From positions 1 through 64,000 of the forward strand of contig CANQDU010000010.1 in the NCBI GenBank assembly GCA_947593925.1: 64,000 nt of DNA, written 5' to 3'. This stretch comes from an uncultured Clostridia bacterium. GTDB taxonomy: Bacteria; Bacillota; Clostridia; Oscillospirales; JAAYOS01. This document shows positions 1 through 64,000 of this stretch, one piece after another (within the stretch, counting starts at the first letter, position 1; every line of letters begins with the position of its first letter). The notes below the pieces were generated by a model. That model had not been told where the DNA came from. It saw only the letters and a list, made by a program, of their open reading frames with translations, and ran no database searches. The translations under genes and the position numbers were made by a program.

Positions 1-288
1 GCAGAGATTTTCCGGTTAAGGAAAGAGGGGTACAAAGGGGAGAAAACCGTTGGTTTTCTCCCCTTTGTGTGCTTTTTGGTTACTTTTTGCACAAGCAAAA
101 AGTAACGCAAGGGTGTGGGGCTGCAAAGCCCCACATGGGGGCGCGGGGGCGCAGCCCCCGCAATGTGCCGGTGAGGCTCTGCCTCACTCAGGGACGCGGG
201 GGTCGCCCCCGCGGATACCCGCGGGGCTTCCCCGCTGGAGGGGTGTGGGCAAAGCCCCGCAAGGTTGCGAGCCCCGCCCGCGAAATTT
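1..288 (+). repeat. Partial copy 1 of a hairpin-rich interspersed element (right arm only; cut by window edge)
   Basis: Near-identical to 28241-28500 over the first ~170 bp; contains GGTTACTTTTTGCACAAGCAAAAAGTAAC and GGGGAGAAAACCgttGGTTTTCTCCCC palindromes; ends at the recG stop codon. Confidence 0.85.
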
Positions 289-2337
289 TTAATTCATCGC
301 CTGCTCTCGGAAGAGCGCGCGCACGGCGGCGAGCGTCTCCGTGCAGTCCGGCGAGGCGAGCGCGGGATCCTTTCGGAAGAGCTCCGCCGCCGCCTCGCTT
401 GCAAGCATCATCGTCTCGGCGTCCGCGTCGAGGTCGGCGACGCGCAGGGCGGGGAGGCCGTGCTGCCGCGAGCCGAAGAAGTCGCCCGGTCCGCGGAGCT
501 TGAGGTCGCTTTCGGCTATCCTGAAGCCGTCGTTCGTGTCGCGCATGACGCCGAGGCGCTCCTTCGCCGCATCGCCTCCGCCGCCGCGCACGAGCACGCA
601 GTAGCTCTCGTACCGGCCGCGCCCGACACGTCCCCGGAGCTGATGGAGCTGCGAAAGCCCGAAGTTCTCGGCATTCTCGACGACCATCAGTGCGGCGTTC
701 GGTACGTCTATTCCGACCTCGATGACGGTCGTCGCGACGAGGATGTCTGCCTCGCCCGCGGCGAAGCGCTCCATCACCTCGTCCTTCTGCTTCTGCTTCA
801 TCCGCCCGTGGACGTACTCGACGCGCAGGTCGGGAAATACCTCCTCGCGGAGCGTCTTTGCGTACTCCTCGACCGCCTTTCGACCGTCGTCCGGCTCGTC
901 GCCGTCCTCGACGCGGGAGCAGACGATGTACGCCTGCCGTCCCTCGCCGATGAGACGGCGGATGGAGGCGTACAGCTCCTCGCGGCGGTTCGCGCTTATC
1001 ACCGACGTCTTTATCGGCGTGCGCCCCGGCGGAAGCTCGTCTATGACCGAAAGGTCAAGGTCGCCGTAAATTATCAGCGACAGCGTGCGGGGTATCGGCG
1101 TCGCGCTCATGACGAGGATGTGCGCCTCGGAGCCCTTTGCGGCGAGCGCGGCGCGCTGGCGGACGCCGAAGCGGTGCTGCTCGTCGGTGATAACGAGGCC
1201 GAGGTCACGAAACTCCACCCCGCCGGATATTAGCGCGTGGGTGCCTATCACGAGCTGCGCCTCGCCGGAGGCTATCCGCGCCTGCGCCTCGCGCTTCTGC
1301 GCGGCGGTGAGCGAGCCGGTGAGGAGCTCCGCCGTGATGCCGAAGCGCGAAAGCATCGGCGCAAGCGTGCGGAAGTGCTGCGCCGCGAGCAGCTCGGTCG
1401 GCGCCATGAACGCCGTCTGATGGCCGGACTTGCACGCGAGCCACGCCGCCGCCGCCGCGACGACGGTCTTTCCCGAGCCGACGTCCCCTTGCACGAGGCG
1501 GTTCATCGGCCTCGTGCCGAAGCAGAGGTCGTGCTTTATCTCGGATATGGCGCGCTCCTGCGCGCGCGTGAGCGGGAAGGGGAGGACGCGCGTGAACTCC
1601 GCCGTGTCCATCGGTTCGATGTGCGGCGGCGTGCCGGAGTAGCCCTCCCTCGCGCGGCGGAGACCAAGCGAGAGAAGGAACAGCTCCTCAAAGACAAAGC
1701 GCCGCCGCGCGTCCGCGAGGGCTTCGTCGCTCTCGGGAAAGTGTATCGAGCGGTAGGCGCTTTCAGCGTCCACAAGCCCGAAGCGCTCTCGGACGGACGC
1801 CGGGAGCGGCTCGGGGAACTGCCCCTCGGCGGCGGCAAGCGCCGTCTCGATGAGCTTTGTGAGGTCGGAGCGGCGGAGCCCCGCCGTCATCGAATAGACC
1901 GGGACTATCTTCCCGGTCTGCCGAGCCTCGCCAGCCGGCTCGAAGACGGGATTTGTGAGCTCGCGGCGGAGCAGGTCGCCGCCGAACTTCCCGTAGAAGA
2001 CGTACTCCTCACCGGGCACGAGGCGGCTCCGCTGCCAGCTCTGGTTGAAGAAGGAGACCTCGCACGTCGCGGAGCCGTCGCTTATCCGGCAGCGCACTAT
2101 GTCGAGCCCGCGCCGGATGCGGCTGAGCTGCGGAGCGGAGACGACCGCGCCCTCGACGCAGGCGCTCTCTCCCGGCAGTATGTCTATGAGGCGCTTTACC
2201 GTGCGGCGGTCCTCGTATTCACGCGGGAAGTGTCGAAGAAGGTCGCGCAAAGAAAAAATGCCGAGTTTTGCTAAAAACCCGGCTTTTTTCTCTCCGACGC
2301 CCTTGACGTATTTAACTTCGGTGTCGAGTGATATCAT
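289..2337 (-). CDS. recG: ATP-dependent DNA helicase RecG
   Basis: 682 aa; Walker A GDVGSGKT, DEQH box, MSATPIPRTL, and QLRGRVGRG motifs. Confidence 0.97.
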   Translation of the reverse strand: MISLDTEVKYVKGVGEKKAGFLAKLGIFSLRDLLRHFPREYEDRRTVKRLIDILPGESACVEGAVVSAPQLSRIRRGLDIVRCRISDGSATCEVSFFNQSWQRSRLVPGEEYVFYGKFGGDLLRRELTNPVFEPAGEARQTGKIVPVYSMTAGLRRSDLTKLIETALAAAEGQFPEPLPASVRERFGLVDAESAYRSIHFPESDEALADARRRFVFEELFLLSLGLRRAREGYSGTPPHIEPMDTAEFTRVLPFPLTRAQERAISEIKHDLCFGTRPMNRLVQGDVGSGKTVVAAAAAWLACKSGHQTAFMAPTELLAAQHFRTLAPMLSRFGITAELLTGSLTAAQKREAQARIASGEAQLVIGTHALISGGVEFRDLGLVITDEQHRFGVRQRAALAAKGSEAHILVMSATPIPRTLSLIIYGDLDLSVIDELPPGRTPIKTSVISANRREELYASIRRLIGEGRQAYIVCSRVEDGDEPDDGRKAVEEYAKTLREEVFPDLRVEYVHGRMKQKQKDEVMERFAAGEADILVATTVIEVGIDVPNAALMVVENAENFGLSQLHQLRGRVGRGRYESYCVLVRGGGGDAAKERLGVMRDTNDGFRIAESDLKLRGPGDFFGSRQHGLPALRVADLDADAETMMLASEAAAELFRKDPALASPDCTETLAAVRALFREQAMN

Positions 2338-2343
2338 TTTTGC

Positions 2344-3990
2344 TTACTCCGCGGAGATGAGGTAGTAGTAGACCGGCTGTCCGCCCGGGACGACGCTCAC
2401 TTCCGCGCCCTTGAACTCCGCTCCGAACAGCTTCTCGGTCTCGGCGGCCTCCTCCTCGGTGACGTCCGCGCCGTAGAAGATGGTCACGAACTCCGCCGGC
2501 TTGCGGCCGAGCTCCTTTGCGAGGCGGCGGAGCGTGCTCACGAGCGACTTGTTGTTAGCTATGAGCTGTCCGTCTTGAATGGCGAGATAGTCGCCCTGCT
2601 TTATCTTCTTGTCGTCAAAGAGACTGTCGCGGGCGGCGTAGGTGACCTGACCCGTGCGGACGCGCGCGGCGGCGGCGAGCATCGCCTCACGGTTTGCAGC
2701 GGTCTCGGCGTCCGGGTCGAAGGCGAGCATCGCGCTCACGCCCTGCGGCACCGTCTTTGTCCCGAGGACTATGACGTTCTTGTCGCTCATCGACACGCAC
2801 TGCTCGGCGGCCATGATGATGTTCTTATTGTTCGGAAGTACGAAGACCGTCTCGGCGGGGGTGGCGTCCACCGCGCGGAGAATGTCCTCGGTGGAGGGGT
2901 TCATGGTCTGGCCGCCCTCGACGACGCTGTCAACGCCGATGTCCTCAAACACCGCGCGGAGCCCCGCTCCGGCGCAGACGGCGACGAAGCCGTAGGGCTT
3001 CTCCGGCGCGGCTATGACGCGCGCGTTCGCCGTGGGCTGGGTCTTGCCGGTGATGATGACCTTCTCGGTGTGCTGCTCGCGCATGTTGTCGATCTTCATC
3101 TTCGTGAGCGAGCCGAGCTTGAGACCCGCCTGAATGGCGAGGCCGGGGTCGTTCGTGTGGACGTGTATCTTTATGATGTCCTCGTCCTCGACGAAGACGA
3201 GGCTGTCTCCGAGGCTGCCGAGATACGCGCGCAGAGCCTCGTGGCTCTTGCCCTGCTCCTCGCGGGAGAGGTTGACGATGTACTCGGTGCAGTAGCCGTA
3301 GGTGATGTCCTCGGTGGCGAAGTCGGAGAAGTCGGCGGCCTGCTTTGCGCCCTCCTCCGCGCCCTCGCGCTTTATCACCTCGCCGCGAAGGGTGCGGAGC
3401 ATCGCGTCTATAAGCACGCAGAAGCCCTTACCGCCGGCGTCTATCACGCCGGCCTTTTCGAGCACCGGGTTCTGGTGGACGGTCTCCTCGAGCGCGGCGC
3501 ATCCGGCGTTAAGCATCGCCTCAAGCACCGCCTCGGGGTCGTGGTTCTCTATGGAGAAGCTCTTAGCGGAGTCGCTTGCGACGCGGCTGACGGTAAGTAT
3601 CGTGCCCTCGGCGGGCTTCATGACGGCCTTGTACGCGGAGCGGACGCCCTCGGTCATCGCCTCGGCAAACTCGTCTCCGTCTATCTCGGCCTTGCCCGCG
3701 AGCGACTTTCCGAATCCCCGGAACAGCAGCGAGAGTATGACGCCCGAGTTGCCGCGCGCGCCGCGCACCATCGCCTTGGCGGCGATGTCCGCCGCCTCGG
3801 CGGCGGTGCGGGGAGCGGTGCGCTCGAGTTCTCCCGCCGCCGCGAGCAGCGTAAGCGACATATTCGTGCCGGTATCCCCGTCCGGAACGGGGAAGACGTT
3901 GAGTTCGTTTATCGCCTGCTTCTGATTGTCCACCGCTGCGGCGCCGCCAAGTATCATCGCCGCGAGCATGGAACCGCCTATCTTATTCAT
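2344..3990 (-). CDS. DAK2 domain-containing protein (YloV/FakA-like fatty acid kinase)
   Basis: 548 aa; NELNVFPVPDGDTGTNMSLTL motif; adjacent to Asp23-family gene as in the Firmicute yloU-yloV-recG arrangement. Confidence 0.93.
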   Translation of the reverse strand: MNKIGGSMLAAMILGGAAAVDNQKQAINELNVFPVPDGDTGTNMSLTLLAAAGELERTAPRTAAEAADIAAKAMVRGARGNSGVILSLLFRGFGKSLAGKAEIDGDEFAEAMTEGVRSAYKAVMKPAEGTILTVSRVASDSAKSFSIENHDPEAVLEAMLNAGCAALEETVHQNPVLEKAGVIDAGGKGFCVLIDAMLRTLRGEVIKREGAEEGAKQAADFSDFATEDITYGYCTEYIVNLSREEQGKSHEALRAYLGSLGDSLVFVEDEDIIKIHVHTNDPGLAIQAGLKLGSLTKMKIDNMREQHTEKVIITGKTQPTANARVIAAPEKPYGFVAVCAGAGLRAVFEDIGVDSVVEGGQTMNPSTEDILRAVDATPAETVFVLPNNKNIIMAAEQCVSMSDKNVIVLGTKTVPQGVSAMLAFDPDAETAANREAMLAAAARVRTGQVTYAARDSLFDDKKIKQGDYLAIQDGQLIANNKSLVSTLRRLAKELGRKPAEFVTIFYGADVTEEEAAETEKLFGAEFKGAEVSVVPGGQPVYYYLISAE

Positions 3991-4051
3991 TTCCTTTTAC
4001 ACCTCCGAGCCGCAAAAAACGGCGTACTTTCGGGAAAAGTCCGGGGACTCC

Positions 4052-4429
4052 TCATATCACGCTGTCAACGCAGATGTCCACGCTCGAGACGTGGACGCCC
4101 GTCTGCGCCTCGACGTTGTAGCGTATCGCCTCTATCATCGAGCGGCAGACGGCGCTGATGTTGACGCCGTGGCGGATGACAACGTGCAGTCCGGCGGAGA
4201 CGGTCCCGTCCGGCTTTTCCGTGACGGTAACGCCGCGCGGAGCGCTCTCGCGCTTTATCAGGCGGACGATGCCGCCCTGACTCTTCTCGGCCATGCCCTT
4301 TACGCCGAAGCATCCGCTCACTATGCCGGTTATTATCTCGGTGAGCACGTCGTTCGTTATCTCAAGGGTGCCCCTGTCAAGAGAAATCTTCATCAAGCCA
4401 CCTCCGAAACAGAAGTTGACACTATACAA
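4052..4429 (-). CDS. Asp23/Gls24 family envelope stress response protein (YloU-like)
   Basis: 125 aa; GTLEITNDVLTEIITGIVSGCFGVKGMA; upstream of the DAK2 gene. Confidence 0.88.
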   Translation of the reverse strand: MYSVNFCFGGGLMKISLDRGTLEITNDVLTEIITGIVSGCFGVKGMAEKSQGGIVRLIKRESAPRGVTVTEKPDGTVSAGLHVVIRHGVNISAVCRSMIEAIRYNVEAQTGVHVSSVDICVDSVI

Positions 4430-4615
4430 AGTTTATTTTAACCTATCTGCGGAAGAAAAGCAAGAGCGGTTGGTGAAAAAAGCGATATTTCGTCCGCCAC
4501 TTGCGCGGGCGCGCGGTATATGGTATGATTTTACGGTGAGTTTATGCCGCACGAGAAGCGTGCGGGAGTATAATGGAGCAGGGATATATACGGATAACGC
4601 GGGGAGAGGGAGAGC

Positions 4616-5050
4616 TTGTCATTCAGAGTTTACGAGAACCGGCTGAATATGGTGGAGTTTCAGAAGCTCCGTCTTGCGAGCGGCTTTGAGCCGCTCGAGA
4701 GCGGACGGCTGAAGAAGGCGCTCGCGGCGTCGCTCGTCCGCCTGAGCGCGGAGGACGGCGGCGAGACCGTCGGGATGGTGCGCGTCGCGGGAGACGGCGC
4801 GTATGTGTTCGTCATAGCCGACCTGCTCGTTCGCCCGGACAGGCGGGGCGAGGGGATAGGCTCGGCGCTCGTCAACCGCGCCGTCGATCTCATATCCGAG
4901 ATGCTGCCCTCCGGCGTGTGGGCGGCGGTGACGCTCGTCGCCGCGAGCGGCCGCGAGAGCTTCTACGAGGGGCTGGGCTTTCACAGATTACCCAAGGGCG
5001 AGGTCGGCTGCGCCATGCAGGCCTACGTCCGCGGGACGAAGCAGCCCTGA
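4616..5050 (+). CDS. GNAT family N-acetyltransferase (TTG start likely)
   Basis: 144 aa; LLVRPDRRGEGIGSALV acetyl-CoA binding motif; purine-rich RBS-like stretch upstream. Confidence 0.8.
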   Translation: MSFRVYENRLNMVEFQKLRLASGFEPLESGRLKKALAASLVRLSAEDGGETVGMVRVAGDGAYVFVIADLLVRPDRRGEGIGSALVNRAVDLISEMLPSGVWAAVTLVAASGRESFYEGLGFHRLPKGEVGCAMQAYVRGTKQP

Positions 5051-5110
5051 CAACGCCGGCGTCGCGACCTTCTCGGAGCCGTACGGCGGCGAAGAATGGC
5101 GCAAAACCCC

Positions 5111-5139
5111 TTGACAAACCCCAAACCCCGTGATATATT
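5111..5139 (+). promoter_or_regulatory. Sigma-A-type promoter for thrS
   Basis: TTGACA (5111-5116), 17-bp spacer, TATATT (5134-5139). Confidence 0.8.
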
Positions 5140-5146
5140 TGTAGCG

Positions 5147-5404
5147 TTAAAGGCTTTGACCGGGACAACGGCGCGGGTTCTACCCCTCCAAAGAGAGCGG
5201 GGGCATGGCTGAGACCTCCGTGTGGGGCGCGCGCGCATACCGCCCGCGAGCCGCCTCCCGAAACGCGCGGCGGAGTAGGAGAGGACGTGTCCGCACGTTA
5301 CAGCGGAAACGAGCGGCGTCCGAACAGCGTTCGGACGCAATCAAGGTGGAACCGTGAGGATCATCCCCACCCTTGAGACGATATTTTCGTCCCGAGGGTG
5401 GGTT
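5147..5404 (+). promoter_or_regulatory. T-box leader of thrS
   Basis: AGAGAG-type motif, T-box-like AAGGTGGAACCGTG, then terminator CCCACCC...GGGTGGGTTTT directly before thrS. Confidence 0.88.
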
Positions 5405-5445
5405 TTCATTTCTCGGGAAATACTTCGGAAGAAGGAGGACGTTTT

Positions 5446-7353
5446 ATGAACATCATTCTGAAGGACGGCAGCCCGCTTGTCGTCGCGGACGGCGCGAGCG
5501 CCTTCGACGCGGCGAAGACTCTCAGCGAGGGACTTGCCCGCGCGGTCTGCGCCGCCGAGATAAACGGCGAGGTCTGCGACATCCGAACCGAGCTCCACGA
5601 GGGGGACAAACTGAACCTCCTCACGGCAAACGACCCGGACGGGCTGCACACACTCCGCCACACCGCCTCGCACATCATGGCGCAGGCGGTCAAGCACCTC
5701 TATCCCGAGGCGAAGCTCGCGATAGGCCCCGCCATCGCGGACGGTTTCTACTACGACTTCGACGTCGAGACTCCGTTCTCGCCGGAGGACCTCGAGAAGA
5801 TAGAGGCCGAGATGAAGAAGATAATCAAGCAGAAGATACCTCTCGAGCGCTTCGAGCTTCCGCGCGACGAGGCGCGGAGGTTCATGGAGGAGCGCGGCGA
5901 GCCGTACAAGGTCGAGCTCATTGACGACCTGCCGGAGGACGCCGTCATCAGCTTCTACAAGCAGGGCGACTTCACCGACCTCTGCGCCGGCCCTCACGTC
6001 CCGGATACGGGACGTCTCAAGGCGTTCAAGCTGACGAGCGCCACAGGCGCCTACTGGCGCGGCGACTCGAACCGCAAGATGCTCTGCCGCGTCTACGCCG
6101 TCGCGTTCGCGACAAAGGATGAGCTTGACGAGCACCTGCGCATGCTCGAGGAGGCGAAGAAGCGCGACCACCGCCGCCTCGGCCGCGAGCTAGGCCTGTT
6201 CGCGTTCTTTGACGAGGGTCCCGGCTTCCCGTTCTTCCTGCCGAAGGGCATGATGCTGAAGAACCGCCTCATCGACTACTGGCGCGAGATACACAAGCGC
6301 TACGGCTACGTCGAGATAAGCACGCCGATGATGCTGAACCGCGGCCTCTGGGAGCGCTCCGGCCACTGGGAGCACTACAAGAACAACATGTACACGACCG
6401 TCATTGACGATGTGAACTTCGGCATCAAGCCGATGAACTGCCCGGGCGGGATGCTCGTCTACGCCTCCGAGCCGCACTCCTACCGCGACCTGCCGCTCCG
6501 CTGCGGCGAGCTGGGACTTGTCCACCGCCACGAGCTCTCCGGAACGCTCCACGGTCTCTTCCGCGTCCGCTGCTTCACGCAGGACGACGCGCACATATTC
6601 ATGACCCGCGAGCAGATGAGCGACGAGATAAAGAACGTCGTCCGCCTCTTTGACGAGGTGTATTCGCTCTTCCGGCTGCCCTATGAGATAGAGCTTTCGA
6701 CCATGCCGGAGGATCACATCGGCACCGTCGAGGAGTGGGAGGAGAACCAGAACATCCTCCGCCGGGCCATCACCGACATGGGCAAGACCTACGTCGTAAA
6801 CGAGGGCGACGGCGCGTTCTACGGCCCGAAGCTCGACTTCCACATCAAGGACTGCCTCGGCAGAACCTGGCAGTGTGGCACTATCCAGCTCGACAGCCAG
6901 CTGCCGGAGCGCTTCGAGCTCGAGTATACCGGCGCGGACGGACAGAAGCACCGCCCCGTGATGATACACCGCGTTGTGTTCGGCTCGATAGAGCGGTTCA
7001 TCGGCGTTATCACCGAGCACTTCGCGGGCGCGTTCCCAACGTGGCTTGCGCCGGTACAGGTGAAGGTGCTGCCGATAACCGACCGCGCAAACGAATATGC
7101 CGAGTCGCTCCGCGTGAAGCTCGAGGACGGGAAGATCTCTGCCGAGGCTGACCTCCGCAACGAGAAGATAGGCTACAAGATCCGCGAGGCGCAGATGCAG
7201 AAGATACCCTACATGCTCGTCGTCGGCGACCGCGAGGCGGAGAACGGCACCGTCTCCGTCCGCACCCGCGCGGGTGAGGACATGGGTGCCATGCCGTTCG
7301 AGGACTTCCTCGCCATCATTGGCGAGAAGATTGCGACCAAGGCGATAGACTGA
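5446..7353 (+). CDS. thrS: Threonine--tRNA ligase
   Basis: TGS domain, HTASHIMAQAV, class II motifs (GIKPMNCPGG, RCGELGLVHRHELSG); ATG with GGAGG at 5446. Confidence 0.97.
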   Translation: MNIILKDGSPLVVADGASAFDAAKTLSEGLARAVCAAEINGEVCDIRTELHEGDKLNLLTANDPDGLHTLRHTASHIMAQAVKHLYPEAKLAIGPAIADGFYYDFDVETPFSPEDLEKIEAEMKKIIKQKIPLERFELPRDEARRFMEERGEPYKVELIDDLPEDAVISFYKQGDFTDLCAGPHVPDTGRLKAFKLTSATGAYWRGDSNRKMLCRVYAVAFATKDELDEHLRMLEEAKKRDHRRLGRELGLFAFFDEGPGFPFFLPKGMMLKNRLIDYWREIHKRYGYVEISTPMMLNRGLWERSGHWEHYKNNMYTTVIDDVNFGIKPMNCPGGMLVYASEPHSYRDLPLRCGELGLVHRHELSGTLHGLFRVRCFTQDDAHIFMTREQMSDEIKNVVRLFDEVYSLFRLPYEIELSTMPEDHIGTVEEWEENQNILRRAITDMGKTYVVNEGDGAFYGPKLDFHIKDCLGRTWQCGTIQLDSQLPERFELEYTGADGQKHRPVMIHRVVFGSIERFIGVITEHFAGAFPTWLAPVQVKVLPITDRANEYAESLRVKLEDGKISAEADLRNEKIGYKIREAQMQKIPYMLVVGDREAENGTVSVRTRAGEDMGAMPFEDFLAIIGEKIATKAID

Positions 7354-7372
7354 TCTATCGGAGATACAACGC

Positions 7373-7412
7373 AAAAAACACCCGGCGCGAACTCGCGCCG
7401 GGTATTTTTTAC
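7373..7412. terminator. Bidirectional rho-independent terminator
   Basis: AAAAAACACCCGGCGCGAACTCGCGCCGGGTATTTTTT. Confidence 0.85.
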
Positions 7413-7421
7413 CGTAAGCGT

Positions 7422-8501
7422 TCACAGGTATTTCTTTATGATGCTCTCCGCGAGCTCGTCTGCAAACTGCGTGAGGCCGTCGAAATCCACCGCGTCGTGG
7501 TACAGCGCCTCGAGACCGTCGTGGCGGCGCTTCGCCTCCGCGAGGTCGGCAACGGCATCCTCCATCAGCGCGTCCCGCGTGCGGCGGAGGAACTTCAGCT
7601 TCTGTTTGTTTGCCGCGAGCAGGTCGCGGTCAAGATACCCCTCCGGGTGGATGCGGCGGTAGGGGTCGGCGACCGCGCCCGCGCAGGTCGTGAACGCCAA
7701 CCCGAGCTCGGGGACGAAGAGGTGCGCGAGCGTCCCGTCCGGGTCGAGGGGCGCAAAGCAGCTTATCACGTCGAAGCCGGCGCGGAGCGCGGCCGCGCGC
7801 AGAGTGTGGAGCATCTCCGAGCCGAGCCCGTAGGCGGGCTGTATCTCGTAGACCTTCGACGCGAGCGCGGGGACGGTCGCCTCGAGGGTCATGACGCCCT
7901 TGGGACTGTTCGCCGTGAGGAAGCGCCGCTTCTCTCTTCCCGGCGCGGACGCGGCCTTCGTGCCGAACTCGCGGCGGGCTATGCCTTGCGCGCGCCGTAT
8001 GGCGCGCGCGGATGCGTCGGCAGTGACGACCGCGCGGTTTATGCTCCGCTCTATCTCGCCCGCCGCGCGTATGCAGCGGTACGCCCCGGCGTAGAAGGAG
8101 CGGTAGGCGTCGGTCGCGGCGACGATGTCGCCCCGCAGCGGCTCGAGCGCTTCGGTATCGACGAACGCACCGGTGTGAAGGTAACGCTCGACGGCGTAGG
8201 CGTATTGCGGCTCGACGACGTGCGGGGAAGTGCCGTCCACGAACGCGACGCCGATCTCCGGGAATATCGCGCCGTCGAGCGAGTCCGGGTCGGAGGAGCA
8301 GAGTATATACTCGCACTCGAGGCCGCGCTCCGTGAGCACACGCGCGACCCGGCGCATAAAGCCGCTCTTTCCGGTGCCGGGACCGCCCTTTATCACATAG
8401 ACCGCCGACGCGCGGCCGAGGTCTATGAGGTCGTCATAGTATGAGAAAAATCCGCTCGGGGAGTTTGCCCCGAGGAAGAAGCAGTATGTCCTGCCGTTCA
8501 T
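7422..8501 (-). CDS. P-loop ATPase, PRK06851-like family
   Basis: VIKGGPGTGKSGFMRRVA Walker A; start at ATG 8501 preceded by AGGGGG. Confidence 0.75.
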   Translation of the reverse strand: MNGRTYCFFLGANSPSGFFSYYDDLIDLGRASAVYVIKGGPGTGKSGFMRRVARVLTERGLECEYILCSSDPDSLDGAIFPEIGVAFVDGTSPHVVEPQYAYAVERYLHTGAFVDTEALEPLRGDIVAATDAYRSFYAGAYRCIRAAGEIERSINRAVVTADASARAIRRAQGIARREFGTKAASAPGREKRRFLTANSPKGVMTLEATVPALASKVYEIQPAYGLGSEMLHTLRAAALRAGFDVISCFAPLDPDGTLAHLFVPELGLAFTTCAGAVADPYRRIHPEGYLDRDLLAANKQKLKFLRRTRDALMEDAVADLAEAKRRHDGLEALYHDAVDFDGLTQFADELAESIIKKYL

Positions 8502-8579
8502 GTTTTTACCCCCTGCGTGTGTGATGTTGATGTTACGGGTCACACCATGTTATGCAGAGGGATACTTTTTTGCGCCGTT

Positions 8580-9299
8580 TCAGGCTATGAGACGGCGAAG
8601 CTCCTCGAGCGCCTTCTTTTCGAGGCGGGAGACCTGAACCTGAGACACCCCGAGCACCTTCGCCGTCTGCTGCTGTGTAAGGCTTCGGAAGAAACGAAGC
8701 TCTATGAGGAGCCGTTCGCGCTCGGAGAGCTTTGACAGCGCGTCCCGGAGCGCCACCGACTCGACCACGCGCTCCTCCATGTCCCCCGAGCTCACGAGAC
8801 CTTCTAGCGGGAGCCCGTCCGCAGTCTCGCGCTGGAGGGAGTCGGGCGCTTCCGCAGAGAGCTCCGCCGCCGCTATCTCCTCGGGGGAGAGACCGACGGC
8901 CTCACTGAGCTCGCCCACGCGCGGCTCGCGGCCGAGCTGCTTTGCGAGGCGGTCGCGCGCGCGGCGGATCGCCGCCGCGCGCTCCTTCATACCGCGCGAG
9001 ACCTTTATAGGTCCGTCGTCACGGAGAAAGCGGCGTATCTCGCCCGCTATCTTCGGCACGGCGTATGTCGAGAACTGCGTCCCGCGCGCGGGGTCGTAGC
9101 CGTCTATCGCCTTGAGAAAGCCGAGGCACCCGAGCTGGTAGAGATCCTCCGCCTCCACGCCGCGCCCGAAGAAGCGCCGCGCCACCGACCACACAAGGCC
9201 GCTGTTCTCGACCATAAGTCGCTCGCGCGCGGCTCGGTCGCCGTCGTGCGCGAGAAGGAGCAGCTCGTCGCCGCCGTACTTTTCGCCGATGGCGCTCAT
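8580..9299 (-). CDS. sigF: RNA polymerase sporulation sigma factor SigF
   Basis: 239 aa; sigma-70 regions 2-4 (EAEDLYQLGCLGFLKAIDGYDPARGTQFSTYAVPKIAGEIRRFLRDDG); downstream of spoIIAA-spoIIAB. Confidence 0.94.
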   Translation of the reverse strand: MSAIGEKYGGDELLLLAHDGDRAARERLMVENSGLVWSVARRFFGRGVEAEDLYQLGCLGFLKAIDGYDPARGTQFSTYAVPKIAGEIRRFLRDDGPIKVSRGMKERAAAIRRARDRLAKQLGREPRVGELSEAVGLSPEEIAAAELSAEAPDSLQRETADGLPLEGLVSSGDMEERVVESVALRDALSKLSERERLLIELRFFRSLTQQQTAKVLGVSQVQVSRLEKKALEELRRLIA

Positions 9300-9733
9300 T
9301 TCTTCACGCGCGGCGAGATGCGCTTTGTGAAGCGTACGGTCGTGCCCCTTCCGGGACGGCTGCGGACGGTGAAGCTGTCCGCAAAGCTCTCCATTATCGT
9401 GAAGCCCATTCCGCTCCGCTCCGCGCCGCCGGTGGAGAACATCGGCTCGCGCGCCTTCTCGATGTCGGCTATGCCGACGCCGCTGTCCGACACCGCCGCC
9501 TCGAACCTGCCGTCCGGGTATATTCGGCAGCGCATGCGGACGGAGCCGAGCGTATCCGGGTAGGCGTGGACGATGCAGTTCGTCACAGCCTCGCTTATGA
9601 CGGTCTTGATGTCGCCGAGCTCGTCCATGGTCGGGTCGAGCTGCGCCGCGAACGCGGCGGCGGCGAGGCGCGCAAATCCCTCGTTTACCGAGCGCGCGGG
9701 GAAGGTCAGGATCATTTCGTTTATCGGTCGCAT
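9296..9733 (-). CDS. spoIIAB: Anti-sigma F factor SpoIIAB
   Basis: GHKL ATPase, EAVTNCIVHAYP and GMGFTIMESF motifs; overlaps sigF. Confidence 0.95.
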   Translation of the reverse strand: MRPINEMILTFPARSVNEGFARLAAAAFAAQLDPTMDELGDIKTVISEAVTNCIVHAYPDTLGSVRMRCRIYPDGRFEAAVSDSGVGIADIEKAREPMFSTGGAERSGMGFTIMESFADSFTVRSRPGRGTTVRFTKRISPRVKK

Positions 9734-9778
9734 TTTATGTAGAACCTCCTGCTTTTTATTGTTTTCCCGAGGCGGATA

Positions 9779-10084
9779 TTACTCAAAGCGCATCACGCGG
9801 GAGAGCCCGGCGGCGTCAAAGACGCGCCGCGCCTGCGGCGGTATGTTTACGACGGTGAGCTCGCCGCCCGCGTCGCGCACCCTCCGTTCGAGGCCGAGCA
9901 GCACGGCTATGCCGGAGCTGTCGGTGAACCCGAGCGCCGAGAGGTCGAGGACGCACCGCGCCGGCAGCGCCTGCGACTCGAGCTCCCCGAACCGCATCAG
10001 CACCCCGCGCGCCTCGTGCTGGTCGAGCTCGCCTTTGAGGCTTATCTTCAGCGACTCGCGCAGGCGCTCTATTTTCACATCCAT
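9779..10084 (-). CDS. spoIIAA: Anti-anti-sigma factor SpoIIAA
   Basis: STAS domain, FTDSSGIAVLLG phosphorylatable-Ser motif; ATG at 10084. Confidence 0.94.
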   Translation of the reverse strand: MDVKIERLRESLKISLKGELDQHEARGVLMRFGELESQALPARCVLDLSALGFTDSSGIAVLLGLERRVRDAGGELTVVNIPPQARRVFDAAGLSRVMRFE

Positions 10085-10256
10085 TTTTCCTTCCTCCTCT
10101 GTTTTTCCCGAAAATCGACAAATCATACGGGGCGGTGCAATATTTTCTGTCACAAAAACAGGATAGCACGGCGGGCGGGAAAATGCCGTCGAAAGGACGC
10201 GGGCGCGGAAAAAAGCGGCATATCCGAAGAAACGTTTTCTTCGGATATGCCGCCCT

Positions 10257-10514
10257 TTACTTTGCGCCGTATTTTCGCCGCGTCGCCTCGCCGCCGCGAA
10301 TGTGCCGCTCCGCCTTGTTCCGGGCAAGCACCTCGCTCACCTCGCCGTAGAGCGTCCTGTTGAACGCCGGCAGGCGTTCCGAGATGTCCTTGTGTACCGT
10401 AGACTTGCTTATTCCGTATCTCCTTGCCGCGTCGCGCACGGTCGCGCGGTTGGCGATAATGTAGCGCGCAAGCGTCTCCGCCCTCGTCTCTAAGTCCTTC
10501 TTCACCGCCGCCAC
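10257..10514 (-). CDS. spoIIID: Sporulation transcriptional regulator SpoIIID
   Basis: 85 aa; RYIIANRATVRDAARRYGISKSTVHKDISERLP. Confidence 0.92.
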   Translation of the reverse strand: MAAVKKDLETRAETLARYIIANRATVRDAARRYGISKSTVHKDISERLPAFNRTLYGEVSEVLARNKAERHIRGGEATRRKYGAK

Positions 10515-10539
10515 CTCTTCCGCGTATTGTTCGCTTGAA

Positions 10540-11073
10540 ATATATGCTTTGCTTCGGCGCGAAATGTGCTAGAGTCGGCGCGAAATGTGCTCGCTTCGCT
10601 GCGCACCCTTTCGCGCCGAGACTTTCACTTGAAATTGCGCAGGCGCAATTTCAAGTGAAGCCGCCGGACAGAGCGAAGCTCTGCCGGCGGCGGGCGCTCC
10701 GCTACGCGCCGAGTTTTTTGCCTCCGGCAAAAAATCGACGCATTCCCACGCGGTCGGCGACCGCGTGGGAGCCCTTTTAAATAAAATGCTCGGGGCGAAT
10801 GAATCGCCCCTGCGCGAAGTTGCTTGCCGTAGGCAAGCAACTTCAACCGCGCGAACAGGCGCGGACGCCGCCTTTGGCGGCGTAGACAGTCGGAAGCGGT
10901 AGAGGTTCGAGGGCGCATTCTTGCCGCCGAAATTTACGGATTTGACTCTATTTCGCCGCCTTTGGCGGCGAAACTCTGCGAGGCCGGCGCGGAAAATTGC
11001 GGTCGCGGGCTTCGCCTGCTCCTTTACCGATTTGTCGCGAGTCGGCGGCGCAACTCTGCGAGGCTGTCGGCAA
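10540..11073. repeat. Mosaic palindromic repeat array (copy I)
   Basis: Ordered hairpins: TTCACTTGAAATTGCGC/GCGCAATTTCAAGTGAA, GCCGCCGGaCAGAGC/GCTCTGCCGGCGGC, TTTTTTGCCtcCGGCAAAAAA, CCCACGCGGTC/GACCGCGTGGG, GGGGCGA/TCGCCCC, AAGTTGCTTGCC/GGCAAGCAACTT; modules recur at 36.7, 48.8 and 60 kb. Confidence 0.9.
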
Positions 11074-11110
11074 GCAAAAAAAGCGCCCGCCGTCGAGTGA
11101 CGGCGGGCGC
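11074..11110 (-). terminator. Rho-independent terminator
   Basis: Reverse strand GCGCCCGCCGTCactcGACGGCGGGCGCTTTTTTTGC. Confidence 0.85.
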
Positions 11111-11126
11111 AATGTACCGCGATCTG

Positions 11127-11555
11127 CTATTCCTTTTCGTCGTTTGCCGCGAGAAGGCGGCCGATGCCCTCGTCTGTGTAGGAGAGGAGATGTCCGTAGC
11201 GGACGGCGATGTCGTGCCGGACGGCGTCGTAGGCGCCGCGCGCGACGGCGCCGCGCTTCTCCTCCTTGAGGGCGAGATATTCGCCGAGAGCGCTGTCATC
11301 CGCGTAGAATATCACGTTGAACTTCCCCCTGTTCATCGAGACGGGGAAGAGGTCGGTGAGAAGCGGGTCGTCCTCGACGTAGAACTTCACGCCGTACTTC
11401 TCCGCGAGCCGCCGAAACTCGGGAAGGAACGCATCCCGCTCATCCTTTGATGCGCAGGGGTGCGAGAGCGCAATCCGCTTCACGCCGGCGCGGACCATCT
11501 CGCAGAAGCAGTCCGCCGCGCCGAGGTGGTAGGAAAAGCCGTCTATCTTCATCAC
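11127..11555 (-). CDS. Hypothetical protein coupled to sugar isomerase
   Basis: 142 aa; 4-bp overlap with the upstream lyxose isomerase gene; no family recognised. Confidence 0.75.
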   Translation of the reverse strand: MMKIDGFSYHLGAADCFCEMVRAGVKRIALSHPCASKDERDAFLPEFRRLAEKYGVKFYVEDDPLLTDLFPVSMNRGKFNVIFYADDSALGEYLALKEEKRGAVARGAYDAVRHDIAVRYGHLLSYTDEGIGRLLAANDEKE

Positions 11556-12232
11556 TTCGCCTCGGGGTACTCGTTGCAGAGCAGACGGTAGGGCGGCTCG
11601 TCCTCCTCAATTTCCGGGAAGCGGCCTATCGGCTCGTAGAAGCGGTTGTCGGTGTTGTCGTCGTTAGTCATCGAGACCTCGCCGAGCAGGACGGGGCCGG
11701 TGCCCGGCTCAAGCTCGAAGTCGTGGTACATATAGCGGTATATCGTTATCGACTCGCCGGGGCGGAGGCGTACCTGCGTTCCGGCGGGGACAGTGCGCTC
11801 AACGCCGTCGCAGTGGACGGTGACGTCCGTATCGGCAAAGCCGCCCTCCGGCGTGGAGTTGTACACGCGAATGAGAACGTTCCCGCCGCCGCGGTTGATG
11901 ATGTCCTCCATCTTCGACCAGTGGAAGTGCATCGGCGCGGACTGCCCCTCCTTGATGTAGAGCAGCTTTTCCGCGTAGGTCTTTGTGTACTTAGGCAGCT
12001 TGACGTTGCCGTTGCGGAGCGTTATAAGCGAGAAGCCGACCTTGTCGAAGTTCCCGAGGCCGTAGTCGGTGATGTCCCAGCCGAGCATGTTGTCGCGGAT
12101 CTCGTCGTACTCGTGGCCCTTAGACTGCCACTCCTCCGGGGTGAAGTGGCAGAAGGGCGGCAGCTCAAAGCGGTGCTCCTTTATCATGGCTTCCATCTCG
12201 CGGAGAGCCGCGTTTATTTCCGAACGCTTCAT
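11552..12232 (-). CDS. D-lyxose/D-mannose ketol-isomerase family (cupin)
   Basis: 226 aa; PMHFHWSKMEDIINRGGG metal-binding cupin motif; ITIYRYMYHDFE. Confidence 0.88.
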   Translation of the reverse strand: MKRSEINAALREMEAMIKEHRFELPPFCHFTPEEWQSKGHEYDEIRDNMLGWDITDYGLGNFDKVGFSLITLRNGNVKLPKYTKTYAEKLLYIKEGQSAPMHFHWSKMEDIINRGGGNVLIRVYNSTPEGGFADTDVTVHCDGVERTVPAGTQVRLRPGESITIYRYMYHDFELEPGTGPVLLGEVSMTNDDNTDNRFYEPIGRFPEIEEDEPPYRLLCNEYPEAK

Positions 12233-12247
12233 TGTTATTCCTCCCTG

Positions 12248-14710
12248 TTATCTTATGTCGTAGACGCTGCGGACGCGGAGCCCCGTGGGATTGCCGCGAA
12301 GAACCTTCACACTCCGCTCGCCCGCGTTCATGTCGAAGTAGTTGTCCTCGAGAACGAGGTCGTCGGTTTCGTTCCTTATCTCGACGGCGCGGGCGTATGC
12401 GTCGGCGCGGACGACTATCTCGTCCCCCTCGAGCGAGACCGTGAGGTGCGGATCCTCGAAGCGGAACTGCTTCGGCGGCACGAAGAGCACCGTCCCGCCG
12501 GAGATGAGCTTTCCGTCCGCATAGCAGTCGTAGCTGACGTAGTTTGTGTAGAGGTCGGCGTCCCGCATATCCTCACGCTCGAGCCACACCGAGGAGAGCG
12601 GAGCCGCCTCGACATCCCCGCGTCCCTCGCGGAGGACGTTCCCTCCGGCATCGCGGAGCGCCCAGCGCACCTCGACGTGGGCGGGCGACATCGTCTCGTT
12701 TGCGACGTTCAGGCGTATCGACTTCTTTACCTCGTAGGGCTGAGCGTTGGGGTTCACGTCCTGCGTGAGGACGCTCTCCTCCTCGCAGGAGAGGAGCACC
12801 GGCGCGAAGAAACGCTTCTCGCTGTAGTGAAGCGCCTTCCAGCGCCCGAAGTAGTCTATCGAGGACCAACTCGCCACCGGCCAGCAGTCATTCAGCTGCC
12901 AGACGACCGCGCCCATGCAGCGTCCTCTGTTGCGGCGGAAGTGCTCCACGCCGTAGCGTATCGCGTCCGCCTGCATGAGCTGCGAAGCGTAGATGGCGGT
13001 GTCGAAGCTCGTCGGATAGAGGTAGGTCTGCTCCATGTAGTTCATTATCTTGCCGTTCGCGGCGGCGTTCCGCTGATGCTTCTCCATGACGTAGCTGAAG
13101 ATGTTGCGGTCCTCGGGAAGTGTGAAGGTCTCGCACGTCGCAAGCGACGGGAAGGACTGAAAGCCGAACTCGGAGACGTAGCGGAAGAAGAATTTCCTGT
13201 ACTCGGTAAACGGCTTGCTCCCGTGCCAGACGTCCCAGTAGTGGACGTCACCCCGGTTTTCGTCGTTCGGCTCGTCGAAGCCGCCGCCGGAGGACGGGCT
13301 TGCCGGCCAATAGAAGGTGTTCGGGTCGTACTGCTTCAGCACCTTCGGGATGATGTACTCGTACATCTTTATGTAGTCGGAGAGCTCCTTCGGGCTGTTC
13401 ACCCAGCTTCCGGACTTCACAAACATCTCCATTTCGTTGTTGCCGCACCACAGTCCGAGCGACGCGTGGTGGCGGAGGCGCTTCACGTTGTCCACGAACT
13501 CCGCCGTGATGTTCGCCTCAAAGTCCTCGGTGAGACGGTAGACGGCGCAGGCGAACATGAAGTCCTGCCAGACGACGAGGCCGAGCTCGTCGCAGATGTC
13601 GTAGAACGTGTCGGAGGGGTAGTGGCCGCCGCCCCAGACGCGGATGCAGTTGTGGTGCGCCGCCGCCGCGTCCTCAAGCAGACGGCGGGTGCGCTCCGGC
13701 GTCACGCGGGGGAGGATGTTGTCCTCGGGGATGTAGTCTGCGCCCATCGCGAAGATGCAGACGCCGTTGACTTCGTGGCAGAAGCTCTCGCCCCACTCGT
13801 CCTTCTCACGGCGCACCGTCATGGTGCGGAGACCTATCCGCCGCTCCCATGTGTCGAGCGTGGCGCCGCCGCAGAGAAGCTCCGCGCGGACGGTGTAGAG
13901 CGGCTGCTCGCCGTAGCCGTTCGGCCACCAGAGACGCGGGGAGGGGATGGCGATATCGCCTAGCGCCTCCGCACCCTCGGCCGCGGCCGACGTTTTGCCG
14001 TCCGGGTCGGTGACGGTGACGCGGAGCGAAAGTCCGCTCTCCGGCGAGAGGTCGGTGACGGTGTGGTCGGAAAGCTCCGCCTCCGTCTCGAGGCGGAGAG
14101 AGACGCTGCCGTTTTCGTGCTTCTGCGTGACGTAGACGTTCTCAAAGCGCGCCCTTGTCCAGCCGAGAAGCGAGACCTCGCGCCATATACCCGCGTCCGG
14201 CAGGCGCGGGCCCCAGTCCCAGCCGAACATGCAGTGCGCCTTGCGGAGGTGCGGGAAGCCGCGCATCGCGTCCTCCTGACCGCCGATGGGGTCGCGCTCG
14301 TAGGCGTCCGCGACAAATTTCGTCGGCGAGCGGAGTATGACCGAGAGCTCGTTATTTCCCGCGCGGAGGACGCCCTTCACATCAAACTCCCATATACGGT
14401 GCATGTTCTCGACGTGGCCGAGCGGAGTGCCGTTGAGGAATATGTCCGCTACGGTGTCGATACCGTCGAAGCGGAGAAGTATGTGTTCCTCGGAAAGCAG
14501 CGCCTCCGGCGCGTCGAAGACCGTGCGGTACTCGAAGTCGTCATCCATCACCTTCAGCGCCTTCAGCTCGTTGTCGCGCCAGTACGGGTCCTCCATGAGA
14601 CCGCCCGCAAGGAGATCGTAGTACACGCTCCCCGGCACCGTCCCGGGGACGGACGCTCCCGTGCGGACGTTTGTTAAAGTCCAACTGCCTGTCAGCCGTT
14701 CGTTTATCAT
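12248..14710 (-). CDS. Glycoside hydrolase family 2, beta-mannosidase-like
   Basis: LTGSWTLTNV N-term, NCIRVWGGGHYPSDTFYDICDELGLVVWQDFMFACA, LWCGNNE, RYVSEFGFQSFPS catalytic region; start at 14710. Confidence 0.92.
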   Translation of the reverse strand: MINERLTGSWTLTNVRTGASVPGTVPGSVYYDLLAGGLMEDPYWRDNELKALKVMDDDFEYRTVFDAPEALLSEEHILLRFDGIDTVADIFLNGTPLGHVENMHRIWEFDVKGVLRAGNNELSVILRSPTKFVADAYERDPIGGQEDAMRGFPHLRKAHCMFGWDWGPRLPDAGIWREVSLLGWTRARFENVYVTQKHENGSVSLRLETEAELSDHTVTDLSPESGLSLRVTVTDPDGKTSAAAEGAEALGDIAIPSPRLWWPNGYGEQPLYTVRAELLCGGATLDTWERRIGLRTMTVRREKDEWGESFCHEVNGVCIFAMGADYIPEDNILPRVTPERTRRLLEDAAAAHHNCIRVWGGGHYPSDTFYDICDELGLVVWQDFMFACAVYRLTEDFEANITAEFVDNVKRLRHHASLGLWCGNNEMEMFVKSGSWVNSPKELSDYIKMYEYIIPKVLKQYDPNTFYWPASPSSGGGFDEPNDENRGDVHYWDVWHGSKPFTEYRKFFFRYVSEFGFQSFPSLATCETFTLPEDRNIFSYVMEKHQRNAAANGKIMNYMEQTYLYPTSFDTAIYASQLMQADAIRYGVEHFRRNRGRCMGAVVWQLNDCWPVASWSSIDYFGRWKALHYSEKRFFAPVLLSCEEESVLTQDVNPNAQPYEVKKSIRLNVANETMSPAHVEVRWALRDAGGNVLREGRGDVEAAPLSSVWLEREDMRDADLYTNYVSYDCYADGKLISGGTVLFVPPKQFRFEDPHLTVSLEGDEIVVRADAYARAVEIRNETDDLVLEDNYFDMNAGERSVKVLRGNPTGLRVRSVYDIR

Positions 14711-14921
14711 GCGTATCACTTCCGTTTCAAACTGCCGCGCGCGGCGCGGCATACTTTTACAAATAAATAATAAGTTCGCGGAGCGCCGGTGTCAATCGTT
14801 TTTTGCAAAAATCGTTTTGCGCGGGAAAGAATAAAGCGGGGCTTCTCCGCGTTGACTTCCCCCGCGCGAGGGTTTATACTTATGGTACAGTGACCGGCAA
14901 AAATACAAAGGAGGAATCTGC

Positions 14922-16904
14922 ATGATCATCTATGTCAACGCGGCCGCCCCGCGCGAGGGGAACGGCTCGAAGGAGCGTCCGTTCAAGCGCATCTCGGACG
15001 CGGCGCTTATCGCGCGCCCCGGCGACGAGGTAGTCGTCGCGCCCGGCGTGTACAGCGAGAACGTGGACCCGCAGAACGGCGGCACGGAGGACGCGCGGAT
15101 AGTCTACCGCAGCGAAGTCCCGCTCGGCGCGGTGATAACCGGCGCGGAGCCGGCAAAGTCGTGGACGCACTACGAGGGAAACACCTGGATGATGAGGGTG
15201 AATAACGGCGTCTTCGGCGCATACAACCCCTACACCACGATAGTCGGAGGCGACTGGTACTTTGCCACGGCAAAGCGCCACACCGGCGCGGTGTACCTCA
15301 ATAGCCGCCAGCTCTATGAGACCGAGACGCTCGAGGAGTGCCTCGAGGGGAAAGTATACGAGCCGTCGTGGGAGCCGGAGTGGTCGGTGTACAAGTGGTA
15401 CACCGAGCAGGACGGCGGCGAGACGGTGATATACGCGAACTTCCAGGGGAAGGACCCGAACGAGGAGGACGTCGAGATAAACGTCCGCCGCCGCTGCTTC
15501 ATGCCATCCAAGACCGGCGTGGGATACATAACCTTCTCCGGCTTCAAGGTCGAGAAAGCCGCGACGACCTGGGCGCCGCCCGCCGCCTTCCAGGACGGAA
15601 TGATCGGTCCTCACTGGTCGAAGGGCTGGATAATCGAGGACTGCGACATCTCGAACAGCAAGTGCTGCGGCATCTCGCTCGGCAAGTACTACGACCCGGA
15701 AAACGACCACTACTTCACGCGCAAGCACGTCAAGAGCCCGACGCAGATGGAGCGGGACGCGGTCTGCCGCGGGCAGTACCACGGCTGGCTCAAGGAGAAG
15801 GTCGGAAGCCACATCGTCCGCCGCTGTAACATCCACCACTGCGAGCAGACCGGCATCGTGGGACGGATGGGCTGCGTCTTCAGCACGATAGAGGACAACC
15901 ACATCCACCACATCAACAACATGCAGCAGCTCGGCGGCGCGGAGATATCAGGCATCAAGCTGCACGCCGCGATTGACGTCACCATGCGCCGCAACCACAT
16001 CCACAACTGCACGATGGGCATCTGGTGCGACTGGCAGGCGCAGGGCACGCGCATCACCGCCAACCTCCTGCACGACAACTATCCGCCCGAGAGCGCGGCG
16101 CGCGCCGCGGGCGGCATGATGAGTCAGGACGTGTTTGTCGAGGTCGGCCACGGCCCGACGCTCATTGACAACAACATTATGCTCTCGAAGGCGTCGGTGC
16201 GAATAGCGACCGAGGGCGTGGCGCTCGTCCACAACCTGATACTCGGCGCGTTCACCTCCGTCGGCGGCGGCACGGACGACCGCTATACCCCGTACCACAT
16301 CCGCCACCGCACCGAGGTCGCGGGCTTTATGACGATACTCCACGGCGACGACCGCTTCTACAACAACATCTTCGTCCAGAACTGGCCTGCGGAGAAGGCC
16401 GAGGAGAAGGTGGACATGGGCTTCCATATGGTGGAAAATCAGACGGTCGGCACGTCGGTGTTCAACGGGTATCCGACCTACGACGAGTGGATAGCGAACT
16501 TCAAGCTCGACGAGCCCGCGAACATGATGGAGCTTGCGAAGTGGCACTTCTCGCACCTGCCCGTCTGGGCGGAGGGCAACGCCTACCTCGGCGGCGCGCA
16601 GCCGTATGAGCACGAGAAGCACAACCTCGTCTGCGAGGACGGCGTGAAGGTGGCGCTCGCGGAGAAGGACGGCGCGTACTCGATAGACACGAATCTCTAC
16701 GACTTCCTCGGGGATTTCCGCTGCGGAATAGTCACAAGCGACGTCCTCGGGTACGCCTTCGAGCCGGAGCAGAGGTTCGAGAACCCGGACGGCACCGAGA
16801 TAGTATTCGACCGCGACTTCCTCGGCGAGCATCGCGGCACGGACGCCCTGCCGGGGCCGTTCGTCTCGCCGGACGAGGCGGCGGGGGAGATTTGGCGCGA
16901 CTGA
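14922..16904 (+). CDS. Right-handed parallel beta-helix repeat protein (DUF1565/pectate-lyase-like)
   Basis: 660 aa; N-term YVNAAAPREGNGSKERPFKRISDAALIARPGDEVVVAPGVY, repeated beta-helix coils (IRRCNIHHCEQTGIVG, IEDNHIHHIN). Confidence 0.88.
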   Translation: MIIYVNAAAPREGNGSKERPFKRISDAALIARPGDEVVVAPGVYSENVDPQNGGTEDARIVYRSEVPLGAVITGAEPAKSWTHYEGNTWMMRVNNGVFGAYNPYTTIVGGDWYFATAKRHTGAVYLNSRQLYETETLEECLEGKVYEPSWEPEWSVYKWYTEQDGGETVIYANFQGKDPNEEDVEINVRRRCFMPSKTGVGYITFSGFKVEKAATTWAPPAAFQDGMIGPHWSKGWIIEDCDISNSKCCGISLGKYYDPENDHYFTRKHVKSPTQMERDAVCRGQYHGWLKEKVGSHIVRRCNIHHCEQTGIVGRMGCVFSTIEDNHIHHINNMQQLGGAEISGIKLHAAIDVTMRRNHIHNCTMGIWCDWQAQGTRITANLLHDNYPPESAARAAGGMMSQDVFVEVGHGPTLIDNNIMLSKASVRIATEGVALVHNLILGAFTSVGGGTDDRYTPYHIRHRTEVAGFMTILHGDDRFYNNIFVQNWPAEKAEEKVDMGFHMVENQTVGTSVFNGYPTYDEWIANFKLDEPANMMELAKWHFSHLPVWAEGNAYLGGAQPYEHEKHNLVCEDGVKVALAEKDGAYSIDTNLYDFLGDFRCGIVTSDVLGYAFEPEQRFENPDGTEIVFDRDFLGEHRGTDALPGPFVSPDEAAGEIWRD

Positions 16905-17505
16905 GCGCCATCAGCGGGCGGAGCCCGCAACCGTCTAGCGGGGAAGCCCCGCATCCAAGCGGGCAGAGCCCACACCCGTATAGCGGGGAAGCCCCGCGGG
17001 CATTCGCGGGGTGACCCCGCGTCCCTAGGTAGAGCGGAGCTCTAACGACACTATACGGGGATTGCATCCCCGCACCCCGCGTTACTTTTTGCTCGCGCAA
17101 AAAGTAACCAAAAAGCGCGCAAAGGGGAGAAAACCAACGGTTTTCTCCCCTTTGTACCTCTCTTTCCTTAATCGGAAAGGATCTGCGACGCGGGACGTCC
17201 GTCCGTAGCTTAGTATCAGTGTCCACGCTTATACTTCCACCAGAACCGAAAGCTCCGTTTTCTCGGGATGCCTCTTCATTACGCTTATAGCGTGAGCGTA
17301 GGACCGGATTTTTGTATCTACTACGCAGGAACTGTTCGATGTTGTCGAATTGAGTGGGAAAGTTTGATGGTCTCCCCGGAAACTCACCCGGTCGGACGAT
17401 GGATTTGCTGGATACAGAGTGTCGTCCTGTTATGTGGGTCGTGGTGTTGTGTCTGTATTGGGAGAAGGATTATTAAGGGAGAGGGCGAAGCCCTCTCCCT
17501 TTCTC
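16905..17505 (-). repeat. Copy 2 (inverted) of the hairpin-armed interspersed element
   Basis: 17160-17500 aligns to the reverse complement of 27950-28270 at roughly 85% by eye; arms carry GTTACTTTTTG...CAAAAAGTAAC; fills the 3'-3' gap between two convergent genes. Confidence 0.88.
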
Positions 17506-17508
17506 GAC

Positions 17509-17817
17509 TTACAAATCGCTGCCGTGATGCTCGTCGTGATGCTCGCCCTCGTGATGATGGCTCTCCTCGGTGCAGTCGAGACCGCAGTGGTGATGATGGC
17601 TGTAATCCTCGCAGTCCTCCGGGCAGTCGTGATGGTGCTCAGGGTCGGTGCAGGTCGGGTCATCGCAGCCCATGCCGCTGACAAACGCCACCGTCGTCAC
17701 GCCCGGAGCGGACGACGCGGGCTGTCCGTCATTTACATCATTGGAGGTGCATCCGACGAGCAGCAGCAGACAGCAGAGGATCGCAACGCTGACGAAACGT
17801 TTTCCGATACTTTTCAT
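17509..17817 (-). CDS. His/Cys-rich lipoprotein, putative metal binding
   Basis: Signal peptide with lipobox LLLVGC; tail CDDPTCTDPEHHHDCPEDCEDYSHHHHCGLDCTEESHHHEGEHHDEHHGSDL; ATG 17817. Confidence 0.82.
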   Translation of the reverse strand: MKSIGKRFVSVAILCCLLLLVGCTSNDVNDGQPASSAPGVTTVAFVSGMGCDDPTCTDPEHHHDCPEDCEDYSHHHHCGLDCTEESHHHEGEHHDEHHGSDL

Positions 17818-17999
17818 AACAGTTTTCTCCTCTCCGAAATGCGTTTTGCGGACGCTTGTGCTTTTATACGCGCCCGTTGTTACGTGTATTATAGTTCCGG
17901 GAGGAGATGAAGTCAACGGCTCACACTATAAAATTTAAACAAAAACAAACCAAAAAACTCAAAGAAAATTGTGAATAAATAAAACGGACACCCGGAGGG

Positions 18000-19343
18000 T
18001 CAAAGCTTGCGATATATCGTCACCCACATCGTGATAAAGCACGCGAGCCCTCCGATGACGTTCGATATCGGCTCCGCGAGGAACACACCCTCTACGCCGA
18101 AGCCCATGTACGGCAGCGCGAGCGTCAGCGGAACGACTATCATCGCCTTCCGCAGAAGTGAGAAGAACACCGCCTGCTTCGCCTTGCCGAGCGCCTGGAA
18201 GGTCGTCTGTCCGACGAACTGGAACGCCATGAACACGAAGCCGAAGAAGTAGATGTCGAGCATCTCCGCGCCGACGGAGATGGTCTCCGCCTTGTCGGTG
18301 AAGATGCTTATCATCTGCTTCGGCAGGAGCAAGACGACTATCCACGCAAGGCAGGTGTACACCGTGCCGATGAGCGCGGTGAAGCGGATGCCCTCCTTGA
18401 CGCGCTCGTTCTTCCCCGCGCCGTAGTTGAAACCGAGGACGGGCTGCGCGCCGCTGTTTATGCCGGAGATGGGCAGCGACAGTATCTCGCGCACCGAGTT
18501 GAGAACGGTGAGAATGCCGACGTAGAGGTCGCCGCCGAAGGTCTGGAGCTGGTTGTTGCAGACTATTTGCACGAGGCTGTTCGTCCCCTGCATGACAAAG
18601 CCGGGTATGCCGAGCGTGACTATCCTCCGCGTGCGAGCGGCTTCTATGCGGATGCGCTTCCGCTCTATTTTCAGCAGCGCCTTCCTTCCCGTGAGGAAGC
18701 GGAGCACCCACACGGCGGAGACGCCCTGACTTATCACCGTCGCGAGCGCCGCGCCGCGCACGTCCATGTGAAAGACGAAGATGAACAGCGGGTCGAGGAT
18801 TATGTTGAGCGCGGCGCCGATGACCGTCGTGAGCATTCCTATCCTCGGGAAGCCCTGAGCGTTTATGTAGCCGTTGAGCCCGGTCGCGAACATCGAGAAC
18901 GCCGTGCCGAAGACGTAGATGCCGAGGTACTCGTCCGCGTACTTCACCGATAGGTCGCTCGCGCCGAAGAGATAGAGTATCGGTCGCCGCAGGAAGAAGC
19001 AGACGAGGAACAGCACCACCGACGATATGCCGAGCAGCGCCGCGACGTTGCCGAGGATGTTCTTAGCCTCATCCTCGTCGCGCTGACCGCGCGCTATCGA
19101 GAAGAGCGTCACGCCGCCGCTCGCAAAGAGGTTTGTGAACGCCGCGACGAGGACTATCACGGGAAAGGTTATCCCGAGCCCCGTGAGCGCTATGTCGCCT
19201 ATATCCTCGAGGTGGCCTATGTATATCCTGTCGACCACGTTGTAAAGGAGCTGGACTATCTGCGCGACGGTGAGCGGTATCCCCTGCGCGATTATCCGCT
19301 TTTTGACCGAACCCTGTGAAAAATCGTTGCCTGTGCTCTGCAT
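18000..19343 (-). CDS. MATE family efflux transporter
   Basis: 447 aa; 12-TM MatE pattern (PLTVAQIVQLLYNVVDRIYIGHL). Confidence 0.93.
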   Translation of the reverse strand: MQSTGNDFSQGSVKKRIIAQGIPLTVAQIVQLLYNVVDRIYIGHLEDIGDIALTGLGITFPVIVLVAAFTNLFASGGVTLFSIARGQRDEDEAKNILGNVAALLGISSVVLFLVCFFLRRPILYLFGASDLSVKYADEYLGIYVFGTAFSMFATGLNGYINAQGFPRIGMLTTVIGAALNIILDPLFIFVFHMDVRGAALATVISQGVSAVWVLRFLTGRKALLKIERKRIRIEAARTRRIVTLGIPGFVMQGTNSLVQIVCNNQLQTFGGDLYVGILTVLNSVREILSLPISGINSGAQPVLGFNYGAGKNERVKEGIRFTALIGTVYTCLAWIVVLLLPKQMISIFTDKAETISVGAEMLDIYFFGFVFMAFQFVGQTTFQALGKAKQAVFFSLLRKAMIVVPLTLALPYMGFGVEGVFLAEPISNVIGGLACFITMWVTIYRKL

Positions 19344-19610
19344 GAAGTCCTCCGGGTATATCCCGCCGTGAAGCGGAGCCTCACGGCGAAAAGCTCGCGT
19401 CCGACGTGCCGAAGCAAAGCCCGCGCGGCCTCGGACGCGTTTCTGTCAATATAATTATTATAGCAAAGCGCGGGAAAATTGCAACACCGCCGCGGGGCAC
19501 AATCCAAAGAATATGAAACCGCTTGCAAATGCCGCGGCATGAGGTTATAATTATTTGCAAAGAGCGCATCGCCCGCGCGGACTTCCCGCGCGGGACGCAG
19601 GAGGAATTAT

Positions 19611-20720
19611 ATGAAGGTTTCCGTCAGGGACTTGACAAAGATCTTTCCCGCGAGGGGCAGGAAGAAGGGCGAGGACGTCGTCGCGGCGGGGCATGTGAGC
19701 TTCGAGATTGACGACGGCGAGCTTATCGGCCTGCTCGGCCCCTCCGGCTGCGGCAAGAGCACGATACTAAACCTGCTCTGCGGACTGCTTGAGCCCACGG
19801 AGGGAAGGATATTCTTCGGCGAGGAGGACGTTACCGACCTCCCGGCGGAGCAGCGCGGCGTGGGGATGGTTTTCCAGAACTACGCGCTCTACCCGCACCT
19901 CACGGTCATGCAGAACATCATGTTCCCGCTCCAGAACTTCAAGGGGGACAAGAAGCTCAGCCGCGAGGAGATAAAGCGCCGCACCGACGAGGCCGCGCGC
20001 CTCGTGCAGATAGACGGCCTCATGGACCGCAAGCCGGCGGAGCTGTCCGGCGGTCAGCAGCAGCGCGTCGCGATAGCGCGCGCGCTCGTGAAGATGCCGC
20101 GCATACTTCTCATGGACGAGCCGCTGTCAAACCTCGACGCGCGGCTGCGTCTCCAGACCCGCGAGGAGATACGCCGCATCCAGCGCGAGACCGGCATAAC
20201 GACGGTGTTCGTCACCCACGACCAGGAGGAGGCGATGAGCATCTCCGACAGGATAATCGTCATGCAGAGCGGCGTCGTCCACCAGATAGGAAAGCCGCAG
20301 GAGGTCTACGACTCTCCCGCAAACCTCTTCGTCGCGAAGTTCCTCGGCAATCCGCAGATAAACACCTTCCGGGGCGCGGTGCGCGGCGGGAAGGTGTACG
20401 TCGGCGGGGACTGCGTCCTCCCGGCGGACGGCATACCGGACGGGGACGTGACGGTAGGCGTCCGACCGGAGGGGCTCATTCCCGCGCCGGACGGCGCGCT
20501 CGGCTGCCGGCTGAGAGGCGTGGAGGTCATGGGGCGCGACATAAGCGTCCTCGCGGAGAACGACGCGTCCGAGGCGGCGACGGTGCGCTCGATAGTGAGC
20601 GCGGAGAATATCGCGATGCTCGGCGGCGGGACCGTCCGCTTTGACATAAAGCCCGGAAAGACGTTCGTATTTGCGGCGGACACCGGGCTGCGGCTTGACG
20701 GGAGGCGCGCGGATGGGTAA
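19611..20720 (+). CDS. Carbohydrate ABC transporter ATP-binding protein (MalK/UgpC type)
   Basis: Walker A GPSGCGKST, LSGGQQQRVAIARALV signature, TOBE-like C-term. Confidence 0.94.
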   Translation: MKVSVRDLTKIFPARGRKKGEDVVAAGHVSFEIDDGELIGLLGPSGCGKSTILNLLCGLLEPTEGRIFFGEEDVTDLPAEQRGVGMVFQNYALYPHLTVMQNIMFPLQNFKGDKKLSREEIKRRTDEAARLVQIDGLMDRKPAELSGGQQQRVAIARALVKMPRILLMDEPLSNLDARLRLQTREEIRRIQRETGITTVFVTHDQEEAMSISDRIIVMQSGVVHQIGKPQEVYDSPANLFVAKFLGNPQINTFRGAVRGGKVYVGGDCVLPADGIPDGDVTVGVRPEGLIPAPDGALGCRLRGVEVMGRDISVLAENDASEAATVRSIVSAENIAMLGGGTVRFDIKPGKTFVFAADTGLRLDGRRADG

Positions 20721-21609
20721 AAGAAGCGCAAAGGGCTGGCTCTACCTCCTGCCCGCGATACTCTTTCTCGGATTTTTCCTCGTCTACCCGCTCGTGGACG
20801 TGTTCGTCTACTCCTTTGAGGAGAGCTACAACTTCGCCTCGCAGACCTACGCGGGCGTCGGGACCTTCAACTACTCCTACATCCTGCGCGACCCGTACTT
20901 CCTTCAGGCGATAAAGAACACCTTCATCCTCGTCATTATCACCGTGCCGGTATCGACCGGGCTCGCGCTCGTCATCTCGCTTGCGCTGAACTCGATAGAG
21001 CGCCTGCGCCGGCTCTTTCAGACGGTGTACTTCCTGCCGTATGTGACGAACACCCTCGCCGTCGGCCTCGTCTTTATGATACTCTTTCAGAGGACGCCGT
21101 ACACCGACGGCTTTGTGAACCTGATGCTCAGCTGGTTCGGCGCGGGGCCGGTGGACTTCATCGACGGCCCTTACGCGGCAAAGATGTTCGTGCTCTGCCT
21201 CTACACTGTCTGGATAGTCCTGCCGTTCAAGATACTGATACTCACGAGCGCGCTCGCCTCGGTGAGCGAGGACTACTACAACGCCGCGCGTATCGACAAC
21301 ACGCCGCCCTTCCGGGTCTTCCGCAAGATAACGCTGCCGATGATCTCTCCGTCGATAGTCTACCTCGTCATCACCGGCTTCATCGGCGCGTTCAAGGCTT
21401 ACAGCGACGCGGTGGCGCTCTTCGGAACGAACCTCAACGCGGCGGGGATGAATACCATCGTGGGTTACGTCTACGACATGCTGTACGGCTCGAGCGGCGG
21501 CTATCCGTCCTACGCCTCGGCGGCGGCGATAGTGCTGTTTGTGATAGTCCTCACTATAACCGTCATGAACCTGCTCGTCTCGCGGAAGCACGTCCACTAC
21601 AACTCGTGA
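20713..21609 (+). CDS. Sugar ABC transporter permease (MalF-like)
   Basis: BPD_transp_1 pattern, EDYYNAARIDNTPPFRVFRKITLPMISPS. Confidence 0.92.
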   Translation: MGKRSAKGWLYLLPAILFLGFFLVYPLVDVFVYSFEESYNFASQTYAGVGTFNYSYILRDPYFLQAIKNTFILVIITVPVSTGLALVISLALNSIERLRRLFQTVYFLPYVTNTLAVGLVFMILFQRTPYTDGFVNLMLSWFGAGPVDFIDGPYAAKMFVLCLYTVWIVLPFKILILTSALASVSEDYYNAARIDNTPPFRVFRKITLPMISPSIVYLVITGFIGAFKAYSDAVALFGTNLNAAGMNTIVGYVYDMLYGSSGGYPSYASAAAIVLFVIVLTITVMNLLVSRKHVHYNS

Positions 21610-21635
21610 CGCGGCGAAAAAGGAGAGTCTGAAAC

Positions 21636-22505
21636 GTGGATAAAAACTTTACCGGCGCGGGAAAGGCCGCGCGGATACGGAAGAAGATATTCCGGGCGCT
21701 CATATACCTGTTTCTGGTGTTCTGGGGGCTCGTCGTGCTCTTTCCGTTCTACTGGATGGTGCTCACCTCGATAAAGGGCTACGGCGCTTACAACTCGGAG
21801 TACATCCCGCAGCTCTATACGGCGAACCCGACCCTCGAAAATTACGTCGAGGCTTTCACGTCGGTGCCGCTCGGGAGGTACTTCCTCAACACGATAGTCT
21901 TCACCGTGGGAACGACGGCGATAATGCTTGTCGTGACGGTGCTTGCCGCCTACGCCTTCGCGCGGCTCGAGTTCCGGGGCAAGAACCTTGTGTTCCTGCT
22001 CTTCCTGTCGCTAATGATGATACCGAGCGAGCTCGTCGTCATAACGAACTTTGTCACGATAACGAACCTCGATTTGCGGAACACCTTCACCGGACTTATA
22101 CTGCCGTCGGTGACGTCGGTGTTCTATATCTACCTGCTGAAGGAGAACTTCGAACAGGTTCCGGATCAGCTCTACTACGCGGCCAAGGTGGACGGCACGT
22201 CCGACCTCAAGTACATGTTCAAGGTGATGATACCGATATGCCGCCCCACCATCGTCACGATAACGATACTCAAGGTGATAGAGTGCTGGAACAGCTACGT
22301 CTGGCCGAGGCTCATCACCGACGACGCGGACTACTACCTCGTCAGTAACGGCATACAGGCGATACGCGAGAGCGGCTTCGGCCGCGAGAACATCCCCGCC
22401 ATGATGGCGGCGGTGGTGGCGATATCCGTCCCGCTCATCGTGCTCTTCGTGATTTTCCGCAAGATGATAATGGAGGGCGTCTCGAGAGGGGGCACGAAGG
22501 GATGA
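21636..22505 (+). CDS. Carbohydrate ABC transporter permease (MalG-like; GTG start)
   Basis: EQVPDQLYYAAKVDGTSDLKYMFKVMIPICRP EAA loop. Confidence 0.92.
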   Translation: MDKNFTGAGKAARIRKKIFRALIYLFLVFWGLVVLFPFYWMVLTSIKGYGAYNSEYIPQLYTANPTLENYVEAFTSVPLGRYFLNTIVFTVGTTAIMLVVTVLAAYAFARLEFRGKNLVFLLFLSLMMIPSELVVITNFVTITNLDLRNTFTGLILPSVTSVFYIYLLKENFEQVPDQLYYAAKVDGTSDLKYMFKVMIPICRPTIVTITILKVIECWNSYVWPRLITDDADYYLVSNGIQAIRESGFGRENIPAMMAAVVAISVPLIVLFVIFRKMIMEGVSRGGTKG

Positions 22506-24115
22506 ACGCGGCTTTGAAAAGAGCGGCGGCGCTGGCGCTTGCTGCCGTCATGTTCATTCTTCCGCTCGGAGGGTGTCACGGCTCGCGCGGACGCGATCAG
22601 TTCGTCATGCCGGAGGAGTTCGACGCCTCGAGAAATTACGAGATAACCTTCTGGGCAAAGAACGACACGAACGTCACGCAGGTGAACATCTACAACAAGG
22701 CGATATCAGACTTTGAGGCGCTCTACCCGAATATAAAGGTCAACATGCGCCTCTACACCGACTACGGCCGGATATACAACGACGTTATAACGAATATCGC
22801 GACCGACACGACGCCGAACGTCTGCATCACTTACCCCGACCACATCGCGACCTACATGACGGGCCGGAACAGCGTCGTCATGCTCGACGAGCTGTTCCGC
22901 GACGCGCGCTACGGCCTCGGCGGGAGCGAGCTCCGCTTCGACGGACCTGCTGAGAGCGAGATAGTCCCGAAGTTCCTAGACGAGTGCGCGATAGACGGTC
23001 ACTACTACGCCCTGCCGTACATGCGCTCGACCGAGGCGTGCTATATCAACAAGACCTATGTCGAAGCGCTCGGATACACCATCCCGGAGACGCTGACGTG
23101 GGACTTCGTGTGGGAGGTCTCCGAGGCGGCGACGGCGAAAAATCCGGACGGGACATTCGTCCTCAACGGCGGCAACGTCATGATACCGTTCATCTACAAG
23201 TCCACAGACAACATGATGATACAGATGCTCCGTCAGCACGGCGCGGGCTACTCGGACGCGGAGGGGAACATCGGCATCTTCAACGACGTCACCGACGAGT
23301 TCCTTCGCGGCATAGCCGCACACACCGGGAGCGGAGCCTTCTCCACCTTCAAGATCTCCGGCTACCCCGCAAACTTCCTCAACGCGGGACAGTGCGTGTT
23401 TGCCGTGGACTCCACCGCCGGTGCGACGTGGATGGGCGCGGACGCGCCGCTCATTGACATCAGCGAGGACAAGCTCATCGACTTCGAGACGGTCGTAAAG
23501 CCGATACCGCAGTACGACCCGGAAAATCCTTGCATGATCTCTCAGGGGCCCTCGGTGTGCGTCTTCAACAAGAGCGACCCGCAGGAGGTGCTCGCGAGCT
23601 GGCTCTTCGCGCAGTACCTCCTCACAAACGACGTGCAGATAGCCTACTCCGAGACCGAGGGCTACGTCCCGGTGACGACGAAGGCGCAGAGCGACCCGGA
23701 CTATCGGGCGTACCTCACGGCGGCGGGGGAGGACAACGACCTTCACTATCCGATAAAGATACAGGCGGCGGAGCTGCTCATCGACAATATGGATAACACC
23801 TTCGTCACGCCGGTGTTCAACGGCTCCGCGTCGCTCCGGGACGCGGCGGGCTCGCTTATCGAGGAGGTGACGAAGTCGGTGCGGCGCAAGCAGACCGTTG
23901 ACGACGAATACCTCGAAAAGCTGTACGGCGACACGACCACGCTCTACCATCTCGACGAGGCGGGGCGCGCCGGCGGCGTCGCGCCGGGGGAGGATATGGG
24001 GCCGCTGCCGGCGGCATCGACGGCGCTGATAGTTTCGATAGCGGCGGTGTGGCTCGGCATTTTGTTGTATTTGGCGTTTAGTACGCTGTCAAAAAAGAGG
24101 CAATATCACCGTTGA
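22502..24115 (+). CDS. Sugar ABC transporter substrate-binding lipoprotein with C-terminal TM helix
   Basis: Lipobox LPLGGC, SBP_bac_1-like body, C-term TALIVSIAAVWLGILLYLAFSTLSKKRQYHR. Confidence 0.9.
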   Translation: MNAALKRAAALALAAVMFILPLGGCHGSRGRDQFVMPEEFDASRNYEITFWAKNDTNVTQVNIYNKAISDFEALYPNIKVNMRLYTDYGRIYNDVITNIATDTTPNVCITYPDHIATYMTGRNSVVMLDELFRDARYGLGGSELRFDGPAESEIVPKFLDECAIDGHYYALPYMRSTEACYINKTYVEALGYTIPETLTWDFVWEVSEAATAKNPDGTFVLNGGNVMIPFIYKSTDNMMIQMLRQHGAGYSDAEGNIGIFNDVTDEFLRGIAAHTGSGAFSTFKISGYPANFLNAGQCVFAVDSTAGATWMGADAPLIDISEDKLIDFETVVKPIPQYDPENPCMISQGPSVCVFNKSDPQEVLASWLFAQYLLTNDVQIAYSETEGYVPVTTKAQSDPDYRAYLTAAGEDNDLHYPIKIQAAELLIDNMDNTFVTPVFNGSASLRDAAGSLIEEVTKSVRRKQTVDDEYLEKLYGDTTTLYHLDEAGRAGGVAPGEDMGPLPAASTALIVSIAAVWLGILLYLAFSTLSKKRQYHR

Positions 24116-24180
24116 TTTCTATAGGAGCATGGTATATAATAGCGTTGTCCAAATTTGGAAAACGATTTAGGAGGATAAAT

Positions 24181-24915
24181 ATGAAGAAAGTATCCACATT
24201 TACTTCTCTTCTGCTCGTTGCCGTTATGGTGTTTGCAATGATGGCGTTTGCCGGCTGCGACAGCGGAGAGGGCGGCACGAGCCCCGAGGCGTTTGCCCCT
24301 GCCGAGGGTTACATGACCCACGCCGAGTATGAGGCCGCCGCCGTTGACAGCGAGGTCAAGCTCGACACCTACGTTCAGGCCACCCAGTCCTGGTGGGACG
24401 GCAAGATCACCGTCTACGCCCAGAGCCCGGACGGCGCGTACTTCATCTACAACATGACCTGCTCCGAGGAGGACGCCGCGAAGCTCACTCCCGGCACCCG
24501 CATCCTTGTCACCGGTTACAAGACCGAGTGGTCGGGCGAGGTCGAGGTCGCCGAGGGCGCCACCTTCGAGATAGTCTCCGGCGACACCTGGACCGCCACG
24601 CCCACCGACGTGACGAGCCTGCTCGGCACCGACGACCTCATCAAGCACCAGAACGAGAAGGTCGCGTTCAAGGGCCTCACCATCGAGGACATCTCCTACA
24701 AGAACGACGAGCCGGGCGACGACATCTATGTCACCGTCGGCTACAACGGCGCTAGCTACGAGTTCTGCGTCGAGGTTTACCTCACCGGCACCGACAGCGA
24801 CGTCTACACCACCGTCGGCACCCTGAACGTCGGCGACACCGTCGATATCGAGGGCTTCCTCTATTGGTATGAGGGCGTCAACACCCACATCACCTCCATC
24901 AAGACCGTCGGCTGA
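24181..24915 (+). CDS. Putative lipoprotein (repeat/OB-fold-like)
   Basis: Lipobox MMAFAGC; ATG 24181; two similar modules (ILVTGYKTEWSG..., VDIEGFLYWYEG...). Confidence 0.8.
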   Translation: MKKVSTFTSLLLVAVMVFAMMAFAGCDSGEGGTSPEAFAPAEGYMTHAEYEAAAVDSEVKLDTYVQATQSWWDGKITVYAQSPDGAYFIYNMTCSEEDAAKLTPGTRILVTGYKTEWSGEVEVAEGATFEIVSGDTWTATPTDVTSLLGTDDLIKHQNEKVAFKGLTIEDISYKNDEPGDDIYVTVGYNGASYEFCVEVYLTGTDSDVYTTVGTLNVGDTVDIEGFLYWYEGVNTHITSIKTVG

Positions 24916-24941
24916 GCGGGAAACGTACAATTTGGCATCGA

Positions 24942-24982
24942 ATGAAAATCGGGAGCGGAATATCCGCTCCCGATTTTTTGCC
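24942..24982 (+). terminator. Rho-independent terminator
   Basis: AATCGGGAGCGGaatatCCGCTCCCGATTTTTTG. Confidence 0.88.
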
Positions 24983-25093
24983 TCGTTTATTATCGCGACG
25001 CTTGTTGTTTCGTTCTGAGTATAGTATAATTGAGTCGGGAGAAAAGCGCCACGACAAAAAATCGGATATGTGTCGGCTTAATGGAGGTGAGGT

Positions 25094-25663
25094 ATGAACA
25101 CGAAGAACAACCGCCGCGCTCGGGAGACGCGCGAGCGCCTGAAGCTGGCGCTGCTGGAAATGCTCGCGCGGGACGACATACTGGACGTCACCGTGAGCGC
25201 CCTCTGCGACGAGGCCGAGGTCAACCGCTCCACCTTTTACAGCCACTACGACAGCGTCGCGGAGCTGATGGACGAGATAGAGCAGGAGATAGGCAAGGAC
25301 ATCTTCGAGAAGGTCGCGGAGGTGTATGACGACGACAAGTCCATGTTTTCCGCCGAGTACCTCCTCGCCATACTCGGCCACCTGAAGGAGCACCGAAGCT
25401 TCTACCGCGCGTACCTGCGTCAGAGCGTAGGGCGGCGGAACATCGACTGGGGCTTCGGGCAGCTCCTCGAGCAGTTCGTAAAGCCGATGATGAAGCGGAT
25501 GGGCGTGTCCGACATCGAGACCGCCTACTACTTCGAGTTTTTCAAGGAGGGGTTCATCGCGGTGATCTCGCTGTGGCTCGACGGCGGGTGCCGCGAGGAG
25601 CCGGAGACGATAGCGCACTGCATAACGAGTATGCTCAACCACCCGGAATTTGAAATAGAGTAA
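25094..25663 (+). CDS. TetR/AcrR family transcriptional regulator
   Basis: N-term HTH RETRERLKLALLEMLARDDILDVTVSALCDEAEVNRSTFYSHYDSV. Confidence 0.9.
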   Translation: MNTKNNRRARETRERLKLALLEMLARDDILDVTVSALCDEAEVNRSTFYSHYDSVAELMDEIEQEIGKDIFEKVAEVYDDDKSMFSAEYLLAILGHLKEHRSFYRAYLRQSVGRRNIDWGFGQLLEQFVKPMMKRMGVSDIETAYYFEFFKEGFIAVISLWLDGGCREEPETIAHCITSMLNHPEFEIE

Positions 25664-25676
25664 AGGAGGGGTCGAT

Positions 25677-26168
25677 ATGACAGGACTTGACAAACTCTGC
25701 CTCGCCATGACCGAGTACGAGGCGGGGTGCCCGCAAAGGATACAGCACTTTTTGAAGGTACACGCCTTCGCCGCGCTCATCGGGCGGGGCGAGGGGCTTT
25801 CCCCGGAGGAGCAGAATACGCTCGAGGCGGCGGCCTACGTCCACGACATTGGCATAAAGCCCGCGCTTGAGAAGTACGGCAGCGCCGCGGGAAAGTATCA
25901 GGAGGAGCTCGGCGCGGAGCCGGCAAGGACGATGCTCCTTGACTGCGGATTTTCGCCCGAGGCGGCGGAGCGCGCGGCGTGGCTCGTCGCGCACCACCAC
26001 ACCTACGACAACATCGACGCCGCGGACTACCGCATCCTCGTCGAGGCGGACTTCCTTGTTAACCTCTTTGAGGACTCGTCACCGCGCGAGGCGGTGGAGT
26101 CCGTGTACGAGAAGATATTCCGCACCGAGACCGGCCGGCGCCTCTGCCGGACGATGTTCGGACTTTGA
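25677..26168 (+). CDS. HD domain-containing protein
   Basis: H...AAYVHDIG...HHHTYDNIDAADYRILVEADFLVN motif set. Confidence 0.85.
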   Translation: MTGLDKLCLAMTEYEAGCPQRIQHFLKVHAFAALIGRGEGLSPEEQNTLEAAAYVHDIGIKPALEKYGSAAGKYQEELGAEPARTMLLDCGFSPEAAERAAWLVAHHHTYDNIDAADYRILVEADFLVNLFEDSSPREAVESVYEKIFRTETGRRLCRTMFGL

Positions 26169-26184
26169 GAGGGAGTGACGTAAG

Positions 26185-27777
26185 ATGACGATAACCGAAA
26201 TGCTTTCGCGAGAGCGCGTGAACGGCTTCCTCCGCGCCGACGGGCGCAGGATAGTGAACGGCGCGGGCGAGCCGATACTTCTCGCGGGTTGGGGGCTCGG
26301 CAACTGGCTCCTCTGCGAGGGGTACATGTGGCGCGCGGGACGGCGCGCCGACCGTCCGAGACGGATAGAGGCGGTCGTCCGCGAGCTCGCGGGGAGCGAC
26401 TACGCCGCCTCCTTCTGGCCGCGCTTCCGAAAGAACTACATACGCCGGGAGGACATCCTGCGGATGGCGGAGCTCGGATACAACTCGGTCCGCGTGCCGA
26501 TGAACTGGCGCGTCTTTATGGCGGACGAACCGGGAATTACCTTCCTTGAGGACGGCTTCCGGCTGATAGACGACCTCCTAGACTGGTGCGAGGAGGCGAA
26601 GATATACGCCTTCCTCGACCTGCACGGCGCGCCGGGCGGACAGACCGGCTCGAATATCGACGACTGCATCGACGACTTCCCGCGCCTTTTCACCGACGCG
26701 GACAGCTACGAGAAGTGCATAGCGCTCTGGGGAGAGCTCGCGCGGAGGTACGCCGACAGATGGATAGTCGGCGGCTACGACCTTCTGAACGAGCCGATCC
26801 GCCCCGACGGACACAACGGCTCGACCCACCCGACGGGTCATCTCCTGCCGAAGCTGAGGCAGTTTTACCGCGACGCCATAGCGGAGGTGCGTAAGTACGA
26901 CAAGCGGCACATGTTCTCGATAGAGGGTCACCACTGGGCGACGAACCCCGCCGTCTTCTGCGAGGACTACGACGACAATATGGTCATACACTTCCACCGC
27001 TACGCCGTCATGCCAGATATGGACGCCTACCGCGAGTGGCTCGAGCTCTCCGAGCGGTGGAACAAGCCGCTCTGGCTCGGCGAGACCGGCGAGAACACGC
27101 CGGAGTGGTTTGCGGCGCTCTATCCGCTCGCGTTCCGGCTCGGGATAGGCGTGAACGTCTGGCCGTGGAAGAAGATGCAGACCGACAACTCGCCCTACTC
27201 GGTGAAGATGCCGCGCGGCTGGCAGAAGTTCACCGACTACGCGAACGGCGGCGAGCGTCCGAGCTATGAAGAGGCTCAGGCGATGTTTGACAAATACCTT
27301 GAAAATATGCTCCTCGAGAACTGCGAGGAGAACCCGCGCGTCGCCGCGTCGGTGTTCCGCCGGCCGGGGTGCTCGCTCCGCGCCGTAGACTTCGACGAGG
27401 ATTCGGCGGAGGGACGCTGCTGCGAGGACGCGCTCTGCGGCTACCGACGCGGCTCCCGCGTGAAAATAGTCGAGCCGGAGAAATGGCCCGAGCGGCGCTT
27501 CGGCTTCGACTGCTCGTGGGACGCGCTCCGCCTTTTTCTGGAGGCGGGGCAAGGCGTGGAGTACACATTCTACGGCGCGCGGGAGGGCACGACGCTCACG
27601 CTCGAAATGTCGGATGGAAGCGCCGGGATGATATCGCTCACGCAGGACGGCGCGCCGCTCGCGCTTACGCGGGAGGGAAACACCGTCCGCACGTCTCTCC
27701 ACGCGGCAAGCGAGACGACCGTCCACGTCTTCTGCACTGCGGGCAGCGTCACGCTCGAAAGACTGATATACAGATAG
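26185..27777 (+). CDS. Glycoside hydrolase family 5-like (cellulase superfamily)
   Basis: FLDLHGAPGGQ, YDLLNEP, MFSIEGHHW, WLGETGENTPEW motifs. Confidence 0.9.
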   Translation: MTITEMLSRERVNGFLRADGRRIVNGAGEPILLAGWGLGNWLLCEGYMWRAGRRADRPRRIEAVVRELAGSDYAASFWPRFRKNYIRREDILRMAELGYNSVRVPMNWRVFMADEPGITFLEDGFRLIDDLLDWCEEAKIYAFLDLHGAPGGQTGSNIDDCIDDFPRLFTDADSYEKCIALWGELARRYADRWIVGGYDLLNEPIRPDGHNGSTHPTGHLLPKLRQFYRDAIAEVRKYDKRHMFSIEGHHWATNPAVFCEDYDDNMVIHFHRYAVMPDMDAYREWLELSERWNKPLWLGETGENTPEWFAALYPLAFRLGIGVNVWPWKKMQTDNSPYSVKMPRGWQKFTDYANGGERPSYEEAQAMFDKYLENMLLENCEENPRVAASVFRRPGCSLRAVDFDEDSAEGRCCEDALCGYRRGSRVKIVEPEKWPERRFGFDCSWDALRLFLEAGQGVEYTFYGAREGTTLTLEMSDGSAGMISLTQDGAPLALTREGNTVRTSLHAASETTVHVFCTAGSVTLERLIYR

Positions 27778-27778
27778 T

Positions 27779-28510
27779 CGCGGGGCGGGCTCCCGCGTCC
27801 CTGTTACGGGGTAAAACCCCGTACGAATATGCGGAACCTGGCGGTTCCGATACCATTGCGGGGCTGCGCCGCCCCGCACCCCTGCATTACTTTTTGCTCG
27901 CGCAAAAAGTAATCAAAAAGCGCGCTTAAGGGAGAGGGCTTTGCCCTCTCCCTTAAAAATCCCTCTCCCAATACAGACACAACACCACGACCCACATAAC
28001 AGGACACACTCCGTATCGAACAAATCTATTATCCCACCGGGTGAGTTTCCGGGGAGGATATCAAACTTTCCCACTGTATTCGACGACATCGAACAGTTCC
28101 TGCGTAGTAGAAATAAAAATCCGGTCCTACGCTCACGCTATAAGCGTAATGCAGATACTTTCCCGAGAAAACGGAGCTTTCGGTTCTAGTGGAAAGTTTG
28201 AGCGTGGACACTTGTACTAAGCTACGTACGGACGCCCCGCGTGGCAGAGACCTTCCGATTAAGGAAAGAGGGGTACAAAGGGGAGAAAACCGTTGGTTTT
28301 CTCCCCTTTGTGTGCTTTTTGGTTACTTTTTGCACAAGCAAAAAGTAACGCAAGGGTGTGGGGCTGCAAAGCCCCACATGGGGGCGCGGGGGCGCAGCCC
28401 CCGCAAAGTGCCGGTAGAGCTCCGCTCTACCTAGGGACGCGGGGTCTCGCCCCGCGAATGCTCGCGGGGCTTCCCCGCTAGATGGGTGTGGGCTCTGCCC
28501 GCTCGGACGC
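27779..28510 (+). repeat. Copy 3 (most complete) of the hairpin-armed interspersed element
   Basis: Left arm with ATTACTTTTTGCTCGCGCAAAAAGTAAT, ~300 bp core shared with copy 2, right arm shared with copy 1. Confidence 0.88.
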
Positions 28511-28550
28511 GGCGCTTCCCCCGCTTGCACAGCGCGCGATTTTCCGCGAC

Positions 28551-28703
28551 TTAAAATAAACTCTCTACCTTGCAGCACACGCTTCGGAGCGCGCGGCAGG
28601 GCGCGGAACGCATGAGCTTGCGGCGGCTGTGCGGCGAGACCGAGAGCCCCGCGCAAAGTCCCGCAAGCGCGCCGAGCATCAGACCCTTGAGAAAACACAT
28701 CAT
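28551..28703 (-). CDS. Small membrane/YtxH-like protein (50 aa, below ORF-track cutoff)
   Basis: MMCFLKGLMLGALAGLCAGLSVSPHSRRKLMRSAPCRALRSVCCKVESLF*; GGAG 6-7 nt upstream of ATG; hydrophobic N-term then basic stretch. Confidence 0.6.
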   Translation of the reverse strand: MMCFLKGLMLGALAGLCAGLSVSPHSRRKLMRSAPCRALRSVCCKVESLF

Positions 28704-28874
28704 TGTCTCCACATCCTTTCTCTGTTTGGAGCTAGTTTGCCCGAAACCGGCGGGATCTCAGCGTGCAGTTTTTGCCGATAGAGTGAGCGAATCGGTATAG
28801 ACAGAGCTTTCCTGTTCTGCTATAATTCATAATAGATTATTATGTATGCCGGACGGCTGCCGGAGGGTGACAGA

Positions 28875-30131
28875 ATGGCTCTTTACATCAAAAACGCGAG
28901 GACGGCCGGGGAAGAACCGCTCGAGCTGATCCTTGAGAACGGAAAAATACTCGCCTCGGGACCGAGGCTCGTTCCGCCGCCGGGCTGTGAGACGCTTGAC
29001 GCGCGCGGCATGACCGCCGCCGCCGGCGTTCTCGATATGCACGTCCATCTCCGCGAGCCGGGGTTTGAATACAAGGAAGACATAGAGTCGGGAGGACGTG
29101 CGGCGGCGGCCGGAGGCGTCACCGCCGTCGCGTGTATGCCGAACACCAAGCCCGTCACCGACACGCCGGAGCGCGTGAGATACGTCCTCGACCGCGCAGC
29201 TGCCGCGAGCCCGGTGCGCGTCCTGCCGATAGCGGCGATAAGCATGGGGGAGAAGGGCGAGACGCTTACCGATTTCGAGGCGCTCGCGGCCTCCGGAGCC
29301 GTCGCATTCAGCGACGACGGCGTCCCCGTCATGAGCGACGCGCTGATGCGCGACGCGATGCTCCGCGCAAAGCCGCTCGGTCGTCCGGTCATATCCCACT
29401 GTGAGGACTTCGGCTTCGCGGAGCCGTACCCCGCGTCGCGGCGGCACCCGCTCCTCGGCGACGACCTAATGATAACAAATATGGAAGAATCTATGGCCGC
29501 GCGGGACATAGCGCTCGCCATAGAGACCGGCGCACCGGTCCACATAGCGCACATATCCACGGCGGTCTCCGCCGAGCTCGTCCGCCGCGCGAAGCGCCTC
29601 GGCGCGCCCGTCACATGCGAGACCTGCCCGCACTATCTTCTGCTCGACGAGTCGGCGGTGGCAGCCTTCGGCGCGAACGCGAAGATGAACCCTCCGCTCC
29701 GCACGGCGCGCGACCGCGCCGCCATGCTCGACGCGGTGTGCGACGGGACGGTAGACGCCATCGTCACCGACCACGCGCCGCACTCCGCCGAGGAGAAGGC
29801 GAGGCCGCTTGAGAACGCGCCAAACGGCATCATCGGCCTCGAAACGCTGATAGGCGGCGCGCTGACGGCGCTGCGGGGCCGTCTCCCGCTCGCAGTGATC
29901 CTTGAAAAGCTCACGGCGGCTCCGCACAGGCTCCTCGGCTTGGAAGCGCCGTCGTTTGAGCCCGGCTCCGCCGCCGAGATAACGCTCATCGACCCGGACG
30001 AGCGGTGGACGCTCCGCGCGGAGGACATACGCTCCAAGTCGAAGAATTCCCCGTTTGTCGGCATGGAATTTGTCGGCAGAGCGAACGTGACGATAGTGAA
30101 CGGAAAAATTGTATTTTCCCGCATACAGTGA
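28875..30131 (+). CDS. pyrC: Dihydroorotase
   Basis: DMHVHLREPGFEYKEDI, CEDFGFA, HIAHIS, TDHAPHS. Confidence 0.96.
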   Translation: MALYIKNARTAGEEPLELILENGKILASGPRLVPPPGCETLDARGMTAAAGVLDMHVHLREPGFEYKEDIESGGRAAAAGGVTAVACMPNTKPVTDTPERVRYVLDRAAAASPVRVLPIAAISMGEKGETLTDFEALAASGAVAFSDDGVPVMSDALMRDAMLRAKPLGRPVISHCEDFGFAEPYPASRRHPLLGDDLMITNMEESMAARDIALAIETGAPVHIAHISTAVSAELVRRAKRLGAPVTCETCPHYLLLDESAVAAFGANAKMNPPLRTARDRAAMLDAVCDGTVDAIVTDHAPHSAEEKARPLENAPNGIIGLETLIGGALTALRGRLPLAVILEKLTAAPHRLLGLEAPSFEPGSAAEITLIDPDERWTLRAEDIRSKSKNSPFVGMEFVGRANVTIVNGKIVFSRIQ

Positions 30132-30191
30132 ACAATTTGACTGAGCTAATAAAGAACCAACCTTGTAATCTGCGGAAAGAGAGGAAACAAT

Positions 30192-31109
30192 ATGTCCATA
30201 TCAAGGCTCCAGAAGCTGATACTCGAAAAGCGCAACCCGACCGTCGCGGGGCTGGACGCGCGTCCCGAGTACGTCCCGCCGCACATCCGCGCGGCAAACG
30301 TCGAGAAGTACGGGCGCACCCTCAAGGCCGCCGCCGAGTCGGTCTGGGAGTTCAACGTCGGCCTCATAGACGGCCTTTCGGAGATAGTCCCGGCCGTGAA
30401 GCCTCAGGCGGCGTACTACGAAGTGCTCGGCCCGGACGGCGTGGACGTCCTCAAGCGCACGATAGACTACGCCAAGTCGAAGGGCCTCTACGTCATAGTG
30501 GACGGCAAGCGCAACGACATCGGCGCGACCGCGACCGCCTACGCCGAAGCTTACCTCGGCATGATAGAGTTCGAGGGGGTGACGCTCCGCGCCTTCGACG
30601 CGGACGGCCTCACCGTCAACGCCTACCTCGGAAGCGACGGAATAAAGCCGTTTACGAAGTACTGCGGCGAGAAGAGCATCTTCGTGCTCGTAAAGACCTC
30701 CAACAAGAGCGCTATAGAGATACAGGACATGATGGCGGGCGACCGTCCGCTCTACCGCGTGATGGCGTCCCGCGTGGAGAACTGGGGCGCGGACTTCGTG
30801 GGCGAGTACGGCTACTCGAACGTCGGCGCGGTCGTCGGCGCGACCTATCCCGACGAGCTGAAGCTGCTCCGTCAGGTATGCCCGCGCACCTTCTTCCTCG
30901 TGCCGGGCTACGGCGCGCAGGGCGGCACGGCGGCGGACGTCGAGGGTGCGTTTGACCGCGAAGGCCGCGGCGCGATAATCAACTCCTCGCGCGGGATAAT
31001 GTGCGCCTGGCAGAAGAAGAACGACGACGGCAGGAACTTCGTCGAGGCGGCCTGTGAGGCCGCCATGAAGATGAAGCGCGAGCTCAACGCCTACGTCATG
31101 ATGCAGTGA
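30192..31109 (+). CDS. pyrF: Orotidine-5'-phosphate decarboxylase (type 2)
   Basis: GLDARPEYVP, DGKRNDIGATATAYAEAYLG, PGYGAQGG. Confidence 0.95.
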   Translation: MSISRLQKLILEKRNPTVAGLDARPEYVPPHIRAANVEKYGRTLKAAAESVWEFNVGLIDGLSEIVPAVKPQAAYYEVLGPDGVDVLKRTIDYAKSKGLYVIVDGKRNDIGATATAYAEAYLGMIEFEGVTLRAFDADGLTVNAYLGSDGIKPFTKYCGEKSIFVLVKTSNKSAIEIQDMMAGDRPLYRVMASRVENWGADFVGEYGYSNVGAVVGATYPDELKLLRQVCPRTFFLVPGYGAQGGTAADVEGAFDREGRGAIINSSRGIMCAWQKKNDDGRNFVEAACEAAMKMKRELNAYVMMQ

Positions 31110-31136
31110 TTTTGCGGGAGTCTGCGGTAAACGGAT

Positions 31137-31889
31137 ATGAATGTCTTTAAGTGTACTCTGCTTTCAAATACGAGGCTCACCGAGTCGTCGCACGACCTCC
31201 GCGTCCTCGCGCCCGAGCTGAAGGGCGCGAAGCCGGGGCAGTTCGTCCACGTCAAGTGCGAGGGGTTCACGCTCCGCCGCCCGATAAGCGTGTGCGACTT
31301 CGACGGGGAGATACTCCGCCTCATCGTTGACCGGCGCGGCGCCGGTACCGACTGGCTCACCTCGCGCGAGCCGATGACCGTGCTCGACATACTCGGCCCG
31401 CTCGGCCACGGGTTCGATACGGAGGGGAACGTCCTCGTCGTCGGCGGCGGGATAGGAACGCCGCCGCTCATATACGCGGCGAAGTCCGCCGCGTCTGCGG
31501 ACGCCATTGTCGGCTTCCGCACAGCCTCCGCCGCGATGCTCCTCGGCGACTTCAGCGAGGTCTGCGGCACGGTGCAGATAGCGACCGACGACGGTACGCT
31601 CGGCGCGCACGGGCGCGTCGATACGCTCCTTGAAAAGCGGCTCGCGGAGCACAGCTATGACCGCGTGCTCGCCTGCGGTCCCTCGCCGATGCTCCGCGCG
31701 TGCGCGCGCGTTTGCGCCGCGGCGGGCGTCCCGCTAGAGGTCTCGCTCGAGGAGCGGATGGGATGCGGCGTCGGCGCGTGCCTCGTCTGCGCCGTGAAGC
31801 TGAGGGACGGCAATGGCGGGACCTACATGGGCCGCGTCTGCAAGGACGGGCCGGTGTTCCGCGCGGAGGAGGTGGCGCTTGATGACTGA
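31137..31889 (+). CDS. pyrK: Dihydroorotate dehydrogenase electron transfer subunit
   Basis: FAD-binding LRRPISVCD, VGGGIGTPPL, 2Fe-2S CGVGACLVC. Confidence 0.95.
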   Translation: MNVFKCTLLSNTRLTESSHDLRVLAPELKGAKPGQFVHVKCEGFTLRRPISVCDFDGEILRLIVDRRGAGTDWLTSREPMTVLDILGPLGHGFDTEGNVLVVGGGIGTPPLIYAAKSAASADAIVGFRTASAAMLLGDFSEVCGTVQIATDDGTLGAHGRVDTLLEKRLAEHSYDRVLACGPSPMLRACARVCAAAGVPLEVSLEERMGCGVGACLVCAVKLRDGNGGTYMGRVCKDGPVFRAEEVALDD

Positions 31890-32796
31890 CATGCGCGTGA
31901 CGCTCGCGGGCGTCAAACTGAAAAACCCGATAGTCGTCGCGTCCGGCACCTTCGGATTCGGCCACGAGTACGGCGAGTTCTTCGACCTCTCCGAGCTCGG
32001 AGGCATCTGCGTCAAGGGCACGACCGTCTCCCGGCGGGACGGCAACCCGTCCCCGAGGATAGCGGAGACGCCCTCCGGCATACTCAACGCCGTGGGGCTC
32101 CAGAACCCCGGCGTGGATGCGTTCTGCGCGGAGGAGGTCCCGTTCCTCCGAAAATTCGACACGAAAATTATCGCGAACATCTCGGGAAACACTCTCGAGG
32201 AGTACGCGCTTCTCGCGGAGAAGGTCAGCGCCGCCGGCGTCGATCTGATAGAGGTCAACATCTCCTGCCCGAACGTCAAGGCGGGCGGGATGGCGTTCGG
32301 CACCGACCCGCGCTCCGCCGCCGCCGCGACCGACGCGGTGAAGCGTAAGGCGGGAAAGGTGCCGGTCATGACGAAGCTCTCGCCGAACGTCACCGACATA
32401 ACCGAGATTGCCCGCGCCGCCGAGAGTGCCGGCGCGGACGCGCTGTCGCTTATAAACACGCTCCTCGGGATGCGGATAGACGTCCGCACCCGCCGCCCGA
32501 TAATAAGGAACAACACCGGCGGGCTGAGCGGTCCCGCCGTCCTCCCCGTCGCGGTGAGGATGGTCTGGCAGGTGGCAAACGCCGTGAAGGTGCCGCTCCT
32601 CGGCATGGGCGGCGTCGCGAGCGGTGCGGACGCCGCCGAGCTGATGATGGCGGGCGCGTCCGCCGTCGCGGTCGGAACGGCGCTATTCAGTGACCCGTAC
32701 GCCGCCGTCCGCGTCCGCAGTGAGCTCGAGGAGTTCTGCGAGACGAACGGCGTCGCCGCCGTGCGCGAGCTCACCGGCTCTGTGCGGCCATGGTGA
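31882..32796 (+). CDS. pyrD: Dihydroorotate dehydrogenase catalytic subunit (type 1B)
   Basis: NPIVVASGTFGFG, EVNISCPNVKAGG, LSPNVTDI, GMGGVASGADAAE. Confidence 0.96.
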   Translation: MTDMRVTLAGVKLKNPIVVASGTFGFGHEYGEFFDLSELGGICVKGTTVSRRDGNPSPRIAETPSGILNAVGLQNPGVDAFCAEEVPFLRKFDTKIIANISGNTLEEYALLAEKVSAAGVDLIEVNISCPNVKAGGMAFGTDPRSAAAATDAVKRKAGKVPVMTKLSPNVTDITEIARAAESAGADALSLINTLLGMRIDVRTRRPIIRNNTGGLSGPAVLPVAVRMVWQVANAVKVPLLGMGGVASGADAAELMMAGASAVAVGTALFSDPYAAVRVRSELEEFCETNGVAAVRELTGSVRPW

Positions 32797-33914
32797 CGAA
32801 AATATACATCGTCCGCCACGCCGAGGCGGAGGGGAACATCTACCGCCGCTCGCACGGCTGGTACGATGCGTACCTCACCGAAACCGGACTTCGGCAGGTG
32901 GATAACCTCGCGCGGAGGATGAAGGGCATTCATCTCGACGCGATATATTCAAGCGACCTCCGCCGCACGATGATGACGGCGGAGGCTCCGCGCCGTGCCT
33001 CCGGGCTGCCGGTGATACCCGAGCCGGGGCTCCGTGAGCTCCAGATGGGCGACTGGGAGAACTACACCTGGGGCAACTGCATGCGGGAGGACTACGACCT
33101 CGCGGCGAGCTTCGCGCAGAACGAGGCGTGGCGCGCGCCCGGGGCGGAGAGCGTCCGCGACCTCATCGAGCGCACGACGGCGGCGGCGCGCCGCCTTGCC
33201 GAGCGCCATGAGGGCGGGACAATATGCCTCGTGAGCCACAGCGTCGCGATACGCGCGATGCTCACGGGGCTCGGGATATACCGGGACATAGGCGAGTGCG
33301 GGATAGTCCCGAACGCATCTCTCTCGCTTATCGAGTGCGAGGACGGCGCGTTCCGTCCCGTGTTCATCGGCTCAAACGAGCACAACGCCTCGGTGCCGCA
33401 GCACTCCGCGCACCCGATGGGAGGCGGCGTCGAACGTCCGACGCTGTGGTTCCGCGCCGCGAGGCGGGACGAGAGCGGCGTCGCGGCGGAGCTGTGGGGC
33501 GAGGCGTGGAGCTCGGTCTACGGGAACCTCCGGATGTTCGACCCGGGCTTTGCGGAGCTGCGCGTCGGCATGATGATAGAGGACGACCCGGACGCCGTTC
33601 GCCTCGCGTTCTGCGGGGACGAACTCGCGGGCGGGCTCATCCTTGACCGGTTTGCCGACGAGCGCGGCGTGATGCACATAGCCCTCTTTATGCTCCGCGA
33701 GAAGTTCAGGGGGTACGGACTTGCCGTTCAGCTCGTGGGCGAGGCGCTGACCTGTGCCCGCCTCGCGGGAAAGGACACGCTCCGCCTCCGCGTCGCAAAG
33801 AAGAACCGGCACGCGATAGAGCTCTACGAAAAGAACGGCTTTTCCACCGCGTATAAGAACTCCGGCGACCTCGTGATGAAGCGGCGGGTACTCCCGGCGG
33901 ACGTTCTGAAGTGA
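32790..33914 (+). CDS. Histidine phosphatase - GNAT acetyltransferase fusion protein
   Basis: N-term IVRHAEAEGN (RHG phosphatase), YSSDLRRTMMTAE, VSHSVAIRAML; C-term GNAT LREKFRGYGLAVQLVGEAL...RHAIELYEKNGF. Confidence 0.9.
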   Translation: MVTKIYIVRHAEAEGNIYRRSHGWYDAYLTETGLRQVDNLARRMKGIHLDAIYSSDLRRTMMTAEAPRRASGLPVIPEPGLRELQMGDWENYTWGNCMREDYDLAASFAQNEAWRAPGAESVRDLIERTTAAARRLAERHEGGTICLVSHSVAIRAMLTGLGIYRDIGECGIVPNASLSLIECEDGAFRPVFIGSNEHNASVPQHSAHPMGGGVERPTLWFRAARRDESGVAAELWGEAWSSVYGNLRMFDPGFAELRVGMMIEDDPDAVRLAFCGDELAGGLILDRFADERGVMHIALFMLREKFRGYGLAVQLVGEALTCARLAGKDTLRLRVAKKNRHAIELYEKNGFSTAYKNSGDLVMKRRVLPADVLK

Positions 33915-33950
33915 TTCGGCGTAGAGCGCAGCGGCCGGGACGGAACGTAA

Positions 33951-33985
33951 AGCCGGGGCGATGAAGTCATCGCCCCGGCTTTTCA
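33951..33985 (+). terminator. Rho-independent terminator
   Basis: AAGCCGGGGCGATgaagtCATCGCCCCGGCTTTT. Confidence 0.85.
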
Positions 33986-34071
33986 AAATTCTTATTGTGT
34001 CCCGTTCGGAAACGAAATTGATGTTTTGAAGCGTCTGAAACGTAGACTGCGGCTTACGGAGGTGACTGAAC

Positions 34072-34533
34072 ATGTACAGAGAATTGATTTCGAAATTGTC
34101 GCGGGGGAACCGATGGGTGCAGGTGCAGCCGCCTTGCCAGGAAAAAGATGTGGAAAATGCCGAGAATGCCGTGGGGTGTCGATTCCCGGAGGAGATGAAG
34201 GCTTTACTCCGGGAGATGAACGGCGACAGATGGTGCCTGATGTCTGCGGAAGAGATCGTTGAAAATGTCAGGGCGAACCGTGAAACGCTTCTCCAGTTTT
34301 TCGAGGAAGAGTTCGGCAGGGAAGAATATCTGGAACGTGTGGACAGGTTCATATTCTTTGCAAAAAACGGGTGCGGCGATTGTTACGGTTACCGTGTCGG
34401 CCCGAACGGAACCGTCGAAGGGACTACCGTCTATATCTGGGAGCACGAGGAGATAGGGGAGAAATGCTGTTGGAAAGAGGTTGCCGGGAATTTATCCGAG
34501 TTCATAACGAAATATTATAACGACGAGATATAA
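34072..34533 (+). CDS. SMI1/KNR4 family protein
   Basis: 153 aa; CQEKDVENAENAVGCRFPEEMKALLREMNG family opening. Confidence 0.85.
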   Translation: MYRELISKLSRGNRWVQVQPPCQEKDVENAENAVGCRFPEEMKALLREMNGDRWCLMSAEEIVENVRANRETLLQFFEEEFGREEYLERVDRFIFFAKNGCGDCYGYRVGPNGTVEGTTVYIWEHEEIGEKCCWKEVAGNLSEFITKYYNDEI

Positions 34534-34749
34534 CTGCGGCGCCGAGTCGGAAGAAATAGGAGAAATCAAAGTAAAACCTGCAAAACGCAATGTCTCAACC
34601 GGCGGTTTAGCGATTTTACAACCGACGGTTTACTGAAAAGCCGCAATTTCAACCGTTCGTCGGTGGACTCTGCGCCGCCCCGATGAGATAATAGCGCCGT
34701 AACGGAAGCGCTTCCCGAAACGAAAACTTTTGCGAAAGGCGGTAATACT

Positions 34750-35259
34750 ATGACGTACAGTCTCGGAAAAAAGATAAACGAGCTTCGGCGCGAAAAGGGC
34801 ATGACGCAGGAGACACTGGCGGAGCGGATGGGCGTCACGGCGCAGGCGGTCTCCAAGTGGGAAAACGACCTGAGCGCGCCGGACATACAGTCGCTTCCGC
34901 CCATGGCGGAGCTGTTCGGGGTCACGACCGACGAGCTGCTCGGCGTCCGGCACGAGCCGGAGGTTCGGCTTCTGCCGGAGAAGGAGCGGGACACGTCGAA
35001 AATGCTCCTGCGCATTGTCGTGGACTCGGCGGACGGGGACAAGGTGCGCGTGAACCTCCCGCTCGCGCTCGTGAAGACGGCGCTGAACATCGGACTCTCC
35101 ATACCGACCGTCACGGCGCGTCTCGGAAGATCCGGCGCGGACGCGCTCGGCGAGGTAGACTTTGAGCAGGTCTTCAAGCTCGTCGAGGAGGGCGCCGTCG
35201 GGCGGCTCGTCGAAGTCGAGAGCGCCGACGGAGACAGCGTCAGCATCGTGGTGGAGTGA
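34750..35259 (+). CDS. XRE family regulator with SHOCT/YvlB-like C-terminal domain
   Basis: HTH_3 GKKINELRREKGMTQETLAERMGVTAQAVSKWENDLSAPDI; C-term VRVNLPLALVKTALNIG...FEQVFKLVEEGAVGRLVEVESADGDSVSIVVE. Confidence 0.85.
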   Translation: MTYSLGKKINELRREKGMTQETLAERMGVTAQAVSKWENDLSAPDIQSLPPMAELFGVTTDELLGVRHEPEVRLLPEKERDTSKMLLRIVVDSADGDKVRVNLPLALVKTALNIGLSIPTVTARLGRSGADALGEVDFEQVFKLVEEGAVGRLVEVESADGDSVSIVVE

Positions 35260-35260
35260 G

Positions 35261-35512
35261 ATGCGGATATATGTGGAGGAGCGGACGAAAAAGCGGACGA
35301 TCCGGTTCCCGACGAGGCTCGCGGTAAACCGGCTCACGGCGTCGATAGCCGGCGCGGCCGTGCGGAAGCGCACCGACGTTGAGCTGAGCACCGCCGCGCT
35401 CGTCCGACTCGCGCGGGAGATAAACCGCGCGAAGGCTAGCCTCCGGCGGATGCACATGCCGCTCGTCGAGGTGGAGTCGTCCGGCGGGGAGCGTGTCCTG
35501 ATATCGCTCTAG
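35261..35512 (+). CDS. Small conserved protein, operonic with XRE regulator
   Basis: 83 aa from ATG 35261, 1 nt after the XRE stop. Confidence 0.75.
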   Translation: MRIYVEERTKKRTIRFPTRLAVNRLTASIAGAAVRKRTDVELSTAALVRLAREINRAKASLRRMHMPLVEVESSGGERVLISL

Positions 35513-35644
35513 CGAGCGTCAACGTCAAAAATAAATTTCAATATCCCGCCTTGCGGAACGGTTTTTGCGGGATATTACTCATAGCCGCGGGAAAGACTAG
35601 CGTCGGGTGAACTTCCCGAATGTACAACGAAAGGATTGGTGGCT

Positions 35645-36013
35645 ATGAAGAAGATAGCACTGCTTTTGACCTGCGTGACGCTGTGCGGACTGCTCGCCGG
35701 ATGCTCCATGAGCGGCAACGTCAGCACGTCGCCCACGGTGAGCCCGAAGCCCTCGGCTGGTACGAACGCCGGCACGGGCAGCGGCGGAACAAACTCCGGA
35801 ACGGGTACAAACGGCGGCTCCGGCACCGCAAACAACGGCGGTACCGGTACAGGCTCCGGCACGGGCAGCGGCGGGATCGTAGGAAGTCTCACGCCGTCCG
35901 CAAGCCCGGACGGCGGCACTAGCGCAAAGCCGAGTACCGCGCCGAGCACTTCGCCCGCCGCGAGCACGGCCCCGAGCGCGAGTCCGTCTCCGAGCACATC
36001 GCCGAAGAACTAA
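35645..36013 (+). CDS. Low-complexity Gly/Thr/Ser/Pro-rich lipoprotein
   Basis: Lipobox GLLAGC followed only by GTGSGG-type then SPSTSP-type repeats. Confidence 0.75.
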   Translation: MKKIALLLTCVTLCGLLAGCSMSGNVSTSPTVSPKPSAGTNAGTGSGGTNSGTGTNGGSGTANNGGTGTGSGTGSGGIVGSLTPSASPDGGTSAKPSTAPSTSPAASTAPSASPSPSTSPKN

Positions 36014-36186
36014 CAGGACAGAACGGGGGACGGCGCGAGCCGTCCCCAAAGTCTGCGATTTTGCACGAGACTGTCTCGCGCTTGACATTTGTACCGGCGC
36101 GGGATATAATGAAATTGCCGAATATGGCATACTTATTTTAACGACTTCGCGGAACTTTCCGCGCGGTCGGATGACAGGAGGATACT

Positions 36187-36723
36187 ATGCCGGAACTCAA
36201 GGGAAGCAAGACCGAACAGAACCTCCGCGACGCGTTCGCGGGAGAGACTCAGGCGCGCAGCAAGTACGACTACTTTGCCTCCGCCGCAAAGAAGGCCGGC
36301 TATGAGCAGATAGCCGCCATTTTCACCGAGACCGCAAACAACGAGAAGGAGCACGCAAAGATCTGGTTCAAGCTCCTTCAGGGCATAGGCGACACCGTCA
36401 CGAACCTCAAGAGCGCCGCCGAGGGTGAAAACTGGGAATGGACCGTCATGTACAAGAACTTCGCCGCGACCGCGCGCGAGGAGGGCTTTGACGACATCGC
36501 GGTGCTCTTCGAGAAGGTCGCGGGTATCGAGGCGGAGCACGAGAAGCGCTATCTGAAGCTCCTCTCGAACATTCAGGAGGACATCGTCTTCAAGCGCGAC
36601 GGCAAGAGATTCTGGATCTGCCGCAACTGCGGCTACATCCACGAGGGCGACTCCGCGCCGGAGGTCTGCCCGGTCTGCGCGCATCCGCAGGCGTACTTTA
36701 TGCTGCGCGAGGAAAACTACTAA
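36187..36723 (+). CDS. rbr: Rubrerythrin (C-terminal rubredoxin domain)
   Basis: NLRDAFAGETQARSKYDYFA, EKEHAK, C-term CRNCGYIHEG...CPVCAHPQAYF. Confidence 0.96.
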   Translation: MPELKGSKTEQNLRDAFAGETQARSKYDYFASAAKKAGYEQIAAIFTETANNEKEHAKIWFKLLQGIGDTVTNLKSAAEGENWEWTVMYKNFAATAREEGFDDIAVLFEKVAGIEAEHEKRYLKLLSNIQEDIVFKRDGKRFWICRNCGYIHEGDSAPEVCPVCAHPQAYFMLREENY

Positions 36724-36725
36724 AA

Positions 36726-37112
36726 ATTTCGCGGCAAATCGCGCTCGCTGCGCTCGCTTACCAATTTGCCGCGAAGCCGCCGGACAGAGCGGAGCTCTGC
36801 CGGCGGCAGGCGCTACGCTACACGCCGAGTTTTCCGCCTTCGGCGGAAAATCGACGCATTCCCACGCGGTCAGCGACCGTGTGGGAGCCCTTCCAATTGA
36901 AATGCTCGGGGCGAATGAATCGCCCCTGCGCGAAGTTGGCGGCTTTGCCGTCTTCGACGCACGCTCCGCGAGAGGTGTAAATTTCGCCGTACACGCCGCC
37001 GAAATTTACGGATTGAAATTCATTTCGCGCCTAACGGCGCGAAACTCTGCGAGGCTACACGCCGTCGGACAGAGCGAAGCTCTGCCGACGGCAAGTGTTG
37101 CGAGGCTTTGAA
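36726..37112. repeat. Mosaic palindromic repeat array (copy II)
   Basis: Same module order as 10540-11073 with paired base changes; internal duplicate hairpins at 36776-36807 and 37061-37092. Confidence 0.9.
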
Positions 37113-37168
37113 AAAACTGCGGCCGCCGCTCGGATGGGCGGCGGTCCTATTATTCGGAGGTGGAAAGA

Positions 37169-37939
37169 ATGCCGGCACTTAACTATCACATAGCCTGTCC
37201 GCCCGGCTCGGTGGGAGGGTACTGCATCCTTCCCGGCGACCCGGGGCGCGTGGAGCACATCGCACGCTTTATCGACGGTGCGGAGAAGGTCGCTTCCAAC
37301 CGCGAATACATATCCTACACCGGAACGCTCCTCGGCGAGCGGGTGACCGTCTGCTCGACCGGCATCGGCGGCCCGTCCACCGCTATCGCCGTGGAGGAGC
37401 TGCACAGCCTCGGCGCGCACACGTTTATCCGAATAGGCACGTCCGGCGGGATAAACATGAAGGTGCGCTCGGGCGACCTCGTCATAGCGTCCGCCGCCAT
37501 CCGGCAGGAGGGGACGGCGCTGCACTACGCGCCGATAGAGTATCCCGCGAGCGCGTCCTTCGACGTGACGCGGGCGCTTGCGGACGCGGCTGCGTCGCTC
37601 GGCGCGTCATACCACGTCGGCGTCGTACAGGCGAAGGACTCGTTTTACGGCCAGCACTCGCCGGAGAAGTCGCCGGTGAGCTATGAACTGCTTGCAAAGT
37701 GGGAGTCGTGGAAGCGGCTCGGCGTCCTCGCAAGCGAGATGGAGTCCGCGACGCTGTTTGTGGCGGCGGACGCGCTCGGCGTCCGCGCCGGGTCGGTCTT
37801 TGGCGTGATATGGAACCAGGAGCGGAAGGCCGCCGGTATCACGGGCGAGCCGGACTGCATGGATACGACGCTCGCGATACGCTGCGCCGTCGAGGCAGTG
37901 AAGCTGCTGATAGAGCGGGACAGAGCGGCGCGCGGGTGA
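37169..37939 (+). CDS. udp: Nucleoside (uridine-type) phosphorylase
   Basis: [48 protein letters not shown]. Confidence 0.92.
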
Positions 37940-38046
37940 ACTCCCCGAGCGATAAAAACGATCGCCCCTGCCGGACTTTCGTCCGGCAGGGGCGAGCTGC
38001 GTAGGGGAGGGAAATGTGAGAGATGCTTTAGCAAATCGGGATCATC

Positions 38047-39798
38047 TCAGTTTACGATGTTAGTGACCTCCAGGAGTTTTACACTTCCAATTATCCCGAG
38101 GACCTCGTCCTCGTATTCGTCGTACCAGTCCACGCCGTGCCGCTCCGCGACGACGCGCGCATCGGGCGCGCTTTCGTCAGGGCTTGGCACGCCGAGCACC
38201 ATGTAACTCCAGTCGTCCGAGCCGTCGTAGTACCCGGCGGAGGCTGTGAGGCCGCCGGGAAGCCATGTCTCCGTCACCTCGAGACCGGTGCCGCAGACGC
38301 CGAAAAATTCGTAGTATGTGACCGAGATCACACCGTCGCGCCCCTCCGGGCGGAACTCTATGCCGAAGTCCTTGCCCTCGTCGGTGCTGAGTATCGGGCT
38401 GTACGTCCAGCCCTCCGGCAGCTTGAGCGAGAGGCTGAGCCCGCCCCACGAGTTCTCCACGGTATCGCTCGACGATACGCTTCGGACGAGCGGCGCGACG
38501 CTCTCGCCCGTGGGATCGCCGATGTCCTCGACAGAGCCGATGAAGAACGGAGTGCCGCTCCGGCAGTCGATGAGCATATACACGAAGGGGCGGTCGAGGA
38601 TGACCGTCTTTACCTCCTCGGGCATCATTATGGCACTCTCGGCGGCCATCATGACGGCCGTGACCGCGCCGGCCTTCGTGCCGCGCTCGCCCACCGAGAT
38701 GAAGGTCTTGTGGAGCACGTCGCCGACGTACAGGTTCCCGTCGGCACAGGAGCCCATGCGGGAGAAGTCCGCCGCGTCCGGGTCGAAAGCGTCCTCCATT
38801 CCGATGGCCGCCAGCGGCTCCGCGAGCGAGACGGAGTACTCCGACTCAAACTTGGGTATCGCGGCCGTCACCTTCACGTCCTCCGCGCCTTCGAGGAGCA
38901 ACTTTATCCGCTCGCCAGTGAGCGTGTCGAGGTATTCGGTGATGCTCACGCCCTCGTTCGGGAGCAGCGCCGCGAAGGCGTAGTTCCTGCCGCCGTAATA
39001 CTTTAGAAAGCCGGTGGCGAGGTCGTCCGAGAGGTAGTCGTGCTCGGACGAGTGCATCAGCTCGACGGCGCTCTGCGCGCCGTCCTCGCGGGTGAAGATA
39101 CCGTCATGCACGTCGTACTCGTCGTAGACATGTTCCCACTCGGCCTCGAACGCGAGAGCGTTTATGAGGTACATCATCGTATCCTCGTTGATGTCGTCGA
39201 TTATCCCGTCAATCATGCCGTCGGTGTGCTCGCGGCACCAGGAGTTTATCGCGTCCACGGTGGAACCGTCGAACGGAGCGGTCGTGACCGATGTGTCGTA
39301 CCCGTCGCGGCAGGCGGCGAGGAAGTCGGGATTTACGGCAAGCCCGCCATAGTCGCGGAGCCAGACCGAGTTTGCGAGGCTCAGACGGTTCCCGTCCTCG
39401 TCCGGGAGGGAGACGATAATGCCGTGCAGCAGCTCGCGGAGCCCGTCCAAAGAGCCGCCGAGGACGGCTTCCATCTCGCGGAGAGTTTCGCCGTCCGCAC
39501 CCTCGGCCGTCATGGCGAGCGCGGAGAGAATGGAGAGCGGCGAGACGAGCGTATTTTCACCCTCGCGGCGGCACAGCCGCAGCAGCGCCGCGCCGAGGTC
39601 GCCCGCCGCCTCGTCCGGCACGCCGGAGGGCGTGTAGTCCACAGATTTCAGCGGAACGGTAGAGGGATTGCCGCTCGGCTCGGGCGTGACGGTAGGGGAG
39701 GGACTTGCACTCTCGACGGGCTTTTCCGGGGTCGCACCGCAGCCGAAGCAGCAGAGAAGCATCGTAAGCGCCAGAACGGCGGAAAGTATGCGTTTCAT
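38047..39798 (-). CDS. Serpin family protein, lipoprotein with C-terminal extension
   Basis: Lipobox CCFGC; serpin core ENTLVSPLSILSALAMTAEGADGET, LINALAFEAEW, hinge GTKAGAVTAV, DRPFVYMLID; ~130 aa beyond the serpin end. Confidence 0.92.
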   Translation of the reverse strand: MKRILSAVLALTMLLCCFGCGATPEKPVESASPSPTVTPEPSGNPSTVPLKSVDYTPSGVPDEAAGDLGAALLRLCRREGENTLVSPLSILSALAMTAEGADGETLREMEAVLGGSLDGLRELLHGIIVSLPDEDGNRLSLANSVWLRDYGGLAVNPDFLAACRDGYDTSVTTAPFDGSTVDAINSWCREHTDGMIDGIIDDINEDTMMYLINALAFEAEWEHVYDEYDVHDGIFTREDGAQSAVELMHSSEHDYLSDDLATGFLKYYGGRNYAFAALLPNEGVSITEYLDTLTGERIKLLLEGAEDVKVTAAIPKFESEYSVSLAEPLAAIGMEDAFDPDAADFSRMGSCADGNLYVGDVLHKTFISVGERGTKAGAVTAVMMAAESAIMMPEEVKTVILDRPFVYMLIDCRSGTPFFIGSVEDIGDPTGESVAPLVRSVSSSDTVENSWGGLSLSLKLPEGWTYSPILSTDEGKDFGIEFRPEGRDGVISVTYYEFFGVCGTGLEVTETWLPGGLTASAGYYDGSDDWSYMVLGVPSPDESAPDARVVAERHGVDWYDEYEDEVLGIIGSVKLLEVTNIVN

Positions 39799-39939
39799 GG
39801 TAAAACCTCCTCGACGTTTTACCCGTTAGACGCGCGCGGCGCGGAAAAGTTCCGCCCGCTTGAATTTTGCGCCGCCGCGTGGTATATTTGTTCTGTCGGG
39901 ACATCCGGCAAATACTACTGCGAAAAGAGGTCGGTTCCA

Positions 39940-40437
39940 ATGAAGGCGGCGGTCATATATCACTCGGTCACGGGTAACACGAAGAACATGGGCGAGCTGA
40001 TAGCGAAGGGCATGAACTCGGTGGAGGGCGTCGAGGCCAAGGCGTTCCCGATAGAGAACGTGGATACGGACTTTGCGAATGAGGCGAAGTGCATCGTATT
40101 CGGCTCGCCGATATACGCGGCGCACATCACGGGCCAGATGATGAACTACATGCTCGCGGAGGCGGGAAAGCTCGCGCTCGCGGGCAAGCTCGTCGGCGCA
40201 TACACGACGGCGCAGTACGTCCACGGCGGCGCGGAGCTCGGAATTCGCGAGCTGCTCGATCACTGCATGGTGATGGGCGCGCTCGTCTACTCGGGCGGCG
40301 GCTCATTCGGAAAGCCGGTCATCCACCTCGGCCCGGTGGGAATAGACAACACGCTCGACATAAACCAGTTCGCGGAGAACTTCGAGGTCTACGGAAAGAG
40401 AATGGCACGGAAGGCAGTCGAGCTATTCGGAGAGTAG
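39940..40437 (+). CDS. Flavodoxin family protein
   Basis: YHSVTGNTKNMGELIAKGM FMN loop; ATG 39940. Confidence 0.92.
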   Translation: MKAAVIYHSVTGNTKNMGELIAKGMNSVEGVEAKAFPIENVDTDFANEAKCIVFGSPIYAAHITGQMMNYMLAEAGKLALAGKLVGAYTTAQYVHGGAELGIRELLDHCMVMGALVYSGGGSFGKPVIHLGPVGIDNTLDINQFAENFEVYGKRMARKAVELFGE

Positions 40438-40520
40438 GAAAAGCGGGATATTAAGATGCGCGACGTTCCGAAAGGAACGCCGCGCGTTTTTATGTCTGAA
40501 TACGACGCTTTTTCGGCGCG

Positions 40521-41984
40521 TCAGCCGATCTTCACCGTGTCGGTAAGACCCGCCATGCGGGCGATTATCGTCGCCACTTCGCTGCGGAGGAGCGTGTCGC
40601 CCACGCCGAAGTTCGCGGTGCCGTCCGCATTCGCGGACTTGCCGTTGATTACTCCGGCTGCCGCGAGAGCGTAAACCGCGTCATGGACGGGGCCGGACGC
40701 CGCGACGTCGGCGAAGTGTCCCTCCGGAATGTCGTTCACCTTCGCGGCATTGCCTAGCGCGGCGGCAAATATCACGGCCGCGTCCGCGCGGGTGATGACG
40801 GCGTTCGGCTCGTCGGAGGCGGAGGCGATGATGTCATGCTCCTTCGCGTAGTCTACATATCCCTCAAACCACTGCGCCCATTCGCCCTGATCCTCCGGGC
40901 TGTATACATCCTCGCCCGCGTTCTTCTGCGCGACGCGGACGGCAAACGTCACGGTCTGCGCCCAGGTGAGCTTGCCCGCCGGGTCGAAGGAGCCGTCCCC
41001 GAAGCCGGCGATGAGGCCCGACTTCGCGGCGGCGGAGACGTTTTCGGCAAACCATGCATTATCGGGAACGTCCGTGAAGGTCGGGGCGGCAGGAGTTTCG
41101 GTCACGAGCGTTGCCGTCTCGCCGTCAAAATAATAGGTGGCGCTCCAGTCGGAGTAGTCGCCGCACTGCTGCCACTTCGTTATGTCGCCGCTCATCAGGC
41201 GGATACGGGCGGAGTAGTAGCCGACGCCGCCAACCCCGACATCCTGCGAAAAGAATTGCAGATTTTCACCGAGAGTGACGCCGAACTCGGAGAGGCTCAT
41301 GCCGTCAATATCGGTGCTCCCGCTGGTATAACCGCTCATACCGTTGGGCTTTCTCCACTCAGCGTCTTCCTCGGCCTTGTAGCGAAGGTGTATCTCCATA
41401 TAGCCGAGCTTTTCGTCCGTGATATTCAGGTGCCAGACGCCGGTCTCGGGGTCGATGGTGGGAGTGGGCATCTTGGCCTCCGGCTTCTTATAGACAAAGT
41501 CGCCGGACGTTACGGTGTCGCTGTCTCCATAGGTTTCGCCGTCGCCAAGGGCGGTCACACGGAAGTAATAGGTGCCGTCCTCCCACGTCACATCGGTATT
41601 GTTGGCGAAGTAATAGGCGCTATATGTGTCCGGCCCGCCCATGTAATATTCCTCCTGGGAATAGACGAGCTCGTCCGCTCCGCCGTTTGCGGACTTGCGG
41701 TAGAGCTCGACGGAGCAGTACATCTGAGGACCTTCGCTGCCGGTCTTCCAATACGCGACGCCGGGCATGCTGTCACCCGGTTCGATGGAGAGAAGCTCCC
41801 CCGTCTCCTCGTCGTACTTGTAGTCGAGCGATCTGCCCCAGCCGAGGCCGGTCGGCGCGTCGGACTTGAGAAGCTCGACCTCTTCCTGCCCGTCCTCAGC
41901 CTCGTCCGCCGCAAACGCCGCCGCCGGCAGCAGCGCGGCAAGCATCATCACCGCGAGCAGCGCCGCCATTATACGTTTCTTCAT
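40521..41984 (-). CDS. S-layer homology (SLH) domain secreted protein
   Basis: Signal peptide MKKRIMAALLAVMMLAALLPAAAFA; SLH repeats FTDVPDNAWFAENVSAAAKSGLIAGFGDGSFDPAGKLTWAQ. Confidence 0.9.
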   Translation of the reverse strand: MKKRIMAALLAVMMLAALLPAAAFAADEAEDGQEEVELLKSDAPTGLGWGRSLDYKYDEETGELLSIEPGDSMPGVAYWKTGSEGPQMYCSVELYRKSANGGADELVYSQEEYYMGGPDTYSAYYFANNTDVTWEDGTYYFRVTALGDGETYGDSDTVTSGDFVYKKPEAKMPTPTIDPETGVWHLNITDEKLGYMEIHLRYKAEEDAEWRKPNGMSGYTSGSTDIDGMSLSEFGVTLGENLQFFSQDVGVGGVGYYSARIRLMSGDITKWQQCGDYSDWSATYYFDGETATLVTETPAAPTFTDVPDNAWFAENVSAAAKSGLIAGFGDGSFDPAGKLTWAQTVTFAVRVAQKNAGEDVYSPEDQGEWAQWFEGYVDYAKEHDIIASASDEPNAVITRADAAVIFAAALGNAAKVNDIPEGHFADVAASGPVHDAVYALAAAGVINGKSANADGTANFGVGDTLLRSEVATIIARMAGLTDTVKIG

Positions 41985-42155
41985 TCTTTTTCTGACCTCC
42001 CAAAATATTTTTCGGGTTCTCCCGAAGACCGCCCGAGGCGGGCGGAAAACCCGCCTCGCCGGCGTCTCCGGGAGCATAAAAGGCGGCGTCGAGCATATAA
42101 CTCAACACCGCCTTGACAAAGTCAATGCAAAGCACGACCTATTTTCCGCTTACTC

Positions 42156-42184
42156 TTGAAATGGAAAGAGAAAACGGATATAAT
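42156..42184 (+). promoter_or_regulatory. Near-consensus sigma-A promoter
   Basis: TTGAAA (42156-42161), exactly 17 bp, TATAAT (42179-42184). Confidence 0.85.
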
Positions 42185-42186
42185 AA

Positions 42187-42405
42187 GCTCGTGGTGCGAT
42201 TATTTCGCTGTGCTGAGTGGTGCTTCACTCGTACAGGGCTTCGGGGTGTTGGCGCACCCCGAAGCCTGCCGCATTTTATGTTCCCAAGGTCATTCTACAT
42301 CAAATCGGTGGGAATTGCAATACCGAATTCCAAAGTTTACGCAAGTTTTGTCGTCATACAAACGAGCGCCCGGGCGGTGAAAACCGTCCGGGCGCATTTT
42401 TTGTA
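42187..42405 (+). ncRNA. Orphan structured ncRNA candidate (possibly 6S-like; class unresolved)
   Basis: Promoter above; closing stem GCTCGT/ACGAGC; internal hairpins CAGGGCTTCGGGGTG/CACCCCGAAGCCTG and GAGTGgtgcttCACTC; ends in GCGCCCGGGCGGTgaaaACCGTCCGGGCGCATTTTTT; no convincing protein or downstream same-strand gene. Confidence 0.65.
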
Positions 42406-42406
42406 T

Positions 42407-44314
42407 TTACATCTCCTCCAGCTCGGCAAGCCAGAGCGCGGCGGATGCGTCGGACGGCATCCGCCAGTCGCCGCGCGGCGAGAGAGACACCGAGCCGACC
42501 TTCGGTCCGTCCGGGAGGCAGGAACGCTTGAACTGCTGAGAGAAGAAGCGGCGGCAGAACACGCGGAGCCACGCGAGGATGACCTCGCGGGAGTACGTCC
42601 CGCGCCACGCGTGCTCCGCGAGGCGGAGCACCTTCGCGGGGCCGAACCCGCGCCGCACCATGTGGTAGAGGAAGAAGTCGTGCAGCTCGTATGGGCCGAC
42701 GAGGTCCTCCGTCTTCTGCGAGATGTTCCCGCCCTCCGGCGGAAGAAGCTCGGGGCTCACCGGCGTCGCGAGCACGTCGCGGAGCACGAGCGCCAAATCC
42801 TCCGAGCCGCAGGTGTCGGCATAGTAATCTATGATGTGGCGTATCAGCGTCTTCGGGACGCCGGCGTTCACGCCGTACATCGACATGTGGTCGCCGTTGT
42901 AGGTGGCCCAGCCCAGCGCGAGCTCGGAGAGGTCGCCGGTGCCGACGACGATGCCGCCGGTTCGGTTCGCGTAGTCCATGAGGACCTGCGTCCGCTCGCG
43001 CGCCTGCGAGTTCTCGTAGGTGACGTCGTGCGTGCCCTCGTCCTGACCGATGTCGAGGAAGTGCCGGCGGACGGCGGGCGCGATGTCCACCTCGCGGAGC
43101 GTCACGCCGAGCAGCTCCGCGAGGCGCGTGGCGTTCGACTTCGTGCGCCCGGTCGTACCGAAGCCGGGCATGGTGATGGCGATGATGTCCCCGCGCGGGC
43201 GGGAGAGAAGGTCGAACGCGCGCGCCGCGACTATCAGCGCGAGCGTGCTGTCGAGCCCGCCGCTCACGCCGACGACGGCGGTGCGGGCGTTCGTGTGCTC
43301 GAGCCGCTTGCGAAGCCCTTCGGACTGTATCGAGAGTATCGTCTCGCACCGCCCGCGCCGCTCCGCGCCGGACGCGGGGACGAACGGCATCGGCTCCACC
43401 GTGCGCGTGAGCGAGGTCTCGGCGGGCTCCATGTCAAACCAAACCGTAGAGTACCCCTCGGGCGCGGCGGAGAAGGTGTTCAGCCTGCGGCGCTCGCCCG
43501 CGAGCATTTCGACGTCTATCTCGCTTATCGTGAGGCCGGTGGTAAAGAGCTCGCTTTCCGCGAGCAGGACGCCGTTCTCCGCCACCATGTCGTGGCCGGA
43601 GAAGACGACGTCGGTCGTGCTCTCTCCCTCGCCCGCGTCCGCAAAGACGTAGCCGCAGACGCAGCGGCCGGACTCGCTCTGTACAAGCAGGCGGCGGTAG
43701 TCCGCCTTGCCGACGGTCTCGTTCGAGGCGGAGAGGTTCGCTATTATCGTCGCCCCGGCGGAGGTGAGGCCGACGGAGGGCGGCGAGGCGACCCACACGT
43801 CCTCGCAAATCTCTACGCCAAGGCAGAAGTCGGGCGCTTTCTCACAGCGGAAAAGCAAATTCGTCCCGAACGGCACCTCCTCGCCGAGGACGCGCACCGT
43901 GGAGGTCTCCTTCGGCGCGGGGGCGAAGTTGCGGAGCTCGTAGAACTCGTTGTAATTCGGAATGTTCGTTTTTGGGACGAGGCCGAGCAGCCGTCCGCGA
44001 TGCAGGACGGCGGCGCAGTTGTAGAGGCTTCCGTCCTTGGGGAAGGGAAGTCCTGCGACGACGAGCATGTCGAGCGGCGCGGTCTCCTCCAAGAGGCGGC
44101 GGAGCGCGTCCAAAGCGGCGCGGAGCAGGGTGCTCGCGCCGAACAGGTCGCCGCAGGTGTAGCCGGTGATGCAGAGCTCGGGGAAGACGACGAGGCGCGC
44201 ACCGCGCGCGTCCGCCTCACGAATGAGCGCGAGCATCGAGCCAAGGTTGTATTCGCAGTCCGCGACGCGCACGCGCGGCGTCGCGGCGGCGCATTTCACA
44301 AATCCGTATTTCAC
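42407..44314 (-). CDS. nadE: Glutamine-dependent NAD+ synthetase
   Basis: N-term nitrilase ELCITGYTCGDLF, GVEICEDVW; C-term GVSGGLDSTLAL, GTGDLSELALGW. Confidence 0.96.
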   Translation of the reverse strand: MKYGFVKCAAATPRVRVADCEYNLGSMLALIREADARGARLVVFPELCITGYTCGDLFGASTLLRAALDALRRLLEETAPLDMLVVAGLPFPKDGSLYNCAAVLHRGRLLGLVPKTNIPNYNEFYELRNFAPAPKETSTVRVLGEEVPFGTNLLFRCEKAPDFCLGVEICEDVWVASPPSVGLTSAGATIIANLSASNETVGKADYRRLLVQSESGRCVCGYVFADAGEGESTTDVVFSGHDMVAENGVLLAESELFTTGLTISEIDVEMLAGERRRLNTFSAAPEGYSTVWFDMEPAETSLTRTVEPMPFVPASGAERRGRCETILSIQSEGLRKRLEHTNARTAVVGVSGGLDSTLALIVAARAFDLLSRPRGDIIAITMPGFGTTGRTKSNATRLAELLGVTLREVDIAPAVRRHFLDIGQDEGTHDVTYENSQARERTQVLMDYANRTGGIVVGTGDLSELALGWATYNGDHMSMYGVNAGVPKTLIRHIIDYYADTCGSEDLALVLRDVLATPVSPELLPPEGGNISQKTEDLVGPYELHDFFLYHMVRRGFGPAKVLRLAEHAWRGTYSREVILAWLRVFCRRFFSQQFKRSCLPDGPKVGSVSLSPRGDWRMPSDASAALWLAELEEM

Positions 44315-44571
44315 AGGAATATCCTCCGAATGTCCAAGCGTTTGGGCGTCCGCCCGGAAAAATTATAGCACGCGGGCGGGATTTTGTAAATCCGGTTTTC
44401 GCGGGGACCGCCGCGCGCGGGGCGGCTCCAGCTCGAGCGGGACGCGAGAAATTTTTAGGAAAAACCGCTTTACAAAGGAATGTTTATGTGGTATAGTATA
44501 GACAGCATCAAAACAGTAATAATTACTGATTTGAGAGTGAAAGCAGTTTAATTACATGGAGGTATTTTGTT

Positions 44572-45162
44572 ATGGCAAAGAAGTGGGTCTGCCCCGTATG
44601 CGGTTACGTCCATGAGGGCGATACGCCCCCCGAGTTCTGCCCGACCTGCAAGTGTCCCGGCAGCAAGTTCACCGAGATGAAGGCCGGCGCGAAGCTCGCC
44701 GCCGAGCACGAGTACGGCATATACGCGAAGACCGTCAAGAACAACCCCGACGTGAGCGAAGAGGACAAGAAGTACATCTTCGAGCAGCTCATGGCCAACT
44801 TCAACGGCGAGTGCGCCGAGGTCGGCATGTATCTCTGCATGGCGCGCATCGCGCACCGCGAGGGTTATCCCGAGATCGGCCTGTACTGGGAGAAGGCCGC
44901 GCATGAGGAGGCGGAGCACGCCGCGAAGTTCGCGGAGCTGCTCGGCGAGGATCTCGAGAAGAACATGAAGGCCGACACCAAGGCGAACCTTGCATGGCGT
45001 GTCGACTGCGAGTTCGGCGCGACCCAGGGCAAGTTCGACCTCGCGCTCTGCGCGAAGAAGAACGGCCTTGACGCCATCCATGACACCGTTCACGAGATGG
45101 CTCGTGACGAGGCCCGTCACGGCAAGGCGCTCAAGGGACTGCTCGAGCGTTACTTCAAGTAA
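44572..45162 (+). CDS. Reverse-type rubrerythrin (N-terminal rubredoxin domain)
   Basis: N-term [29 protein letters not shown] then di-iron ferritin-like domain. Confidence 0.94.
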
Positions 45163-45176
45163 GCAAACGATTTGCG

Positions 45177-45207
45177 GAAAGGAACGGGCAAAGCCCGTTC
45201 CTTTCTT
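45177..45207 (+). terminator. Rho-independent terminator
   Basis: AAAGGAACGGGCaaaGCCCGTTCCTTTCTT. Confidence 0.8.
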
Positions 45208-45252
45208 GCGATTGCCGGAAATTTTTCGCATCCCGCGAAACGGAGGAATACG

Positions 45253-46098
45253 ATGGAAATAACCGTGAGGAGGCTCCGTCCGTCGGAGCTTGAGGAGGCC
45301 GTCCGCGTGGAGGAAAGCGCGATAAAGGGCTTCGGCTACCTGCGCGACACGGCGGAGCTGTTCTTTTCGGACAGCGTCGGCGCGATGCTCGGCGCGTTCA
45401 CGGGGGAGGAGCTCGTCGGCATAGCGAAGTACACCGTCCTGCCGGACAGGACGGCGTGGCTCGAGACTCTGCGCGTCGCGCCGGAGCATCAGAGGCAGGG
45501 CGTCGGCACGCGGCTCTACGAGGAGTTCGTGTCGCTCTCGCGCGCGCTCGGCATCGAGACCGCCGCGATGTACACGGGGCTCCGGAACGTCCCGAGCGCG
45601 ACGCTCGCGCGAAAGTTCGGCCTTGACACGGCAGGGAAGTACCGCGAATTTCAACTCTCCCTCGACGGCGTGACGCCGCCGGAGGCCGAGACGTTCGAGC
45701 CGGTGGGCGAGGCGGAAGCGTGCGCGCTCCTCGCGCCGCTCGCGGAGCGGTACGAGGGATACGCCGTGCTGAACCGCACGTTCATGCGGATGAATGACGA
45801 CGTGTTCCGCGCCTTCGCGCGCGAAGGAAAAGTCCTCGTGAGCCGCGAGAGCGGTAGTGTTATGGTGTTCGGCAACCGCTTCCTCGAGCGGCGCTCGGTG
45901 CAGATAGCGGTCATGGCGGGCGGCCTCCGCGCGTGCATGGACTACGCCGTGAAAATCGGGTCGGAACGCGGGGTGCCGCAGGTCGTCGCGACCGCGCCGC
46001 TCGACGACGAAGCGCTGCAAAGCGCGCTTGAGAGTTACGGCTTCCGCGCGGCGGGCGACCTCCAGGTGATGAGCGGAAAAATAGCGCGCGTCGGGTGA
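45253..46098 (+). CDS. GNAT family N-acetyltransferase
   Basis: LRVAPEHQRQGVGTRLYEEFV; ATG 45253. Confidence 0.88.
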   Translation: MEITVRRLRPSELEEAVRVEESAIKGFGYLRDTAELFFSDSVGAMLGAFTGEELVGIAKYTVLPDRTAWLETLRVAPEHQRQGVGTRLYEEFVSLSRALGIETAAMYTGLRNVPSATLARKFGLDTAGKYREFQLSLDGVTPPEAETFEPVGEAEACALLAPLAERYEGYAVLNRTFMRMNDDVFRAFAREGKVLVSRESGSVMVFGNRFLERRSVQIAVMAGGLRACMDYAVKIGSERGVPQVVATAPLDDEALQSALESYGFRAAGDLQVMSGKIARVG

Positions 46099-46209
46099 AG
46101 CAAATGCCGCTTGCAATATCGCGCGCGGGCGTATATAATTGACAGTGGAACGAACGGAGGAGCCCGCTCATGGGCGCGCCGTGAATCAATATCTGAGGAG
46201 GAAGTTGAA

Positions 46210-46344
46210 ATGAAGTACATTTGCAAGGTCTGCGGCTGGATCTACGACGAGGAGGAGCAGGGCAAGAAGTGGGAGGATCTCTCGGACGACTTTGTCTGTG
46301 AGCTCTGCGGCGCCGGCAAGGAAGATTTTGAGCCGGTAGAGTAA
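46210..46344 (+). CDS. Rubredoxin
   Basis: 44 aa; [42 protein letters not shown]. Confidence 0.93.
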
Positions 46345-46385
46345 GAGACCGATTTGTCAGAGGAGCGGGAACCGCCGGCTGACAA

Positions 46386-46424
46386 AAAGATGGCAGACAC
46401 TTCCGTGTCTGCCATCTTTTTACC
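46386..46424 (+). terminator. Rho-independent terminator
   Basis: AAAAAGATGGCAGACACttccGTGTCTGCCATCTTTTT. Confidence 0.9.
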
Positions 46425-46453
46425 GTGTCACGCAAAATGCGCACGCCTGGTTT

Positions 46454-46541
46454 TGGCGGAGAAGGTAGGATTCGAACCCACGGATGCTCTCACATCGACG
46501 GTTTTCAAGACCGCTCCCTTCGACCACTCGGGCACTTCTCC
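46454..46541 (-). tRNA. tRNA-Ser(UGA)
   Basis: Reverse strand GGAGAAGTGCCCGAGTGGTCGAAGGGAGCGGTCTTGAAAACCGTCGATGTGAGAGCATCCGTGGGTTCGAATCCTACCTTCTCCGCCA; anticodon TGA, long variable arm. Confidence 0.96.
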
Positions 46542-46687
46542 GTGCGAAATGATGATACCACAAAAGTCTCGATTTGTCAAATATGTCGGTTGACGGCTCT
46601 GCGGAAATATGTTACCATAAATGCGTAAAAAGTCGATTGCGGAGCGGAAACCCCCGGAGCGCTTCCGTCCGCCCGCAGCCGATACAA

Positions 46688-46787
46688 ACGGAGCGCGTGA
46701 CTGACGGAAGTGGAGCACCACATGGAGCGCGTGTCCTCGGCAGCCGACCGTCTGGGTGGAATCCTTCCGATACCCGGGCGGATTTTT
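46688..46787 (+). promoter_or_regulatory. ZTP (pfl) riboswitch with intrinsic terminator
   Basis: CGTGACTGACGGAAGTGGAGCACCACATGGAGCGCG...GCCGACCGTCTGGGT matches the ZTP core as recalled; CCGTCTGGGT (46748-46757) can alternatively pair with ACCCGGGCGG (46772-46781) before TTTTT. Confidence 0.9.
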
Positions 46788-46812
46788 GCGTTTTATGGAA
46801 AAGGAGCGCTTT

Positions 46813-47526
46813 ATGCAGAAAAATGAGCAGTATCTTCGCGAAAACGTGTATCCCGGCCGGGGAATAGTCCTCGGCGCGACGCCCTCCGGCGCGGCGCTCG
46901 TCCAGGTCTACTGGATTATGGGCCGCAGCGAGAACAGCCGCAACCGCGTGTTCGTCGAGACGGCGGATGGCGTCAAGACCGAGGCGTTCGATCCCTCCAA
47001 GATGATAGACCCGTCGCTTGTGATATACTACGTCACGCGCACCGTCGGCGACAAACACATCGTCACAAACGGCGACCAGACCGACACCGTCGCGGACTTC
47101 CTGAAGAAGGGCGGAACCTTCGAGGCGGCGCTTCTCACGCGCTGCTATGAGCCGGACGCGCCCAACTGCACCCCGCGCATCTCCGGCATGACCGACGCCG
47201 CGACCGGCGCGTACTCGCTCTCGATACTCAAGACCGTCGGAAATGACGAGAACTGCGAGGAGAAGGCGTTTTTCACATACAAAACGCCGATAAACGGCAC
47301 GGGTCACTGCATCCACACCTACGACGGGGACGGCAGTCCGCTTCCGAGCTTCTCCGGCGAGCCGTATGAGGTCTCGCTCTGCGAGACCGCGCGCGAAAAT
47401 GCCGAGAAGTTCTGGGACATGCTTGACCGCTCGAACCGCGTGAGCCTGCTCGTGAAGCATATCGACTGCGCCTCGGGCAAGGTAGAGACCGTCATAGTAA
47501 ACCGTAACGGAGGAGAAGAAAAATGA
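46813..47526 (+). CDS. IMP cyclohydrolase (PurO-like)
   Basis: LRENVYPGRGIVLGATPSGAALVQVYWIMGRSENSRNRVF; AAGGAG 8 nt before ATG 46813; next to AICAR transformylase. Confidence 0.88.
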   Translation: MQKNEQYLRENVYPGRGIVLGATPSGAALVQVYWIMGRSENSRNRVFVETADGVKTEAFDPSKMIDPSLVIYYVTRTVGDKHIVTNGDQTDTVADFLKKGGTFEAALLTRCYEPDAPNCTPRISGMTDAATGAYSLSILKTVGNDENCEEKAFFTYKTPINGTGHCIHTYDGDGSPLPSFSGEPYEVSLCETARENAEKFWDMLDRSNRVSLLVKHIDCASGKVETVIVNRNGGEEK

Positions 47527-48704
47527 ACTCGATAGAGCTGAAGTACGGCTGCAACCCCAACCAGAAGCCTTCCCGCATATTCATGCGCGACGGCGGCGAC
47601 CTGCCGGTGAAGGTTCTCTCCGGCAAGCCCGGATACATCAACTTCCTCGACGCGCTCAACGGCTACCAGCTCGTAAGCGAGCTGAAGGAGGCGACGGGAC
47701 TTCCCGCTGCGACCTCCTTCAAGCACGTCAGCCCCGCCGGCGCGGCGATAGGCCTCGAGCTCACGCCGAAGGAGCGGAAGGTCTGCCGCATAAAGAAGAG
47801 CGCGGAGCTCTCACCGCTCGCCTGCGCCTACGCCCGCGCGCGCGGCGCCGACCGCATGAGCTCCTACGGAGACTTCGTGAGCCTCTCCGACGTCTGCGAC
47901 GCCGAGACCGCCCATCTGATAGCCGCCGAGGTGAGCGACGGTGTAATTGCCCCCGGCTACACCCCCGCGGCGCTCGAAATACTCAAGCAGAAGCGTCAGG
48001 GCGGATACAACGTCATAGAGATCGACCCCGATTACCGCCCCGCCGAGCAGGAGTACAAGGACGTCTACGGCGTCACCTTCGAGCAGGGTCACAACAACTA
48101 CCGCCTCACAAATGACGTCTTTGGCAACATCGTCTCTGACCGCAAGGACATCCCCGAGAGCGCGAAGCGCGACCTCCTCATCGCGATGATAACCCTCAAG
48201 TACACGCAGTCTAACTCGGTCTGCTACGCCTACAACGGCATGGCGATAGGCATCGGCGCGGGGCAGCAGTCCCGCATCCACTGCGTCCGCCTTGCGGGCG
48301 GGAAGGCGGACACCTTCTTCCTCCGCGGCTCGGACAAGGTACTGAACCTGCCGTTCAAGAAGGGTCTCGCCCGTGCCGAGCGCGACAACGCGATAGACGT
48401 CTACCTCACCGACGGTGACTGGGAGGCGATGCTCTCAAGCGACCTCTGGCAGGACTACTTCTCCGAGAAGCCGGAGCCCTTTACCGTCCCCGAGAAGCGC
48501 GAGTATCTGTCGCACATAGACGGCGTGAGCCTCGGTTCGGATGCGTTCTTCCCGTTCAGCGACAACATCGAGCGCGCGAAGCGCTCCGGCGTGCGCTACG
48601 TCCTCGAACCGGGCGGGTCGATACGCGACGACGCGGTCATAGACTGCTGCAACAAGTACGGCATGGTGCTCGGGTTTACAGGGATGAGGCTGTTCCACCA
48701 CTGA
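47523..48704 (+). CDS. Stand-alone AICAR formyltransferase (PurH C-domain-like)
   Basis: LKYGCNPNQKPSRI, GYINFLDALNGYQLV, ATSFKHVSPAGAA, KYTQSNSVCYA, GAGQQSRIHCVRLAG. Confidence 0.93.
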   Translation: MNSIELKYGCNPNQKPSRIFMRDGGDLPVKVLSGKPGYINFLDALNGYQLVSELKEATGLPAATSFKHVSPAGAAIGLELTPKERKVCRIKKSAELSPLACAYARARGADRMSSYGDFVSLSDVCDAETAHLIAAEVSDGVIAPGYTPAALEILKQKRQGGYNVIEIDPDYRPAEQEYKDVYGVTFEQGHNNYRLTNDVFGNIVSDRKDIPESAKRDLLIAMITLKYTQSNSVCYAYNGMAIGIGAGQQSRIHCVRLAGGKADTFFLRGSDKVLNLPFKKGLARAERDNAIDVYLTDGDWEAMLSSDLWQDYFSEKPEPFTVPEKREYLSHIDGVSLGSDAFFPFSDNIERAKRSGVRYVLEPGGSIRDDAVIDCCNKYGMVLGFTGMRLFHH

Positions 48705-48740
48705 CGCCTATCGGGAAAACCGTTCCGGTTTTCCCGATAG

Positions 48741-49008
48741 GCTTTCGCGGGAAATCGCGCTCGCTTCGCTCGCTTACCAATTTCCCGCGAGACTTTCACT
48801 TGAAATTGCGCAGGCGCAATTTCAAGTGAAGCCGCCGGACAGAGCGGATCTCTGCCGGCGGCAACGCTCCGCTACGCGCCGATTTTTTTGCCTCCGGCAA
48901 AAAATCGACGCACGCTCCGCGAGAGGAGTTTTTTCCGACGTACACGCCGCCGGAAAAAACGATTAGAACTTGTTCGCCGCTTGCGCGGCGAACTCTGCGA
49001 GGCTTTAA
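48741..49008. repeat. Mosaic palindromic repeat array (copy III)
   Basis: Shares TTCACTTGAAATTGCGCAGGCGCAATTTCAAGTGAAGCCGCCGGACAGAGCG and TTTTTTTGCCTCCGGCAAAAAATCGACGCA with copy I. Confidence 0.9.
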
Positions 49009-49268
49009 GGACAGGCACGGAAGTGCCTGTCCATTTTGTTGCGGGCGATTGCGATTCGTCGCGAAAGCCTGTTAAATAAGTTTGTAAGGACTTTTTTAAC
49101 AGGCTGAACCGTCCGGGCAATTTGCGTAAGATGCGGCAAATCGGTCACACGCGCTTGTGGGTTGCGCGGCGGGGGAAAATCGCGCGCGGAGGGAGGTTGA
49201 GCTTCGGCGGGAAAAGCGGTATACTCTCCGTAGTGAGCGTTCACACATATCAATAGGGAGGAAAACTT

Positions 49269-49937
49269 ATGAGCTTCGGAAAGAATTTGCAGTATCTGCG
49301 CGGGCTCCGCCGGGGCATGACGCAGGAGACGCTGGCGGAGCGGCTGGATGTGAGCCGCCAGACCGTCTCGAAGTGGGAGCTTGACGCGGCGCAGCCCGAT
49401 ATAAACAAGGCGATAGAGCTCTGCGGGCTCTTCAACTGTTCGCTCGACGCGCTCTTCCGCGAGGACATGGCGGCGTATGCCGACGCATACACCGACCTCC
49501 GCGTCGAAGTCGTACCGGCGTTCCGCTATGTGAAGTATGCGGTGATAAGCGCCGACCCGGAGAGCGACGCCATCGGCCGCGTGACGGAATACGCGCGTCA
49601 GAACGGCGTCGAGAGGCCGCGTGTGATAGGGTGGGACTTCCCGTTCGCGTCGCAGGAGCAGGTAAACGTCTTCGGTATGCACGGCTATGAGGCCGCGTGG
49701 ATACTGCCGGAGGGACTTACGCCGCCCGGCCTCGATGTCTCCTCACAGCCGGAGCACCGCTACGCCGCGATACACATCCCCGAGCCGTTCGCAAACCCTT
49801 TCGTGTCGATACCGAACGCATACAAGGCGCTTGACAGCTATATGCGTCTCAGCGGCCTCGAACACACCGAGCGGGGCGTGATACCCTGCTTCGAAACCGA
49901 CGGCGAGAGCATGGACGTGTATATCGCGTGCGAGTAG
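49269..49937 (+). CDS. XRE family regulator with C-terminal effector-binding (GyrI-like) domain
   Basis: HTH LRGLRRGMTQETLAERLDVSRQTVSKWELDAAQPDI. Confidence 0.85.
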   Translation: MSFGKNLQYLRGLRRGMTQETLAERLDVSRQTVSKWELDAAQPDINKAIELCGLFNCSLDALFREDMAAYADAYTDLRVEVVPAFRYVKYAVISADPESDAIGRVTEYARQNGVERPRVIGWDFPFASQEQVNVFGMHGYEAAWILPEGLTPPGLDVSSQPEHRYAAIHIPEPFANPFVSIPNAYKALDSYMRLSGLEHTERGVIPCFETDGESMDVYIACE

Positions 49938-50144
49938 GAGTCCCGTGCCTCGGAAAGCAAAACCTCAGGTAAAATATTGACGTGTTATCCGCGCGGTGAT
50001 ATACTGAAGCAAACGGTGGCGGCCGACGCGCCGTCCTTCCCGTATGCGTTGTTGCGCGAACGGAAATCGCGGGAGCGTGCGGGAAGCACCGTCCGAAAAT
50101 GTACGGAAAACAGACGTAAGTCGCATTATTTGAGGAGAATTTGC

Positions 50145-51224
50145 ATGAAGAGGCGTGTTCTTTCGTTTGTTGTAATGACTGCTCTGATACTTGCGCTCCT
50201 GCCGGGGACGGCTCTCGCGGCGTCCGCCGGAGCCGGGGTCTGCGGAGCCGAGGGGGACAATGTAAAATGGATAGTTGCCGGCGGCCGCCTTGCGCTCTCC
50301 GGCTCGGGAGCTATGGCAAGCTACGGCGCAGAGGAACCCGCGCCGTGGAGCGGGTATGACTTCGACGCGATAGCCATCGGCGGCGAGATAACCGAGATAG
50401 GTGAGCGCGCCTTCCGCGGATGCTCCGACGTCACCGAAGTGACCGTGCCGGACAGCGTGACGAGAATAGGGGACGGCGCGTTTGAAAACTGCAGGTTGCT
50501 CGTTTCCGTATCGCTTCCGGCGACGCTCGAACGGCTGGGACGCGCGTTTGCGGGCTGTAAGAGACTCGCCGTCGTCCGCTTCGCGGGCAGCGAGGAGCAG
50601 TGGAACGCGCTGACCGCCGCAGAGGACATCGGACTCCCCGCATGGACCGAGGTGCGGTTCGGGAGCGGGAGATTCAGCGACGTCGCCGCCGGCGCGTGGT
50701 ATGCTGAAGCCGTCCGCGCCGCCGCCGAGGCCGGGATAATCCTCGGGAACGGCGACGGGACGTTCGATCCGTCCGGCGAGCTCACATGGGCGCACACCGC
50801 CGCCTTCGCCGCGCGCCTCATGCAGTACCGGAACGGCGAGCATGTCTACGGCGCGGCGGATCAGAAGGGCGAGTGGTACAGCGTCTACGCGGACTACCTA
50901 ACGGAGCAGGGCGTAATAGACGGCGTACCGTCCGACCCGGAAGCAAAGATCACCCGCGCGGACGCGGCGGCGATCTTCGCCGCCGTCCTCGGCGAGGACG
51001 CGGAAAAGGTGAACGACGTCCCGAGGGGATACTTCGCGGACGTGCCGTCCGGCGCGAAGGGCGACGCCGTGTACGCCCTCGCGGAGGCGGGCATAGTGAA
51101 CGGAAAGCCTGCAAAGGGGACGGACGACGCGGTTTTCGGCTGCTCGGACGTCCTCCTGCGGAGCGAGGCGGCGGCCATCGTCGCGCGGATGGCGGGGCTC
51201 GCGCCGCTCGTGAATGCGGGCTGA
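50145..51224 (+). CDS. Leucine-rich repeat (BspA-like) plus SLH domain secreted protein
   Basis: Signal peptide; LRR_5 IGERAFRGCSDVTEVTVPDSVTRIGDGAFENC; SLH FSDVAAGAWYAEAVRAAAEAGIILGNGDGTFDPSGELTWAH. Confidence 0.88.
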   Translation: MKRRVLSFVVMTALILALLPGTALAASAGAGVCGAEGDNVKWIVAGGRLALSGSGAMASYGAEEPAPWSGYDFDAIAIGGEITEIGERAFRGCSDVTEVTVPDSVTRIGDGAFENCRLLVSVSLPATLERLGRAFAGCKRLAVVRFAGSEEQWNALTAAEDIGLPAWTEVRFGSGRFSDVAAGAWYAEAVRAAAEAGIILGNGDGTFDPSGELTWAHTAAFAARLMQYRNGEHVYGAADQKGEWYSVYADYLTEQGVIDGVPSDPEAKITRADAAAIFAAVLGEDAEKVNDVPRGYFADVPSGAKGDAVYALAEAGIVNGKPAKGTDDAVFGCSDVLLRSEAAAIVARMAGLAPLVNAG

Positions 51225-51356
51225 GCGGCGGCGGGTCACGGCGGAGCATAACATTGTACAAAGGGAGGCGGGACTGGTCCCGCCTCCCTTGTTTTCCGCT
51301 TGCGCGCCTCCGTCCTTTGTGCTATTATTAGGAAAAACGGGTACGGAGGTAAAGAG

Positions 51357-52166
51357 ATGACCGATTTCTCCGACATACTCTTTCTCAGCGACTACGACCT
51401 CACGCTGAGCGACGGACAGCAGATCCCGCAGCGCAACCTCGACGCGATAGAGCGCTTCAAGGCGGGCGGCGGGATGTTCTCGATAGCGACGGGACGCTCG
51501 AAGCCGACGTTCACACCGCAGCTCGAAAAGATAAGCGTCAACGCGCCGGTGGTGCTCTCGAACGGTTCGCTCGTCTACGACTTTGCGGACGGTACGACCT
51601 GGCTCCAAATTCCGATGAAGGACTGGGAGAAGGCCGCCGTCCGGCGCATACGCGACCGCCACAGCGACCGCGCGGTCTTCGACCTCGAGGTCGGCCTTGA
51701 GGTCTACCTTCCGAACGACACCCTCGCCGTCCAGGCAAACGACTATACCCGCGCCCACTTCGAGTGGGTCGGGATGGTGAGCCGCATGTGTCCGATGGAG
51801 GAGATACCGGACGACTGGATGAAGGCGGTCTTCACCGCTCACCCGGACGACATCCCCGCCCTCGCGAAGGAGGCCGAGGAGGAGGGGCTGAACGGCGTCC
51901 GCTCGCTGCCGTTCATGCTCGAGATACAGACCGGCGGCGTGGACAAGGGAACCTCCGCGCGCTGGCTTGCGGACAAGCTCGGGCGGAAGCTCGTCTGCGC
52001 GGGCGACGCGCCGAACGACACGGCGCTTCTCCGCGCCGCCGACCGCGCGTTCGTGCCCTCGAGCGCCTACCCGGAGATACTCGCGATGGGCTACGAAGTC
52101 GTCGCGGACTGCAAGACCGGCGCGATAGCCGACGCGATAGAGCGGATGGAGGCGGAGCGGAGATGA
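51357..52166 (+). CDS. HAD family hydrolase (Cof-like)
   Basis: FLSDYDLTLSDG, ATGRSK, GDAPNDTALLRAA. Confidence 0.92.
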   Translation: MTDFSDILFLSDYDLTLSDGQQIPQRNLDAIERFKAGGGMFSIATGRSKPTFTPQLEKISVNAPVVLSNGSLVYDFADGTTWLQIPMKDWEKAAVRRIRDRHSDRAVFDLEVGLEVYLPNDTLAVQANDYTRAHFEWVGMVSRMCPMEEIPDDWMKAVFTAHPDDIPALAKEAEEEGLNGVRSLPFMLEIQTGGVDKGTSARWLADKLGRKLVCAGDAPNDTALLRAADRAFVPSSAYPEILAMGYEVVADCKTGAIADAIERMEAERR

Positions 52167-52747
52167 GCATATTCCGAAAGCTGATAACTCCTGCGGCGCT
52201 CGCTTTTTACATGCTGCGCTATAAGACGATATGGCGTGTCCGCGAGAAGATGCGCGAAAAGTGCGTCGCTAACGGAAAAGTGAACACAAAGAAGCTGATA
52301 TGGGACGCATACGGCCGCTACTTCGACAAACGGTGCGGGTTTGTCGGGGGACTTGCGGAGTTCGCGGGCGAGCCGTGCTTCCCGCACGGGCCGTTCGGTG
52401 TGTTTATCTCGAACGATGCAAAGATTGGCCGCGACGCGGTCATATTCCAGAACGTCACGATCGGCTCGAACACCCTCGAGGGTACGTCGAAGCCCGGCGC
52501 GCCCACGATAGGCGACTGCGTGTATATCGGCGCGAACGCCGTCATAGTCGGCGGCGTGACGATAGGGGACGGGTGCCGGATAGGCGCGGGCGCCGTCGTG
52601 TACGGCGACATGCCGCCGAACTCGGTGGCGGTCTCCGCTCCGACGCGGATAATCGAGCGCGCGGAGCCGATGGATAACCGCTATACGCAGTATCTTCCGA
52701 ACGGCGCGGTGCGCCGCTTCGAGGACGGTACCTACCACCGCATATAA
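52163..52747 (+). CDS. Serine acetyltransferase-like left-handed beta-helix protein
   Basis: Hexapeptide repeats IGRDAVIFQNVTIGSNTL...IGDCVYIGANAVIVGGVTIGDGCRIGAGAVVYGDMPPNSVAVSAPTRII. Confidence 0.85.
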   Translation: MSIFRKLITPAALAFYMLRYKTIWRVREKMREKCVANGKVNTKKLIWDAYGRYFDKRCGFVGGLAEFAGEPCFPHGPFGVFISNDAKIGRDAVIFQNVTIGSNTLEGTSKPGAPTIGDCVYIGANAVIVGGVTIGDGCRIGAGAVVYGDMPPNSVAVSAPTRIIERAEPMDNRYTQYLPNGAVRRFEDGTYHRI

Positions 52748-52767
52748 CTACGCGAGAGGAGCCAGCA

Positions 52768-55761
52768 TCAGCTGAAATATTCGCACACCGCGTCTGCGAG
52801 GGCGCGCGCGAAGCGCGCCTCGTCCGCGTCGTTTGCGAGCCACTCAAACTCGGAGGGACAGCACACGAACCCGCACTCGACTATCGTAGAGGGACAGAAC
52901 GTCCCCCGGCAGATGTAGAGGTTCGACTGGTTCGCGCCCCGGTCGTAGAGCCCGAAGGCCTCCGCCGTGTAGTGCGCGAGCGTCTCGGAGTATTCCTCGG
53001 AGATGTCCTCGCGGTACCACGTCGAGACGCCGCGTATGTTCGTCGCGTCAACGTTCTCGTCAACGGCGTTCAGATGTATCGAGAGGAGCAGGTCGGGACG
53101 CATTTCGCGCGCCGTCACGAGCCGCCCGTGCAGATCGACCGTCGAGTCGTCGCTTCTGAGATATTCGACCGTCGCGCCGAGGCGTTCGAGCTCGTAGCCC
53201 ACCTTCTTCGCGATGGCGAGCACGAGCACCCGCTCGCTCATCTCCTCGCCGAGAGGTCCGAGCGCGCCAAGCTCGCTCCCGCCGTGGCCGGGGTCGAGGA
53301 GTATGGTGAGCCCTTCGAGCGGAAGCGCGCCCTCCTTCAGTGTCGGACGGCGCTTCAGGGCAAGCGACAGCGTGCCCGAGCTCTCGTCGTACTCGAATAT
53401 GTAGCCGTCAAGGAGAGCACGGTCGCGGAGCGTGAGGCGGTAGTACGCGGAGCCGTCCTCCGACCACTGCGCGCAGGAGGTGAAGAGCGAGCCCTGCGGC
53501 AGAGCGAGCGCCGGAGCGATGCCGCTGTAGCGTATCCGCACGGTGACGCTTTCGCCGGTGTAATCGACCGTTGACAGCGCCGCCGACGAGACCTTGAAGC
53601 GGAGATAGTCCCAGCCGTCCCCAAACTCATAGGAGGCGGCGGAGAGACCGCTTGACAGCGCGCCCTCGCCGTCCGAAAGCTCCAGCCCGTCGCTCTCCGC
53701 CCAGTACCCGGAGCGGAGGCGCACCCACGCGCCGTTCGTCGTGACGGCGGTGACGTAGTCGGTCATGCCCCGGCAGAGCTCGCCCACCGGGCCGCCGGAG
53801 GTGGTGGAGCCGGGGTAGATGAACGCCGCCTCGCTCGTGACGGTCGCGTAGAACGGCGCGCCGTCCCCGATGCAGAAGAGCATACCCTCGGCGGAGACGG
53901 TCTCGGTCCTGCCGTTGTAGGTCATGGTGTAGACCGGCCTGCCGACGGTAGAGACCTTGCCCTCGGGATAGCCGTCGCTCACGGTGTAGGTGTAGAAGTA
54001 GTTCGTGCCGTAGACCTTGCCGTCCTCCACGGGCAGCTCGGTGGCGGCGGGGGTGAGGCGGAAGGTCTCGCCGCTTATCGTCACCGAAAGCGACGCGCCT
54101 ATCGGCGCGGTACAGCGGAAGGTTATCTTCTCACCCGGGGCGACGTAGATGTCTCCCTCGGACGGATACGCGCTCTCCGCGACTATAGACGCGCTCTCGA
54201 GCGGCGTCGGCGGGGCGGCGGAGCCGCCGCGCGTTATCACGCGCGTAAACTCGCGCTCGCCCTGCGTGAAGCGGAGGGCGTTTTCTCCGTTTTCGAGACT
54301 TACAAGCACGCCGAAGTAGCCGCTTTCGGTGACCTCCTCCACGCGCGTTCCGTTCAGATAGAGCGGCACGTTCGGGTCACAGCGGCCGAGGACGTAGTAT
54401 TCGGAATACCCCACGGTGATGTCGCCCGACGGGCGTCCCACCGATATGCCGCCGTCCCACTCTACCGGGTCGAGCAGGGGATAGTCCTCCGGCAGGCTCT
54501 CCATGGCGTTCCAGCTTGCTATAAACGTCCCGAGCGGGGCGTAGTCCACAAAGAATTTGTAGCGGAAGTGTATCGAACCGCTTACCTCCTCGGTCTCGCG
54601 GTTGAGGGTGAGCTGCCGGCGAAGCTCGCTTGTGCCGCTCCACGCGCCGCTCTCCGCGCCGGAGCGGTAGGAGGCGTGGCCGACGTACAGCCGGACGCCG
54701 GTGCCCCGCACTACGTCCGACCACCACTCCACGAGCGTCTTATAGTCGGCGGGGGCGTAGCCTATCTCCCAGTATATCTGCGGGCAGATGTAGTCAAGCC
54801 ACCCCTCCTCGACCCACTTCTTAGTGTCTGCGAAGTGATAGAGGTAGCTCTGGTTGCCGTTCGTGTCGCTGCCGCCGGGGACGGACGAGGCGTTCGCCCA
54901 TATCCCGAACGGGCTCACGCCGAAGATCTTGCCGTACTCGCGCGTGACGTCCCGCACCTCGCGTATCAGCGTATTTATGTTCTCGCGCCGCCAGTCCTCA
55001 AGGGAGAGCGAGCTGCCGGAAGCGGCGTAGGTCGCCGCGTCGTCAAGACCGCCGTCGGGGTAGAAGTAGTCGTCGAAGTGAATGCCGTCAACGTCGTAGT
55101 TTTTGCATATCTCGCGCACACCGTCCACGACGAGCTCGCGAGCGCCCTCTATCCCCGGGTCGAGGTACATGTGTCCGTCGGTGTGCGTGACTACCCACTC
55201 GGGGTGCTGCCGCGCGGGGTTCGACTCCGCGAGAGCCGATAGGTCGTGCGAGTTCCGCGCGACGCGGTAGGGGTTTATCCATGCGTGGAGCTGCATCCCG
55301 CGCGCGTGCGCGCCCTCCGTCCAGTATTCGAGGAGGTCGAAGCCGGGACCCACGCCCTGCGTGCCGCTCACATACTCCGACCACGGAAATATGTCCGACT
55401 CGTAGAGCGCGTCTCCGCTCGGCCGCACCTGAAAGAGGACGGCATTGAAGCCGAGCGCGGCGCAGCGGTCGAGGACCTCGTCCGCCTCGCGCTTCAGCTC
55501 GTCGTCGCCGAGGCCGGTGCGGGAGGGATAGTCGAGGTTGATGAGCGTGGAGACCCAGACGCCACGAAAGTCGTCCGATATGTCGGGGACGGATACTGCC
55601 GGCACGTCGGAGGGAAAAGGCGAGGCCGCCTCCACGCCGGACGGCGTGAGAGTGACGGAGCCGGGAACGTCCCCGCCTCCGCCGCTGAGGAAAAAGAACG
55701 GTATCGCCACGAGCGCCGCTATGCAGAGCGGGACCACGAGGCGCAAAAGCTTTTTTGTCAT
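52768..55761 (-). CDS. Family-10-like glycosylhydrolase fused to N-acetylmuramoyl-L-alanine amidase
   Basis: N-term TM; DFRGVWVSTLINLDYPS...FNAVLFQVRPSGDALYESDIFPWSEY; C-term ILLDPGHGGSELGALG...LLLSIHLNA...TIVECGF (Amidase_3). Confidence 0.9.
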   Translation of the reverse strand: MTKKLLRLVVPLCIAALVAIPFFFLSGGGGDVPGSVTLTPSGVEAASPFPSDVPAVSVPDISDDFRGVWVSTLINLDYPSRTGLGDDELKREADEVLDRCAALGFNAVLFQVRPSGDALYESDIFPWSEYVSGTQGVGPGFDLLEYWTEGAHARGMQLHAWINPYRVARNSHDLSALAESNPARQHPEWVVTHTDGHMYLDPGIEGARELVVDGVREICKNYDVDGIHFDDYFYPDGGLDDAATYAASGSSLSLEDWRRENINTLIREVRDVTREYGKIFGVSPFGIWANASSVPGGSDTNGNQSYLYHFADTKKWVEEGWLDYICPQIYWEIGYAPADYKTLVEWWSDVVRGTGVRLYVGHASYRSGAESGAWSGTSELRRQLTLNRETEEVSGSIHFRYKFFVDYAPLGTFIASWNAMESLPEDYPLLDPVEWDGGISVGRPSGDITVGYSEYYVLGRCDPNVPLYLNGTRVEEVTESGYFGVLVSLENGENALRFTQGEREFTRVITRGGSAAPPTPLESASIVAESAYPSEGDIYVAPGEKITFRCTAPIGASLSVTISGETFRLTPAATELPVEDGKVYGTNYFYTYTVSDGYPEGKVSTVGRPVYTMTYNGRTETVSAEGMLFCIGDGAPFYATVTSEAAFIYPGSTTSGGPVGELCRGMTDYVTAVTTNGAWVRLRSGYWAESDGLELSDGEGALSSGLSAASYEFGDGWDYLRFKVSSAALSTVDYTGESVTVRIRYSGIAPALALPQGSLFTSCAQWSEDGSAYYRLTLRDRALLDGYIFEYDESSGTLSLALKRRPTLKEGALPLEGLTILLDPGHGGSELGALGPLGEEMSERVLVLAIAKKVGYELERLGATVEYLRSDDSTVDLHGRLVTAREMRPDLLLSIHLNAVDENVDATNIRGVSTWYREDISEEYSETLAHYTAEAFGLYDRGANQSNLYICRGTFCPSTIVECGFVCCPSEFEWLANDADEARFARALADAVCEYFS

Positions 55762-56110
55762 ACAATATTCTCCATAGAAAGAGGCACGCGCCCGCCGAGG
55801 CGCGGAAAAACCCGTGTCCGGCTTGCCGCCGGAATACCTGTAATAAACAAATTATACTACAAAAACCGACGGCTTTCAAGAGCGGACGGCGGCGCCGCCC
55901 GCCGAGTGAGTATATTCGCGCACGCGGCGCGAAATGCCGCGCGGAACGGCGCGGGAGAGCCTTCCCGTGCGCCGTTTTGTATGTATTTACCAAAGCGAAG
56001 CGTCGAAATTATTCAAAAAACGCGCATACCGCGCCTTGTAAAGCCGGGCGGACTGTGATAAAATAATCCGTGATACGGATACAAATGATTTTCTGTGGGG
56101 GACATCCGAG

Positions 56111-56551
56111 ATGCAGGAAAAGCTGAAATTCTATCTCGTGGAACAGAGCGCGCTTCCGCCGGTGATAGTCAAGGTGGCGGAGGCGATGCAAAATTTGGAG
56201 AGCGGACGCTGCGAGTCTGTGGGCGACGCGGTGCGCGAGGCGGGCATAAGCCGCAGCGCGTTCTACAAGTACCGCGACTACGTCCGCCCGTTCTATGACG
56301 CGACGGCAAGCGAGATGCTCACTCTGCATCTGGTGCTCGAGGACTCGCCGGGAATGCTGTCGTCGCTTCTCGCGGCGCTCAGTGCGAAGGGCGCAAACAT
56401 TCTCACGATAAATCAGTCGATACCGATAGGCGGCATAGCCTCGGTGACGGTGTCTGTGAGTCTCAGCGGCGGCACGAGCAAGGTCGGCGAGCTGGTGGAC
56501 TCGGTGCGCGGGCTGAGAGGCGTGACGAAGCTCGAGCTCGTCTCGGGCTGA
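56111..56551 (+). CDS. ACT domain-containing protein (PheB-like)
   Basis: N-term HTH-like region, C-term ACT LHLVLEDSPGMLSSLLAALSAKGANILTINQSIPIGGIASVTVSV. Confidence 0.9.
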   Translation: MQEKLKFYLVEQSALPPVIVKVAEAMQNLESGRCESVGDAVREAGISRSAFYKYRDYVRPFYDATASEMLTLHLVLEDSPGMLSSLLAALSAKGANILTINQSIPIGGIASVTVSVSLSGGTSKVGELVDSVRGLRGVTKLELVSG

Positions 56552-56565
56552 ACGGAGGTGGAAAA

Positions 56566-57795
56566 GTGACGGGAATAGCCATACTCGGGATGGGCGTCGT
56601 CGGCACCGGAGTGTACGAGACGCTTGAGAGCAACGCGGAGACGATAGCCCGCCGCAGCTTCGGCCCGCTCGAGGTGAAATACGTCCTCGACCTTCGCGAC
56701 TTTCCTGGCGCGGGCTTTGAGGACAAGCTGGTGCGCGATTTCGGCGTCATCGAGCGAGACCCCGAAGTAAAAATAGTCGTCGAGACGATGGGCGGCACGA
56801 CATACGCCTACGACTACACGAAGCGGGCGCTCGCCGCGGGAAAGAACGTCGTCACCTCCAACAAGGAGCTTGTGGCGGCGCACGGCGCGGAGCTTATCGC
56901 GCTCGCGGAGGCGCACGACGTAAACTATATGTTCGAAGCGTCGGTCGGCGGCGGCGCGCCGGTGATACGGCCGCTCGTAAGCTGCATGGGCGCAAACGTC
57001 ATAGAGGAGATATACGGCATCCTCAACGGCACGACAAACTTCATCCTCGACCGGATGGAGCGCGGCGGCGCTTCGCTCGCGGCGGCGCTTTCGGAGGCGC
57101 AGACGCTCGGATACGCCGAGCGCGACCCTTCGGCGGACATCGAGGGGCTTGACCCCGCGAGGAAGATATGCATCCTCGGCAGCCTCGCCTGCGGATATGA
57201 CATCGGCGTGGAGAACGTCCGGGCGGAAGGGATAACCGGTCTCCGCCGCGAGGACGTCCGCCGCGCGGCGGAAGCGGGATGCGCTGTGAAGCTGCTCGCG
57301 CGGTACATCCGCCTCGGTGAGAAGAGGGTGAGCGCGTTCGTCGCACCGCACCTCATCCCGAAAAGCTGCATACTCGCAAACGTGAACGGCGTCTTCGGCG
57401 GCGTGACGTATATAGGAAACATAGTCGGCGAGGTGGACATCCTCGCCGCGGGAGCGGGAAAGCTGCCGACGGCCTCGGCCGTCGCGGCGGACATCATCGA
57501 CGCGGCGCGGCATCTCTATAAGACGCGCTTCCACTCGGTGTGGAGCGCCGAGCGCGCGGAGTACGTTCCGCCCGAGGAAATAGGCGGGAGGTTCTACGTC
57601 GGCTCGTCCGGCAGCGCGGGCGACGCTCGCGAGGTGTTCGGCGACATCCGCCTCATCTCGGAGGAGGGCGGCGCGGCGTTCATAACGCCCCGCCTCACGC
57701 CGGAGGAGCGCAGAATAAAGACGGCGGAGTATCGCCGCCGTGCGCAGGTGTTCTCCGAGATGCGCGTTCTTGAACGCGGGGTGGACGAATGGTAA
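56566..57795 (+). CDS. hom: Homoserine dehydrogenase
   Basis: GIAILGMGVVGTGV, TSNKELVAAHGAEL, GILNGTTNFIL. Confidence 0.95.
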   Translation: MTGIAILGMGVVGTGVYETLESNAETIARRSFGPLEVKYVLDLRDFPGAGFEDKLVRDFGVIERDPEVKIVVETMGGTTYAYDYTKRALAAGKNVVTSNKELVAAHGAELIALAEAHDVNYMFEASVGGGAPVIRPLVSCMGANVIEEIYGILNGTTNFILDRMERGGASLAAALSEAQTLGYAERDPSADIEGLDPARKICILGSLACGYDIGVENVRAEGITGLRREDVRRAAEAGCAVKLLARYIRLGEKRVSAFVAPHLIPKSCILANVNGVFGGVTYIGNIVGEVDILAAGAGKLPTASAVAADIIDAARHLYKTRFHSVWSAERAEYVPPEEIGGRFYVGSSGSAGDAREVFGDIRLISEEGGAAFITPRLTPEERRIKTAEYRRRAQVFSEMRVLERGVDEW

Positions 57796-58679
57796 GGGTA
57801 AAGGTACCGGCGACGAGCGCGAACATGGGAAGCGGCTTTGACTGCATGGGTATCGCTCTCTCGATACGGAACGTCGTCGAGATGGACTTCTCCGACCGCA
57901 TAGACATAACGAACAAGTCCGGCCTAGACCTCCCGGCGGACGAGACGAACCTCATCTACCGCTGCGCAAAGCACGTCTTCGACATAGCGGGCGTACCGAT
58001 GCCCGGGCTGAAGATAGTCGAGGAGTGCAATATCCCGATGACGCGCGGGCTCGGCAGCTCGTCGGCGTGTACGGTGGCGGGGATAGTCGGCGCGAACGCC
58101 CTTCTCGGGGAGCCGCTCGACGAGGAGGCGATAATAAACCTCGCCGCCATCATAGAGGGACACCCGGACAACTCGACGCCGGCGATACGCGGCGGCTTCG
58201 TCGCGGCGATGCTCGAGAACGGGCGCGTCTGGCAGGTGCGGGTGCCGATATCCGGGAGGCTCCGCTTCTGCGCGTTCGTGCCGGATTTCGAGCTTCGGAC
58301 CGAGAAGGCGCGCGCGGCGCTTCCCAAGGAGGTCACCATGCGGGACGCGGTGTTCAATCTCAGCCGCGCCGCTCTGCTCGCGGGAAGTCTAGTCGCGGGA
58401 GAGCTGCATAATATAGGCGTGGCCACCGAGGACAGACTTCACCAGCCCTACCGCTTCGACATGATACCGGGCGGGCGCGAGGTGGCCGCGCGGGCGCGCG
58501 AGCTCGGCGCGCTCGGGTCGTTCATAAGCGGGGCGGGGCCGACGATAATGGCGGTCGTCGATCGCGCGAGCCTCGACTACGAGAAGCGCGTGCGGGAGCA
58601 CTTCGCGGAGGAATTCCCGAACTGGACCGTGAGGATGCTCGACTGCGACGAGACGGGCGTCACCGTGGAAAAGGAATAG
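57789..58679 (+). CDS. thrB: Homoserine kinase
   Basis: KVPATSANMGSGFDCMGIAL, TRGLGSSSACTVAGI, GHPDNSTPAIRGG. Confidence 0.96.
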   Translation: MVRVKVPATSANMGSGFDCMGIALSIRNVVEMDFSDRIDITNKSGLDLPADETNLIYRCAKHVFDIAGVPMPGLKIVEECNIPMTRGLGSSSACTVAGIVGANALLGEPLDEEAIINLAAIIEGHPDNSTPAIRGGFVAAMLENGRVWQVRVPISGRLRFCAFVPDFELRTEKARAALPKEVTMRDAVFNLSRAALLAGSLVAGELHNIGVATEDRLHQPYRFDMIPGGREVAARARELGALGSFISGAGPTIMAVVDRASLDYEKRVREHFAEEFPNWTVRMLDCDETGVTVEKE

Positions 58680-58752
58680 AGTCCGCCCGCACTTTGATTT
58701 CCGCGCCACGGGCGCGCAATACGGTCTATAAACCGACGGAGGTTTTATGTAA

Positions 58753-59976
58753 ATGGCACTCATCGTACAGAAATTCGGCGGAAGCTCGGTAAAGGACGCC
58801 GAGCATATCCGCAACGTCGCCCGTATCATAACCGATACATACAGGGCAAACAACGACGTCGTGGTAGTACTCTCCGCTCAGGGAGACACCACCGACGAGC
58901 TCATCGAGAAGGCGCATGAGATAAACGAGTCGCCCTCCCGCCGCGAGATGGATATGCTGCTCTCGACAGGGGAGCAGGTATCGGTGGCGCTCTGCGCCAT
59001 GGCGATAGAAAAGCTCGGCTGCCCCGTCATTTCGCTCAACGCGTGGCAGGCGGGGATAAGCACCGACTCGAACTACTCCAACGCGAGCATCAAGACGATA
59101 AACGACGAGCGCCTGCGCGCCGAGCTCGACCGCAGGAACATAGTCATCGTCACCGGCTTTCAGGGGATAAACCGCCGCTACGATATAACGACGCTCGGCC
59201 GCGGAGGGTCGGACACATCCGCCGTGGCGCTCGCGGCGCGTATCCGCGCCGACCTCTGCCAGATATACACCGACGTGGACGGAGTGTATACCGGCGACCC
59301 GCGCATCGTCCCCGAGGCGCGCAAGCTCGACGAGATAACCTTCGACGAGATGCTTGAGCTCGCGAGCGCCGGAGCGCAGGTGCTCCACAACCGCTCGGTA
59401 GAGATAGCAAAGCGCTTCGGCATACAGCTCGAGGTCCTCTCGAGCCTCGACCCGAAGCCCGGAACCATAGTTAAGGAGGTAGCAAAGAAATTGGAGAGCA
59501 CAGCCATCAGCGGAGTCGCGCGCGACGAGAACGTCGCCTGCATAGCGATAACACACCTCGAGGATAAGCCGGGCGTCGCGTACCGCATATTCTCGCTGCT
59601 CGCGCAGAGGAAGATAAACGTTGACATCATCCTTCAGTCGATAGGCCGCGACAACACGAAGGACATCACCTTCACCGTCTCGAAGGGCTACGCGGACGAG
59701 GCGATAGAGGAGCTCATGGAGCACAAGGACGAGCTGAACTTCGCGGACATATCCTGCGACACGAACGTCGCGAAGATCTCGATAGTCGGCTCGGGCATGA
59801 TAAACCATCCCGGCATAGCGAGCCAGCTCTTCGAGGCGCTTTACAACGTCGGGATAAATATACGCATGATCTCGACAAGCGAGATAAAGGTCTCGGTCCT
59901 CATCGACGCCAAGGACAGCGATATGGCCATCCGCGCCGTACACCACAAGTTCTTCGGCGAGCGCGCCGGGGCGTAA
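58753..59976 (+). CDS. lysC: Aspartate kinase
   Basis: LIVQKFGGSSVKDAEHIRNVA, GRGGSDTSAVALAA, two ACT domains. Confidence 0.96.
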   Translation: MALIVQKFGGSSVKDAEHIRNVARIITDTYRANNDVVVVLSAQGDTTDELIEKAHEINESPSRREMDMLLSTGEQVSVALCAMAIEKLGCPVISLNAWQAGISTDSNYSNASIKTINDERLRAELDRRNIVIVTGFQGINRRYDITTLGRGGSDTSAVALAARIRADLCQIYTDVDGVYTGDPRIVPEARKLDEITFDEMLELASAGAQVLHNRSVEIAKRFGIQLEVLSSLDPKPGTIVKEVAKKLESTAISGVARDENVACIAITHLEDKPGVAYRIFSLLAQRKINVDIILQSIGRDNTKDITFTVSKGYADEAIEELMEHKDELNFADISCDTNVAKISIVGSGMINHPGIASQLFEALYNVGINIRMISTSEIKVSVLIDAKDSDMAIRAVHHKFFGERAGA

Positions 59977-60108
59977 ACACATACCGCGCCGGTTCGCGCG
60001 GTGGAAGTTGGCGGCAAAGCCGCCAACTTCGCGGAGCCCCGATTCATTCGGGGCGAGCATTTTAATCGGAAGGGGTCCCCAAACGCTCCATCGGAGCGTT
60101 TGGGGAAT

Positions 60109-60169
60109 CAGCGATATGGCCATCCGCGCCGTACACCACAAGTTCTTCGGCGAAAGAGCGGGAGCGTAA
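60109..60169 (+). pseudogene. Duplicate of the lysC 3' end (SDMAIRAVHHKFFGERAGA*)
   Basis: 45 nt identical to 59916-59960, then 18 nt encoding the same ERAGA* with different codons; offset 193 bp. Confidence 0.92.
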
Positions 60170-60181
60170 ACACAAAGCTGT

Positions 60182-60216
60182 TAAAATCACGGACGGCAAA
60201 GCCGTCCGTGATTTTG
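60182..60216 (+). terminator. Rho-independent-type terminator (probable original lysC terminator)
   Basis: AAAATCACGGACGGCaaaGCCGTCCGTGATTTT. Confidence 0.75.
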
Positions 60217-60638
60217 TGTTTGCACCAAAAGCCTCGTATAATTTCGCCGCCAAGGGCGGCGTCCGCGCCGGTTCGCGCGGTGGAAGTTGGCGGCAAAGCC
60301 GCCAACTTCGCGCAGGGCGATTCATTCGCCCGAGCACGTTTAATCGGAAGGGTTCCCACGCTGTCGCTGACCGCGTGGGAAGGCGTTGATTTTCCGCCGA
60401 AGGCGGTTCCGCGCCGGTTCGCGCGGTTAAAGTTGCTTGCCATAGGCAAGCAACTTTGCGCAGGCGGAATTCATTTCCGCCGAGCATTTTAATCGGAAGG
60501 GCTCCCACGCGGTCGCCGACCGCGTGGGAATTGCGTAGCATAGCGCTGCCGTCGGTAGGGCTATGCCCTATCCGACGGCCTCGCTATTGGCAAGAGCGCG
60601 GATTTCATCCGCGCTCTTGCCAATAGCGAAACTTACGC

Positions 60639-60667
60639 TTGACATTATCCGCCGCATTTGGTATATT
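60639..60667 (+). promoter_or_regulatory. Sigma-A promoter for hppA
   Basis: TTGACA (60639-60644), 17 bp, TATATT (60662-60667). Confidence 0.82.
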
Positions 60668-60755
60668 ATTTTTGGTCGGGATCCGTCTTCGGGCTCGACA
60701 CTTTTCAATTATTTAAGTCACCTTCTCCGGAGGGTGGAGGAAAGGGAGTTTGGTT

Positions 60756-62936
<2,181 letters not shown>

Positions 62937-62957
62937 GCCGAAGATATAAGAGCAACA

Positions 62958-62992
62958 TCGGAGCGGGGCGATTTTCGCCCCGCTCTCTTTTT
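62958..62992 (+). terminator. Rho-independent terminator
   Basis: GGAGCGGGGCGATTTTCGCCCCGCTCTCTTTTT. Confidence 0.88.
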
Positions 62993-63125
62993 GCAAAAAA
63001 CGGACGTACTTTATTTCCCCGCGCTCTTGCAAAACGCGCCGGGACAAAGTATAATCTGGATAGAAACCTGTATCGCGGCGCGCGGACGCCCGTCCGGACG
63101 CCGCCCCACGAACGGAGGAAAATAT

Positions 63126-64000
63126 ATGAAGCTCGGTATAATCACACCGCCCGAGGTGAAGAGCCTCGACTATGCGAAGAGCCTCGGCCTCGAATTCATC
63201 GAGATGGATTGCAACTGCCCGTGGATGGGCGGCCCGAACGACTCGCCTTATTCCAACGCGGGTATGCTCCTCTCGATGGCGGACGCATTCAACGAGGGTA
63301 CGGAGCGCACCGGCGTCGCCGTCGGCGCGGCGGGACGCTGGGCAAGCCACGTCATCGACTCGGAGGGAAGGATAATCGAGAGCGAGTTTGACGAGGTGAA
63401 GCGCCTCATCGAGTTCTGTCACAGGACGCACGCGGGCGTGTACTGCGTGAGCGTCAACTACGTGAAGGAGCTCAGCTACTACAAGAACATCACCGCCGCG
63501 ATAAACTACCTCAACAAGGTCGTCGCGGAGGCGGGGAAGGACCTCGACGTCGCGATAGTCAACTGCTGCATGGGCGACCACTACATCCGCACGCCGGAGC
63601 AGTGGAAGCTCGTGCTCGACGAGGTGCCGGGGCTCGGGATAAAGTACGACCCGTCCCACAGTTTCGTCCACGGCGGCGTGAACGGCGCGTACATCGAGGA
63701 GGGCCTCGGCTGGGGCGACCGCTTCAAGTACGTCCACGTCAAGGGCGTCGTTCAGGGTTCGAAGCAGGACGAGCCCAAGATGTGGAAGTATCTGGACTGG
63801 GCGCACGACTTCCCGGGTCTCATGGATAAGATGCGCCCCGAGATCGAGGAGGACGGGAAGTACTACGACAACCCGCCCGCCGGCCTCGACGTCATAAACT
63901 GGCGCGCCTTCATGGCGATACTCTACAAGCATCACTACGACGGGATGCTCTCGATAGAGCCGCACTCCTCGACGTGGCGCGGCGAGCTCGGAGAAAAGGG
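63126..64000 (+). CDS. Sugar phosphate isomerase/epimerase (AP endonuclease family 2 TIM barrel), truncated by window end
   Basis: ATG 63126 preceded by GGAGG; MKLGIITPPEVKSLDYAKSLGLEFIEMDC...GLGIKYDPSHSF...LSIEPHSSTWRGELGEKG; missing from the ORF track because no stop falls in the window. Confidence 0.85.
   Translation, partial: MKLGIITPPEVKSLDYAKSLGLEFIEMDCNCPWMGGPNDSPYSNAGMLLSMADAFNEGTERTGVAVGAAGRWASHVIDSEGRIIESEFDEVKRLIEFCHRTHAGVYCVSVNYVKELSYYKNITAAINYLNKVVAEAGKDLDVAIVNCCMGDHYIRTPEQWKLVLDEVPGLGIKYDPSHSFVHGGVNGAYIEEGLGWGDRFKYVHVKGVVQGSKQDEPKMWKYLDWAHDFPGLMDKMRPEIEEDGKYYDNPPAGLDVINWRAFMAILYKHHYDGMLSIEPHSSTWRGELGEK

Follow-up and report, generated by a model that had tools for sequence, protein, structure and literature searches.

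Three places in a 64,000-nucleotide stretch of contig CANQDU010000010.1 from an uncultured Clostridia bacterium (hereafter the window, taken at its full length) carry copies of one hairpin-rich sequence, and the question is what kind of repeat this is and how its copies have come to differ. A sequence-only reading had described an interspersed, non-coding, arm-inverted unit with paired hairpin changes and had likened it to a MITE. The description holds, the same order of parts recurring in four related genomes when the copies are aligned and no Rfam family being matched; the classification as a classical MITE is not supported.

Copies in the window

One of the three copies runs off the start of the contig, one lacks its right arm and one is complete (Table 1). 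The cores of copies 3 and 2, earlier put by eye at about 85% identity, are indeed related, and the measured figure is 89% over the whole 300 nt (27961–28260 on the minus strand against 17170–17468 on the plus strand). Inverted-repeat pairs between copies, one of 158 nt at 91% and another of 150 nt at 89%, greatly exceed what chance would give. The arms are inverted as had been proposed (27857–27935 against 28300–28378, 81%), and both palindromes seen in them are present and perfect. The HP2 hairpin is unlike on the two sides, being GGGGAGAAAACC/GGTTTTCTCCCC on one and GGGAGAGGGC/GCCCTCTCCC on the other.

Table 1. Features of the three copies of the repeat in the window
Feature	Position	Strand	Remarks
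Copy 1	1–288		Core truncated at the contig start; HP2L, HP1 and outer hairpins follow as far as the recG stop at 289
Copy 2	16913–17501	+	Core on + strand; lacks right HP1 and right outer array
Copy 2 HP1 palindrome	17081–17108		Right-type loop GCTCGCGC on left side (mosaic arm)
Copy 2 HP2L hairpin	17120–17154		CAAAGGGGAGAAAACC/GGTTTTCTCCCCTTTG
Copy 2 core	17155–17474	+	BLAST match 17170–17468
Copy 2 HP2R hairpin	17475–17501		AAGGGAGAGGGC/GCCCTCTCCCTT
Copy 3, complete	27779–28521 (about)	-	Core on - strand
Copy 3 outer hairpin array, 3' side of core	27779–27885
Copy 3 HP1R palindrome	27886–27913		ATTACTTTTTGC/GCAAAAAGTAAT
Copy 3 HP2R hairpin	27926–27956		Terminator-like on - strand (outward)
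Copy 3 core, ~318 nt	27957–28274	-
Copy 3 HP2L hairpin	28275–28311		Terminator-like on + strand (outward)
Copy 3 HP1L palindrome	28322–28349		GTTACTTTTTGC/GCAAAAAGTAAC
Copy 3 outer hairpin array	28350–28521		M4, M3 at ~28413, M2, M1 at ~28464

Elsewhere in the window Rfam models located only a ZMP/ZTP riboswitch (46687–46764, plus strand, 51.5 bits) and a tRNA (46457–46541, minus strand). A second, unrelated mosaic palindrome family, which has no core and is built from hairpin modules other than those of the core unit, occupies 10617–10960, 36727–37092, 48743–48990 and 59984–60531; genome-wide it gave 109 matches (palindromes being counted on both strands) in more than 40 separate places. There is also a 66-nt duplication (59916–59981 and 60109–60174, 92% identity) resembling a gene 3' end that has been duplicated, a hairpin repeat lying between its two occurrences.

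Architecture of the unit

Aligned copies follow the plan (four-hairpin module)n-HP1-HP2-core-HP2'-HP1'-(module)n, in which a constant core of about 320 nt lies between two mirrored hairpin arrays, the whole measuring about 0.6–1 kb. The repeated unit is mirror-symmetric and discrete, its discreteness being a point on which the sequence-only reading had asked for a check. From the outside inwards the outer modules are M1 (GCGGGGAAGCCCCGC), M2, M3 (stem GTGAGGC, GTAGAGC or GGAACC) and M4 (stem GCGGGG..CCCCGC or TGTGGGG..CCCCACA), followed by HP1 (GTTACTTTTTGC..GCAAAAAGTAAC), the spacer CAAAAAGCACAC, HP2L and the core; on the core's other side come HP2R, the spacer GCGCGCTTTTTG, HP1' and the mirrored modules. 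The outer modules make up between one and three units, each about 100 bp long, and the sense of M1 is one way on the left and the opposite way on the right, with few exceptions. Within the window they are confined to the three copies, and across 42 congener loci they are found almost exclusively around cores. The HP1 pairs listed enclose only a core, at a spacing of 413–431 or about 363 bp. Many units terminate in the hairpin GCGGGCNNAGCCCGC, often preceded by ATCW; since this hairpin is also found away from the core, including in a second repeat family, it does not alone define the unit. The arms are GC-rich, and the GC content of the core is about 48% versus 62% for the window.

Two variants were seen. 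At loci L012, L016, L021, L028, L038 and L073 an extra hairpin block (..GTAGAATGTATCTATGCGGAAAAGGTTCGAG..) lies between HP1 and the outer modules, on either side. In genome G001, loci L144–L148 carry a core subfamily of about 265 nt with a different 3' domain and an HP1 spacing of about 363 bp.

The paired change GTGAGGC/GCCTCAC versus GTAGAGC/GCTCTAC reported between copies is real, but it represents two recurrent alternative M3 modules (64 and 50 instances) and not point substitutions; for M3 and M4 only module frequencies were used, the regular-expression pairing counts being incomplete. True compensated stem changes are found in HP1 (TT/AA, CT/AG, AT/AT; 87% paired) and in HP2L (AAA/TTT, ATA/TAT, GAA/TTC; 90% paired). 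Such two-sided changes could result from selection for the structure or from palindromes being repaired by template switching, and the data fit either.

Distribution and genomic context

The repeat is restricted to a single genus of uncultured rabbit-gut Clostridia, with about 20–30 copies per genome. A search of the core against its own genome and its relatives, as had been suggested, gave genus-restricted matches: 20 in the source genome (G000), 33 in the sister species G003 and, among the matches listed in the multi-genome search, at least 7 each in G001 and G004, with none in the congener G002. Other genomes of the family and order had no core save for one short, weak match in G014, which falls in an apparently coding stretch and was discarded. 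An exact-motif scan of GTDB r220 (about 85,000 species genomes) returned 42 stretches, all in three "Lapin" (rabbit) Clostridia MAGs, which are other rabbit-gut members of the genus. The core was unmatched in viral contigs, phages and plasmids, and a phage or plasmid origin was rejected on that ground.

That copies lie in gaps on the 3' side of genes is true of the three in the window but fails genome-wide. By heuristic gene calls (longest GC3-rich frames) the neighbouring genes at 33 sites are 13 times tandem, 12 times convergent and 8 times apparently divergent, and a 3'-gap insertion rule was rejected on these counts.

Sites compared across sister species

Most sites are common to sister species, with some presence/absence differences. 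Core orientation was the same in 7 and opposite in 7 of 14 two-flank orthologous pairs, some of which represent one site in different species pairs; opposite orientation was counted only where both flanks align. At recG the core is reversed between G000 and G003, and in G004 only the outer hairpins are left. One G004 site (L010 versus L116) lacks the unit altogether, as do four G003 sites (L002, L004, L012 and L014), which carry short hairpin remnants or an ordinary terminator in its place, and unoccupied sites often retain one or two hairpins. The target-site duplications that one might have sought at these empty sites were not visible, either at L010/L116 or in G003. A third species is occupied where this was checkable, namely G004 for L004 and L012 (via L150 and L157, both one-flank matches) and G003 for L010 (via L165), so that some of the unoccupied sites are probably losses. 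A truncated core at the L020 site (about 205–300) is common to G000 and G003, and was therefore probably inherited.

At G003:C14:31500–32900 (L161) a plain hairpin-plus-T-tract terminator takes the place of the full element that lies between two genes in G000. Its stem resembles an outer module, and it is possibly a collapsed element now serving as a terminator.

Evolution of the copies

Although sites are shared between species, the cores group mostly with others of their own species, apart from a few in G000 and G004 that fall outside their cluster, and they are more alike within species than at orthologous sites. Cores compared at orthologous sites are 81–91% identical, and the flanks of those pairs 86–95%. 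A recombination test among copies was positive in G004 (p=0.005) and G003 (p=0.019) and negative in G000 (p=0.38) and G001 (p=0.065). In copy 2 and in L035 of G004 the arms are mosaic, a right-type HP1 and spacer being joined to a left-type HP2. These findings are compatible with recombination both from arm to arm and from copy to copy; the copies evolve in concert.

Alternative explanations

The core has no ORF, as had been noted, the longest open run per core being 69–110 aa where a shuffled control reaches 100. A protein remnant was also rejected; the open runs are long, but their translations have no Pfam match and the frames are broken by core indels, mostly of 1 nt. Could the core instead be a multicopy gene for a functional, structured ncRNA, shielded on either side by terminators that point outward (HP2 plus T-tract), with the hairpin arrays as the termination or processing context of its RNA? 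We think this unlikely. It is non-coding yet has conserved blocks, HP2 is terminator-like outward on both sides, and there is a modest folding signal, stronger on the minus strand (alignment fold z of -3.1 minus and -1.5 plus; minus-strand folding of individual cores against shuffles, mean z -2.6, range 0.1 to -5.8). However, the core has no match in Rfam 15 even at E=10, both-sided changes are few (33 cells minus and 46 plus, of about 5,000), and a mutual-information search for core pairs gave no clear helices, its signal being dominated by species-cluster differences. Also against such a gene, the 2 terminator-like sites found, against 1.1 ± 1.0 expected, are within chance for the region, the T-tract is offset from the stem by about 5 nt, no promoter-like site was found in the region, and cores at orthologous sites match each other less well than the sequences flanking them do. 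The whole unit matched nothing in Rfam 15 at the gathering score; the best hit, the sRNA BTnc231, scored 32 bits where the cut-off is 80.4, lies for the most part over the arm hairpins and was dismissed as hairpin resemblance. We also regard as doubtful the reading that a constant core, possibly an RNA gene, flips and is exchanged between fixed hairpin-array landing pads by recombination alone, without a dedicated transposase or recombinase.

A classical MITE would descend from a DNA transposon by internal deletion and would still be moved in trans via its terminal hairpins. The unit is indeed short, non-autonomous, without coding capacity and multicopy, and appears inverted at its ends, but it shows no target duplication at the compared sites, its arms are GC-rich, the GCGGGCNNAGCCCGC hairpin in which many units end is not unique to it, and among the HP1 pairs listed none encloses a gene that might represent an autonomous version. 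The autonomous relative with a transposase that the sequence-only reading had proposed to look for was not found among these pairs; Y1_Tnp (PF01797), RVT_1 and DDE_Tnp_1 domains were absent from five genus genomes, while positive controls worked. On the absence of Y1 and of RVT_1 from these five genomes we rejected, respectively, IS200/IS605- or REP-type mobilisation and retro-mobilisation, including by a retroelement or group II intron. MAGs tend to lose repeated transposases, so that absence of the three families searched is suggestive only. We hold a classical MITE to be quite improbable. All genomes compared are short-read MAGs, and some orientation calls could therefore be assembly errors. 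Many contigs do end inside cores, and the arms repeat each other in inverted form at about 80% identity, as would be expected were the flips and species clustering assembly artefacts of repeats. We give this very little credence, as the two arms of one copy have different HP1 loops, spacers and HP2 hairpins, which makes paths distinguishable, opposite pairs had to align on both flanks, and copies within one genome differ by 3–23% and so are not collapsed consensus sequences.

Comparison with known repeats

The BOX elements of Streptococcus (boxA-boxBn-boxC) have constant ends around a variable middle (PMC3049150). Like them the unit is small, intergenic, modular and hairpin-forming, with a variable number of modules and no known transposase of its own; it is set apart, by description, in that the topology is reversed, with the constant core inside and the variable mirrored arrays outside, and it differs in hosts and sizes. 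REPs are sequences of 20–40 bp with a GTAG or CGTC tag, often accompanied by RAYT genes, although REPs without RAYT exist (PMC3733652). With REPs and BIMEs the unit shares GC-rich extragenic palindromes in arrays and lineage specificity. Unlike them it is 0.6–1 kb long with a core of about 320 nt, its ends lack the GTAG/CGTC tag, and the RAYT-type Y1 transposase is absent from the five genus genomes, control genomes being positive. The hairpin-forming elements of sponge mitochondria, as far as their description goes (PMC2800124), are similar in being repeats that spread through intergenic regions, and differ in being mitochondrial. Defining tests of these families count against the unit's being a MITE, a RAYT-associated REP or, by topology, a BOX element.

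Proposed origin and remodelling

We favour, as the probable explanation, a non-autonomous, non-coding interspersed repeat of one genus whose copies are now reshaped mainly by recombination, be it between arms or from one copy to another. An enzyme that worked in trans on the hairpin ends, possibly since lost, may have dispersed the repeat originally; against this first step stands that no mobiliser of the three families was found in the five genus genomes. Homologous recombination between the inverted arms would then flip the core, recombination between the repeated hairpin modules would account for growth of the arrays and for deletion down to a hairpin, and recombination between copies for gene conversion. 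Locally the repeat probably does no more than place a block of hairpins, its HP2 stems terminator-like, in intergenic or 3'-UTR sequence, and a dedicated cellular function would not be required. On the best reading it is MITE- or BOX-like in behaviour yet a member of no family tested.

Among small bacterial interspersed repeats, a constant core inside mirrored, modular hairpin arrays looks like a new architecture. With reversed, replaced or collapsed copies at the same sites in sister species, the genus lends itself, as a natural experiment, to asking how repeats spread and become uniform where the commonest kinds of transposase are not found.
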